Below are positions 1 to 64,000 of a DNA stretch of 64,000 nt, piece by piece (positions within the stretch are counted from its first letter, which is position 1; each line of letters begins with the position of its first letter). The position numbers and the translations under genes were made by a program. Source of the DNA: Undaria pinnatifida (lineage: Eukaryota; Sar; Phaeophyceae; Laminariales; Alariaceae); assembly GCA_012845835.1 (NCBI GenBank), contig JABAKD010000017.1, forward strand, positions 7,649,600 through 7,713,599. Direction: 5' to 3'. Below the pieces are notes generated by a model. It had not been told where the DNA came from. It made no database searches and saw only the letters and a list, made by a program, of their open reading frames with translations.

Positions 1-2740
1 GTTGAGCGATGCGCGTCAGCGCAGAAACCTTGCACGTTTGCAAGAGAGAGGAGGGTGTGTGCAGAGGACGTCCGTAGGTGGATCCCTAACGTGGAAAACA
101 GCGGCACAGTACAATACAGTGCCATCCATGTTGGTACACACCATGAACACTTAGAATTGCAAGTAATCTAATAATTTTTATTACCAGGTACATTGCTATC
201 TCATCTTGCGTTCGTAGCGCGATGTAGGCATATCCGGCGATCCACCGTGCAGGCCGTATCAGAGACCACCAAAAGGCAACGCGATGCGCCAAAATACTGC
301 TCTAACACCAACTGGTCCGTGACCATGTACTAGGTGCAATTCTAAGCTCGGCGTGACTCACATGCAATAATGCCGAGTATCATCAATACCCATAATGCGA
401 TGCCCCGTTTCTTGTGGTCTGGGACCACCTCATCCGGCCTCCTGTCGTGGGCAGGGCAAAAAAAACGGGTCGGCCAGATATCGCCTAGCAACGACGTGTG
501 AGCAAAGATGCCAGGAGACGGTATTTTCCTTCCTTGACAGGCGGCCAATTTGCCTTAGAATGTTGCTTTATCAGGTTGAGGGCCGTTCGGGAGATGCAAA
601 TCGGCTATTCATGCGATGGCGCGAAAACGAACTGCTTGGAATTACTGTACCATGGGATCATTTCTTCGGCAATACCTGATGAAAGATAAGACCATATTCT
701 AAGTGGGAAGAAGACGACCTACGCTGGGTTGTGACAAGATTGCCGTAAAGTGAGTACAGTGGGGGGGGGCAAATACAAGAAATACGTCGTTAAGAAAGAG
801 AGGTCCAAACCTTCCGAGAAAACAAGAATTTGGGTGTAAGAAAGGCAGCTGAATTTAGGCGGCACGACAAGAACATTCATATATGAAACAGCCGCGTTCA
901 GAAAGGAGATCGTCCGGAGGGCGGCATACAACAAGGATCGGCAAACGTCACACCCTCCCGGCAGCAGTGTTACCGTTAGAAAAAGCTGTCGTGTGTACGA
1001 AAAAAATCCCAAAAAATTGACAGCGTAGCGGGGTGCTTGTGAGATTGGGACTGGGTTGCTTCGGGGAGGGGGATATGTGGAAAACCTCAGAGTTCTAGGG
1101 GTGAGCACGGCTACCGCGTGGCGTCCCATTCTGATGGAAGCGCGAACAGGTTGACGTTACCGTTGAAGTCGTACCGCCCCGGCGAGGGCACCGCTGTTGG
1201 GGCGTAGGCCCTACAAGAGGTAGGGCAACAGCCCCACCAGAGGTAAGGCGAAAGGACGGTGTGAGGACGTCGGGACGGGCGCTGACCACCGGTATTCGCA
1301 ACGCGGAGTTTTCAGGTTAGAAGGGGAACGAGTGGATCCGCGTTGGTGTACGTGTCACGCTGACAAGCACCATATATACGTGCAGTTGAGTATGCTAGGC
1401 TCCAGGTAACTTCCAGTTGCCACAGCAGTGTTGGTTTCGTTTGTCGCCGTACCCAGTGGTGGGCACAACTACTACAGCACGTACAGGCTGCAGTCGCTTG
1501 CAGCGGCTTCAGCCAAGCGTGCGACGTTCTGCCCATTGTTATTGATTGGGGAACCCAACAAAATATACTTGACTAGACTACCCTAAAAGTAAAGTAGTAG
1601 TACCTGGTACGGTGATAATATTCGGTTACGGATGACCTGCACCACGCAAAACGTATGACGTGGTCTAGCGGTAAAATAAGTTAAATACAAGAAGCAAGAG
1701 GCAAACGCCAAAACAGTTTGTAAAAAAAGGACACAAACGGAACGCTGAAAGCGCTTTAATTAGGGCGAAATTAACAACACAACGAAAACGAGGTGCCTGG
1801 TTGGTGCGGGCACGTAAAATAATGGACGCCAAGTCGACTATTCTCACCGGGCCCCCACTGTGCACGACTAGCCATTTCAAGGTGCACGCGTAGATACTCG
1901 TGGAAAGAGGCCCATGGGTAGCGATTGAACACACGAAGAGCGCGTCTCACAGTATCATAGCGTGAGCGCGCAGCATGCGGTTCATTCACATGGTACGCAC
2001 GGATCGTGCAGTGCCTTGCATTGGACTTAATATATAAAGCATGACACTCTAACCCACCAGCCAGCGTCACCGTGAGGGGCTGATTCTGTTACCGTCGATT
2101 GCATTCATCAGTACCGGGTATGCCCTTCAAAAAGTCCCGAAGGTTAATGGTTGTAAGTCCCAAACGTTCATCCGCCTTGGCTAAGACCAAACTACAGCAG
2201 CGCCACCAGTGTTTTCGCGTAGGACACCCAGCTCAATGAACACGCCTGACAGCGTGCGTGTTGCCTCGCTTGACATGGCCCCTAATACCACCGAACAAAC
2301 CAAGCGCATTGACAGCCTTTACTACTCACGACGTTGTCGTTTAAAGTACGCACGGTAAAACTAGAAGATACCGCATCAACCCTGCCGCAGGGTGGTTTCG
2401 CAGCAAATACTTCAAATATATATGCCAGCTGATTGTGAGTTTGGCCGTGTGAGTGGTCGATACTCGGCTTCGCGAGCTGCGTCATACCCACACCGTGAAT
2501 AATAGGTTCAAGGCCAATAGGCAATCGATAGCATCCTATTCTAATAGGAGGCCTACTGCTGCTTGCGATAGACATCGATTGGCGATTTTAGAATCCGATT
2601 GAGACCGGCAACGGCGGGTATTGATTGTCGCGTTCACGGATCTATGATTCCGCCAAGAAATAATTGCCATCTAATGTCAAACGTGATCACCGCACTAATA
2701 GCAATCGGCAGACGTATATTTCCGGAACGGTACTGCTTGG
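1..2740. other. no recognisable gene
   Basis: I see no recognisable domain, splice-bounded exon or repeat array here. A minus-strand open frame at 2,282-2,575 (97 codons) has mixed, protein-like composition, but no motif supports it. A poly-G run sits near 760. Confidence 0.4.
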
Positions 2741-2946
2741 GCAATAGAATATTGGGACTGAGAAGCGAAACACGTTGTCTTAGACAGTAGGTATCGATAG
2801 ACCTCTTGACCTGTCTATTGTTTCAGGCAGTAGATATCGATAGACTTTCTCACCATTCTGATACGATTTTTCTGGGACGACTGTTGCAGGTACGAGTACC
2901 AGTAAAAATATAGACTCACCACTATTGTATGTATGCTAAAAAAAAA

Positions 2947-3405
2947 TACACGCCAGCTGTGAGATCGAACATTTCGTGGAAACTAACATTTGCAAGCTGT
3001 GTGTGATAATCCGGTCGCGCGTGTTACTGGGTGTGTGTCCTCATTAAAGATACAGTTCGGTGACTCCCTATGGAATTACAACGTAGCTTGTACCAGGTTC
3101 AACAGGGTGATGTTAATCAATCTGTGCGCGGAAACTCTAAAACCCGCTTCTGAGGCGGGCAATATTCTTACAGCCGTAGCAGAAATGCATCGGTTCATCA
3201 AGTATATGCTGTAAGTCGTAAAACCGGTGAGGGGAGGGCGGAGTTTTTTTCAGGCGTGGGGGCCCGGGGCGAGGGGGGGGGGGGGTACCAGCGGAGGGAG
3301 GCAACTGAATCTGTGCAGCAGCTATAAACCCTACAAGGGGACAAATCTGGCGGTTGTGGGAGAAACGCATCAGTTTACCATGCATAGACTATATATACTG
3401 TTAAT
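2947..3405 (+). repeat. dispersed repeat A with G-rich subrepeats
   Basis: The copy begins with a block containing CAGCTGTGAGATCGAA and TTTGCAAGCTGTGTGTGAT. It runs through a CCTCATTAA..GATA segment to a G-rich run near 3,240-3,300. A subrepeat (AATCTGTGC...ATGCATC) occurs twice, near 3,120 and 3,310. The same block recurs at 21.7, 24.3, 35.9, 41.3, 41.5 and 43.9 kb in both orientations, so it is an old dispersed element. A short minus-orientation piece lies near 4,615-4,655. Confidence 0.75.
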
Positions 3406-3429
3406 CGTACGTATATAAGATAGGAATAT

Positions 3430-4735
3430 CCCTACTGGTATAGACTAGTCTGTTGCTTGTATAGACAACAGAAATATATATTGCATTGTTTCGCCATGCT
3501 TTTGCTTCAGACGACAGGTAGGTATCGACACACCTTTTTACCGCTGGTTTTGTTCAGACGGTGGCTATTCAAAGCGATATTAATACCAATCGCTACCTAT
3601 CACCTTTGGCACACGATCTATTTCGACGTACACATGTACGAGTACAGCACCCAACTTTATTCATGAGAAGGAAGAATTATCTACTTCGGGGGGGCAACGA
3701 TTGGCTAAAAACTACCGATCGTCCGGAAGGGATACATTATGTGGTACTCCGAAGAAGTGGAGAAAAAAAAAGATGTACGTATAGTGTACATCGATACTAC
3801 CGTTGCCGCAAGCAGTAGTCGATACTCCAGTTCTTTTTACATCGTATCTGTGATCATTGGTGCCAAACAGCGATCTGTTTAAGCGATGATCAGTTGCTTC
3901 GGGTGCCGTGGATGATATTTTTTTCTATTGGGCTATCCGGGTCAACAGTAGGTCGGAAACTATGTGTATCGATACCTATCGCGGGCCACAAGAGGTAGAT
4001 TTCGGGGAGTGTCGAAAGGTATTGTAAGCAACGACAGGGCTAGGACGGTGGCTACAACAACAGGCTATTGTGTGGCCGGTGTGCTCGTGAAGGCTTCCAT
4101 CGGCTGGTGTATTGGACACCACTAAAATTTGAAAACGGTCCCGGACATGCTATCGTTCGAGCAATAATACCTGCATGCCGCCTTCGATCGGTATGTATTA
4201 TTAATACCAAATGGAACAGGTAGGCATTGGAATAATAGAGCGATACCTATTGCCCGATGTAATAGGATGGTAAAAGCATCGATCGATGCCAATCATTGCT
4301 CAACTGAATAAGGTCTGCAAGGGGACGGGTCTAAAACTAGATCGCTCAATTCAACAGGTTTGCCAGGCCGTGGACCCGTACTACTTACTATGTGTTGCTC
4401 ACAGGAATAGGGATGGGAGACCATCGATCGATGAAAAAATATATAGACTAGTCTATTCCTTGTAACGCAGCTTCTTAGTTTCAGTTTTTGTACCTCTCCA
4501 TAGGATCACTGAGAAGTGTAAGTATGGCAGCAGTGAGCAGAACTACTGCGGACCGAAATCGCCCAAAACAAATCGGAAATGGTTCATATATATATACAAA
4601 GAAGAGTAAAAACGCGCGACCGGAGTATCACGCAGCTTGCAAAAGCGAATCGACCCTTAACCCCCTTACAACGGGAAGGCCTGATTTGGCGACAACACCT
4701 TTTGGAGATAGTATAGGAAGAGATTTTGCAGGGCT
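3430..4735. other. no recognisable gene; scattered short motifs
   Basis: No exon-like frame is recognised. Short motifs such as GTATCGAT and TATAGACTAGTCT recur without a clear period. Confidence 0.35.
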
Positions 4736-4935
4736 GACCCGACCCGACCCGACCCGACACGTGAGGATTTCGAGACGTCTTGACCCGACCCGATCCGACC
4801 CGCGAGAGTTTCGAGACGTCTTGACCCGACCCGACCCGATCCGACCGGACCGGACCCGCGTGATTTTGAAAACCTCTTCACCCGACCCGACCCGCGAGGG
4901 TGTGAAATCTTCCTGACTCGACCCGACCCGACCTG
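4736..4935. repeat. degenerate CCCGA array
   Basis: GACCC pentanucleotides are interrupted by spacers of the type GCG..G..TTTTGAAA..CCTCTT. The same spacer flanks the larger array at 6.1-6.7 kb, so the two loci share an origin. Long open frames on both strands here are produced by the repeat and are not genes. Confidence 0.85.
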
Positions 4936-5273
4936 ACACAATTCGGGTGACCTGCGAGATGCGGGTTTCATGCGGGTTAGGTCGACTTGACCCGTGACAT
5001 TTTTCACGGGTCAAAGTCGAAAAGTCACCGGTTAAAGTATGTTTACCTCGGTCGGTTGGTTGGCTCTTCGTCTCTCGTAGTTTTCTCAGGATGTCGTGTT
5101 TTCTGGCTTTACCGGCATTGTTTGCAGCATTATTTATTATTACGTCATGTGATGTGCGCGCGAAAAAGGGGAAAGAAACCGCAACCCACACGCACGGGCA
5201 AAAAGCCGCGCCCGTACCGCTAGACCACCGGGTCGACCCGACGAGCGACCGGACGAGCGAGCTAGTTATAAGT

Positions 5274-5745
5274 GCAGTCTCCGGCCCCGGCAAGCAGCCT
5301 AGCTGAGCAGCCTCCGGCAGCAAGCCCACAACTGGGGCAGTAGATTTGCCAACAGGGGCTGCGATCCGCAAGGATGCGTTGTCTGCTGTTGCTTGCTGCT
5401 GCCAGGCTGCTGCTGCTGCTGTTTCGACGACGACTACTCTTGCTTTTATACGTTTGGTCACATGTCGTACTGGTATATGACGATTCTCGAGCTAGCTGCT
5501 ACTTGTACTGCTGTATCTATCGTCTGTCTACGCAGTCTCCAGCCCCGGCAAGCAGCCTAGCTGAGCCGCCTCCGGAAGCAAGCCCACAACTGGGGCGATG
5601 GATCTGCCAGCAGGGGCTGCGATCCGCGAGAATCCGGGGTCTGCTGCCGGTGCTTGCTGCTGCCAGTGCTGCTGCAGCTTCTTCGACGATGACTGTCCTT
5701 TCTTGCCTTTTTACGTTTGCTCACATTTTATACTGGTGTGACCGT
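5274..5745. repeat. 258-bp tandem duplication
   Basis: Two adjacent copies (from about 5,274 and 5,532) share the opening CAGTCTCC.GCCCCGGCAAG and the same downstream order of CTGCTGCC and TTTCTTCGACGA-type blocks. Divergence is modest, with small indels. Overlapping open frames exist on both strands, but no domain is recognised. Confidence 0.8.
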
Positions 5746-6131
5746 AATATTACTACTGTAGTTACGGCTTCAGCCGGCACATGATTCGCGTCACGCTGAT
5801 GTATGCCTTGGTACGAGTAGATAGGGGTACTGTCTGCTGATTGTTCTGCACGCTGTGACAACATATGATGGGAGCATCGGCACGAGAGAGGCAGCAAGCG
5901 GAAACGTTTGTGTTATTTACGGATCCGCGGGTCGGACCCGCGGGGCGCCTGCACGGCAATGGCCCTCAGATGTACATAAGTTTGAAAATACAGGGTCCGC
6001 GGGCCAGATCCGCGGGTTTGACCCGGGGGCCAGCCCAAAACAACCCGCGGGTCATCATGGCTTGACTGGCGAGTGACCCCTATCTCGCGGGTCATGACCC
6101 GACCCGACCCGCGGGGTTTTGAAAGCCTCTT

Positions 6132-6706
6132 GACCCGACCCGACCCGACCCGACCCGACCCGACCCGACCCGATCCGACCCGACCGGACCCGACCCGACG
6201 CCACCCGACCCGACCCGACCCGACCCGACCCGACCCGACCCGACCCGACCCGACCCGACCCGACCCGACCCGACCCGACCCGACCCGACTCGACCCGACC
6301 CGACCCGACCCGATCCGACCCGACCGGACCCGACCCGACCCGACCCGACCCGACCCGACCCGACCCGACCCGACCCGACCCGACCCGACCCGACCCGACC
6401 CGATCCGACCCGACCAGACCCGACCCGACCCGACCCGACCCGACCCGACCCGATCCGACCCGACCCGACCCGACCCGACCCGACCCGACCCGACCCGACC
6501 CGACCCGACCCGATCCGACCCGATCCGACCCGATCCGACCCGACCCGACCCGACCCGACCCGACGCGACCCGACCCGACCCGACCCGACCCGACCCGACC
6601 CGACCCGACCCGACCCGACCCGACCCGACCCGACCCGACCCGACCCGACCCGACCCGACCCGACCCGACCCGACTCGACCCGACCCGACCCCACCCGACC
6701 CGACCG
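6132..6706. repeat. (CCCGA)n satellite, about 575 bp
   Basis: A near-perfect pentanucleotide array of about 115 units. Variant units (GATCC, CCGGA, CCAGA) recur as blocks, for example near 6,171 and 6,311, which suggests higher-order duplication. CCCGA contains no stop in any frame, so the frames of more than 200 codons on both strands (reading PDPTR or GSGRV) are artefacts. The flanks at 6,100 and 6,715 carry the TTTTGAAA..CC spacer seen at 4.8 kb. Confidence 0.97.
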
Positions 6707-6939
6707 GTGTGATTTTGAAACCCCCTTGACCCGACCCACGGGTCGGGTCATGATCCGTGAAAAGCCCTGGGATTTGGGGGCTTTAAAAGGGGTTAAATTG
6801 GTCGAACTCGCAACAACAGCTAGCTGACAAACATTTTTGAAAACTTTGCTTCAGGAGTATCCTACTAAACCCTTGCGCTCAAAGTAGCAGGTACCCTGCA
6901 CCTTCTCGTTCATGTACATACCTTAAATAGATTCGTTAA

Positions 6940-7527
6940 ATGATAGAATTGTGGGGCTATGTATGCGATCGATATTGTTTGTTGCACAACGTAATACCAA
7001 AATATTTCAAGGGTATCAAATGTATTTATTTGCCATTTGATGAAAGGCCTAAGCTTTTATTGCAATTTTCGATCGCACCTATTTTTGTCATCAAGAGGTA
7101 TCGATCGAAAAATGCGCACACCACTCTGGAGATCAATGGCCAACGTGCCTTTTCCTTCTGACCAATCGGTCACAGAAATAGGTATCGATCGACAACCCAA
7201 CACCCCTATCCCAAGGACAATAGCCAAATATTGTGCAAACTTCGCTGAAGCTAATGTCGTCATGAGTATCATAAATATGGTGATCGACAATCAATTACGA
7301 GTTCACACACCCTAGACTATACCAATTTTCGCTGAAATGTATTGGAAAAATAAATTCGAAGGCATCGATAGACAATTTCACAATGTCACACACCTATCCT
7401 AAGAACGACAAGCATTTGAACCTTTTCCCGCCAACCAATCGTTGTCATGAATATGTATCGATCGAAAAGTTCATCTTGTTATTTTAGGTGTCATAGCAAG
7501 GTCGATACCAGTAGGCACTACGCCAAG
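6940..7527. repeat. degenerate ~90-bp TATCGATCGA repeat
   Basis: GGTATCGATCGAMAA-like cores recur near 7,096, 7,180, 7,278, 7,361 and 7,455. Each is followed by a CACACC or CCTATCC..AGGAC segment. This is a decayed tandem array ending just before the mobile element target site. Single related TATCGATAGAC motifs also occur near 2,790-2,850. Confidence 0.6.
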
Positions 7528-7534
7528 CTATTGA
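7528..7534. repeat. target-site duplication, left copy (CTATTGA)
   Basis: CTATTGA lies directly before the left terminal inverted repeat. An identical heptamer lies directly after the right one at 14,292-14,298. This is the footprint expected from insertion of a cut-and-paste DNA transposon. Confidence 0.88.
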
Positions 7535-7649
7535 CCGGCGCCCGGGAATCTGCCAACATTGGCAGGAAGGAAAAGCCTGCCATCACCAAAAACGCCTGTG
7601 TACCTACTCTATAGACCCAGATTTCAATTTGAAAAAGACCACGAAGTAC
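7535..7649 (+). repeat. left terminal inverted repeat
   Basis: It starts CCGGCGCCCGGGAATC and contains a near-palindrome, TGCCAACATTGGCA, a plausible protein-binding site. It ends at ACGAAGTAC, after which the two element ends diverge. The open frame crossing it is a shadow. Confidence 0.9.
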
Positions 7650-8049
7650 GTGACCAGTTTCGTTTCTTGGAGCCTGCCATCTGTCGATGCGACGAGGTGG
7701 GTATTGATGGCGGAGGCAGCGGTGGGGGCATTGGAAGCAGCACCGGCGGAGATCGTGACGGTGGAGGTAGCGATGGAAGTAGCGGTGGAGGCAGCGGTGA
7801 TGGATCCGCTCGGGAGAGCGAACCACAACAAGGTGCAACTTCATCTACTTTGACAGCAGGGCACTCATCGACATCACGAGCACTATTCTGTCAAAGCCAG
7901 CACGTCAAGAAAAAAGCAATCGGGTGGGGGTGTTTCCTTACAGCCCTCTACCTACGCTACACAAGGCCGGATGTGAGTGGTTCTTTCGTAGACTTCTGTT
8001 TGTTACCTGCTGCTGTACGGACGAATCTTACACAGCAGTATCTGGTACC

Positions 8050-8900
8050 ATGGTAAAGCTGAAGCAGTAGACTACAGGACACCAGATAAGAAACATACTT
8101 ACCTGGTACCTGCGGTAAGCTGGCTTTCTTATTTATGAGGGGGTACGTTCTACACTGACTTCGGGTATAACAGCTCCCGAGCTTCTTTTTTTCCTGAAAA
8201 TATCAACTTGGCTTTTTTATTACTGCACCTTTAATATTACAGGTAGATGTCTTGTACTGCTGTAGTACCGCTGTACCAGGTATATCGTAAGGCACGGAAA
8301 TACTGACCTACAGCAGTAGGTTGGCTTTCGTATTTGGCAGAGGGTTTGTTCTTACAGGTAACTTCAGTATGTTTTTTTTTTTCTCACATTAACTCTTGTC
8401 AAAAATCTAGAGTCCGTGGTCACATAAAGGTATATTGACTCCCGAGGTTCTTACTCCGGTAGCTAAATATCACCCTGGCTTACTACCAGGTTTATTTTTT
8501 CGTTTCCTGTATTGCTGTACACCAGCAGTTTGTCTTCGGCAATGTTATTTTGATACGAGGTACGAGTCGTACCAGGTCACTGTAGGCTACTGCTCTTGCT
8601 GCTTGTGCGCTGCTGGTTGTACGCGAATCTACCTGGTACCAGGTATCATAGCTCTGAGCATGCGATACCTGGTACCTGGTACGAAGTAAATACCATACCT
8701 GGCCTCTGATTAATTGCATGCCAGATACCAGATGCAGTAGTACAGGACACCTAAAAGATACCAGGCACATAAAATAGCGACCTAGGCTGGCTTTCTTATT
8801 TGGGAGAGGGTGCACTCTACCTTATTGTACGTTAACTTCAGTACAAAGTATCCCGAGTTTCTTATTTTCGTGTAAATAACAGCCTGGCTAATTACGCCAT
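8050..8900 (+). repeat. left subterminal repeats of the element
   Basis: A unit containing GGCTTTCTTATTTGGGAG, then a CTCCCGAG(T/C)TTCTT block, recurs near 8,120, 8,321 and 8,786. It occurs again in the same orientation at the other end near 13,661. Palindromic CCTGGTACCAGG/TACCTGGTACC motifs are interspersed. No exon with exonuclease motif I (D-x-E) is found here. Confidence 0.7.
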
Positions 8901-9149
8901 CTATTTTGAAACTATTACTTCTGCTGAAGCTTGTTTGCTGTCGTAGCTTCTACACTCGTACACGTGATGTATAGCTCTGAGCATATGATGACTGGTACAT
9001 GATAACTGGCACCTGGTACAATTGCGGCAGTCGTGTTTTCTTGGTTCGGCAGTTCGCAGCTGGCACAAGGCGTATTCAAATCGAAAATTCTCGCTTGCGT
9101 TTCCAAAGGTGAAAAACCAGCGTGATTTGGTACCAGGACATGATGGTAG

Positions 9150-11850
9150 ACTTGGCGTCAACACCAAGTCAGACGCGACGTATTTGGATGAGGTCAAAGC
9201 CGCGAACACTGTGGGCGCGCTGACTCACGCGAAAGCTTGTTGGGTGCAGACGCCATCTCTTTCGCTGGCGGGTATAGTGTCTAGTTTGGTTGGGAAAGAG
9301 GTGCCCACAGACCCGATCTTCCCTTTGTCTCGCTGGAGTTCTCCCCTCAACGCCCAACTGGTGATACTACTCTAGTTAGCTGTGCGCGCGTCCTATTCAC
9401 GCTCGTTGTAGGTTATCGAACGTTTCTTGTTGCCAGCTAGATTGTTGGCGCCATGCTCTTGAATCTGCTGGTATGTGGAATGTTAATGATGCCTGCCTTT
9501 TAAAATCCTTACGGTGCCGTCACGGGTAGAGTATGCCTGCTTGGATGATTACGCGTCCGTTCTCGTTTACGAGGAGATCGAGGCATTGAAGGATCCCATG
9601 CGCGGCCCGGTTCCGACCATTTTGCCGCCGGGAACACAGATGCGATTGGGATGTTCTGTACCACATTCATCGAGACCTTATTTCTCGCATCATCTAAACC
9701 AACAACATGCACGGCACATCCGCATCACAAGCGACTAAACCTGTTATCACCCCCCAAACCTGGTCTATTTTGCGATGGAACTCTAGGTGCGACTCCACAG
9801 CAACAACCATGCCAGTTGTGTTGGCGTTGGGAACGTACAGGGCCATGAGACTACCGCTGGATCTTTGCTTCGGTGGCGTCCTCGATCACGTCAACCTGGC
9901 CAGAAGAACGTCGTAGTCAAAGTGAGCGACGCGGTCAAGCCTGCTACGTACGCAGCACACAAGGAGGCACCTTCCTCCGCGGGTGTGGGTCGTGTGACGA
10001 TGAAGGAAATCTGCGGCGGCGGCGGTGACAGGCTTGTTCTGTGGGACGTTACCCATGTTCGCCTTGCGGCCGATTGGACACCCCCCCCTGCGACACCAGC
10101 ACCGTCGCCAAACTCGAATGCAAGTGCTGCTTACGACGATGACCCCGACTTGTTCGCCACCGAAGCACCTTGCCACGTGGTGGGCTCGCTAGGTAAGGCC
10201 TTACACCGTCCTTGGAAAAATTTGAGCTGATTTGTCTGACGCCCTGCCCGCATTGGCGTTCCTCATTCTCTTGCTGACGTTTGTATTCGCCCAACGAACC
10301 AAACTTTTTCGTTTTTTTTTTTTTTCTAGATGATACGGACTCGGACGAGGGCGAAAAGGACGGTGGCGACGGGTATGACTTTGATGCTGGTCACGACCGC
10401 GCTTGCGACCTAAGAGGCGGAGACGAGATCGGTGGCAATGTTTACCAGGACGACGTGAGTGCTGCAGAGGTGGCAGATATGTGTTGTTTGTTTCTGAAAT
10501 CTGCTCGGCGTCAACGTGCGCTTTGTATACGATTTTTTTCTGTTCGAATGTTCTCAATTCATGTTGGTTGTTATCCAACTGCATCAGGGGGGTGGCCCAA
10601 ACATGCTCAAGGGTCGCCTGGATACCTTCCACGCGCTTCCACGTATCTCGCGCCTGGTGAAGAAGAGTCACGGCGCCTTCAAGCCCTCCATGGCTTGGTT
10701 GAGAGATTCTTGCTATATCGTTAATCTGGAAGACATCAAGGAGGCAATTGGTTTTGACGTCACTTGTGTCGTTGTTCGGATCAGTGATATGGGGAGACTT
10801 TAGCTGTAGTCGAAAACAATGCCTGTACTGGGTCATGTGTCGTGACCATTACGCTCCTGCCGATCTTGCTTCCAACTGCAGGTAGAAGTGCTCTTCAAGC
10901 GCAAAAATGCCGTCGGAATAGGTGGCAGAGTAGACAGAGATAGAGATGAACTGTGTTTCTTGCGGAATTGTCGGCGGTTGGCGCCCGAGCGTACACGATT
11001 GTTGACTCGCTTTGATTCAGTGATTGATCGGTTCTGCGACGTGATCGATGCGAAATCGGGATAAATTCTCCTGCGCCCGAAAGCACTGGAAGTCGTGAAG
11101 CTGCTCCGCAAGCACATCGAAGCTGGTTGTCTAAGCAAGCCTGACGGCGTGCCGCTGTACTACGCAACAGGGAAAAGTAAAGCGGGGATCACCACTCGTC
11201 GCTGTGTCAGAGATTCCAGCAGTACAGGGGCTTGGTGTGTGTGTTTCTCGTGACTTTCCTATCACTAGCAGGTACAGCAACCATTTCCACCCATAACATT
11301 GGCCTCACGGCGTAACCCGATGCTCATAGTATTTGCCGTCAAGTATACCGCACGGTCTCGTTTGTTGCAGTGTTTGTAACATGTTGAGTTTTTTCTTCGG
11401 CTTGGTGGTCAACCAGGTAATTCGTGTTATGATGGACCTGACGTACACCTGTCCAATATGTTTTCCGCCTGCTGTAACTGTTTGTCCTTTTTTCAAGGGT
11501 TTTCATCGTTACCTCCGCAGGCTACTATTGCGCTTCTCCTGCGCTGGACCCACTCGATCTGCTGGAGTTCAATTATCGCTGGGACATTTAGATGGCTGCG
11601 AAGAACCGCGGACTGCCGAAGTAGATTGGAGCGTGCTACGAACAGTTTCAGTTTGAGATTATGTAAAGCGACACGGCCAGCTGGTCACCGGATAGCCCGA
11701 TGTTTCCTGGGTGGGTCTCTGCTCTCGACGTGGCAGACACTGGTGAAAGAAGCGACCTTTCTCAGAGATTGTGGGGACCTGATGCTCGGGGTGAGGGGCC
11801 GGTTGATCTTGTCGACCTCCCAACAACTTCAGAATCGCTATGATCAAATC
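9150..11850 (+). pseudogene. DEDDy 3'-5' exonuclease fusion gene, decayed
   Basis: Inferred exons: 9,150-9,360; 9,532-9,657; 9,787-10,192; 10,330-10,454 (after a T-rich tract and TAG); 10,588 to about 10,750; 10,882-11,234; and a last one around 11,518-11,845. Exonuclease motif II reads VNTKSDATYL and motif III reads YACLDDYASVLVYEEI, the YxxxD signature of RNase D/WRN-type DEDDy nucleases. Between them SRWSSPLNAQL matches the family's helical region. Later exons carry VVVKVSDAVKPA, LVLWDVTHVRLA, DTFHALPRIS, then GVPLYY and RCVR, and LLEFNYRWDI. In-frame stops (TAA at 11,062; TAG, TAG and TAA between 11,590 and 11,670) break the 3' half. The 5' part with motif I is missing or unrecognised. 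The exonuclease call is firm. The wider family (transposon-like fusion proteins of algae and fungi) is from general knowledge. Confidence 0.75.
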
Positions 11851-12731
11851 AAAGGGCACGCCAACGTTAGGAATACGATTATCTCTATTTGTCAACGACA
11901 TACTGCATTGCGTGCTAGGTTGCAGGAAGCTGACGGGGGCGCGATGATTGCGGGTGTTGTCGGTAGCGCTGTTTCCCCTGCTGTTTCGCGGAGTTGGTAT
12001 GGGGCAGGTATTGTTGGCGTTCGTGGCGGCAGCGAAGGGGGGGGCGCAGCGGCAGGTGCAGGCGTGTCGGCGTCAGCTGCAAAGATGTTCGATTTTGGCG
12101 GCGGCGGGTACGAGGCAGGGTAGTTTGGCGCCGCCAACAGACGCCCAAGAAGCCCAAGGGCCCATTCCGGGGCCCTCAGATTTTCTTTCACCGCGGCCAC
12201 AGTCGGCAAGAAGGCGCGTACCAGGAGGCTCACCCTGCCCCGCGTGGGAGGGAGGGGCGGCCCCAACGCACTGTGCCGCCAGAAAAGCACCGGCCCAAGG
12301 CCTGCAGAACTGGGAAAAAACTAGATCAGACGGGAAGCGGTGGTGGTCATGGTGTGAATGTGAAAAGTGCACTCGGGCCCATCTTGGTGTGGTAGGTTAG
12401 CGTCTGCAGTGTCGGGTCAAATTTGCCTTTTGTTAATTCACGAAGAATCAATATCGTACGAGTTCAAGTTTTTGCTTCGCTTGCGAGCCGGCCGTTTCGT
12501 TTTGTGTGGCCCTGGGTTTGATTGTCTGTTTCATCTCTGGGGGAGGGGCAACAGCGATACTACCACCGTTGTCGACAAAATTGTGGTCCCTTTTTGTTTA
12601 GTTTTCCCTTTCCCATGTTTTCCTTTTTATCCATCCCTGGGGAGAGGGAAAGAAGAAGGGGGGGGGGGGTTACCTGGTCCCTACTCGTACCTATTCCCCA
12701 CCCCCCTGATATTTCTTTTCCTTCGCCTGGC

Positions 12732-13115
12732 ATGATGGGGGGTGCTGGATGTCGCCGGGCGGCAAGAACGATTCAGTGCCAAGACGTACACCACACAAAA
12801 GTGTCTGTATTGGAAGAAGAATTTTTCAGAAGCATCGCCAATCATTTGGTTGAACTAGAGTTACGTCGGTCCTGTTTTTTGTGGTGTTCGTGTCGTCTAT
12901 TTCAGCGGAACCACCCGCATCGCTTCCCAGTCGAATATTGTCACCGAAAGCCCTTCTTCATCCATTCGATACACACCAAGGAGTTCAACGCACAAAGAAA
13001 CGCGTTGTATAGCAACGACAACATTTTATCACTAATTTTCAAGGACGTCAGCCGTGAGTTCGACGAATTTCAGGTCAATACTCATCTTTGCAAGCTGCGT
13101 TGTTGGTACTCGTAA
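12732..13115 (+). other. unassigned open frame inside the element
   Basis: About 128 codons of mixed composition with a long run free of stops, including VLEEEFFRSIANHLVELEL. Its end (DVSREFDEFQ) lies in a 41-bp segment repeated exactly at 59,326-59,366. After that segment the sequence becomes a CATCTTTGCAAGCTGCG tract like dispersed repeat A. No domain is recognised. It may be another exon of the element's gene or chance. Confidence 0.3.
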
Positions 13116-13189
13116 TATACTCTATGGGTGATTTTATATTGGGAGGTCCTATTTTTTGTCCACTATAATGGTAAGTGTTGGTATTTATA

Positions 13190-14170
13190 CTTTAGGTGAA
13201 CATTTGTATCGCAAACGCATGAAAAAAACAATATGTTGCGGCTGGCGGCTGGTTGGTGATGCTTGCCGTTGTACACATTATGGGATACAGCACTACACTA
13301 CTTGTAGTAGTAGTAGAAGTAGTAGAAGTAGTAGTGCACAACAGTGCACGACATAGATGTAAAAAAACACCCAGGGATATGAATAAGAAAGCAAGGCTCA
13401 TACGAGTACTTGTACCTTACCAGGAAAGGAAGATAATTGAGAGGCGCTGTGCTGAAGATAGTGAGTAGAACTCACCCTGTCTCAAATAAGAAATTCAGCC
13501 TCGGCCAGAATTATTCCGGTTTCTTCCTTTTTTTCCTATTAATATTTAATTTCTGCTACTACTGCGGTAGGAGCAGCATTGTGCCTAGAATAATCTATCT
13601 GCACTGCACCTACTTGTACAAGTATCAGGTACTTACTTGATAGCGAGAAACAGGAATCCTGGCTGGGGCTGCGGGTTTCTTATTTGGGAGGGTGTCATCT
13701 GTACTGCCTTGAGCTCCCGGGTTTCTTGTCTTTCTAGAAGTATCAGCTTGCCATTTTTACGTCCTGTACTACTTTTAAGAGTATCGTGCCGCCGGCCCTC
13801 TGATAAGCGGCGCCGGGGAATCTGCGTCTTGCTGCTGAGTTGTCGTTGTAAGGAGCTGCCTGGTCATCTACCACCATAGGCTCCTCGTTAATCCACGTCA
13901 AGCCTAGCGACGTCGTGGGTGCATGTCTTTCATCCGAGACTGCACTCCACGCCGTGCCTAGCGAGGAGGAAACCGATGCATCACTTTCGTCCGACTCGCA
14001 AGGCGGCAAGGAAAAGCCGAGCTCGCAAGACTGGCAGCAGCACTTGCAGCAGCCTCCATGCTGCTGGCGGTTCTCAGCACCGTAGATGCCTTGGGGTTAA
14101 CCACTGCGGGTCCGCCGCTACGTGCTGCTACGTGTTGCTACGTGTGTTAGCTCTGCGGGCAGAGTGTGCG
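13190..14170. repeat. right subterminal region of the element
   Basis: It contains a (GTA)n run near 13,300-13,345 and one subterminal repeat unit at 13,590-13,750 matching those at 8.1-8.8 kb. Beyond it, both strands are open at 13,743-14,040: minus 89 codons, plus about 80 codons rich in Ser and Glu. I cannot decide between them. Confidence 0.55.
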
Positions 14171-14177
14171 GGCAGGT

Positions 14178-14291
14178 GTACTTCGTGGTCTTTTCAAATT
14201 GAAATCTGGTTCTGTAGAGTAGGTAGACAGGCGTTTTTGGTGTTGGCAGGCTTCTCCTTCCTGCCAATGTTGGCAGATTCCCGGGCGCCGG
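14178..14291 (-). repeat. right terminal inverted repeat
   Basis: Inverted copy of 7,535-7,649, ending GGGCGCCGG directly against the second CTATTGA. Confidence 0.9.
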
Positions 14292-14298
14292 CTATTGA
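14292..14298. repeat. target-site duplication, right copy (CTATTGA)
   Basis: Perfect direct repeat of 7,528-7,534 immediately outside the right TIR. Confidence 0.88.
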
Positions 14299-14299
14299 C

Positions 14300-16150
14300 A
14301 TACCAACAGCTATTGCGCTGCGTGTGCGTACCAGTATGTGGGCCGTCAACAGGATCATGGTACAGAGGCGACATATATTGGTGGTTTGTGGTGTAGTACT
14401 GTCTGGCTGTCTCATCCTCGTATGATGTGTATGAAACCTAAACCTCTCCTCTTGTGTTCAACAGGTGAACGAAATCATGAAAAGCGCCTTTCATGAACCA
14501 AGCAGAAGTTAACATATACTGGAGTATATGATGAGCAATCTCCATCACCAACCGCATGTCAGCCAAGACTTGAGCAGCAGTGCATAAAACCTACGAGTAT
14601 CAGGCATGCATGGGCTAGACATCTGCTGGATTGCGACATATACAGGAAGTGTACCACGCGTAGGAATACATTGTAGTGTACCGAGTACCAAGTAGTAGGG
14701 CACGATAAGATTACGGCCACCTCTACTTTGATGCACCTAGAACACGCGCGACTGGTCTCTATCCGTGACAGCAGTGAGTGCAGAGTTGAGTGTCGGCTTT
14801 TGTCCATACCTTTTCCCATAAAGAAAAGGAGGCCGTTGGTTGCCTTTCAGAACTAACTGCTGTACTCGTAGTCCGTTTCAGGAGATGAAAACACAACTTG
14901 AAGCTAACTAATATTATTGTTGCAGAGTCGAGGTGGATTAGTCAGTTAGCCGGCTGGGTACCTGATCAATGGAATAACGCGGCATTACAGCTAGAGCTGC
15001 ACTGTGATGCTGGCTGCGCGCGTGTTGGTGATCTCGTTGGGAACAAGAGATTTTGCTGCATCCTCTACCTAATTTGAGTAAATCGTCACTATTAATACTG
15101 CTGTTTTCGAAATTTTCCGACGTAGAGTGAGTTGTCTGGTTCGTCCATCAAAGCAATTGATTACGAGACTTTTGGGGCTAGAGTTAGTCTAAGCCTCTCC
15201 CCCACGCTAAACAGTGGGACAAGCGACCCTGTGTGCGTGTTCGCTTCTTGGGTGGGCTGTCAGCGTCAAGCCCAAGGAAGTTGAGGGCATGTCCTGGGTC
15301 CCACTCACACCATGGGCAGCAGACGGAGATCTATGGCCGGAAATTCAAAGACCACTCGGAGATAAATGTGAAGACTAACAGTTACCTACAGGTTCGTCCG
15401 ACGTAGTTTAAGTTCTGCATTTTCCCTGTCGGAAATGTAATAAACGTTTTATTCATACGCACCCATATAAACATATCCTTACAATTGATTGCACAAGTAG
15501 TACCAGCCTTGCATGTGGGCTACAGCAGCCACACCCCGCTTTAGTGCGGTATAACCATTGTTGCGGGATACGATCTCGTTTAAAAGCGTACCGGGGTATC
15601 TGGGATAGTTCGGGGTACCACGTTAGTGCGGTCATAGTCCTTGGCAAGGCACTGCACTACTATATGTGAGAGAGACCTCGACTGGTTATATTAGACATTG
15701 TTTTTACTTAGTTTTGGTTGAGACTCACCACATGTCCACAAAGCTCTCCTCGCGCCCACCCGCCTGCGGTGTCGCTTTCGTTTCGAACAGGGAAGTATCC
15801 GCCCTCCCGCTGAGGGGTTGTTCGCCCTTCTCCTATTATGCCTCCCCCGAGCGCTATAGTAGTTTTAGCTGATGCAACACTACTAGCAGCTAGAGCCTCT
15901 TGTACGTTAGCGCAGAGAGAGTTGATGTAGCTGATGCAACACAACCCAAGTACCCAGAGAGCAGAGATGCTGCTGCTGATGACTTTGTGCATGGGCACTG
16001 CAGTACGGACGGTTGGTCTCACGTTGTTGCAAAAAACGCACCCGTATGGCAAGATCGGAGAAAAATCAACGGCAAATAATTTCGAAGCCAGCCCTCGGCC
16101 ATTTGTTTTCGAATGAAAAGTAAATACCGGTAGATCCGGCTGACGTATCT
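14300..16150. other. no recognisable gene
   Basis: The largest open frame is on the minus strand (15,708-16,172, 154 codons). It has no motif or convincing splice context and overlaps a weaker plus-strand frame. I leave it uncalled. Confidence 0.4.
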
Positions 16151-18060
16151 GATACAACAAGAACTTGGCCAACCAGATCGCAAGCTGGTTCTGCCGAACT
16201 TGTTTTCGAATCTAAGTACAGTATCGTCTCGCCCGTTTCAGGCCCGTTTTGGGTTCGAGTTAGGGTTACGTACGGTCAAGGCGAGGGTTAAGGGCTGGGT
16301 TGCGTCTACGCCTGTACCTCGCCCCCAACAGGAAGTGTTTCCTACCTCGCAAACGCGAACAGCCCACCTCCTCAAAGATCCTCGTTACCACATCGTTAGG
16401 TGAATACATTTTGTATCTGGTACAGCTGCTGTGAAATGCCAGTTCACCCCGCATACGAGTAGTCTATATGATACAACAGATACAGCGCGTCATGTAATGG
16501 TAGCCTTTACCAGGTACAGATTATCAGCCGGGTTGTATTTGCTTCGTGGCATGTGCCAAAGATCTACCTGATACAACCGATAGGCTACCCCAGCCAAGAC
16601 TATGTGCAGCAGCATGTGCATAGAGGAGCTAGAAATTCCAGCTCACCTCCGAAAAAATAATACTGACTGTAATTCATTATGTAGCTCTTCTTGCAGAGCA
16701 CTAGCCGGAGATACGAGCAGAAGACCGGCAAACGTACTGTAGGTGGTGTCGAAGACTGTACAGATTACACCCGCCAAAACACACGTGGAGCCGTAGCTCA
16801 GCGTATAGCTTCTGTAGACAACCCGTGGGAAAAATGCATGCGCAGAGAAGAAGTATCCCCGATTGCTCACACGCGGCAAACACGTAAAGAGCTACATATT
16901 AATAGTAGTGTAGCACAGACTATACCCCAGGGTTTGTAGAAGAGCCATCAAGAATGTGAGCTCACCCGGCAAACATGCTGCGGTTTGTCATGATGTACCA
17001 CACACAGCAGTAGATAGATCTTGTTGCAGATCAACACCAGCACGAAATTTGCAGAGCAGGCTGGCCGAGTAGTTGCTGTGGTGGCAGGATTCCCCCAACA
17101 AACACGATGTCGACGAGTTACGTCTCAAATTGTTTAGCGGCTCATTGACGTCAATACTACTTTCCTGTTGCCACCGTACATGCGCAGAATACGGTTTTGG
17201 ACGAGCCACTAGATTATATCTGTGCGGTGCCTCGGATGACCCGGCCCCGACAATTACGGACTCGTTCAAAACAGCAGATCACACACCCGACAAACCTGTG
17301 GTCGTAGCTCATCCTGAGCTCTATCTCTTGTAGTCTGTTGCTCTTGTAGAACACCCGCGGGATTGATGCATGTGGAGGAACACCCGCGGGATTGGTGCAT
17401 GTGGACAGGAGCAACCTCCGATAGCTCATCCTCGACCAACATGTCTTTCATAGGAGAGTGATCTCTTACAAGAGACCACACACGGCAAACATTTGGCAGC
17501 TCATGTAGCTCAGGCAGATCACTCGTGCGAAGTACGTGCCGAAGAGCGATATGCACCCTCTCCACCAACCCATTTATCGGCAAACGTGCGCAAAACGGTT
17601 ATTATCTCCGATAACTCGCCCCCGGCAGGAACATGTAGTAAGAGCTATCTCCAATGAACGACACCACACGCAACGAGGATGGTGTGGCTCATGTGGCTCA
17701 TCAAATACAGACCAGCAGCCCTCGCAATAATGTACAGGAGAGCTTTACGCGCGTTAGCTCGCCCCCAGCAGCCCTGTGTGTACTTTAAGAAGAGCGAGCG
17801 GTACTGTCGCCATGCATCAGACCCTAGGGATACGTATCGACCCTGGCAGACGTATTCCTCGCATGGGAATCACCACCAAGGTAGAAACCGAGTTGACGGT
17901 GTGCAGTATTTACACTCCACCCAGAGGACACGTCTGTGAAAAAGGTACGCGCAGGATAATGTTAGCAGTGGCCGACAAGCACGAGGTAGCTCGTGTAGCT
18001 CATATAGACCAGCCGCGCGAACTATGTGCCGGTTAGCTACTTCCCGCATCGCTAACCGCC
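16150..18060. repeat. degenerate ~100-bp repeat region
   Basis: Variants of AGCTC(A/G)CCC..C.GCAAAC recur roughly every 80-110 bp, for example near 16,866, 16,961, 17,285, 17,471, 17,608 and 17,758. A 29-bp unit containing AACACCCGCGGGATTG is tandemly doubled at 17,350-17,405. No gene is evident. Confidence 0.5.
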
Positions 18061-18829
18061 TGGAAAACCTGTGCACAAGAACTACAGCCTTTCTAGGAGC
18101 GTGGTGCTTTCTTCAGATAGTGAGTAGAACTGCTCATCCAGTCCCAAAATGGGCTTCGAACTGCATACAGTGAGCCGGTGTGCGGATAGTTTCACACCTT
18201 GCGTTTCCATTTTGCAGCTCTGCCCACACCTGGCACGTTGTTGTTTTTGTACACGCAAGCAAGTAAAGTTACCGATTGGGTTATTTGCTCTTCGCCGTTG
18301 TGAAAGAGAGTGTCTATGTACCATGGCGCATTTAATCAGCACAAGAAGCGTCGGCTCCCTACGGTATCGCGTAGCTTATCGGCTGCGGGGTCCCTTTCTT
18401 TGGAGAAAAGGCTCGCGCTTAAAAGTGCAAACCCATCTCCGTAGCATCGCTCGATTGCCGTGCTGCACAGAAACGAGGGCTGTATGCAGATTACACACAT
18501 CAAATATCCGGACTGCTGTCCCGAGTCGTCACCTGGGCATTGTCAATTAGCCCATCTGTTTGTCTATATATCTACCGAGAATCTGCCCGTTGGTCATTCG
18601 GGTGCCTATACAAGAAGACGATATGCCTCAGACCCAATACCATATCCAGTGGTGATGGACAACACGACAACAGCGAATCGGCGCAATGTCACAACAAGAA
18701 AAATTCGAACTGACAATGAATGACAGACAAAGAGAGCTCTGTACCAGGTAAAAAAAAATCTTTAACGGCCAGCCGAAACACCCAATAAACCCGCTGACAT
18801 CTAGCATTAAAACGATAAACCGACAAAAT

Positions 18830-19350
18830 ATGACGAGCGGCCGGGGGGCCGTCCAATCTGCGCCGAAGCAGTAAAGGTACAATAAACCATCGATAAAAAA
18901 CGTCGGGGGGGCATCTAATGTCCTATTAATGATATATTTTAAAGCCGGCGGGGCACCGAATGTGTGCTATATGCTCGCAAAAACTTGAGACCAAAAAGAA
19001 TAGAACAGCTCTTGGTCATCCAATCTGCACACAGCCACCGTAGCTGAAAAAACATGGACCAAAACACCAATAACAGCCGGAGGGGCAACGGACCATATAA
19101 ATGAACAAAACATGAACAACGGCAGGGTGGCCGTCGAATCTGCGCACAAGTCGCGACTACTCTTGAAACAAAGAGAAAAGAAATTGGCCTAGAAGGCATC
19201 AAGCCTGCGGAAACACGTGGCAATAAAAATGTTCAACACCAATTTAAAATGTGAAAAACGGCCGGGGTATCGGGTCTGCGCATAATAAGTCGTAAAACGT
19301 GTAACTCGGAAAGAAAAAACGACTGGCCGGGCGTCGAACACGCGCACACC
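18830..19350. repeat. degenerate ~60-bp minisatellite
   Basis: GGCCGGGG..CCGTCGAATCTGCGC-like cores separated by A-rich spacers recur near 18,838, 18,904, 18,947, 19,006, 19,077, 19,119, 19,181, 19,260 and 19,324. Spacing varies between about 40 and 75 bp. Confidence 0.65.
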
Positions 19351-19859
19351 TAGTGGAAGCTGCAAATCAAAATAAAATCGACTCAACTATTAATTGGACC
19401 TCAAAAGGTCCATCGGTTCCCCGCCCTTTTGTACAACAAAAGCCACGAACAGAAGACCGCGCATACGCTGCAATAAAAGCGCATACTCTCAAGCTACGCA
19501 ACACACATTACTGTGCAACATGCTCGTGCGGTATACCGCGCTGACTACAACATTCTACAGCCCCCCAGGTCATGCGTCACCGGGAATATCCACTCCAACG
19601 TGCTCGCCGAAGGCAATGCACGAGAATGGAGAATAGCTGAAGAGATATCAGGAACTGTTAACATGCAGTCTCTGGCCCTGGTGCCGACTGTTGAGTAAGC
19701 CGTTGACCGTTGCCGAGGTCACGGAATTAGAGACTCGTGCTTCAGCCTGAACGGGCGACAGCTTCCTTAAACATCATCAAACAACCTGCCAACCGCGCGG
19801 TAAGAGTTGTTTCAGTTTTGAGGGAGACATGTTCGGCGTGAGAATTGTAGTCCGATAGT

Positions 19860-20350
19860 GGGAGTTGACGGACCGGTCGGCCGGCCGACCGACCGACCAG
19901 CCGACCGACCGACCGACCGACCGTGATGATACAATGCGCAACCTTTGGGAGACAGGTTGCAGCTGACGAGAGGCATGCTAGGCGTGGGGCTTTATACCGA
20001 CCGTTAGGCCGTACCGACCGTGTGAGGTGATACACTAAGTCACAACGTGGTGAGACAAGCTTCAGTTGAATAGAAACGCACATCAGGCGTTGGTTGATAC
20101 CGACCGTTATACCGTACCGATCGTGTGCGTAGTTATTCTCTACTACGTGCTGCCGTGGTGAGACAAGCTGCAGCTTAGAAGAGGATTTGTATGTGTCAGG
20201 TATTTCCGATCGTTATACCGGGTAGACCGTGTGAGGTGATACCATACGAAACGAACGCGATAAGACGGGCTGAGGTTGAAGAGAAACAGACAGCAGGCCT
20301 TACTTAGGCGTTACCGTCCATCGTACCGACCGTTTCTACTTAAAGGATAC
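19860..20350. repeat. CGACCG minisatellite, locus 1
   Basis: It opens with a short (GACC)n run. About four decayed units of about 110 bp follow, with TACCGACCGTTATACCG, a CCGTGTG(A/C)G(G/T) block and a GGTGAGACAAGCT(T/G)CAG block. The same unit occurs at 31,140-31,720. Confidence 0.7.
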
Positions 20351-20689
20351 ACATAGCAGGTGCTATGCACCATTCCGAAAATGAAGGTCTATCAGCCACT
20401 CGAGCACGTGTGGTACGTTTGGCCATGGCTGTGCATCTCGCAAGCGGCGCTCTCACCAGTTAATTGATGCTTGGAAACAACAGGAAAAGTCCAGACCGGT
20501 CACGGCTGTCTACTTCGCAAGAAAACCAAATATCAACAAAATTCAGATCGAGCAAAAACATATAGTTTATTCCACCGAAACAGAGGTTTCGGGCTGGAAC
20601 TTGGTTTTTCACATATATCCACAATCACAATCGGCCTGAGTAATAAACACCTATACGCAGTTGATATCACGTCATTATCTTTCTGACCA

Positions 20690-20712
20690 TCCATGACGAA
20701 GGTTTCAATTAT

Positions 20713-20743
<31 letters not shown>

Positions 20744-21532
20744 AACGCCCCCTCTTTTCCGACCACCTACACGATCTCCTAGACCTAGCACCACGCGTAT
20801 AACAAGCTGCTACATATCTTTGATCTCACAGCCGAAGTGTATTTGAATAATATTTGTGACCTAAACCTCCTAAAAATCCCCCCCCCCCCCCTCATGCTCT
20901 CCCTTACTCAAACGCCCCACCGAATATCAAAATCCGCCACATTAATAAACACTTCACGCACAGGATATCACCTCATTATCTTTCGAGAGCCATCCATGCC
21001 GCTGTGTCCCCCCCCCCCCCCCCCCCCTCCAACGCCCCCTCTTTCCCGACCACCTGCACGATCGCCTAGACCTAGCACCACGGGTATAACAAGCTGATAC
21101 ATATCTTTGATCTCACAGCCGAAGTGTATTTGAATATTATTTGTGACCTAAACCTCCTAAAAAATATCCCCCCCCCCCCCCCCTCTTGCTCTCCCTTACT
21201 CAAACGCCCCACCAAATATCGAAATCCGCCACATTAATAAACACTTCACGCACAGGATATCACCTCTTTATCTTTCGAGAGCCATCCATGCCGCTGTGTT
21301 TCCCCCCCCCCCCCCCCCCCCCCCCCCCGCCCCCCGCCCCCCGCCCCCGCCCCCACCCCCCACCCTCCCCCCCCAACCCATCCCAACCCCACCCCCTCGA
21401 ACACTCCACCCTCTCTTTACTCACTGATTGTACGACTTACCCCAGGATATACATGATAAACTGATGTATTATTTCCAAAAATGTCACATTTATCCCCTCG
21501 AAATAATGTATAGTTTCCAGGCACATATCGAG

Positions 21533-21563
<31 letters not shown>

Positions 21564-21720
21564 GCCCCCAATAATATGCTGGTGCCAAAACCGTCAGATT
21601 TATCCCCTCGAAAGGATTTATAGCTTACATGCACAAATTGCCCCTTTCCCCCCCCCCCCCCCCCCCCCGCCCCCCTCCAAACCCGCTCGCTGTTGATCAA
21701 GACCAGGCCCCCCCTTTCCC
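20690..21720 (-). repeat. tandem ~300-bp units with long poly-C runs
   Basis: Two near-identical units of about 300 bp (from about 20,693 and 20,993) each contain a CAACGCCCCCTCTTT segment, a TTTGATCTCACAGCC segment and a TACTCAAACGCCCCACC segment. Each has two C homopolymers. More C runs follow at 21,300, 21,538 and 21,650. In reverse complement this is the G-rich part of the composite repeat at 25, 42 and 43 kb. Confidence 0.85.
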
Positions 21721-21722
21721 TT

Positions 21723-21975
21723 CACAGCTGTCAGATTTTGTCCCCCTCGGAAACGGGTTTTATAGTTTCCGCGCACAGACTGACTAAAACCATCCTGTTG
21801 ACCCTGATAGCTACACTGTAGCTGTAAGGGGAGTCGCCGACCTATATCCTTAATGAGGACACACAACTCGTAATGCGCGCGATCGGAGTATCACACACAG
21901 CTTGCAAAGATGAGTTTCGACGAAATCTTCGATCTCACAGCTGGAGTGTATTTTAATTTTTATAATATGTCCCTA
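21723..21975 (-). repeat. dispersed repeat A, minus copy
   Basis: Reverse-complement copy of the 2,947-3,200 block. It includes GAGGACACACAACTCGTAAT, CACACAGCTTGCAAAGATGA and CGATCTCACAGCTGGAGTG. Confidence 0.8.
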
Positions 21976-22452
21976 GCAAGTTTCTCGAAGATTATTGGCA
22001 TCGTTTATCCCCAGACAGTCTCGAACGCGACCAACAGTCTCCCATTCACTGATACGTAAATATTATAAAAGAGTTCCAAGTTTGTTTCACCCGCAGGGCT
22101 GGGCACGAGAAACGCTCCGCGAAATTCCGATAGAATGTTAGTTACGCTAATTCACAGATACTGTTTTCACTTGGAGGACTGGGAATGAGCAACACCCCGC
22201 TATATCTATCGTCTCCCAAGAACGTGGATATCAAATAATGCCTTTAATACTTGACTAGAATAAACTTAATTTCACCAACCTGCTATAGACTATATGAGCT
22301 TTATTTCCCTTTTAAAATGGATATTTTATTAAACAATTGTCAACACAAATATATAATATATAAAGTTAGACTACTCTTTTTCCTTCCGAGAGTGTCAACA
22401 CAAATTTAAAAAGGCAAGAGCACAATTCATCCCACACAAAGAAAAAACGCAC

Positions 22453-22723
22453 CAATGTCCGAGCTGACTTATAGGCGGGCGGGGCTGTTTTCCAGGACGG
22501 CCGCTCCACCGGCTGGTCCGAAGACGGCACGCTTCTTCTGCTCCGGCCATTCTCACCTATATCCATCGTGCGTTTCAGCGGAACCGGGAGGCCGACCGTC
22601 GCTCCCGCGCCCTTCGCTCGCTCTGTTGCCCTTTATAGAGACTTTTTCAAGTTGCGAGGTTTAAGCGTGGGGCTCTCGCGCGTGGCGGCTACGAAAACAT
22701 TGGCCACAGGATCAGGATAAGAT
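22453..22723 (-). pseudogene. exon B of the membrane-protein family, copy 3
   Basis: On the minus strand an acceptor (GCGCCACAG) is followed by DLILILWPMF, a hydrophobic segment. After a one-base frame loss come VAATRESPTLKPRNLKKSL, an in-frame TAA, and LPVPLKRTM. The exon ends at donor GTGCGT. It aligns with exon B of copies 1 (56,141-56,406) and 2 (32,556-32,804). The TAA falls where copy 2 has Gln (CAG). I find no upstream exons of this copy, so it appears to be a fragment. Function unknown; a membrane segment is inferred. Confidence 0.65.
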
Positions 22724-24300
22724 CTGTGGCGCGACGGGTGCAGAGCAAGTGACCGCGAAAGAAATAGGCGCGCGGGAAGGGGGGGGTGGATAGTGCTTAC
22801 CGTTATGATCGTACATGTAATGGATACTCCGGAATATATGTTTTTCCTTCGGAGGGGCGCCGTTGCTACCGTAGACCCGTAGCTACGACATCGTGTGTTT
22901 TTCGTTATGAGAAAAAAAAATACGTGGAATTAGGACGATTGCCCCGGTTGGCCTTTTCGATTTTTTTTTTTTGCTGACATACGCCAGTGTAAAAGGAACC
23001 ACGCAAGCAAACACGCTACTGACACACAACACATAAGGACAGGCTGAGGTCTATACGCTTCGCGATGAAAACAAAATAGAACACTTTATATAGTCTATGC
23101 TTACAGTGACAACATAAATCTGTGTTTATTTCTAGAATCGTCAGGAAATCTCTCTGCACAGGCCCCGCCTCAAGTATGCCACACTATGTCGGCACCAAGG
23201 TCAAGGCTCCGGAATTATGCTATTATACATAACAGTTTCAATAGTGTGTTACACTCTATGTTCACTGTGGTGTAGGAGCCACTCGCATACCTCGCTCGAA
23301 GACACACTTTGTAACGCCTTTACACCTCTGAAGACCTGTTTTTATCACAACATTATTTGGAAATATTAATAGTATAGAAAGGAGGTTTAAGGGCTCTAAA
23401 GGGGGTAATTTCATATTTATTAACGCAGCGTAAGGCAGCCAGTTCACCATCGTGGCGGTTAATACATCGCCAGAGCAAAACACGCAACAGGAAATAGGTT
23501 AAACAATCTTCGCGAAGCCCTGAACGCGACATCCCTGCCGTAGCCTTGGTTCGTACCGATTCAAGCGAAAAGGCGGGGACGTCTTTCTTTCGGCTTGCTG
23601 CCACGTTTGTAATTTATATATATATATATATATCCCTTGTTACGTATCAGCTGGACTCGAGGCTTTACTCTGAGCGATCGTCTGGACAAGCCGTGGCCAC
23701 AGGTGCTTGCCTCTATTTCTATCGCGCATACATGTCTCAGGATTCCCACCTTTTCAGCTTTTTATGCTCCTTGAATTTCAAGCTAGTTTTGCTAAAAACT
23801 CACGTTTTCGCGCTTTTCGCTATTATTAATTGTCAAATATTTTTACGCAAGAAAAAGTTCCTGCATAATTTATCGGGATAAAACCGAAGGAGCGTGTACC
23901 GTAGTGGGGATGGGGAGAAGAGGCTGCTTAGTGGCCACGAATCTGAGTGACGTCTAGAGGGCAGCAAAGTCTAGACAAATAAATAAGGTCGTCCCCTCAC
24001 AAAATCGGTATTTTTCTTGACGCGCGCGTCTTCAACCCGGGAAATCATCTTTGAAATCCCGGGGACAATTGAAAAAAAACCTCCCCGTCGCCGGGGTAAA
24101 TGAAGGGGTAACATACGTCAGAAGACGCGCGGTTGCAGCAGGAATACTATTAACAGCACGGAGTGGAAACAACGTTAACCTGCGGACCACAACACCGTGG
24201 CAGGTGGTTGAAAATGGACGAACTCAATAAACAAATGTGAGTGTTAGTTTGTTGTGAACACAAATGTGAGAGTGAGTTTGTTGAACCTTCAACAAAAAAA
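22724..24300. other. no recognisable gene; one repeat D copy
   Basis: A copy of short repeat D (AACGCCTTTACA...GGGCTCTAAAGGG) lies at about 23,305-23,420, and a (TA)n run is near 23,620. Open frames here are short and unsupported. Confidence 0.4.
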
Positions 24301-24309
24301 AAAGTAAAC

Positions 24310-26240
24310 ACAGCTGTGAGATCCAAGATTTAGTCTCGAAGCTCATACTGATTTACCTGCCGTGTTTGCGATACGCCAATCGTGCACATTACTGGGTGTG
24401 TGCCCTCATCAAGCATACACCTGGTATAGGTCGGCGACTCTCCCCTTAGAGCTACGGTGTAGCTTGTGCCAGGGTCAACGGGGTGATTTTAAACAATGTG
24501 TGTATGCCCGCCCCCCCCTCAAACCAACATCACGTAGTGTGAACATGGCAAGGCACCCACGACTCAGATACATAGTAATACCCATTGCTGTCTCTGGAGT
24601 GGCCACACCAGAAAACAAAGTATAACTCATCGGCGCTGTCACCCATGAGTTAGAAAGTAGTAGGCATAAGGTGCCGAAGTCCGTCTTACGAGCGGTTCTT
24701 GGAAGGATGCAGTCCACCCTTCATGCGCGACTCGCCGAACACCTTGTGGCGATTCGCGCTTGGAGCAAGCATTGTCTGTCTCTAGCTAGTTGGTGAAAAC
24801 CCGACGTGCGACGTCCCGGCACAGTCGGGATGCGAGGGTTTATGTTCATACGATTATGGCCATGCACAAACTGAGTACCTGGTACGCCCCCCCCACCCCT
24901 CGAAAAAAAACCAGCGATTTCTTTGACAAAACATTTTTTTGTGGCTGCCCGACACGAGAGATGAGGACTATTAATATGAAAAAAACGTCTTCAAATAAAT
25001 ATGTTCTTGCTTGCAAAGGTCTATCGAACGGCGACGTCTGGGTGGTAACAGGTACCCTACCGTATTTCAGGAGATACGGCCGGGAGCAGGTTTCGAAACC
25101 GGCGATTTCACGTTAAAGAACAAAAATGGCAGGGTGGGGGGGCTACCACCGTAGAACGACTCAACTACTATAATATATACAAAAAAAACGTTTTGGAGGC
25201 GAAGAAATTTTGACGGCTGTGGAAAGCATCATCAGTGTATCATGCACCTATATCCTGTAAGTAAGTCAAATAGCCGGTGGGGGTCAAGGGGGAGGGGGAT
25301 TTCCAGCATTTTCAGGTATCAAAAACATTTTGGAGCTTTGTGTACGCATGATGCTAGCTAGTTCTTCGCAAGATGGTGGAGGTGGCGGGGAAGGACAGGG
25401 CGGAGGGGGGGGTAAATTTGAACTTGAAGACCATAAAAAACGAATTGCTACTGCATGCATGGATGGCTCGAAAGGCAAAGAAGTGACATCATCACCTGTC
25501 TCAGGTAGTGTTTTTTTGCGGATTTCGATATTAGATGGGGTGGCTGGGAAGTGGAAGGGAGCGGGTGTTTGTGGCGGGGGGTTGGGGTGAGTTTTGTTGG
25601 GGCGGCGGGGGACGGGAGTATGTGTGTGTGGGGAGGGGGGGGGGGGGGGGGGGAAACGGAGGTGGATGCGAGCAAAATATTTCAAGCACGATAATTAAGC
25701 AGCTAAGAAACGCCGTGCCGTCGTACAGTAGCGGGGATGACCGAGAAATGTAGGCTGTTAGCAGCGGCTCGCGTTGTTGGTGGTTTGGGGGGGAGAGGAA
25801 ACAGAGGTGTGGATGCGAGCAAAATATTCTGCCTGCGTGCTAAATGCAGATGCTGCCCGATATTTCAAACGTAAACTTTACATATGAGGTGGATGAAACA
25901 AAAAAAATAGTGTTACACGTTAATGCTTAGTCTATAGTCTAGTGAGTGTTTTTTTCCCCACATACATGTAATATGAGTACCATTGATCACTACGAATGGT
26001 AATTATGCTCTGCTGTGTTGGTACATTCCCGGGTATGAGTTGATTTAAGACCGCGTCTATAGGCGAATGTACGATGGTGTCACTTGATCTATAGACAACC
26101 ATGTAATGGGCCCATTGTTGAACCCCCTCCCCCACAATATACGTACTACGAACAGTAAGCGTGGTGCTGTTTGTACCGCTGGGGGGTCGTGTCATTGGGC
26201 ATTTTACCGTACCTAGAATGGTTGGATGCATCTCTTGTCA
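24310..26240. repeat. composite G-rich dispersed repeat
   Basis: In order: repeat A (24,311-24,520, plus); repeat B (about 24,990-25,110, minus, matching 42.85-43.1 kb); a G-rich block with GCATGGATGGCTCGAAAGG and TCAGGTAGTGTTT (25,430-25,700); and a relative of repeat F with ACGATGGTGTCAC (about 25,950-26,210). The same pieces occur at 41.3-44.7 kb in related order. One larger, old element is therefore likely. Confidence 0.65.
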
Positions 26241-26256
26241 GGGAGTTCGATTGTAA

Positions 26257-26500
26257 TTATTGGAGTTTCTTGTGAGCTCCTGAGATGTTGAAATACAAAC
26301 GGGAAGATTCATGGCCGATGTCATGTCGCTTCTCCGTGCGATAACGAACGAAGTATTGCATTTTGCACAAACGCACTCCGAGCCTACGAGGGAAAGCCCT
26401 CGGAGCTGATACCACCGGGCCGGCGGTGGCGCGAGTCGGTACATGTGGCTGTTGCTGTTGGTGTTGTTGTTGTTGCTGCTGATGTTGCTGTTGATGGTAA

Positions 26501-26535
<35 letters not shown>

Positions 26536-26616
26536 TTGTTGTGGTGGTGGTTTTTTTGCCGTTGACCTTACGTCGAAAATCGTGTCGACATATAGACCGA
26601 TATCGTCAGCACCTAC
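26257..26616 (-). CDS. polyQ-containing exon, unknown protein
   Basis: On the minus strand a pyrimidine-rich acceptor (TTCTTTTTCAG) leads into GADDIGLYVDTIFD, then KKPPP. A glutamine run follows, coded by mixed CAA/CAG with a few His codons. After it comes a basic segment, RAFPRRLGVRLCKMQYFVR, and the frame stops at 26,257. An alternative is that the exon ends early at the internal GTAAGG (26,570) and the glutamine run is only a TTG/CTG microsatellite. Low-complexity glutamine tracts are common in nuclear regulatory proteins, but no domain is recognised. Confidence 0.4.
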
Positions 26617-26676
26617 CTGAAAAAGAAGTACCACCACTGCTCCACCTGATACGTTAAACACCTTATCACAGGCTGC

Positions 26677-27455
26677 CTACCAAGCAAGGACAGGGGCAAA
26701 ACAGTCATCTACAGAAAAAAAAAAACGGTACAGACGAGAGCTAAAGTAGAAAATATCGGTGACTATAAGCGACACCACCAAAGAATACAAGATACACATA
26801 CCGAAACAAATATGAGCCCGTCGCTCCTGCCCCAAAGGTCGAAGCCAGGCATGTAACATGGCAAAAAAACTTACTACCAAGTCAAGCATAGAAACGGACC
26901 GAAGATAACCATAAAAATCGTAAACCTATCTATGTAGTATAGAAGCATAGAATGTACACAATGCAACTACTTCCTCCATACATCACGAAGAGTGGCATGC
27001 ACCTCACCCCCTTCCTTCGCCCAACGCAGCAGCTACGTATTATGTGGTGATCTGCAGCAATTTCGGTTGTCCCGTGGGATAAAACTACAATCTTCCGCGG
27101 CGGGGGGTGCATACCTTCATTACGATTTTATCGGAGCGCCTTTAAGATGGGGGGACGATTGTGCAGGAGGTATATGAGCCAAAAACATAAATCCCCGGGT
27201 TTCCTACATCCTTGGTACACCTCCATGTACCACCCCAACACCGCGGTGATGCCCGGTGCCGCCTCTTAACCGTTTCGGCCGAAACCGAAAGCTACACTGT
27301 ACTATCTAGTATGATACCGCCAATCTTCACTACAGCGACAAGAAGCTCACACAGGCGCTCCCGTACTTCGCTTAAACCTGGCTTAAACACATGCATTGCT
27401 AGTGCAGCGTACCAACACATTTCATGAAGGCAGTGCACATCGCGCCACCGAGAAA
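26677..27455. other. no recognisable gene
   Basis: Only short, unsupported open frames on both strands; no repeat match noticed. Confidence 0.35.
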
Positions 27456-27459
27456 AAAA

Positions 27460-27552
27460 CCTTAACGCCTTCACGACCGGAAAGTTCAGGGACAAAATTG
27501 CTTGAAATGCGTACAGAGAGGAGATTCTGGGCTTTAAATGGGTAGTTGCTCG
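27460..27552 (+). repeat. short dispersed repeat D
   Basis: A TTAACGCCTTCACGACC...GGGCTTTAAATGGGTAG block. Relatives lie at about 23,305-23,420, 29,942-30,035 and, inverted, 34,830-34,940. Confidence 0.6.
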
Positions 27553-27581
27553 CGCTCTAATTATGCCCCTTCTATTGCAGC

Positions 27582-27781
27582 CGGCGGCGGGACCGCCGCC
27601 GAGCGATCAACGCAAGCGACGACAGCGACCCTTTCGTCCAGTGGCTATAGGGGGGAATGGTGCAGCAGTACATGCACCCGCGATGGTGCCTGATGCACGT
27701 TATTACACGATAACAGCGGCACGAGCAGTACTAGGTGCCTGTTTTTTCCGGCGATTATCATGTGGGGAGCTCAACATATAG
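27582..27781 (+). CDS. candidate exon, unknown protein
   Basis: A good acceptor (CTTCTATTGCAG) precedes a Pro/Arg-rich frame with GPPPSDQRKRRQRPFRPVAI. It runs to a stop at 27,781. No family is recognised. It lies directly after repeat D. Confidence 0.3.
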
Positions 27782-27799
27782 GCAAAAAACTACTTGACT

Positions 27800-28360
27800 T
27801 TGAGGTAAATCAAAGTGATGCCCGAGGAGAAATGCCATGGTCAAAAGGTGTGTGTCGACAAGAATTGTGTTATTCCTTTTTGTGGATCGCCACTCGACAG
27901 ATAGTTATCTCAGCTAACAAATGCTACCCCTATGTTTCGATTATTTTTGTCACACACACATATCATACATACCACAGGTGAACAATAGACATCACCGCGG
28001 CTGCTTCCAAACGCGCGCCACTGCCGCCGCCGCCGGCACCACCACTACCGCCGTTGCTTCTGCCGTGCTGTTGTTGTTCTTCTGCTGTTTAGAGCGGCCT
28101 TATTCATATATTTTCTCCGATATTTTGTGTTTGTTGCCTGCTATCTTTGTTTTCGCACGCGATACATCGCAGAACGCGTCTGCCTGCCCACGTGTAATGC
28201 GCCTCCTTGCATTGCGGCTAGAACATTAGCCACATGATTGGGTAGTGGTGAACCATTGTTTTGGCTCCTCGTTTTGGGAGCTCTACACCTTGCCCAAAGC
28301 CTGATTTGGATTATTTCATTTCGAAAACGCAACCTTATGATTAATCCCATGGCCTAGTTT
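27800..28360 (+). other. possible signal or membrane exon
   Basis: At about 27,979 an acceptor-like CATACCACAG precedes a frame with an Ala/Thr-rich stretch, then AVLLLFFCCL and ILCLLPAIFVFA, ending at 28,229. The hydrophobic segments suggest membrane association. The support is compositional only. Confidence 0.2.
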
Positions 28361-28377
28361 ATTAGTGTTTGGGAAAT

Positions 28378-28563
28378 ATGGACCTAGAGGGACCGACTAC
28401 TGCTATGCGGGGGTATCTCCGGCTCTGTAATGATCACTCACACGAAGGTAGTTCGGATGTTACGTCTATGGTATTACCTTGCTTCTTATCCGCCGGATAC
28501 CTTCCGACAGAAGGTGGCGCGAAGCCGTTCGTCCAGGCAGGCGATAGCGCCTGCAAGCCATGA
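28378..28563 (+). CDS. small hypothetical open frame
   Basis: 62 codons from an ATG at 28,378. Composition is balanced, including GYLPTEGGAKPFVQAGDS. No motif, no recognised splice sites and no homolog in the window. Confidence 0.2.
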   Translation: MDLEGPTTAMRGYLRLCNDHSHEGSSDVTSMVLPCFLSAGYLPTEGGAKPFVQAGDSACKP

Positions 28564-28819
28564 CGGGGATAATTGCCACATGATATGTTTTAAATCACAA
28601 CGACGCCACGAGAGAGGGGGCAAACCATAACTCTAGCCCACCGTATACGCAGATTGATTGAAGGTCATCAGGTGGGCGAAAACCCATCCGGAGAATTTTG
28701 AGAATGGGTCGAAAATACGGCGATTCACAACCCCCTCACACACCTATTTTTTTCGAGGTGGGGGGCAACTGGACGGGTGCAAAGCAAAGCATGCACCGAA
28801 CGCCCCTCATACCCGTACA

Positions 28820-29110
28820 CAAAGCCGATACAACGCGTATGATGCTAAGAAAACATCAACGGACGGGACATATCGGTCCTTGAAACGCGCACCTATGCGA
28901 AGCAGATGTCAAAAGTCATAACATACCGGTGGTACGTGAAAGCGAACGGAACGCGTACAAGGCGAATGAGACACCGAAAGACGTCGTTCAAACATGCCTG
29001 TACGTTGAAGGCCTATAGGACGCGTACTACGGCGAACCAGACCCCAGAGACCAGACCCCAGAGGCTGAATGCACTGGTACGTCAAAACCAAAAAACAAGC
29101 TAAAGAATCA
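28820..29110 (+). repeat. degenerate ~75-bp repeat
   Basis: AACGCGTA(T/C)..GG/GATGCGAA blocks recur near 28,830, 28,950 and 29,020. A 12-bp unit, ACCCCAGAGACC, is doubled near 29,040-29,065. An open frame crossing it is a repeat artefact. Confidence 0.4.
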
Positions 29111-29194
29111 ACGGGAATTTGAAAACGAAGAGGGGACGTACCACAATGTTCTTCACTAGGTACACAAAACAACATGTTTACAAAACAAGAACAA

Positions 29195-29292
29195 ACATTT
29201 CTGACGATCTTGGGGTAAGGAGCCCCGTCATCGAGAAAAACGTTTAGCCAAAACTGCCACCAGGTACACCTCTATTGTAGCACGCGCCAAAA
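29195..29292 (+). repeat. MITE-H end
   Basis: It contains TAAGGAGCCCCGTCATCGAG, AACGTTTAGCCAAAA and TGTAGCACGCG. Similar ends occur at 32.2, 35.1, 53.0, 57.6 and 58.3 kb, and inverted at 57.2 and 57.4 kb. Confidence 0.6.
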
Positions 29293-29941
29293 GACCCACA
29301 CGCCACCCTACCCTTTCAGCCTGGGCTTCTCCGTGTCGCCGATGCTGTAATCAAGCGACTTTGTGACACGTGCACGATAGGGGGGGGCGGAGTGGTGGCA
29401 CGTTTTCAGTGGCACTTTTTCACCACACTCGGGCAGATCATTACCTAAATCATCTACCTACAGTAGATCATGCATCTATCTGCCGTTCTGAGATCTGTGT
29501 TGTATAAGGTCTAGCATATAGAGCACATATCCAACAACCTTAGAAGCGTTTGCTAGATCATGCCGATCGTACGACTCCCATACATATCCTCCCTGACAGA
29601 TCTGGACCATCAAAATAGAGGATGGGTGATCTGCCCGACGTGTGCAACGCGGTTGGGGTGGAGCATTTTCCCATTGACGGCGCCCTTATTAACCCAAAAT
29701 TGACCGAATGCCCCACTCTCGTTTTCGCAAAAATTCCGTTGCATACCTACCTAAGACACCATGGAATTTTATTGATCGGGGGATGCCCTTTACTTTCTTG
29801 TTATAATTTTGTGTATTGGGTGAGAGATGTGCAGAGCTCTTCAAACGAAGGGCCTCATAAAACGTCGCTGCACCCCCAACGCCGTAGCAAACGGCTTGTT
29901 TCGACTTATAATTCCTTCTTCTGAAGTATCAAAAGAAGTTT

Positions 29942-30035
29942 AACGCCTTTACAACCTGAACCCCGTTTTGGGGAACAAATTGCTCGGGATTAGTACGCAG
30001 GGAGACATTTGGGGTTTTTAAGGGATCAACGTAAC
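29942..30035 (+). repeat. short dispersed repeat D
   Basis: TTTAACGCCTTTACAACCTG...AAATTGCTCGGGATTAGTAC; the best preserved match to the 27,460 copy. Confidence 0.6.
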
Positions 30036-30105
30036 TACTAACACGCTCGCCACTGCAGAAGTGCAACCTACTGTGTTCCTGAGGCTCTTCGCTTGAGCCC
30101 CGTAT

Positions 30106-30440
30106 ACCTATAATGGGTCATCCCCCCCGCTAAAGGGGTTCTGCAGACGTTTCAGGGCTCATAGCATGAGGAGCGTTTACCTATAACGAGTCACCCCCCA
30201 CGCTAAAGGGGTGCTGCAGACGTTTCCGGGCTCATAGCATGAGGAGCTCTCAATATCTCACCCGAACCATGACTTCGAAGACATTCGTCCGCCCAACCCG
30301 ACGATCATTTCTATATGCACTACAGTAGTCCAACAGCTGTATACTAACCGACAGTTTCACACTTGAGGAGCCCAACTGGTCGGAGCGTCAGAAGGCCAGG
30401 AAAACGTTTGGCCCAACAAGCGCAACCTTTACCGTGGGAC
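30106..30440 (+). mobile_element. decayed MITE-E with doubled left end
   Basis: The left end (TACCTATAA.GRGTCA..CCC, CTGCAGACGTTTC.GGGCTCATAGCATGAGGAGC) is present twice in tandem, at about 30,106 and 30,178. The interior (TCTCACCCGAACCATGACTT) and the right end (AACGTTTGGCCC..CAACCTTTACCGTGGGA) match the intact copy at 33,160-33,405. Confidence 0.65.
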
Positions 30441-30899
30441 GTCTCCTAACCCTAACCCAACGAATGAGAAAACTACAAGTGCTACCCGATGAGGCCTTGA
30501 CTGCATAACGAAGGATCCTGCAAGACGCAAAATTGAATTCCGATGACATAGGCTATATACTGTGGCTGTTCAATCATGGAGCCCCGTCAGCCAGATTGTG
30601 TACGCTCAAATGTACCACCCCCTGTCGCAGCACAGATCTTAATATGTTGAGCGCTGCCTCGGTTCACGTGGAGATGAACCGGCCTTGAGTCCAGAGAGGC
30701 AGGGTGTTGTCGACCAGATCGGGGAGGGCGTGACCGCCCGTGCGTTTACACACCATTATACAAGCTGCCAAGGGCGGCCGAGAAAGGTTGCAGGTGCGGA
30801 CAAATACACCAGGGGTGGGGTCTACCGACCACGTGTGTGTAAAAAAAGACATATTCCAATATTGAACCACGATGTTGTGTATGATATTGTTTGGAGTTG

Positions 30900-31110
30900 T
30901 CTGTCGTACGCCGGTGAGTCATTCTACGGTAGCCCCCCCAAATTTTCTTTAACGAAATCGCCGGTTTTCAAACCAGCTCCCTGCTGTACCTCCAGAAATA
31001 TGGCGTCCCTTTCCACCTCGACGTCGTTGTTCGATAATTCTTTTGAGAACAAGAAAATATACGGAAGGCGTTTCTTAAATCGTACCCTTCTTTGTGTAAA
31101 ATTTCTTTTT
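30900..31110 (+). repeat. dispersed repeat B
   Basis: It contains TTCTACGGTAGCCCCCCCAA, AACCAGCTCCCTGC and GAACAAGAAAATATACG. Other copies are at about 25.0 (minus), 42.85-43.05, 44.45-44.64 and 51.06-51.31 kb. Confidence 0.75.
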
Positions 31111-31139
31111 TCAGGAGGAGGCTATCGTAGAATCTGTCC

Positions 31140-31720
31140 GGTGTTGGTGCGTTAGGCCGTGCCGAGCGTGTGTACCGTGCAATCGCGGTGAGAAAAGTTA
31201 AAGTTTGAAATAAACATATTATCAAACATCAGGCGCTACCGACCGTTATACCGATGGCGTGCGTGGTTGTACAGTGCAACGAAATCGCGGCGAGGGTGCG
31301 ATTGGGGATTATCATATCGGGTGCGGGGCTCTACCGATCGTTGGTCCACGCCTTCCACTAGTCCGCACCGACTGTATGCGTGGTTATACCGTACTAGTAC
31401 CATTCAATGGCCGTGAGAAATGTTGAAGTTGATGAGAAGCATATCAGATATGAGACAATTAGTGCGGGGTGATATAATACAGTGCTATGCCAGTAAGGAA
31501 TATTTAACTCGACGGAAAGCATACCAAGCGCGGGGCTCTATCGACTGTTCAGCGGCGCCGACCGATCGTGTGCGTGGTGATTCACCACAGTAGATGGCAG
31601 TTGGCGAGAAGGATGTCAGGCATGGGGCTCTATATCGACCGGGAGGCTCGACCAGCCAACCGACCGGCCCACCATGTGTGATGATACACTTCAATGCAGC
31701 CAGACTTCGGCATCCCATTA
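31140..31720. repeat. CGACCG minisatellite, locus 2
   Basis: About five decayed units of about 100-120 bp with GGGGCTCTA.CGA, TACCGACCGTTATACCG and GTGTGCGTGGT blocks. It is the same family as 19,860-20,350. Confidence 0.65.
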
Positions 31721-33159
31721 GCCACGAAAAAAAGCAATACGACCAACGAAAATCACCAGCCGTGGGATGGGGGCGGGGGGCGGGGGGGAGGGCGTTGACT
31801 TGTTGTGGACGTAAGCAACTAAAAGTTCAAAATTCCATTTGTCAAGCGCGGTTGCGCCCATTTGTCGACCTCCTAAAAAAATCACAAAAAAAAACGTACC
31901 AGTACCGGCCGTTCAAGTAGCAAAATCAATGCAATTTTTCTCCAAATTTTCCTGGAATTTAGCGGAATTCGTGTTTCGGTTACACCACAACAACAAAATC
32001 ACGGCGTACGCCTTCAAACATTAACGCCTGGTAAGATAGGGGTATAAAATATTTTGTCGGCTTTTTTTTCTGAAGAACGGGGGTTCAAACCCAAACTTGT
32101 CAGAAAACATCAGCCTCGTTTTTCGTATTTATTTTTGTGTTTTCGTGTACAATACCTACGCCATGGGATTGTGCATCGAAGTGCACTATATTTTTCTCAA
32201 GATCATTTTTTGGGTGCGGTAGAGCTAGCTCCTCCTCAGGTTAAGAGCCTCAGAAAACGAAATATGCACCTTTACCGCAACACACGTCTATCGTACTGTT
32301 CGTAAGAAGTGCGGACGACGCAAGTCAACACCAAGTCGGGGGTCCACAGGAAAGCCGGTTAACGACAAGGTAGAAGGCGATCACATTCGGGTACGAGGCC
32401 CCACTCAAAACACTACTTACATGCAATGATCGGCGACAGAACTAGCAAAACCTACAGCACACGCGATGAACTCCGTCCTCCCGACGGATAGCTTCGATAT
32501 TTTAAGCTCTAAGACCATCCCAGCACCAAAGCAGTAATTCGGCCAATACACGCACCAGTGCTCGAGCCGACTTACAGGCGGGTCGATGGGATTCCCAGTA
32601 CGGTCGTTCCCAAGGCTGCTCCAAGGGATGAACGCATCTGGAGCCGTCACTACTCCCACTCGACGAGCGCTTCAACGATGCAGGAAAGCCAATCGACCTT
32701 TCCACCCTCTGCAAAGACTTCTTTAAGTTTCGCGGCTTTGAAGTGGGGTTCTCTCGCGTAGCCGCGACGATAAATAAATGTCGGCCATAATAAAAGGATC
32801 AGGTCTGTGGAGCGAAAAACGAAGTGCAAAATAACCCGAAACAAAAAAGAGGGGAGTTGGTGGGGTCGAGTGGGTACGCATTTTTTCGCGCTCATTTGTC
32901 ATTTGAGCACCAATCTCGCACCCTTTTCGAGACCACGCACCAATCGGGGATAGGGGAGCAGTGCAGAGTAAATTAGGTGCTTGAGGTTTTACCTTATTCC
33001 ATGCGCCAATGGGCAGCATGAGATAGACTAAACATGCATCACTCACAAAACCTTCAAAAACAAAAATTAAACCTACGCACATTCCTGGTACATGGCATGC
33101 TACCTCCATCACGCCCATGTATATAGTTAGGGCATAGTCTACAGCAAAGGCTTATAGAC

Positions 33160-33405
33160 GAGCCATCCCACGGTAGGGATTGCAGCCGAACGTCCCTGAG
33201 CTCCTGACATGAGGAACTCAACATCTCACCCAAAAATGACTTCAAAGGCACTCGTTCGCACAACCCGACCAAGCTTCTATGCTTTACTCCAAAAATATTA
33301 TGTACTCGTGAAATTACTTCATTGACCGGCAGTTCTTCACATGAGGAACTTAATCACCCAGGGACGTTTGGCGCAAAAACTGCAACCCCTACCGTGGGAT
33401 GGCTC
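33160..33405. mobile_element. complete 246-bp MITE-E with 4-bp TSD
   Basis: The ends are inverted: GAGCCATCCCACGGTAGGG at the left and CCCTACCGTGGGATGGCTC at the right. Imperfect pairing continues inward for about 40 bp, through TTGCAG..AACGTCC. AGAC directly precedes and follows the element. It has no coding capacity and sits in an intron of the copy 2 gene. Confidence 0.88.
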
Positions 33406-33519
33406 AGACGCGCTGCAAGAAGTACGAAATAACTACTGAGCTAACAGACAGGCGCCAGATTGTGATTTTGTTCGAGACACACGATAACCACTGGCTGACC
33501 TAATCGTCAGCAACTGACT

Positions 33520-34559
33520 ACTTGCTCAGTGGTTTGTGGTTCATGTCAAACACAAACGCCGGGCGGTTTGCCAAGGGGCAGCTATCACACCGGGTGCTAA
33601 AAAGGCCATCCCCGCGCGGTCATTTGCCAGAGTTGGACGGTGCCCTCGCCAAGGCACACGCTTGGCTCTCGGTCACCAATCCACTGCCTCGTGTCCAGCC
33701 GACGATGCCGTTGGCAGGCATTTGATACTACAAGCTGGGCTGGCCAAAGTCAGCGTCTTTGGTTGGAATGCCAAACCTCGCGCCGGCTTATTTACTATTG
33801 AGCTGAACGTTTGGCACGTGCTTCCGTACAGTGTTCCAAAGCGATTTCTTACTTCTCCTTTAGGTTTTCGTATGTTTTTACGCCTCATATTTTTTTTAGC
33901 ATACTTTCAGTTTTTCGTTTTTTCGGTCCGACACAGGTGACGTTGCTTTTTTACCAAGGGAGCAGTACGGAATACCTTTGTTGACGTGTTAATTCCAAGT
34001 TAAAAACATCGATACCGGCGTGAGCATTCCAAAATGTTGCCCATCTCATGTAAGATCTGAACCTTGCTTAATGGATCATATGCACGTTATATTTCTTTAC
34101 GGAGGTCGAGTCTCGCGATGGTAACGGTGCCGATCTCGTTTGGGCCATGACAAAAGGAACGTTAATGCTGAGTATCAGCGACATCGTCTATCGGACGTTT
34201 CTATAGATTTACGTATTGGCACTGGTTGGCAAAACGCTATTTTGCAACTTTGTCGACGAAAACAGTTCGGATTCCAAAAATCTACCGTCGGCACGAACAT
34301 GTGTTGCAAGCTCAGCAACGCTGCTGCCAAATTCGGAGTCCTACTATTTCCAAATGATAATGGTCGAGACAGCGCCGGACGAGTTTTAAACGATTATTGG
34401 TCATCCCAGCTCGTACTACAAAAACTAGGGCACTCTAATCGCAACATATGTGTCAAGAAAAACGGATGCAGTTTTAAGAGGAATGCTTTAGAGAGTGTCA
34501 GTCGGTTTATGTTAGTATTACAAGGTACTGTATTACGAAGTCCGTTTGAAGCCTGGTAA
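33520..34559 (+). other. two unassigned plus-strand open frames
   Basis: 33,536-33,940 (134 codons) and 34,140-34,559 (139 codons; includes LSNAAAKFGVLLFPNDNGRD) have balanced composition, but no motif or splice site was recognised. They lie within an intron of the minus-strand copy 2 gene. Confidence 0.22.
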
Positions 34560-34829
34560 AATATCAACCAACAACTGAACCTACCCAAACTGAGCCTTTC
34601 AACACTCACCCCGAAATCCACCAGTCAATGTTGTTGCCGAGCATCTCCGCCACGTCAAGTGGGTTAATCTCGGTGATAATCTTCAACGAATCCTGCTCCT
34701 GCTCAATTTCCATCGCGAAGTAGACGTATGGGCTGGCTAGGTTCCGGTTCGCCAAGGGTCGTGTTATACAGCGTTCACAGAAAGCACAGAGAAGAAACGG
34801 TAGCACGTTTTGTCTGAAAGCTTTTGCGA

Positions 34830-34940
34830 AAGACAGGGTGGGGCTGCTGAACCCCTTTAGAGCCCAAAAAAAAATTCCTACCGAACTAACTTCAAGTGAA
34901 TTGGTCCCCAAAAAGGGTGTCCAGGCGTGAAGGCGTTAAC
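34830..34940 (-). repeat. short dispersed repeat D, inverted
   Basis: Reverse-complement relative of the 29,942 and 27,460 copies, just upstream of exon A2 on the minus strand. Confidence 0.5.
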
Positions 34941-35772
34941 CTATTAAGTAAAATCGTCAGAAATATTTGTGCTTATTCTTGCATATTTTGTTTTATGCCC
35001 ATAGGCCATGGGCTTAAACATCGGGCACCACTTTTGATTTGCCCCAAATCGTGTTTTTGGCTTAGAGGGGTGGGGTATTGTAGGGCTTGGTCCTCAAGTG
35101 AAGAGCCCGAGAAAAAAATATGGTAAACGTCTACCGCAGCATGCGTCCACAACAAAGTCGGTTTTTCTTCTACAGTGCCCATGTTCTTACCCCGATTGTA
35201 AGAGCGCCCACGACACGAGCATTCGGGACTCGAGGGCGGTTAAAATCGGCATGTCCCGCCTATGCAAACAGCTATCTATTGATTTTCCACTGAGCAAAAT
35301 GTGTAGATAAGAGCGCTTGTTTCATCATGTTAAAGACTGGGCGCTCTTAAATCGGGGTATACTACTGTTCACGGCCATTTCTAACACGAACAAAACATGT
35401 TTGCACTACGTCGTACATACCCGCTACGGGAATAAAACGCCTGAAAAACGAACAGGTAAAAATAGGAGATGCGAACAAACACCGCTCGTGAGACTTGCTC
35501 CTTGACCTTGAAATGGGATGTCGACGTGGACAAAGCCTTGTAAGACCACCCGTCGGGCTTCTCGAGGTTAATTTCTGCGGTAAGCCCGATCCCCTGAGAT
35601 ATGGACAAGAACGACGCATTCATTGAAACATACACCATAGCAAAAAAAATAATAGAGAGTGCCTACAGTAGCGTTGGGCGAGCCGAATCAAACGGAAGCA
35701 TGCACAAGGCACATTGCTCGGCTTGCGCGTACCTCGTCGGGAAATTAAGATCCTCAAGTCAACAACCAGCAG

Positions 35773-36194
35773 CGTATTATATTATATATAATATCACGAT
35801 TCAGCTAATAGCTCCCACATCTTGATTAATGAATGCACCCGGTTCATGCGAGGTTAAAAAAAATCATTTCTTGGTATTTGTTGGCCTCTCTCGCCCAATA
35901 GTCCATTTCACGTTATATTATATATTATAAAAATTAAAATACACTCCAGCTGTGAGATCGAAGATTTCGTCGAAACTCATCTTTGCAAGCTGTGTGTGAT
36001 ACTCCGATCGCGCGCATTACGTTATATTATATATTATATTATATATTATATTATATATTATATTATATATTATATCACGATTCAGCTAATGGCTCCCACA
36101 TCTTGATTAATGAATGCATCCGGTTCATGCGAGGTTAAAAAAAATCATTTTTTGATATTTGTTGGCCTCTCTCGCCCAATAGTCCATTTCACGA
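35773..36194. repeat. 132-bp direct repeats flanking a repeat A piece
   Basis: ATATCACGATTCAGCTAAT... to ...AATAGTCCATTTCACG occurs at about 35,790-35,913 and again at 36,073-36,194 with only a few differences. Between them lie a fragment of repeat A (35,935-36,020) and a TATATTATAT array. This resembles an insertion with duplicated flanks, or slipped recombination at the AT-rich array. Confidence 0.8.
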
Positions 36195-36574
36195 CTTGAA
36201 ACCACGCAAGTGCATTCATTACGTGCACTTTATGGCACCTACGAATGCAAAACTTTATGGCACCTACGAATGCAATGACGCGTTGCTCGTTATATGCCAC
36301 CGACATGAACACCTTCAAATGAGTAGACCTCAGCCGCTGTGGTGCTGCCCAACATCCTCGGCACCACTCTGTATCTCTGTACTCGTTGTGCATGCTTCGA
36401 CGCGCACTGGACGTGACATTACACAACACAAACACCGCCACCCTATTTATGCATTCATCAAACGTCGTCACAACATGTCAAGTAGTTACGATTGGCCATG
36501 CCCACTGCAGATTACAGCATTGAGATGCCCCATGCCCGCTGCCGCATACGAGCAAATATGCCGATTTTCTGCAG

Positions 36575-36941
36575 ACAACCTCGCCAATCAAAATTCCGCC
36601 GCATATTATGTTTACCCGCATCTACACTACGCATCTACGCATCTACATTTCCGCCGCAATCGGATGGGGGCGGCTCCTCCGCGTCCAACGCACCCACTAA
36701 CACCAAGCGCAAGCGCAAGGGTAACGGTAAGTCGAAGGACAAAGCCGTCCACCACGACAGCGACGACAACGAGGAGACTTCGTCTGAACCTGATCCTGAA
36801 ATCATATCCATCGACGACGACACCGACAGCGACAGTTCCTCATCCTCTTCCGACGAGGACACGCCGGATTCTGCATCGTCATCCGGCGAGGAAGAAGCTT
36901 CGTCATCCAGCGACGAGTCGTCTTCCGATGACGAAGATTGA
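36575..36941 (+). CDS. C-terminal exon with basic patch and acidic Ser/Asp tail
   Basis: After an acceptor-like TTTTCTGCAG the frame reads a Ser/Asn-rich stretch, then a basic cluster, TKRKRKGNGKSKDK (a nuclear-localisation-like patch). A run of Ser, Asp and Glu of about 70 residues follows, ending DESSSDDED and a TGA at 36,939. Basic patch plus acidic tail is typical of nucleolar or chromatin-associated proteins, but that is inference from composition. Upstream exons are not identified. It lies on the opposite strand within an intron of the copy 2 membrane-protein gene. A T-rich stretch free of repeats follows. Confidence 0.45.
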
Positions 36942-36949
36942 TTCTACCG

Positions 36950-37960
36950 ACGCACCTAAGCTTCTGTTTCACATACCGTAGATGATCGTCTTCTTTAGCC
37001 ATCAACTTTCTTCCGGCTCATTTTCACCTGAAGTTTGTCATCTGCTATCAGCGTCTCAGTCGTTTCACTTACAACGAGTTCGTAAGCTATCACACGTTTC
37101 GTGTACACTACGTAATTATTTCCAGGTCGACCTTTTCATGTTTTTTTCGCTTTCTTTCGCTGTAGCATAGCAATCGAGATTTGCTGCTTTTTGCCCTTCC
37201 ATCTTCGGGGCTTTTCCGATTCTTTCATTCACGATTTCGATTATGTGTTCGAATTTATCACCGTATCATCTTCGTCGCTTTCTTCTTCACCGGGTTCACC
37301 GTCATCTTGCTCTCTTCACCATTGATTTTTATCACGGAGCTATTACACTTACTCCGTTACATAAACAACAGTGCGGCGTCACCGATGTCTCTTTCCGAGT
37401 CATTCATCCGCCTGCCCATCCTGCGTACTTTCCATTGATATTTCATCTAAAATTATACTGATTACACATTCATCGCCCCTGATACGGCCACCGCGTTTCA
37501 ATTCAGTCATGCCCAAAGTCGCGGGGATGTATCATCGATGCCACTTCCTCCTTTAATAGACATAACCTGCATCCTCCTCTCTATTTCCCGCACTTCTCAT
37601 CCTCAATTCATTGATTGACCTTCTTCGGGCGTATCTCCGGGTGGCCGTCCCGCCGCCTACGGCGGGCGGCCACCTTACCCTAGTAGTCGATATCGACGGC
37701 TGGTTGCTGCGGTTGAGTTGTCTTGAGTTGTACGGGGTACATACTTGGTCGTGGCAACAACCTTGAGACGTACTGCTAAAGTGTTTGGCTTTGCGTGGGA
37801 GGCGCAGCGGTAATAGAGTCCGAATTAAACGAGAGAGAGACGATCGTTGCTGCTAAGTCGAGGGCGCGATCACGCTGTTCGCTCTCGTACGGCGTGCACC
37901 ATGTTGATATGTACGGTAGCCGCTTCATGCCTCGGCAACCGCAACTCCAGTTGCTCGTAG
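36950..37960. other. no recognisable gene (possible 3' UTR)
   Basis: Pyrimidine-rich DNA downstream of the acidic-tail exon. The open frames are short shadows. Confidence 0.3.
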
Positions 37961-38999
37961 CCTAACAAGACGAAAATCTCACGCGGTGAGTAAAACAACC
38001 TGTATCGCCGAACTCATACAGTTGTAAGCGTATCCCACCATCGTTGTGAAGACATGGCCGGTGGATCCGCTGGTCATGCAAGTGTACGATATCTGCATCC
38101 CGGGAGAAGTGATGTTCTTCATTGGGTCGCGCAGGTACACGTAGACCTACGGTGGCGGCGGCAGACGGTGGCGGCGGCAGCAGCAGGTTGCGGTGGTGTC
38201 CTAAAGTCAAGCCATCGTTTTGAGGAGCGGGTTGGAGTGGAAAATCCCTGGGACATATTTCGACAGCCAAGACAACAAGAAAATACTTGTTAACAAGATG
38301 TCAACGAGGTAAGACAACGGATCAGCCACAGTAAGGCGAGCATATCATCTAGGACAACTCGAACACCTAGCGCAACCAGAAAACTTTTATATAGGGTAAG
38401 AGAACGTTTGGCACTTTACCATAACATCTACTACCGGAAATTCAGTCCTTGCTCCAACACTACGTATGATGAAGGGCCCGTTCCTGGGACGTCACCCGTT
38501 GCTCCCCCAGAAAAGACCTGGTACACAACAAGGCAATCGGTTTCAATGCAGATATAAGCGACAAACGTGCGACTCGTACAACAAACAATTCTGCGAAACT
38601 GTCATCGAAGCATTTAGTCGACAAATAAATAGCAAAACACACAGCCGATTACAGCATCGGCCACACGAAACAATCCGAGCTGCTGGCGGCGCACTATAAT
38701 TAGGAGATGTGATCGAACTGCAAAGCAGGAAGCTGTCTGAGGCAAAGCGTGAGGCGTGACGATACTCGGATCGCCTCAGCCTTTCTCCAGATGTTTGATT
38801 AGATCACACTGGTCACTTTTTACTCGGTATCAATGAGTCTTAAATGTGGGATAATTGAATTATCCGGCTGAGCATTCGTTCGTGTCTGCATTGTGCACCT
38901 ACGGTCATGAACGAGGCCTGTACACACTGTAGGCGCATCAACATCGCGATACATGTATGCAGGGAAACAGTGATTGGTGTATGACCATGTACCGAACCT

Positions 39000-40445
39000 A
39001 CGAGTGTGTACGCGCATTTTTATTGTTGTCGACAGGCTCGTTCAGCCAAACATTCAGCGAAACGTATAGCCAAACATCCAGCGAAAGCCTTCGTTCGTGT
39101 AGGCTAGTCTATACGCCACGCACCGCCACTGTATGCCCGTACGTGCTGTATGTGTGTTAACATACGAGGCATGTACTCACGACGAATATCCGTTCGTATG
39201 CATCGTCCATCGACAGCAGCATGCCTGTATGCATTGTATGCATACGGACACAGTCCAGGCTCGTTTTCAGCGATACATTCGTTCGTGTGTTCACCAGCAC
39301 CGACACTGTGTTTGTGCCCTCTGCTGCACTGCTGTATGTATTTGTTGAATGATCACTCACGAGTAGTCGATATACTCACGACTGGTTCATGTTTGTATGC
39401 CCTCACCCCTCACCGTACACAACCCTGTACGTACTGTAGGTGTATCGACTAACTTCTCGCGCAAACAGGAAAATCTTCAGCCAAACCTTCAGCGAAACAT
39501 TCGCTCGTATATACGCTATGCACCGACACCATGCCTGAACGTACTGTACGTCAAACGGCATCCCCACGACTCGTTTAGCCAAGCAATAGCTCGTGCGAGC
39601 TTATCTGTTTTACACTAAGAACACGCACACGTACTGCAGCATGCCTGCCTGGCGAACAATATGATACGTGCGCGGTGTGGACCTACGCATTATGCTCTGA
39701 GGATAACGATTCCTGTTCGTAGAGTGCGTGTATCGGCGCACTGTACTTACGACTCGTTCAGCGAAACATTTGCTCTTGCGCACACCATGTAAGCACCGTC
39801 ATTCACTACGCACGCCTGTCCCTACTGCATGTATATCGACATACTCGCGACTCCTTCAGCAAAGTATTCGTTCGCCCGTAATACACAATTTACCGTAACT
39901 AGACTATGCCTGCATCGCTATGCCAGAGGCATGTGTTTATCAGCAAACCAGGACTCGGCCAGCGACACATTCAATAACACATCCAGCGAAACAGGTGGTG
40001 TGTATATCATGCGCCGCCACAAACAATGCCTGTTCGAGATGTGTGTGCATCGCACTACTAACGACTCGTCCAGCGAAATCTTCGAACGCGCCTTTACACT
40101 GCACTCTCTCTCCCACTTATACTCGTCCGTCTGCGTCTGCTGTATGTGTCGATATACTTCCACTTACCCAGCGAAAATAACATAGGGACTTCGCTCGTGT
40201 AGTCTATGCGTCATGCAACATTATTGTGCCTTTACGTATTGAATGTGTATCGACCTGCTCAAGACTCGATTAGCGACACATTGGTTCGTGTATTGCATCG
40301 TGAATGCGCCGTACTTGCTATGCCCATGGTAGGTACGTGTGGTATGCACCAATTCAATAGACTACTTGTTCAGGCATACATTAAGCGAAACATTCGTTCG
40401 TGCGCACACCATGCAACGGCACGCATTTTTGACCATGCATAATCT
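39000..40445. repeat. degenerate ~100-bp minisatellite
   Basis: A repeating order of CATGCCTGTACGTACTGTA, GTGTATCGACATACTC, ACGACTCGTTCAGCGAAACA and TTCGTTCGTGTATAC blocks is visible through the whole stretch with heavy divergence. Many short open frames on both strands are artefacts of it. Confidence 0.7.
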
Positions 40446-40455
40446 AAACGTCCTG

Positions 40456-40588
40456 TTGTTACAAGTTGTTGTTGTTGTATTGTTGATGTTGTTGTTGTTG
40501 TCGTTGTTGTTGTCGTTGTCGTCGTTGTTGTTATTGTTGTTGTTGTTGTTGTTGCTGTTGATGTTGTTGTTGTTGCTGTTGTTTTTAA
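40456..40588. repeat. (TTG)n microsatellite
   Basis: Interrupted TTG array with TCG, ATG and CTG variants. It is followed directly by the purine tract. Confidence 0.95.
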
Positions 40589-40805
40589 AAGAGAAAAGGA
40601 AAAAGAGAACAGGAAAAATATTTATTTAGAGAAAAGAAAAAAAAGAAAAGAAAAAAGAGAAAAGAAAAAAAAGAGAAAAAAGAAAAGAAGAGAAAAAAAA
40701 GAAAACGAAAGAAAAGAAAAGAAAAGAAAAGATAAGAAAAGATAAGAAAATATAAGAAAATATAAGACAATAATAAAAAGCAAGGAAAGCAAAGGAAAAA
40801 AAAAA
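40588..40805. repeat. ~215-bp almost pure purine tract
   Basis: Nearly all A and G (GAAAAGAAAA-type units) apart from a short TATTTATTT interruption and a few scattered T and C. Such homopurine tracts can form triplex DNA. Minus-strand frames rich in Phe and Ser are artefacts. Confidence 0.95.
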
Positions 40806-41269
40806 CACCACACCACCAGTATCAGATCCTATAAACTGACTAAATACGACATTGGGCTTATAGACAGAGGGTATCAAGTGGATCAATGGCACTAGGGGGA
40901 GAACGCAACAAGGTGAAGAAGTCAGGGCTGCGGTACGTTAACTTTTGACCGCCATTGGAAGACCCACAAGCTTCGAGACGATGATTGCCAGACCCGGACC
41001 TCAGTCTCTTGGGCAGGACGCCCCCCTCCCCCTTCCCCCTTTCTCAACTTGACTTTTACTGAGTCTTACTACTGTAGTATCTGACGCGACATAATGATGT
41101 CATGCAAGATATCGTGCACCCTGTTGTAGGCCAGCTGGTGGTATAAACTACCAGGTACACGTGTAGCGAACAGGGAGGGCATTGGTTGTGCTCAGCGCAC
41201 GATACAGACAACAGACGTCCCTTTGGTGGGAGAGAGAGTGTATACAACACACGAGTATTATATTCAGTT

Positions 41270-43100
41270 CTAAGGGGAACCGCCGACGTATATCATTATT
41301 GAGGACACAAAAAACCCAGTAATATGCGCGATCGGGGTATCACACACAGCCTGCAAATATGATTTTCGACGAAAACTTCGATCTCGCGGCTGTGTATCAC
41401 ATATTAATAGTCTACGCTTACACTAGTAGTGCTATTTTTTTAATATTATAACATAGTCTAGAAATACAATATTTCCAGCTGTGAGATCGAAGATTTAATC
41501 GAAACTCATCGTTGCAAGCTGTGTGTGACACTCCGATCGCGCGTATTACTGTGTGTGTCCTCGCTAAGGATATAAGTCGGCGACTCCCCTTGGAACTACA
41601 GTGTAGCTTGCACGAGGGTCCACAGGGTGCTGTTAACCAATCTGTGCTCGGAAACTAATAAACCTGCTTTTAAGGGGGACATAATATGACAGCTGTGGAC
41701 GGCAATATGCTTAGATTGTCAAGTATATCCTGTAATAATGCGTGTAACCGGTCAGGGGAGGGCGGAGATTTTAAGGGCGTGGGAGTCGGGGGCGGGGGGG
41801 GAGGGGGGATTGAAAGGGAGGCCGGAGCGGATGCGGGGGGGACTCAACATGTGCGCGAAAGCCATAGACTCCTTAAGGGGACAAATCTGACGGTTGTGGG
41901 CGGAATGCATCAATTTTATTGTGCCCCGGAGTTTTCGAAGAGGGGGGAGGTAGGGCGGGGGTTGGGGTGGGGGAGGTGAAACTCAGAGCGGGGAAGAGCA
42001 TTCCAACCGCTTTAGGTCGCATAAAGTAAAATATACGCCTGTTAGTAGGAACTTTTTACTATATTACGTGTGGGGTGCTAGGTCCAGGCGATGGTGCGGG
42101 GAAAGAGGGGGCGGGGGAGGAAAGTTGTAATACAAGGAGGTGGAGCTACGTAGGGCATGGATGGCAATAAAGGTAATAAGGTCTAATCAGTTATGTCTGG
42201 TAGTGTCTATTGATACTCTGTCTGGCAGATGTTAGGTGGGGCGGCGGGGGCGGCGGGGGTGGGGGGGGCGGGGGGGGGGTGTTGTTTTTTTGTGCGTGTG
42301 TGTCCGGGAGCGGGGGCGCGGGCGGGGCGGGGCGGAGAAGGGGTGTGTGTATGGTGGTGGTGGTGATGGTGGCGGGGAACGGAGGTAGACGATATAGCAA
42401 ACAATTTCTACCTGCTGCGTTTGACAAGCAGATGCCCAGTGTTTCAGAGATAAACTATGAGCTGGACGGGAGAAAAATTGTTATTTATACACGTTGTTTT
42501 CACTTCGATGCTATAGTCTACATTTATCCGAGTGTTAGTGCTCTCTGATTATCGTGTATATCATAATACAAGTACTACTCTGCGCCAGGTGCTTATGATG
42601 GTATTATGATTTATACGTCCACAGCCATGGAATAAACATACCGTGGTAGAAATTTATTTAGGGTCGTCTACTGATAGATTAATACACCCGTACACGATGG
42701 TGTCACCTGACTGAGCTATGGACAACCATTGGCGACCCTGGTCGTTTGGGCACACCTAGCATATGCTCGAACAACCAGGCCTGGCTATACTTGAAATTGA
42801 AAAAATACACTTCATTCACCTGTCTGTGATATCGACCTGAAAAGTTTTGTTGATTCAAACTCAGCTTTGCAAGCTGCGCGTGAGTCGTTCGACGGTAGCC
42901 CCCCCAGTTTATCTTTAAGGCAGTCGCTGGTTTTGACACCAGCTCCCGGCCGTATCTCCTGAACTACAGCAGTGCCCATTGCCACCCCGAGGTCACCGTT
43001 CGATAGCCCTTTGCAAAACAAGAAAATACATGTAAAGTTTTTTTTTTGTCGCGTCCTTCCTCGTGTCGAGCAGCCATGAAACAATTGTTAAAGAAAGTCG
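41270..43100. repeat. composite dispersed repeat block 1
   Basis: Pieces in order: partial repeat A inverted (41,272-41,400); repeat A (41,467-41,720); G-rich blocks (41,780-41,980 and 42,235-42,450, the latter after ATGGATGGCAATAAAGGTAA); repeat F (about 42,585-42,825); repeat B (about 42,860-43,050). Open frames in the G-rich parts are artefacts. Confidence 0.75.
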
Positions 43101-43149
43101 CTGGGTTTTAGGGCGGGGGGAAATTGCAGAATCAGTCGCGTAATACTTC

Positions 43150-44725
43150 GATCGCGCAGGCCTGGCTATATCGTACGGCATGGATGGCTGGAAAGGTAAA
43201 GGGGTCTTATCAGTTTTCTCTGGTAGTGTTTATTGCTCTGGTAGATTTTAGGTGGGGCGGCGGGGGCGGCGGGGGGGAGCGGCGGGGGAGGGGGGCGGTG
43301 TTTTTTGTGCGTGTGTGTCGGGGAGCGGGGGGGGAATCGGGGGGGACAGCGGGGGGGACAGCGGGGGGGGGGGGCAGAAGAGGGGTGTGTGTGGTGGTGG
43401 TGATGGTGTCAGGGAACGGAGATGGATGATATCAATAGCAAACAATTTCTCTACCTGCTGCGTGTAACAAGCAGATGCCCATTTTTTGTTTTTTTATTCT
43501 CCGGCGGATGGGGCAAAATCACCACACTCCCGCGTATTTACATACTAGTCGTGTGTCGATTTAACTCAGGTGCTTTCGCAACTCAACGCTAGCTGGCGCA
43601 TCCTTCGGATCCCACTATGCCCAATATTCCAAAGATAAACCATGAGGTGGACGGGAGGAAAAATGTTATAACTACGTAGTTTTTACTGTGATGCTTTACT
43701 CATTTCCGAGTGCGAGTGCTCTCTGATTATGGTACATATGACTTTCCGCGCACAAATCGACCTGCCCCACCCGTCCCTTCCCCCCCCTCCCTCCCTCCCG
43801 CCGCCGATTTTGATCAAAATCAGGCCCCCACGTCCTTCGAAAACTCCGCCCTCCCCTCACCGGATATTCGACTGACAGGATTCACTTGATAAACTGATGC
43901 ATATTTGCTTCCACAGCTGTCAGATTTTGTCCCCCTCAGAAACGGGTTTTATAATTTCCGCGCACAGACCGCCTAACATCACCCTGTTGACCCTGACAGC
44001 TACACTGTATGTAGTTGCAAGAGGAGTCGCCGAGACCTATATCCTTAATGAGGACACAAAACCCGTAATACGCGCGATCGGGGTATCACACACAGTTTGC
44101 AAATAAATATGAGTTTCGACAAAATATTCGATCTCACAGTTGGAGTGTATTTTAATTTTTATACTAACATAATACGAGTAACACTACGTCAGGTGCTCAT
44201 GATGGTATCATGATTTATACGCCCCATAGAATAAGTATACCCTGGTAGGAACTAATTTGGGGTCGTCTACTGATAGATTAGTACACCTATACGCGATGGT
44301 GTCACCTGACAGAGCTATAGGCAACCATTGGAGACCCTGATCCTTTGGGCACACCTGCCTTATGCTCGAACAACCAGGCCTGGCTCTACTTAAAAATGAA
44401 AAAATACGCTTTATTCAGCTTTGAGATCGACATGATGAAAAGATTTATTGACAAAAACTCAGCTTTGCAAGCTGCGCGTGAGTCGTTCTACGGTAGCCCC
44501 CCCAGTTTATCTTTTACCAAATCGCGGGTTTTAACACCGGCTCTCGGCCGTATATCCTGAACTACAGCAGTGCCCATTGCCACCCCGAGGTCACCGTTTG
44601 ATAGCCCTTTGCAAACAAGAAAATACATGTGAACCCGTTTTTAAGGGGACAAAATCTGACAGCTGTGGAGGGAAGTGCATCAGTTCATAAATTGTATCCT
44701 GTAAGTCGTATACTAGGCTTGAGGA
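43150..44725. repeat. composite dispersed repeat block 2
   Basis: A second set: the G-rich block after GCATGGATGGCTGGAAAGG (43,170-43,450); repeat A inverted (43,905-44,160); repeat F (44,190-44,420); repeat B (44,450-44,640); and a trailing subrepeat to 44,720. The F+B part is a close duplicate of 42,585-43,050. Confidence 0.75.
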
Positions 44726-46890
44726 TAACCTCATACGCCGCCGCCCGGGCGACCGGCCTTATACAGCAGCAGCAGCCCAACAAGATCTACTTCGTTCGGT
44801 GGTTGTGATGTTACTCTTCTTCAATGAACACAAATAACAGTACGTACTCAGCCGGGGCATCAGGAGTGAATATGATATATTACAATGAACAGAAGGGTGA
44901 ACATCAACAACAACATATTATCAAAAACCACGCTAACTACTGTATTTATGTTACAAAATGTAACATGTGCCACTATAGTCTATACGAACGTGATAAAGGC
45001 AGTCTGCACGCAATAGCTACATATTCACTAACGGGAAACCATAATACCACCCCGTTCGGTGGGAACTGCTGCTACTACTACTACTATTGCGTGCTGTCGA
45101 CAACCGCATTGGTGTCAGGGGTGTTGTCTACGTGCAACGACACCCTTGCCTGACACGACTACTCCATACGCAGGAAACCGCACCCTGTCCGCAATGTTCG
45201 ATCAAAGGTAGGTATAGCTTTGCAGAAGAAACAGGCTGTGAGCTACCAGCCGTTTGTGTTCACTAAAACTACCAGGTATAGTCTATCCCTATGAGCGAAG
45301 TATCACGATTTAATGCTTGCTCACATGCCACAATGCCGAAGAGTAAGAGCATCCACAGCGTCACGGCCCCTCGTTTGTGTCCTGCTACCACGTCGTTTGG
45401 CCTCCTGCGAGGTTTGAGTGTGGTGTTGCGCAACAGACGGCAACAAGGCAGTCATCAATCAAAAAGCGGTCACAGGTTAACTTACGTGTCATACCATTTT
45501 GATCATACTACTACAAACTCTGTAGCACGATGGTGCTGGTACTTCTTTGACATGCACATGTGCATGTGTGGACAAAACGGCCGCATTCCAGCCGATGACA
45601 GGCGACGGGGGTACGACGACACTGCAGACGTTGGTGTCCGTAGCTCTGTTTCTGGAAGGCTCACCACGTCGCAGATAGCAACTGTGTCACAGAGTAGTAC
45701 TGCAAGAATTAGCGGTGGTGTTCTGCCGCGAACGCAACCAACGCGGTACGCTGTAATATGAGGCACTGCCGCAACAGGTATTGTGTGTAGGCTTGACGGC
45801 CACTGTTGATGTACCTGGAATATTTTATTGTCGTGGTCGTGGGCAGTGGCGATGGATAGATGTAGACAAAGGAGCTCCCAGGTGTAGAAATGGTTCAGAT
45901 TTAGAAGACGGGTTGTGTGGGGCTTTCGCCCCATGTTCAATGGAATAGTCGATCCAGGAATAATTTATTTTGCCCGTCCGATTAAGTGACTATTATTTTT
46001 ATTTGTTCTGAGCGATTATCGTATGCCCTGCATTATGTTTAACGAAAAGCACCCGTGAAACGCCCGATGCAAGGCGGATATACTACTAGTATAACTACGT
46101 ATCGCAATATATTTTTTTCCTCTAGGGGAACGAAAATCGCGTTTTCCTAAGTTCGGCTTTATGTTTCATGTGGTCGAACGCGGAATCTTCTTTTTATTTA
46201 GAGACGGGAAAAAAATAGATCTCGCCGACAGGAATATGTGGACACGCATAGCAGTATTATCGAGGAACGAGTAAAAATGCAAGTTTTTCACCAACGGGGG
46301 AAGAAGTCTGCCCGCCCCAGTCAGATCAACGCGGGTTATTCGTAAGTAACAATTGGCTATATACACCTTGCCCAGTCCGTAGTTGTTGCTGCCATGCGAT
46401 CGAAGCACGTATTCAAGCAGAGTAAGCGCTACAGGTCCTGTCCAAGGAGCGTAATATAAACTAGTTTGGAATTATTGGGATACGGCTAGGCAGGGTCCGG
46501 TCTTCTTATAGTTTTAATGCTTACAAGAAGGGGGCTTTTTATTTTTCGAGCTAAACATTCGTATTTCGTTTATTTTGGTCGGGGACAAACGAAGAGGCTG
46601 GATCAGCTAGGTGCGTGTATACGGAACGCCTGGTGGGCCTCGTCGGGCGACATGCCAAGCGTGGGCGGAAACATCATCACAGGAGCGAAATTCGCCCCGA
46701 AATCGGTGCCCCGTATGTTCTCGCGCAGTGTGGTATACCGGTGAGGATAGACTGGGTGATCTCGCTATGTTATCACCGACCTCTGTCTGGTTGAGGATAT
46801 ATATATATATATATATGATTCTATATATATATGATTCTACTACTCTGTACGTACACTTACGTGTGTTGCGGCTAGTCACAAGCTGAGTAC
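44726..46890. other. no recognisable gene
   Basis: Opposing open frames at 45,291-45,761 (plus, 156 codons) and 45,503-45,940 (minus, 145 codons) overlap, and neither shows a motif. A (TA)n run is at 46,798-46,817. Confidence 0.35.
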
Positions 46891-46891
46891 C

Positions 46892-47203
46892 TCAATCTCC
46901 GGCAACTGTCTGCTTGATGATGTGTTTCAATATTTGACGTTTGGTCGCGCGCACTTTCGGTGGCCCGATGGCTAGAGCAACTTGCGCAGCCAGGTCATCG
47001 AACGAAGGCATATACACTCGTTTCTTGCTCGGATGATCCTCGCACACGGACGATCGGTGACTCGTTGGTAGCGACGTGCGCCCCGCGATCGATTCCGATT
47101 CCGTTTGGGCTAAACTCGTTTTTCTCGAAATAGAAGAAAAAATGGGTTTCGCTCTGTTTCTTGATGATATTTTTTCCAGTACGTCAACAGTACGTTCGAC
47201 AAG
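46892..47203 (-). CDS. candidate terminal exon, basic C-terminus
   Basis: On the minus strand an acceptor (CACTCATCAG) opens a 103-codon frame starting LVERTVDVLEKISSRNRAK. It has a Ser-rich middle and ends MPSFDDLAAQVALAIGPPKV...KRQILKHIIKQ and a TGA. It starts in phase 0, as exon 53,094-53,237 would require, so it could be the last exon of the copy 1 membrane-protein gene. A separate gene is equally possible. No domain is recognised. Confidence 0.45.
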   Translation of the reverse strand, partial: LVERTVDVLEKISSRNRAKPIFSSISRKTSLAQTESESIAGRTSLPTSHRSSVCEDHPSKKRVYMPSFDDLAAQVALAIGPPKVRATKRQILKHIIKQTVAGD

Positions 47204-47271
47204 CTGATGAGTGGTCGATCTGACACTTGTTACCAGCAAACCTGCACTATCTGCATTTTTGGAGGAAGTTC

Positions 47272-47545
47272 ATAAAAGTTTCCATGGAAGCTTCCATCGT
47301 TTCCATGGAAGCTTTGATGAAAGCCGTGGAAGCTTCCATGGCAGTGTGGAAGATTCCGTGGAAGCGATGGAAGCTTCCATGGAAGCTTCAACTGTTCCAT
47401 GCCGTAGAAGCGTCCGTGGAAGCTTTCGCGGAAGTAGCCATCGAAGCTTCCATTAAATCTTCCGTGAAAGCTTCCGTGAAGGGGAAAATTCAAAACTTTC
47501 ATGGATGTTTTCGCGGAAGTTTTCACGGGATCTTTCACGGACGGA
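47272..47545. repeat. GGAAGCTTCC palindrome array 1
   Basis: Variants of TTCCATGGAAGCTTCCATGG, itself palindromic, follow one another with changes such as CGTGGAAGCTTTCGCGGAAG. The pattern gives long open frames on both strands. No protein or RNA gene is recognised. Confidence 0.9.
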
Positions 47546-47811
47546 CCCAGGCCACGGTAGGGGGGCCCCCTTTTGGGTCTTTTATTTCAGTGGCTAGGGG
47601 TCACTCGCGCGAGTTACCCCTTTGTTTCTATGCAATCTTACGTTTTCTTTATGTTTTATATTGACGAGTCAATCCGCAATGCAAAGGTGATCTAAGCTGC
47701 GGTAAACCAAGTTCCTAAACCATCTTCATCCGTAGGCTACAGAGCTACTCGTGCGAGTGGCTCAAACACACCAGTGAAAATGAGGGTACCCCCCCTATCC
47801 TAGCCTTGGTC

Positions 47812-48252
47812 GACGCCTCCACGAAAACTTGCACGGAAGCTCGCGTGGGGGTAAAATGCTTTGACGGAAGCTTTCATGGAAGCTTTCGTGCGGAAGTAAT
47901 TTCTTTTCGCGAAAGCTTTTACGGAAAATTCCGTGGATGTAAATTTACCTCCATTACAAACCTTCAAAATGTATTTCCATGGAAAAAAAAACTTCCTCAA
48001 AAACTTCCTCAAAAGCTTCCGAAAAAGCTTTTGTGAAAGCTTCCGTGGAAGCTTTCATGGCAGCCACTTGCAGGACTTCCACGAACAAAATAAATGGACG
48101 TTCCGTGGAGTCGTCCATGACAGCTGGTTCCACGGAGCCGTGGACAGAAGCAGCGTCCCGGGAAGCTTCGGGGGAAGGGATGGAAGCTTTCACAGAAAAA
48201 ACGTAGTGCATGTAATTGCCGGAAAGCTTCCACGAAAGCTACTGGCGCGTCC
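47812..48252. repeat. GGAAGCTTCC palindrome array 2
   Basis: The same palindromic vocabulary (ACGGAAGCTTTCATGGAAGC, CTTCCGTGGAAGCTTTCATG) resumes after about 265 bp of ordinary sequence. Units are more diverged and are interrupted by an A-rich stretch near 47,985. Confidence 0.88.
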
Positions 48253-48270
48253 ATGCGCAAAACGTTAAAG

Positions 48271-48419
48271 GCATTATAACATCTCCCTCCGGCACTCACA
48301 CGGAGGGCAATTATAACATCTCCCTCCGGCACTCACACGGAGGGCAATTATAACATCTCCCTCCGGCACTCACACGGAGGGCAATTATAACATCTCCCTC
48401 CGGCACTCACACGGAGGGC
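48271..48419. repeat. 37-bp hairpin unit repeated four times
   Basis: Copies at 48,272-48,308, 48,309-48,345, 48,346-48,382 and 48,383-48,419 are identical apart from the first base or two. Each contains TAACATCTCCCTCCGG and a perfect inverted pair CCCTCCG / CGGAGGG with a 9-base loop. There are no spacers, so this is a tandem repeat and not a CRISPR array. Confidence 0.97.
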
Positions 48420-49080
48420 ACGAAAGTTTTAACGGGTCAAAGGGAACCAGTACAATCGCCAAGCTCCCATGAAATCCGTGGAGAATCTCCCGCAGAAAGT
48501 TGCATAGACTTCCACACCACCGAAATGAAAAAGCAGACGGGAGGTCCCGCAAAACGTACACCAGGTACATATGTGTTGCGAATTGCGGTTAATTAACTAC
48601 GTAAGCACTGAGAAGTGAATATCTGGGAAAGCCGCGAGGTTCCGACGTATTGTCATGTACACGCCTACGTACATGATCTGGTCTGGAATCCACCATTTTT
48701 ATTATGTTCGCAAGGATTTGTGAAAGCTGAGGTAAAAACAGAAATCGTAGTGGACGCCGGCAAAAAAGGACGTTTCAAATTATGCACGCAGCTGTCCTAT
48801 AGCCTTTACTGGCGATAATCGGCCCACGTCGTGACGGGTGTGTCGTTTGTTAAAGTTGGATGTAACTGGTGGCCGTCGATAGCTTCGTCGTTGGTCGCGG
48901 CAGAGCACAAAAAGGGCGACCCCCGGTCCTCCCGATCTTCGGTCCTCTGTCCGTGCTCTGTACTATGTAGACCATGGAGACTTCCTACGTGAGAGAAAGT
49001 CAAAGTAAGTCAATTCCATGCATCCATCGCGAGAAGATACAACTCAACGAGCAAACTCTTCCTCACCATTATAAACCGGT
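48420..49080. other. unassigned; weak exon candidates on both strands
   Basis: Plus strand: after TTCGCAAG, a frame with GFVKAEVKTEIVVDAGKKGR ends at 48,818. Minus strand: 48,806-49,003 is open and hydrophilic. Neither has a recognised motif. Confidence 0.2.
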
Positions 49081-50300
49081 GTGGCAGGCGGAGGTACAAC
49101 GTCACCCCCTCCCACCATGCTAGGGTCCGTACGCGCCCCCCCGGACACAAAAAAACACCAGTCTAACAATGAGCGCTGGTGCAGGCGAGGCCTGCAGACG
49201 TTAACATCGAACTACGTCACCCTGCCCCAAACGATTAAGCAGCAGGTTGCACGGACTCAGTACAGGTTACAGGTCGCCGACGCCATGACGTCAACTCCAG
49301 CGTCCACAACATACCTCATAACCATAACTAATAAAGCCGAGACGCAACAGCCTAAGCAACGATTATGTCCTGTAGCGGGGTAGAGGAATGAGGTAAACAA
49401 CACAACACTATTATCCCAAGCTGTACCATCCTCTATATTTATCCGCAACCTGCCACGAAGTCAATGCGTACGAGTAACAGATGCCAGCCTAGAGTACGGA
49501 ATGAGGAGGCATCAAGGCCTTTAACCCACCCTTACCTTCCACCAGCTTTTCCTGCCCCCAATATCGCATATAACCACATACACCGTATCACTATGTACCC
49601 CGAAACGTCCGTAATCGTCGTGGACGACTTCGTCAAAAGCACCCCTTCCCCCGCTACAACCCACCACCGCGATCCCAGGGTGTCGGCGAATGAGCATTAC
49701 AATCACAGCACCCGTCGGTCTTTTTCCATATTCTGAAAACGGACGGCAAGAAGAGGACGGTACCTATTCCAGGGAAAGCCACACGCTCATGATTATTGGC
49801 CCAATACGCCCCCACCCTCCCCCCTTTTCCCCCCAAACCCACGTCCATTCCTGGGCGACGGCAACGAGGCAAAAAAATAACAGTTGGTCATTTTCCACTC
49901 CTTCAAAGCAACAACAACAGGATATAATCCAATCCAGGCAACGCCACGCGCTTGGAACGAGGACTTTCTCGCGCCCCCCTCCCCCCCGCCCCAATCCCCG
50001 CCCCTCCTAACCCTGACTCGCCCCCCACCCCTCTTTCTCCACACCCCTTCCGACGTGCGCGCTGATACTGCTGAAAGGCCTACCTCTCACCAACAGGGTT
50101 CCCCACAACCCGCATAAATCTCACCGCAATACAAAACACGCCCAAACCCATGCACCCAGCACTGTCCGTCGGCTCACCCACCAGGAATAGCACGAGACAT
50201 CTTCTCTTCATATTTATATGTTTATACCAATTATTATCCTTGTATTATTCACGCACTCCCTCCCAGTAGTAACTCGGATCCGGTCACATAGCGGGCCCTC
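49081..50300. other. strongly C/A-rich, G-poor stretch
   Basis: The plus strand is rich in C and A with frequent CCCCCC runs. Many overlapping frames stay open for that reason. 49,081-49,383 (100 codons, Thr/Gln-rich) is the most protein-like, but I do not call it. Confidence 0.4.
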
Positions 50301-51059
50301 TTCCCCCCCCCAATACGGTACGCGCGTGTGCTTTTATCGCGGGAATAATTCAGCATTTTCTTCCCTCGTCGACTCGCGTCGAATTATACCTACCCGTACG
50401 GCTAAGTGGTCTCAGCAGTTGATCCTTTGTGCGTTTTTGCATTTGTATAAAGTCAAAATTTCATGGAAATCGGTCTCAAGGGCCAACGCGAGGGTACCTA
50501 CTAGACCACCGGGGCGACCGGCTCCAGGCAATGCGAACCAATGTCACGTACACTAGGCGTGGAGGCCTCAACATCAACTATGGATCTCTTCCGCCGTTTG
50601 GCGACCGGAGGCTGCGGTGTTTCTTGGCCGCGGACTCCACAGGGCCAGAACCCTTGCAACAATCTTCACCACGGCGTGCGCTCAAGTACTTCGACAAGAA
50701 ACCACCCGAACAACCGCAGCAAAGCCGGCAAGGCGTGGGCGACGTAAGCGTAGTTTAGGAAAAAGCGCTCGTCACCCTTTTTTTCGGAGTAGACGTGGTT
50801 AGCGCATGCGCGAAGCAGAATAGCCCTTGCCCGCCCCGCCCAGTTGTTGCGAACAAATGACCACTCCCACGTCGAGCCGGAGCAAGGGATAGGGGACCGT
50901 TTGAGCGTCATTTTCATATGCACGCACACGGCTATGTGGTGTGTCTTGCGGTGCAAACGTTGTTGCCTTGCCAGGATCGATTTTGCAGCTGTTTAAGTGT
51001 TGAAAAAAAATGTCTTACGTTCGTACGTATACCTGGTTACCGTACACCGAGTCGTTGAC

Positions 51060-51312
51060 AAGAATCGTTCTACGGTAGCCTCACCAACTTTTTTTAACGA
51101 AATCGCGGGTTTCAAAACCAGCTCTCGCTCGTATCACCTGGAATACGGTGTCCCTCAACACCTCCACGTCATCGATCGATAAACCTTTGCACACAAGAAA
51201 CTATATGGATATTGTTTTTCCAATAGTACCCTTCCATGCGTGGGGTAGCCACGAAACGTTTGTTAAAGAATACCGCGGGTTTTGGGTGGGGGCTATCGTA
51301 GAACCAGTCACA
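51060..51312 (+). repeat. dispersed repeat B
   Basis: TTCTACGGTAGCCTCACCAA, AAATCGCGGGTTTCAAAACC and CACAAGAAACTATATGG match the other repeat B copies. It continues to GGGGGCTATCGTAGAACCAG. Confidence 0.75.
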
Positions 51313-51469
51313 ACGAGGTTACCCAACCAGATTCCCTTTGCACACGGACCATTATTGGATCGCAAAAGTACACTCGCACGGTAGCTTATATCCTCATCGT
51401 CATTGTTTGCTCGTTACCAGCGCCACCCACATCGTCCACGCTCGCTGATGCTGGGAGGAAGTAGGCGGT

Positions 51470-52583
51470 ACATTCACACCAACGGTGCCCTGGTTCCAAG
51501 CGTCGAATACACTTTTCTTGCACTAGGTCATACGCTGAAGGGAGGGGTCGCTTGCCTGGTGCGATTGCTATTGCCATTATTACCATTGTTACTGCTGTTG
51601 CTACTGTTTGTACGAGGTTTTTGGTTGGTTTCGTTGCCGTCGCTACCACCATTACTCTGTCGACTTGTCCATAGCGCCTGATTCACGTTATCAACCGTGG
51701 ACACGGATTGTCTCAGGTGCTTCTGCCTAGCAATGCTCTCCATACCGCTTCGACTGAAATCATCGCGGTACAAGAAGGGTACTGCTCCATTTCATAATCG
51801 CTCTTAAGTACCTGTACCAAGACGTTCGGTTCACATCGCCTACAGATTCTGTACACTCGGCAATCCCAAAATTCCTCGATTTTTTCGACTCGATCGATTA
51901 AAAAATTTCATCGGCTCCTCACCCTCCTCCATCTGTATCGCACTGAAAGCACCCGACCATTTAACGTGCGTAGCTATGGGTGCCGGCAAAAGCCAATGAC
52001 GAAGCATTTTCCAAGCACCGTTAGGCGATTGGACTACATCAAGCCTGTCTAAAAGGTCAGTGTTGGACATGCTCTCAGTCAAACTTATGCATGCGTGCTT
52101 TCTTCACGTGGGCAGCACTCAAAACTTGAGAAATGAAAAGGTGTGCATCCTTATCTGTTTCCCCTACGGCTATTTCTGTGTCTGCAACAAAAAAATCAAG
52201 CATTCACTCATAGACGCGAAAAATTATGGGCGCTTGATCCATGCTGAATAGTCCTCTGGTGACCCACTACACTTGGTTACGGCCATGCTTGGTACTGCTA
52301 AACTCTCTTCGTACAAGCGTTACGCTTGGGGTATCTACAGATTATTCCCTACCTGTAGCCTTGAACCCACCGGGGGCCAGCGAGTTCCTCCCGGTGTTGA
52401 CCTATTGTCCAGAGATGGAGTCGCCCTCTTTTCGTGCGCCATCCCTGGTCATCCTTGCGTCGATCGTGTTCTACATTCTTTGTTCGGTCCTCATCATGAA
52501 GGTCTCCGCCATCCTAACTTCTTGTTGTGTCGGTGGAACCTTGTCTCGGTCACCAGCACCGCTCTGCATAATAGCACAGTTTT
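51470..52583 (-). pseudogene. copia-type retrotransposon gag, decayed
   Basis: On the minus strand: an N-terminal frame (about 52,583-52,270) with RMTRDGARKEGDSISGQ and several in-frame TAG/TAA codons; a core (52,082-51,850) with SPNGAWKMLRHWLLPAPI and QMEEGEEPMKFF, the pattern of UBN2/copia gag (W..L, then M..GE.P..FF.R); a frame break; then LYRDDFSRSGMESI and an Asn/Ser-rich linker (51,773-51,528). Last is CIRRLEPGHRWCEC (51,470-51,511), a CCHC knuckle whose second Cys is now Arg (CGC for TGC). No protease, integrase or reverse transcriptase is seen downstream, where repeat B begins. In its family Gag packages element RNA; this copy cannot be functional. Confidence 0.8.
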
Positions 52584-52964
52584 AACCGTTGACGTGGTAT
52601 ATATAGGAGATACTAGCGCGCGAACAGCAGCCTTTTTGTCATCAGCGATACGATTCCCGACAACTTGAACGGGGGTTCTTTATTTAACCCGCTGAACGCA
52701 TGACATGTATCAGGTATCCACAGGCAGCATTTGTACGCAGACACCTCCATCAACAGCAGTCGCCTAAAGACCCATGCCACGATATAGAAGTGCACCACTT
52801 TTGTCTTGAGGTTCCTCACTTTAGGACGAGGTTAAGACATGTCTTTCTTAACCAGAAACCTGATTTTGAGGGAAAATAAAAATGCCACCGGATGTGAAAT
52901 CCCATGGATTAGGTACACAACGAGAGTCAATGCAAAACAAAATGTATCTTTCCGAAATTTTTGT

Positions 52965-53042
52965 GTTAAGGAGCCTCGTCATACAGTAAAATAAAATGGC
53001 AAAAGGTGCAACAGTACCTCTGTCGTAGCACGCGTCTAAACG
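52965..53042 (+). repeat. MITE-H end
   Basis: TTAAGGAGCCTCGTCATACA...GGTGCAACAGTACCTCTGTC...GTAGCACGCGTC; the same terminal pattern as at 29.2, 57.6 and 58.3 kb. Confidence 0.6.
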
Positions 53043-53093
53043 TCGGGTGGCAGGGAGACGTATGACGGGAACACAACAAGCAATATCACTTAC

Positions 53094-53237
53094 GGTTTCT
53101 GGAACGGAAACGTCATGGGATGGCTCGCTCGGGACCGTTGGAACTTCAGGAGTCACCGCAACAGCAAACATTGGGTCGCCCAAACAAATGTCCTTCGGGG
53201 TTGGACCACGACAGACCTCATGATCTTGGTGCAATGT
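53094..53237 (-). CDS. candidate cytoplasmic exon of membrane-protein copy 1
   Basis: 48 codons, phase 0 at both ends, between an AAGAGAAG acceptor and a strong GTAAGT donor. It reads PTPKDICLGDPMFAVAV, then a Pro/Ser/Thr-rich TPEVPTVPSEPSHD. Exon B1 (56,141) ends in phase 0, so this exon could follow it. The acceptor lacks a good pyrimidine tract. Membership of the gene is inference from strand, phase and order. Confidence 0.45.
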
Positions 53238-53379
53238 CTTCTCTTAAATAATGCCGCATCGTCATTGCGCTGGGGACCGCTGGAATAACAACTCTGGAAT
53301 CGTTGCCACGTCATCGTCTAGAGCTGGTTGGCCATCGTTTCTGGTGTCGTCGTATCATTATCATTTGATCGCTAAAACA

Positions 53380-53856
53380 TCACGATCTCAGCTGAAATAG
53401 CCACAATCTGGTCATGATGCATGTTGTGCTGTCGCGGCGTCGTGAGCCTTCTTTGTAAAAGGCCAGCAGGAACAACGCGGCTAGCAAGTTTACACGTTGT
53501 GTCGATTGCGCGATCAACAAGCTGACCGTCGAAGTTTTCAGATTGACACGATAGGTGCAGCCGCCAGATAAGAAGTGCTGGTATGAAATACGTGTCCCCT
53601 CACTCAAGTGTCCATGCACCTTCAGTAGGCACTTCAAAACCACGTTAGCATGGATCATGGCTTGGAAGAAATACATATAAACTGAACATGTTTGACTGGC
53701 AATCTTCCACGAGTAAAACATACGGTTAGTGACGGCGTGATGATAAATGTACAGAATTGGCTTTTTCGTACAGAGTACGCATCTGTTTGTCTGGTTGGGG
53801 GTACCATATATGCGTTTAGTGAGACCCGTGCGTATTTCAAAGTCTGACTGTGACAT
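53380..53856 (-). CDS. hypothetical 158-codon open frame
   Basis: The longest minus-strand frame nearby starts MSQSDFEIRTGLTKRIYGTP and ends in a stop at 53,380. Composition is balanced, with several Cys and a hydrophobic patch, LLAALFLLAFY. The plus strand is closed here. No family is recognised. It lies upstream, on the minus strand, of exon 53,094-53,237. Confidence 0.3.
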   Translation of the reverse strand: MSQSDFEIRTGLTKRIYGTPNQTNRCVLCTKKPILYIYHHAVTNRMFYSWKIASQTCSVYMYFFQAMIHANVVLKCLLKVHGHLSEGTRISYQHFLSGGCTYRVNLKTSTVSLLIAQSTQRVNLLAALFLLAFYKEGSRRRDSTTCIMTRLWLFQLRS

Positions 53857-53859
53857 TTT

Positions 53860-55500
53860 TCGGTTTTCATGCTCGTCCCTGTTTTAAACGTGCCGAACTA
53901 GTGTGCGTTTAGGTTGCCGGGTCGTGCATATTATAGATGTTGGGGCATCTGCAGAAAATTAATCACCCGTCGAAAGCGAAGACGGTGAACAGTTTTGTTA
54001 GTGTTGTTCCAGGGCAGCCAAGAGGTAATGAACCTTTGTTGCGTTATTGCAAAACCCCCCACGGGTAGCAACATGCAGCCGTTACAGACAAACACATGGT
54101 GTAACCAGCGGTTCAATTATCAAAAAGACACGGCACTGTGGATTAAGGCCGTTGCTGGAATTGCCAAGCACTATCACACTGTATCAATTTTGGTGAACGG
54201 TTGTTTTTTGTTTTTTTTTCGATGGGCTGGCAATAATTTGACAGCTGCCACCTCCATCGAGGGGTCGTGTTGATGATAAGTGCTTTGCCACAGCGGCAGT
54301 CCCCAGTAGCCTACCGAGTCTTTGATCTGTAAAACGCCATTTTTAGCAGGTCGGCACACTTCGAAGCCTATCTTGTCGATGTGTCAAATGCTCGGTAGCA
54401 TGGAGCAGACACATGTGAAGCTATTCTCTGCTATTCCTGTGTTCAGCTGGTAGATCAACTAACAAAGACGAACGGCCGAACAGGGGCTATAGGAAAAATC
54501 CACAAAATACTACAAAAACCAAAGGCCAAACAGCCCTAAATAATAGGTGTTGCGCAACACCCAAAAAGAAGTATGCCTTGGGCGCTTTATGCTTGGTACA
54601 CAGTATCACAAAATGGCGGCCTCCTCATCGCAGTAGACACTTATACGAGCAAAACACTTCAGACGAGGGTCACAAAGAATACGGGACGCAAGCTCGACGC
54701 CCGCACAACAACTTGAATACACATATATATATATATATATATATATATGTTTCGAAGTATATATATATCGCCTACCACACGAAGTTAAAGTCTAACCTCG
54801 GTACTCGCGTAAGCGATACAATAAAATGTTTTTTTTAATTAGAACAGCGTGCTCTTTTATGCCCTTCTTGCTGCCCTCGCTTTCCGGGACAATAGGTAAC
54901 GCCAAAGCAAAGAGATGTTCCGCTTGGAACCTAAACGTAAAGCCTCTGTAAAAAATATCGGACCAAAGGTACGGCAAGGTGGTCACTTTTTCGGCCTTGT
55001 TGGGGCGATTTTCGTGGTTAGCCGTGCGAGTGCCCCCTGCGTTCCTCTGCCGTCTGAAGCTTTCGTGCTGCTAGTTTTTTACGATAAGCTACCTCAATGA
55101 AAAAACCAGCGTACGCCTCGCAAAACAATCCCCCCAAGGCCTTTTGCCCGTGAGCTACACAGTCACTCGGGCGGGTGGCCCAAACCTGGTTGTGAAGAAG
55201 TGGGGTATAAAACTGGGTTACTCCCCTGCCGCAGCCTTGGTCAACGGCCTAAGCCATTCCCAATTATATCTAAAATACCCGAATCAAGCGCATCTTCCTG
55301 ACTCCACGATTCCCAAACTACGCATAAAATATAACCACAAAGGAGCGAAAAAGAAGCACCATAATCTTAGTGAGGCATACAAGCAAAGGCCATACCTCTA
55401 GCCCGCACCGGCAATCCCCGGTATATGTACTCATATTCATAGCAACTATCAATGCCCGGCCATACAGCGCGTGCCGCTAGAGTTTCTTTCCAGCGGCAGG
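53860..55500. other. no recognisable gene
   Basis: A plus frame at 53,995-54,273 includes QTNTWCNQRFNYQKDTALW but lacks motifs. (TA)n runs lie at 54,722-54,770. Confidence 0.3.
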
Positions 55501-55512
55501 TATACAAAGTGT

Positions 55513-55878
55513 TCAATTTTGTCCTGCAGCGGCAAATTTATCAATGATATCCTGCAGCGGTGGCGAAGGGGGTGCCCGTCTAGTGTTCGCTACTCGTCGA
55601 ATACAATGTTCCTGGTGCGAAGTCAATGTACACTCTAGGCACAGTACGGTATCCCAAAAAAGGCGAGCACAAATCTGAACGTTTTCCGCCGCTACCAAGT
55701 TGGGAGCCCAGTGTGTGCCAAGACAAACCACCGTAGGCCAAAATGCAGGCGAGATGTTGATCTTATCTTGCTCCTCTGCCATAATAATCACACATCCTCC
55801 TGCAACCGGTGACAACGGAATCGCAAATAGAGAGAAGCGGAGCAGGCATGAAGCGTTGTTGATCCTGGTCAAATGCAC
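55513..55878 (-). CDS. hypothetical 121-codon open frame
   Basis: The frame reads through IIMAEEQDKINISPAFWPTV and LQDIIDKFAAAGQ to a stop. It has a hydrophobic N-terminal stretch and several Cys. It lies on the same strand as the copy 1 membrane-protein gene, between exon B1 and exon 53,094-53,237. Neither end gives phase 0 in this frame, so its membership is doubtful. Confidence 0.35.
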   Translation of the reverse strand: MHLTRINNASCLLRFSLFAIPLSPVAGGCVIIMAEEQDKINISPAFWPTVVCLGTHWAPNLVAAENVQICARLFWDTVLCLECTLTSHQEHCIRRVANTRRAPPSPPLQDIIDKFAAAGQN

Positions 55879-56140
55879 ACTAAACCTTCTTGTTTTTCAT
55901 GTTGTGCGAGGGCAATCCCGTCGTCTCGGGGGGGGGGTGATATATGCCTTACATTGGGTAGTCGGCTAGTGAACCTCTGTATCAACCCCACTCAATACTA
56001 ATAGTAGCATGCAACGGCAGCAGCAATGTCAAGTAATGTCAGAATCAACAGCCCCGCTCCCCCTTTTACGCCTACATAGAACGTAGCTTGCACGAACTTC
56101 CCAGGCGTGATAACTCTCATGTCTACACAAATGCACGCAC

Positions 56141-59100
56141 CAGGTGTTCAACCGGATCGGTCTCCGTTTGGGTAGTTTCCCAGTATGGCGTTTCAATTTG
56201 CTGATGCTCCGTGGAATCAATTTGCAAACCGTTTTGGCCCCCAGACGTCATTGTGCGCTTCAACGGCGCTGGGACGCTGGCCGTTGCTCTAAACCCAGCG
56301 ACCCCTGCCACCGTCCTAATAGATCTCTTGAAATTGCGAGGCTTTAGGTGGGGGTCCTGTCGTGTGGCAGCAACGAAGAATATTGGCCACAGTATCAATA
56401 TGAAATCTGGTACATGAATGCGGTGCAGCAGGGGAAGCGTGGAAAACACGGGGAGGGGTGAAAATGGGGGAGTGGTCAGACCCGCACAAACGGCATGCTA
56501 CGCATGCCTTGTACATCAAACTCCGTCTGTCTGCTATGGGTTCGTGACGCTGTTAACATGACTATGCGATCTGTCGGACGATATTCAACGCGTGCGTGTC
56601 AACCACTCAAAGCGACGAATCAGTCGAATATGTTGACCACTATGTAACTATGATAAAACAGAAAAACAACACGACATCGTACAACCAAACAGTTGGAACA
56701 CAGCAGCGGGACATGACCGACCATACATAGTTCTATTAGACACCCTGATTATTCGAGGCAACTTGTTCTCGAGAACATTGTCTAAGTTAGCTAGGGGGAC
56801 TTGCGAGGCCTCGGTATATGTGGAAAACACGATAATTTCCACTGCTCCCGACAATCATGCGCCGACTATACGTAAACCAGGATCTATCGCTCCACCATCG
56901 TGGGTACTTGGGTACACGAGGTTTGGCTAAACCATGACGCGAAGCGGCTGTTCCAGAGAGATCGAAGCCGCGCATATTGCGTGCAACATTTCCGAGTCTC
57001 CGGGCCTAGGAAAATTCGATCTCGACGAAGAGAACCGACGTCGATAAACATTTTGTGTTCGACCCGACGAACAAGCCCATGCAGTACTAACTATAAGTAT
57101 GCGGTGGCTCCTACTGTGCGGGACGCAAAAGTCGTCCCAACAGCAGAGCCCAGTGTTGCAGGTCTGGAGCGGCAACGTGCTACCATAAAAATATCTTAGA
57201 GGTTGCACCCATTATTTTCTGAGATTCCTCGTTTGAGGAGTTGTACATGGCATTTCTTACTACACAGAATCAACAACAACAACAAAAACAACAACAGCAA
57301 CAACAACAACGACAACAACAACAACAACAACAGAAACAAAAATGTTTTTTAGTGCACCGAAATCAACCGCTTACCAAGCCCAGCTTATGGGACGCAACGT
57401 GCTACGACAGAGGTTGCACCAATTGTTTTTCTGAGGTTCCTCAATTTGGGAGGCGAAAACCCTCTCTTAAAAATTGATTTGGAAAATTACTCTTACGGCC
57501 ACCAGATGAAAAATATCATGGCCGAGGTATACAACGAGAAGCATGCAACAAAATATGACACCAGAACATTTTTAAAGATTTCGGGTTTAGGAGCTCCGCC
57601 ATTCAGAAAACATTTCACACCGAACGTGCTCTACATATATCGCAGCACGCGTCATGGGCTAGGCATAGAAACAACGGAAAAAAAAGTGTGCCACTCCAAC
57701 GACTTTTCAGGTTAACAAGCCCCATCATTCGGGAAAAAAAAAAAAAAACGAAATGCTACCTCTGTGGTACCTGGTGTCGAGCTCCATCTGGCACAAGTAA
57801 ATCTCTTTAAAAAAAAACAATACAACTATCATCGACGTGCGTGTAGGGCCAAATTGTGAACCGTGGAACCTACCCCAAAACCCTCCGATGCTGCCAATTA
57901 TCTCTCCAACGTTGAGCGGGTCGATCTCTGTGATTATCTCCCACGAATCAGGCTCCTGCTGCATTTGCGCCTCCAGGTAGGCGTATGGGTAGGTGACGTC
58001 CTCAATCACCTAGTACGAGCATGAATGTTTCGTAGGGGCCCAGAGATTCGACGGAATACAGTCGCCGGGTTACACATCGGTCGTGGTTCCGCGGTGGTAG
58101 TACAGTGCCGGTACCCTGCAGTACCACGCCGTAGGTGAATGCGCGGTAAACGTAAAGTAACTTGTCATCGATAAATGCCTCGGTGGAGGTGAATCATATT
58201 GTTCCTGGAGACTATCACTGGAAGAGCTCAATGTCACACGATGAAAAATATCACGGCCTAGGTATAAAAGTGTTAAACGCTAAAAACAAAAATGAATTTC
58301 GTCGATATTCGGGTTAAGGAGCGCCGAAACTTCGAAAATATTTCCCCCAAAAGGTGCAACCTTTATCGTAGCAAGCGTCCGTCCCACAAAGTACTGCAAT
58401 ACTGCGGGATAGTTCGGAATCCACCACTTTTATGCGGGCTATCGTCTGCCAAGGTACCGTACGAACAAGGGACCACCGCTGCGCTGCAAAAATCAACGAA
58501 TTACAGGAAAGCCGAACCATTTGTGTCACTTATGCTTGTCCGTCCTGTCTGGTCACCACTGGGAAGCCGAGGGGGGTGGGGGACGCAAGGCCTCCCGAAA
58601 ACAATACCTCGCAGAGCCGGGATGCTTTATATGGTCGGTCGCCCGACGTGAATGCGATCTATGAAGCTGTTATACCTGGTAAAAAGTAAGATATCGTAAA
58701 TGGTGTGAGGATGTGAACCCCCAAGGCAAAGAGAATGTACCTTTCACAAAATAAAAACGTCCTATTTCCAGGTATGTACTCGAAGTATGTGAATACGACT
58801 CCGAGGTTCTCTGCGGGGATAATCTAACGCGCATGCACGTGTTTCTGAGGTGGCGCAACAAAGGGTCAGACTTGCTAGCTAGCCACATGGGGAGCATTCC
58901 AGAGTTTTTTTGGAGCATCCCCACTGAAGCATGCAGCACTTACCTTGTCCCTGTAAACAGAAGACGTCAGCGATAGAGCCTTGTAGGAAACGGCATTCTC
59001 CCCAGCGATATTGTGCTGCTCGTTACGTCCGATACCCTGTCGCCGACACAAAATATGTACAGACCATTTGAATCCCGTGAGTAAAACATCACCGCTCTCA

Positions 59101-60873
59101 TGCGTCAATATCGTTTGAAATGCTGAACCCGCGATGTATCCATTTTCGTAAAGGTGGTATGCAGCGCTGGACACCACCGTATTTGCCCCATCGTCCTTCT
59201 CGAAACCACCACGGTGCTCTAAGGTACCACAATCCTCTATGATGTCAGTTTTCTCTGAGACACCCTCACCCATGAAAGGAGCGACTGTCTGCCAAGATAT
59301 TTTTTAAAAAAGAAAAAAAAAATCGAGGACGTCAGCCGTGAGTTCGACGAATTTCAGGTCAATACTAATTGTTTTGGCTATCTATGCTCATGCACTTGTC
59401 GTGGCTACGCCGCTGGGCGATACAGTTTCTGGTTATGTGAACGCTGTGATGACGCCTTTGTCAACATATACATGGCTCAGAAACATACATGGCTTCGTGT
59501 ATACGGTGTTTGGGTTCACGAAAGAGTCACGTACCGCGAACGGAGTATGGCAAACATCCTCTTGCCGAGGTGGTCACTGCAATAGGTGTTCTCCACCAAG
59601 ATACAGGGAGGCCATCGTGAGTGGAGCGTACAATCGCATTCTAAACGAGCTCGTGATTACAGGTTTTTGTTTACTGGTTTACTGAATGATCACTGCATCA
59701 GGTGCTCAACTGGGTAAAATGTACTATTAGTCGGCGCATGCCGCGATGGACCCGATGTAGAGGTCTATATGTTTTTGCTAGACGCGCATGCTGCGGTAAA
59801 GGTGTACAACTTCAATTTTGTGGCTCCGCTCTTTTCATTCAGGTGCTTTTTGGAAGATTCGAAACTGACTTTGAGACAAATCAAAGTATAACTCGATGAA
59901 CGCTTCCACACGGCCTACTGGTAGTAGAGATGTGTAACGAAAAATGTTGCAAAAGCACTAATGACTGCTGTAGTAGTTGTATTTCAGAGATGTTGGGTAG
60001 TCGGAACCTCATCGTAAGCCCAAAAAAGCAATGGGCTAACATCGCTACCGCCACCGTGGCACGACTTGTTAGCAGAACATCCGGCACCGTAATTATGCAC
60101 GCGTTGAGTAAAACACGCACTAAAGCATCTGGCGCAGATCATTCCGATACCCCGAAGAGCTAGTAGTGCCACTGTCTTGGCCGTCGTGTGTAGAATGAGC
60201 TTGCTTCAGCATCGTTCACCAAGAAAAACATTCCCGTAGAGAATACAACCTACGGGAATAACATGGGAATTCCACGCAAGAAGTCCAACCCCATTCTGTA
60301 TCTACCTACGTACTTCCCGCTAGTCATCGATCCTGTCCACCTGCCGGCCTTGATCCCAATTTTACCTATGAGTTGACTGGAGGCGCGTGTTACGATAGCA
60401 GTAGCACGTTTTGGCTGAATGCATTTCCGAGCGCCGAAGCTCGTTATCGTAATAGAGGCGGGATTCTTGTATAAATTTCATTTTTGTCGCTGCTTGCCTA
60501 GGTCATGGGGTGGTTTTGTGTACCTCGGGTTGCACTTTTGTTTTCTCAAGTTTTTGGTGTTCGTGTGAGGCATAGAGCTCCTGTGAAGTTCAATCGCACT
60601 TTATATTGTACAATGTGTCTGAAAAACAGTCTGACGCTCTCCCACACGATTGAAGAATCATATGCATACCCAAGCGAACCCCATAGTCGACGGCTGTCAC
60701 AGGTTCAAGACTACAGCTACAAGCCTCTAATCAACGGATTTCTCCGCTCGTGACGTACCATGTATGAGAAGACATGGCTGCTCGATTGGTTCGTGATGCA
60801 ACTGTAGGATATCTGGATCCCGGTTGACGGTTCCTCTGTCTCAGAATTGACCAGGAATATGTAAAGCCATTCG
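56141..60873 (-). CDS. membrane-protein family, copy 1 (four joined exons)
   Basis: Minus-strand exons: C1 60,759-60,873 (acceptor TATACAG; EWLYIFLVN, TGIQISYSCI, HVFSYM; donor GTACGT); D1 58,944-59,288 (115 codons; acceptor TTGGCAG, donor GTAAGT; GFKWSVHILCRRQGIG, SYKALSLTSSVYRDK); A1 57,874-58,009 (YPYAYLEAQMQQEPDSWEII, then VGEIIGSIGGFW; donor GTAGGT); B1 56,141-56,406 (DFILILWPIFFVAATR, then KPRNFKR and a Gln/Thr-rich tail; donor GTGCGT). Phases join without a break: C1 and D1 in 0, A1 to B1 in phase 1. Gly-Gly-Phe-Trp before a hydrophobic run suggests an extracellular or lumenal region (C1-A1), one membrane span and a basic cytoplasmic tail. I do not recognise a named family; receptor or channel roles would be guesses. 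All Gln codons are CAA/CAG. Confidence 0.7.
57165..58380. repeat. MITE-H cluster in gene introns
   Basis: Inverted left-type ends (CAACGTGCTAC...GAGGTTGCACC...TTTCTGAG.TTCCTC) occur at 57,172-57,240 and 57,390-57,465. Right-type ends (GGAGC.CCG.CATTCAGAAAA...GCAGCACGCGTC) lie at 57,575-57,660, 57,700-57,775 and 58,300-58,378. 57,390-57,660 could be one complete element of about 270 bp. Confidence 0.55.
57270..57345. repeat. (CAA)n microsatellite
   Basis: Interrupted CAA array inside the MITE-H cluster. The Gln-rich frame over it is an artefact. Confidence 0.95.
59326..59366 (+). repeat. 41-bp exact copy of a segment at 13,042-13,082
   Basis: AGGACGTCAGCCGTGAGTTC... to ...TTTCAGGTCAATACT is identical at the two sites, with no similarity on either side. 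It lies 38 bases from the D1 acceptor. In both places one frame reads DVSREFDEFQ. Confidence 0.85.
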
Positions 60874-60879
60874 CTGTAT

Positions 60880-61330
60880 ACACGTCAAATGCGGGGGCGG
60901 TGGGAGCGGGGGGAACCCGGGGCGACAAGGTCAAGGTCATCGTACATCGTCCGCGACAGCATCGCGGCATGTAGTTGAAAAAAGGGTCGAGCTGGGCAAA
61001 CGAACAAACTACACATACGGAGTAACATGAACAAACGCCCCCTCACCCATCACGGATGGGGACACGTCACGGCGCGACTAGAAATATATACAGCTGGTAT
61101 ACGCGGAGATACTGGGAGTGGGGTGAACACACGGGGGCGATAAGCCCACCGTATCGTTTTGCGACAACGAAACTGCCGTTGAGCAAAGAAATCCGGGCAT
61201 AAGACAACACCTGCATACGATCGCATCGGTGGACTGTGGATATCTCGTAGCAGCCGCCGTAGCATCTATCAAAGAAGAAGTCCGTGGATACAAGGGTGGT
61301 AAGGTCACTCTATCGTTCATGACAACATCG
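60880..61330. repeat. degenerate ~190-240-bp repeat
   Basis: GGTCA.C.TATCGTT..GACAACATCGCGG-like blocks recur near 60,930, 61,150 and 61,300 with G-rich leaders. Confidence 0.4.
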
Positions 61331-61693
61331 CGGTGTTTGGAACAAGGAACGAACTATTAATAGTAATTCCAAATTGTTGTGTGGCAGGTGGATAAATAAC
61401 CAGCGGCTTTCAAGGAAAAGCTTCGACATACACAGGAGCTAGCTCAAGGGCTCCCATTCCAACGGCCCCTCTACCCTCCCGTCCGAATGGAGTCCTTTTA
61501 CTTGGCAGCTATCTGTCGGGACTGAAATATTAGAACCGTTTAGGTCGGAAATTCATATACGAACGGCCCTTAGACTTAAGTCTAGCGCGGTACGCTGTAA
61601 AAATATCCCCTTCCCTTTGCCACCACAAAAATGTTACGCCGTCAAATTCCCGCCTATTTGTTGCCTGAAAACTAACGTGAATTACGCGCTAAA

Positions 61694-61960
61694 GTGGACG
61701 CGAGCTACGGTGGTGATGGTGCGGTACTCCCCATGCCGATCACATACCGAGCATGGGCCACTCCATCTAGCGGATGTTTTAGTCCCTCGTTCACAAAAGG
61801 ATTTCAACTATTAGTGTCGGCGCAGAGGGTAACAGATTTTTTCACGGAGGTGCAAATCGCGCAAGCGGAAAGCATTAACACCACAGAGACACAGGGGCCA
61901 CTGACGTGGGCCGTTGAAGTGACCTCTCTACTATACAGTATAACCTTGATCAGTTGTTGA
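61694..61960 (+). other. unassigned plus-strand open frame
   Basis: The frame reads SYGGDGAVLPMPITYRAW and ends in LLYSITLISC. Composition is plausible, but it is opposite to the gene that surrounds it and has no recognised motif. Confidence 0.2.
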
Positions 61961-62037
61961 CTTCGATAACAATTCGCACCGATGTGCTCGCTTTCCCTCG
62001 CTCTGTCTTCTAATACATCGAGCACAAACCATCACAC

Positions 62038-62222
62038 CCAACCACGGAACAGTCAGGCCACCCCGACTTGATATTTGCTAACATGGCATAGTACGCCCCT
62101 ACTACCGACCTTCTAGGAGGCGAGGAAGACTCCGTGTAAACTAACCTGTGAGCCTCCCAGCTCTCCCCTCCGGCAACGCACGTGTTAGACGCGCCGGGAC
62201 CTCCACCCGGATACCAAGACGC
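62038..62222 (-). CDS. candidate upstream exon X2 of membrane-protein copy 1
   Basis: After the acceptor TTGATGCAG the frame reads ASWYPGGGPGASNTCV, then GAYYAMLANIKSGWPDC. With the weak donor GTGTGA it ends in phase 2, which is what exon C1 needs. Cys, Trp and Gly content fits an extracellular segment. Assignment rests on strand, phase and order only. Confidence 0.35.
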
Positions 62223-62279
62223 CTGCATCAATCGCAGTTAAGACACTGATTACAGTCAGATTACAATAAATAGCACACA

Positions 62280-63310
62280 CACCATTTCAGTTAGATTACA
62301 TGAGATACGGGATGTTCCGGCGGCGACACCGGCGGTGTTCGATATGACGGTGTTTGCGGGACACCAAACTTGGTTCGGTAAGAAAATATGGGATGCGAGT
62401 ATTGGAACCGACGAATGCCATATTACCCAAGGTCAACTCGCTCCACCAGAAGCTAGGTTAGATTAAAACCTCCAACCGTTTTCAGAAATTCTAACCCACT
62501 ATTTCTTGGGTTCGGTAGGCCTTGGGATGTGGCGTTCGTCGGTTTCAATATTGTTGTTTCATGCTTTTTACTACACAACCACGTTTGGTACATAGCGACC
62601 GGCTATCGCTGTTCAAAACGAGGCCAGAAAATGCGGCGCAACGCATGAGTCAATGGAATTCGAGTCAGCACACGATGGCACTACGTGGCCTTTTAATAAC
62701 TGTATTGGTGGATGACCCTACCCTCCCCCCCAGCCCATACGATTACCCCTCCGCCCCAACCGGTTCCGGCAGCATAGCATGATTCGTACCCACGAGGGGG
62801 GGCACATCACGTCGCGGGTATACACAATCGCGACCGTGCCAGGCGGGGGCTTGACCTGAAAGGTAAATGACGAGTGTCTGCTTCCGCCTTTCCTATGACC
62901 AAATACCTACGTCTCGTGTTGAGGGCTCGCATTCATCAGCGCGAAGACAAAAGGATTTTACTCGCTCAACAACGTCGTTTCCACGTGAAACGGAAAAACA
63001 CGATGATATGTTATTGCAAGGAAAGGGTGGTTGTGGTCTACTCTTCTAGAGCTGAAGTGACGTTTTCGGGAACACTATACACAATTTAAAATAGTGTGAG
63101 AGAAAAAGGGTTAAGATGCGTGCGGAAGACATCCCCCCAGTGTGTACCTTGTTGGCCCCAGGTCAGTATCATTTCGCACACCCCAAAAACCCGTTGGTTA
63201 TTTACAGTACAGTAGAGGTCCTTTAATAGTGCTGGTTTCGAGAAAAGGCGCCGTCTGTCGCGGCATTGCCGGTAAAATCGCTTGCCACAGATGATAACCA
63301 CCTCCCATGA
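62280..63310. other. no recognised gene; small plus frames
   Basis: 62,874-63,089 (71 codons, very basic, RARIHQREDKRILLAQQRR) and 62,522-62,782 are open but unsupported. Confidence 0.2.
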
Positions 63311-63557
63311 ATGGTAGCCTGCGGAGTAGTGTCCATTAACCTAGTAGTGCCGGGCGTGTTTGGCTGGGACACGCCAGCAGTTCTCAGGGACGTCTACCGT
63401 ACCCCTACTGTAGCGCGTGACAAAGAGGCGTACGGTACGACGGCTTTGATTGCAGATGCTACAGGATGTGTGTGTTTTGGATCGTCGCGGCGTCGACCCT
63501 GCAGCTTTCAAGGCTATGTAGACGTTCAGTTCGTGTTTGCTATCTCTTCCAGCTCAC

Positions 63558-63692
63558 GTTGACCTTGAAGTAGTCCAGATCTTCAGTGGCGTTCCGCTCT
63601 TCCCCCAAGAAAGGTTTCACCTCTGACGTCTTGAACTCCCAACACCAGCCCTTCTGCTCGCACAAAGGCACACGCACGGTGAGTGGGTTCCA
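63558..63692 (-). CDS. candidate upstream exon X1 of membrane-protein copy 1
   Basis: The minus-strand frame reads LCEQKGWCWEFKTSEVKPFL, then NATEDLDYFKVN, and ends in phase 0 at donor GTGAGC. The upstream acceptor could not be fixed, so the left limit is approximate. NAT is a possible glycosylation site, consistent with an extracellular role. A plus-strand frame (63,586-63,888) overlaps but looks less protein-like. Confidence 0.35.
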
Positions 63693-64000
63693 TGACGGGG
63701 GTCGTTATCTACTTCACCCATTCCATTTTTTGACGAAAAGGTTTCTGCCTGACGAAGCTCCGTGGTTGGAGTGTCTTCTGGTTTACGTGCCATACCTAGG
63801 GGTCGCTGGAATTTTTATCGGAGTCCGCGTTCGGTTTTCTCGAAGCAAACGGATGGGTGAGGTGGAGATAAACAGACAGTCTTCGTAAAAAAAATATGAC
63901 GAGCATAACCAAAAGGCAGGTAGTAGGGAGTGTCGAACAAGGCAACACAAGAAGCAATGAAATGCTCCGGGATAGCGTTGCGCAGGGCTTGTCGAAGTGT

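Follow-up and report, generated by a model that had tools for sequence, protein, structure and literature searches.

A probable non-autonomous, internally deleted member of the exonuclease-type Dada transposons with 115-bp terminal inverted repeats in Undaria pinnatifida

The 64,000-nucleotide stretch of Undaria pinnatifida DNA analyzed here (the window) contains, at positions 7535–14291, a genuine insertion with terminal inverted repeats (TIRs), of which both the ends and the target-site duplication were confirmed. The inserted element is very probably a non-autonomous internal-deletion derivative of an exonuclease-type Dada transposon, a group whose gene encodes a DDE core (D1, D2, DxxH, and E) interrupted after D2 and ahead of DxxH by a WRN-like exonuclease. 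Its family probably multiplied in trans, with a DDE transposase recognizing the retained ends.

The element and its copies in the genome

The left TIR (7535–7649, 115 bp, plus strand) is paired with the right TIR (14178–14291, minus strand) at 95% identity over 115 columns, and comparison of the flanks places an exact CTATTGA flush with both of them, at 7528–7534 and 14292–14298, which bears out the earlier note in its description of an element bounded by TIRs and flanked by duplicated 7-mers. Its conserved tip, CGGCGCC, begins at 7536. Allowing up to three mismatches, the 23-mer from the tip was found at two places in the window and was absent from 100 shuffled versions. Inside the TIRs, a subterminal motif of approximately 100 bp is present in both arms. 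Its copies at 8112–8220, 8313–8406, and 8781–8892 and, in the right arm, at 13667–13763 (all on the plus strand) served to build the profile, and an inverted copy at 13384–13503 (minus strand), outside the profile-building set, was detected with an E value of 9e-8; the best match outside the element within the 64 kb has an E value of 1.4. A degenerate internal TIR tip with 3 mismatches in 20 positions lies at 13807–13826 on the plus strand. The final 485 bp of the element (13807–14291) resemble a separate small element, with the degenerate tip on one side and the true tip on the other. The window also holds other repeats, namely a (GACCC)n array with roughly 115 units at 6132–6705 together with a related array at 4735–4930, and a 37-bp unit in four perfect copies at 48273–48420.

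A search of the genome (511 Mb, 68 contigs) with the left end gave at least 56 matches (40 of 280 candidates scored), and the tip is present in at least 41, the window's own included. Twenty stretches, which account for 22 of the remaining 40 tip-bearing matches, were fetched; the ends are paired in 18 of them and unpaired in two, L023 and L027. In L023, two left ends lie head to head at 5103–5409 with 83 bp between them. The counts given below refer to the window element together with the 18 fetched paired copies (n = 19). These 18 copies are 91–99.5% identical to the window element per aligned piece, and 12 of them align in one piece at 97.2–99.5% identity. The length differences include approximately 240 bp of extra sequence at the left end of L022, L024, L025, L026, and L028, insertions in L016 and L028, and a small deletion in L022, which also contains the 91% piece. 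The same ends enclose the same gene in 18 of 18 fetched paired copies, which is the pattern that the earlier note proposed to look for.

The target duplication is an exact 7 bp in 13 of the 19 elements and 8 bp in one (L013), and it is not recognizable in five (L011, L019, L022, L024, and L026); the right end of L014 was placed by hand because its TIR match starts at base 4. When the left flank of one copy was paired with the right flank of a different copy as a control, no duplication was seen in 342 combinations. Within the fetched sequences, uninterrupted related stretches with a single target copy, which are paralogous sites, were found for L015, L017, L025 (imperfect), and L028, a count that excludes the L016 match and two of the three L017 matches owing to gaps at the junction. 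A single locus, as first seen with nothing further, would be compatible with a chance inverted repeat or an assembly artefact beside a fortuitous flanking 7-mer, but this explanation is contradicted by the at least 41 tip-bearing matches, the 18 further paired copies, and the 13 of 19 exact duplications. We rejected it as having next to no probability.

The 14 duplicated target sequences are all different from one another, a pattern of 7-bp staggered insertion without a common target sequence. No tRNA gene was found at any of the 13 joined insertion sites, and the Rfam and tRNA scan of the window returned no match at threshold; five weak matches are all below their gathering scores.

A remnant gene with a shared internal deletion

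The element carries a decayed gene on the plus strand. Comparison with homologues and profiles assigned a remnant exon at 9100–9351 to the latter half of the exonuclease (ExoII D, NTKSDATYL), and it is followed by remnant exons with the ExoIII motif EYACLDDYA (9523–9639), a linker downstream of the exonuclease (9787–10188), an acidic linker (10329–10463), the DxxH motif in RLDTFHALPRI (10594–10764), a segment ending in RCVR (10888–11226), a segment reading GFHRYLRRLL / YCASP.. with a frame change near 11526 (11497–11813), and the C-terminal exons of the Dada gene (11815–12370). The gene had been read as an exonuclease fusion from the window copy itself. The fusion holds, but of the exonuclease the window copy preserves just the latter half, with ExoII D and ExoIII Y..D. 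Motif I (D-x-E) is missing, as is the N-terminal part of the gene, and the frame has stops; profiles built for this N-terminal region and for exonuclease motif I gave no match in the window better than an E value of 0.97. The C-terminal region with GVPLYY..RCVR is likewise present and is part of the DDE domain, in its C-terminal half. The DDE Glu is not callable in the window copy because its position falls on an exon junction. A Pfam scan of 19 interior frames, a subset of the frames of the element, detected no transposase, and the weak matches (the best being VESA1_N, E 0.0074) fall below their cut-offs.

A longer Dada copy in the same genome, at C30:22872400-22884600 (fetched as L042, L040, and L043), encodes the whole motif series in the order MAGDASFKYAK (D1), DECCEDR (D2), GMDCEWEP, SDATYL, and YACLDAYA (exonuclease), LDIFHA (DxxH), and RGTNNTE. 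Window positions 8465–9150 correspond to 3099–3767 of the longer copy at 69% identity, and 9154–11816 correspond to 6109–8808 at 84% identity. At the junction between them (9150–9154, plus strand), 2341 bp of the longer copy are gone, and with them D1, D2, and motif I of the exonuclease. Barring single-base changes, 19 of 19 copies have an identical junction. Two stop codons, TAA at 11062 and TAG at 11622, are also common to all 19 copies; the latter lies in the exon at 11497–11813, where TAG at 11589 is found in 18 copies and TAA at 11664 in 14. The sites that vary among copies are distributed over the three codon positions as 60/45/40, with 31 synonymous and 115 non-synonymous changes, indicating no coding constraint. 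The shared junction, the shared stops, and the lack of coding constraint therefore indicate that the family most likely spread once the gene was already dead, moved in trans.

A full gene with 115-bp ends was found in none of the 18 fetched paired copies; a longer Dada may have acted in trans as the partner of the window family. The N-terminal part is also kept at C30:20621005 (52% identity) and in at least nine places at 32–39% identity, which we take as a second lineage from these sequence matches. In this second exonuclease-Dada lineage (L044, with others on C33, C24, C20, C36, C32, and C28), the D2-exonuclease stretch lies within one match. L044, the one locus fetched from it, has the full motif order D1-D2-exonuclease-DxxH-E, and its 7.5 kb of retrieved sequence revealed no inverted ends flanked by a duplication. 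Dada-derived units also occur head to tail at near-constant spacing, at C34:7839833-7854771 (7027 bp), C48:7795778-7814737 (~6205 bp), C61:16587020-16600386 (~6512 bp), and C57:5842138-5855576 (6544 bp). L039 contains the 7027-bp unit without 115-bp ends, and an Rfam scan of L039–L041 gave no match at threshold.

The DDE core and the nested exonuclease in homologues

The first protein search returned 10 relatives, including brown-algal proteins of Sphacelaria, Laminaria, Ectocarpus, and Hapterophycus, and some of them are annotated as 3'-5' exonucleases. Among the homologues that cover each position, the DDE triad is kept in 51 of 51 for D1, 62 of 63 for D2, and 104 of 107 for E, and the DxxH motif in 97 of 101 for D and 97 of 100 for H. 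The order D1-D2-exonuclease-DxxH-E was seen in P0007, P0012, and the longer Undaria copy as well as in L044. Because a whole-model fold search of P0007 gave exonuclease-type chains only, among the matches listed, P0024 was chosen for testing the DDE core, and its predicted core adopts a transposase (RNase H) fold shared with the ISCth4 and Hermes (hAT) transposases at 7–12% sequence identity. The fold is all that these enzymes share with the homologues of the Undaria family. ISCth4 is of the IS256 type, and neither transposase is known to carry an exonuclease insert. The WRN exonuclease is not known to act in transposition and is not nested in a DDE core, unlike the Dada exonuclease.

The four acidic residues of the exonuclease are all kept in 43 homologues, whereas at least two are lost in 15, one is lost in 1, and 49 are partial. 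The 15 exonuclease-lost homologues (P0034, P0036, P0072, P0085-P0087, P0089, P0093, P0096, P0098, P0101, P0104, and P0106-P0108) come from mushrooms wherever the host is named (12 of 15). The full DDDHE set is present in 11 of them, all covered positions are kept in 3, and P0107 is without H and E. The set is imperfect among the 43 exonuclease-intact homologues too, since four of them have an altered letter (two N for the D of DxxH, one K for E, and one P at D2). In a tree of the C-terminal domain (FastTree, midpoint root), the 15 do not form one clade, so loss of the exonuclease active site looks repeated across the homologues. With the covered DDE positions kept in 14 of the 15, it seems that these proteins can do without the exonuclease but not without the DDE core.

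These results bear on the proposal of the earlier note that an RNase D-type nuclease replaces the DDE transposase and mobilizes the element without DDE chemistry. It finds some support in Pfam, which recognizes the exonuclease in the homologues scanned, with DUF6729 in many, and detects no transposase domain in the core; the sole transposase-type domain is a separate DDE_3 stretch in P0025. However, the conserved DDE/DxxH/E set and the transposase fold argue against it, as do the exonuclease-lost homologues that keep the DDE positions and the location of motif I in the very segment that was deleted from the amplified copies. We thus rejected the exonuclease as the sole mobilizer and regard that reading as extremely improbable. 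The counter-case that the earlier note had named, a DDE transposase with the exonuclease absent, took another form: the longer copy and the homologues do have a DDE transposase, and the exonuclease sits inside it.

P0025, from Mucor saturninus, is a gene model that fuses an exonuclease-Dada protein with DDE_3 and may represent two adjacent genes merged in annotation. Patterns for the zinc fingers of the Dada superfamily (CCCC near the N-terminus and CCHC near the C-terminus) matched few of the homologues, namely 7 of the 29 N-termini and 6 of the 42 C-termini examined, compared with 0.9% and 1.5% in shuffled sequences; the fingers of this branch may be spaced differently. Scans of viral-contig and genome-contig collections found no relatives, and the phage records gave no match.

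Relation to Dada, the ends, and a proposed mechanism

Kojima & Jurka (2013, PMC3706591) described Dada as a superfamily with a DDE transposase, a DxxH motif, and 6–7 bp duplications, with distant similarity to MuDR, hAT, P, Kolobok, and IS256. In Laccaria bicolor and Ectocarpus siliculosus, according to the same paper, a DEDDy exonuclease that likely processes cleaved 3' ends sits in the Dada protein after the second D and ahead of DxxH. The DDE triad, the DxxH motif, the 7-bp duplication (13 of 19 elements), and the nested exonuclease are found here, the triad in the homologues and the longer copy, as D1 and D2 are deleted from the window copy. The family further resembles Dada-1_ES of E. siliculosus and the L. 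bicolor Dada in its brown-algal or fungal hosts, introns, 6–7 bp duplications, and element length of 4.7–11 kb. Its architecture and host thus point to membership in Dada, the named Dada transposases being compared by description. Unlike these two, the Undaria family has 115-bp TIRs, 14 different target duplications, and the status of a deletion derivative. In 2013, every Dada with definable ends was reported to be inserted in small RNA genes (PMC3706591), and Kojima (2022, PMC8869645) states that many, not all, target multicopy or small RNA genes. Another brown-algal Dada appears in Table 1 of the Ectocarpus survey (Genome Biol. 2025, PMC12477816), where DNA/Dada comprises 1 family with 15 copies, 1 of them intact, compared with at least 41 tip matches here. 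The exonuclease-in-DDE combination is already described (PMC3706591). Apparently new are the long TIRs, for which the literature within reach, excluding Repbase and most subscription papers, contained no report in Dada, the lack of a common target, the variable base beside each duplication, and the mushroom relatives in which the exonuclease is dead and the DDE set is kept.

The comparison with the longer copy also raises the question of which transposon owns the 115-bp ends. The ends of the longer copy (CGGCACGG.., 37 columns, 78%) and its flanking repeat GCAAACAC (6–8 bp), both from a targeted search of a single copy, differ from the window family in that these ends are not the 115-bp TIRs and are shorter, and homology to the longer copy breaks off approximately 160 bp inside the left tip of the window element and at 13807 on the right, the site of the degenerate TIR tip. 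These observations leave room for a model in which the 115-bp ends come from a different superfamily, one with TIRs and duplications of 7 bp, and enclose the decayed Dada body as cargo. Consistent with it, the 2013 paper (PMC3706591) gives no TIRs for Dada-U6 and Dada-U1, for which short subterminal repeats only were found, and the Ectocarpus survey (PMC12477816) lists 51 DNA/Unknown families and giant non-autonomous families carrying genes without transposase homology. However, both arms of the window element are collinear with the longer Dada copy (7700–8304, 8465–9150, and 13447–13807), and when four of the copies with longer arms (L022, L024, L026, and L028) were compared, their extra stretch corresponded to 1945–2058 of the longer copy, about 185 bp from its left end. 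The subterminal motif occurs in both arms and nowhere convincingly outside the element within the 64 kb, and a duplication of 7 bp is within the range for Dada. Like the 115-bp end, the longer copy starts on the left with CGGC, and its left end contains GGCGCCC and GGGAA, a weak resemblance in that the right end is without GGCGCCC. The collinear noncoding arms and the motif in both arms favor ends owned by Dada, and we consider the cargo model unlikely.

Under the preferred reading of an internally deleted Dada member with its own ends, the parent gene would have encoded a DDE transposase of RNase H fold in which D2 and DxxH are separated by an inserted WRN-like DEDDy 3'-5' exonuclease. Its derivative would have retained the ends and subterminal repeats while losing the coding sequence for D1, D2, and exonuclease motif I. 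A DDE transposase supplied in trans would then act on the ends of the derivative, leading to its amplification by insertion with a 7-bp stagger and no common target sequence. DDE catalysis would thereby move the window family, with the exonuclease possibly trimming DNA ends as an accessory activity. The base between the 7-bp duplication and the CGGCGCC tip (7535 and 14291 in the window) can be C, G, T, or A, even among copies 98.7–99.5% identical to the window element, and it is missing from the uninterrupted paralogous site of L015. This variable base may be a trace of end processing. More speculatively, and with a good deal less confidence, exonuclease-type Dada could form a branch with true TIRs and no fixed target, unlike animal Dada, in which the exonuclease trims the cut ends before joining and leaves the variable base as its footprint, and of which certain mushroom lineages later lost the active site of the exonuclease but retained the DDE set.

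The copies, duplications, and deletion junction reveal how an exonuclease-bearing Dada lineage behaved in one genome. They remove the idea that an RNase D-type enzyme moves this transposon, and the exonuclease-type branch of Dada gains defined ends. With a second nuclease nested in the DDE catalytic core, the role of a 3'-5' exonuclease during transposition becomes testable, and the exonuclease-dead mushroom proteins provide a natural control.
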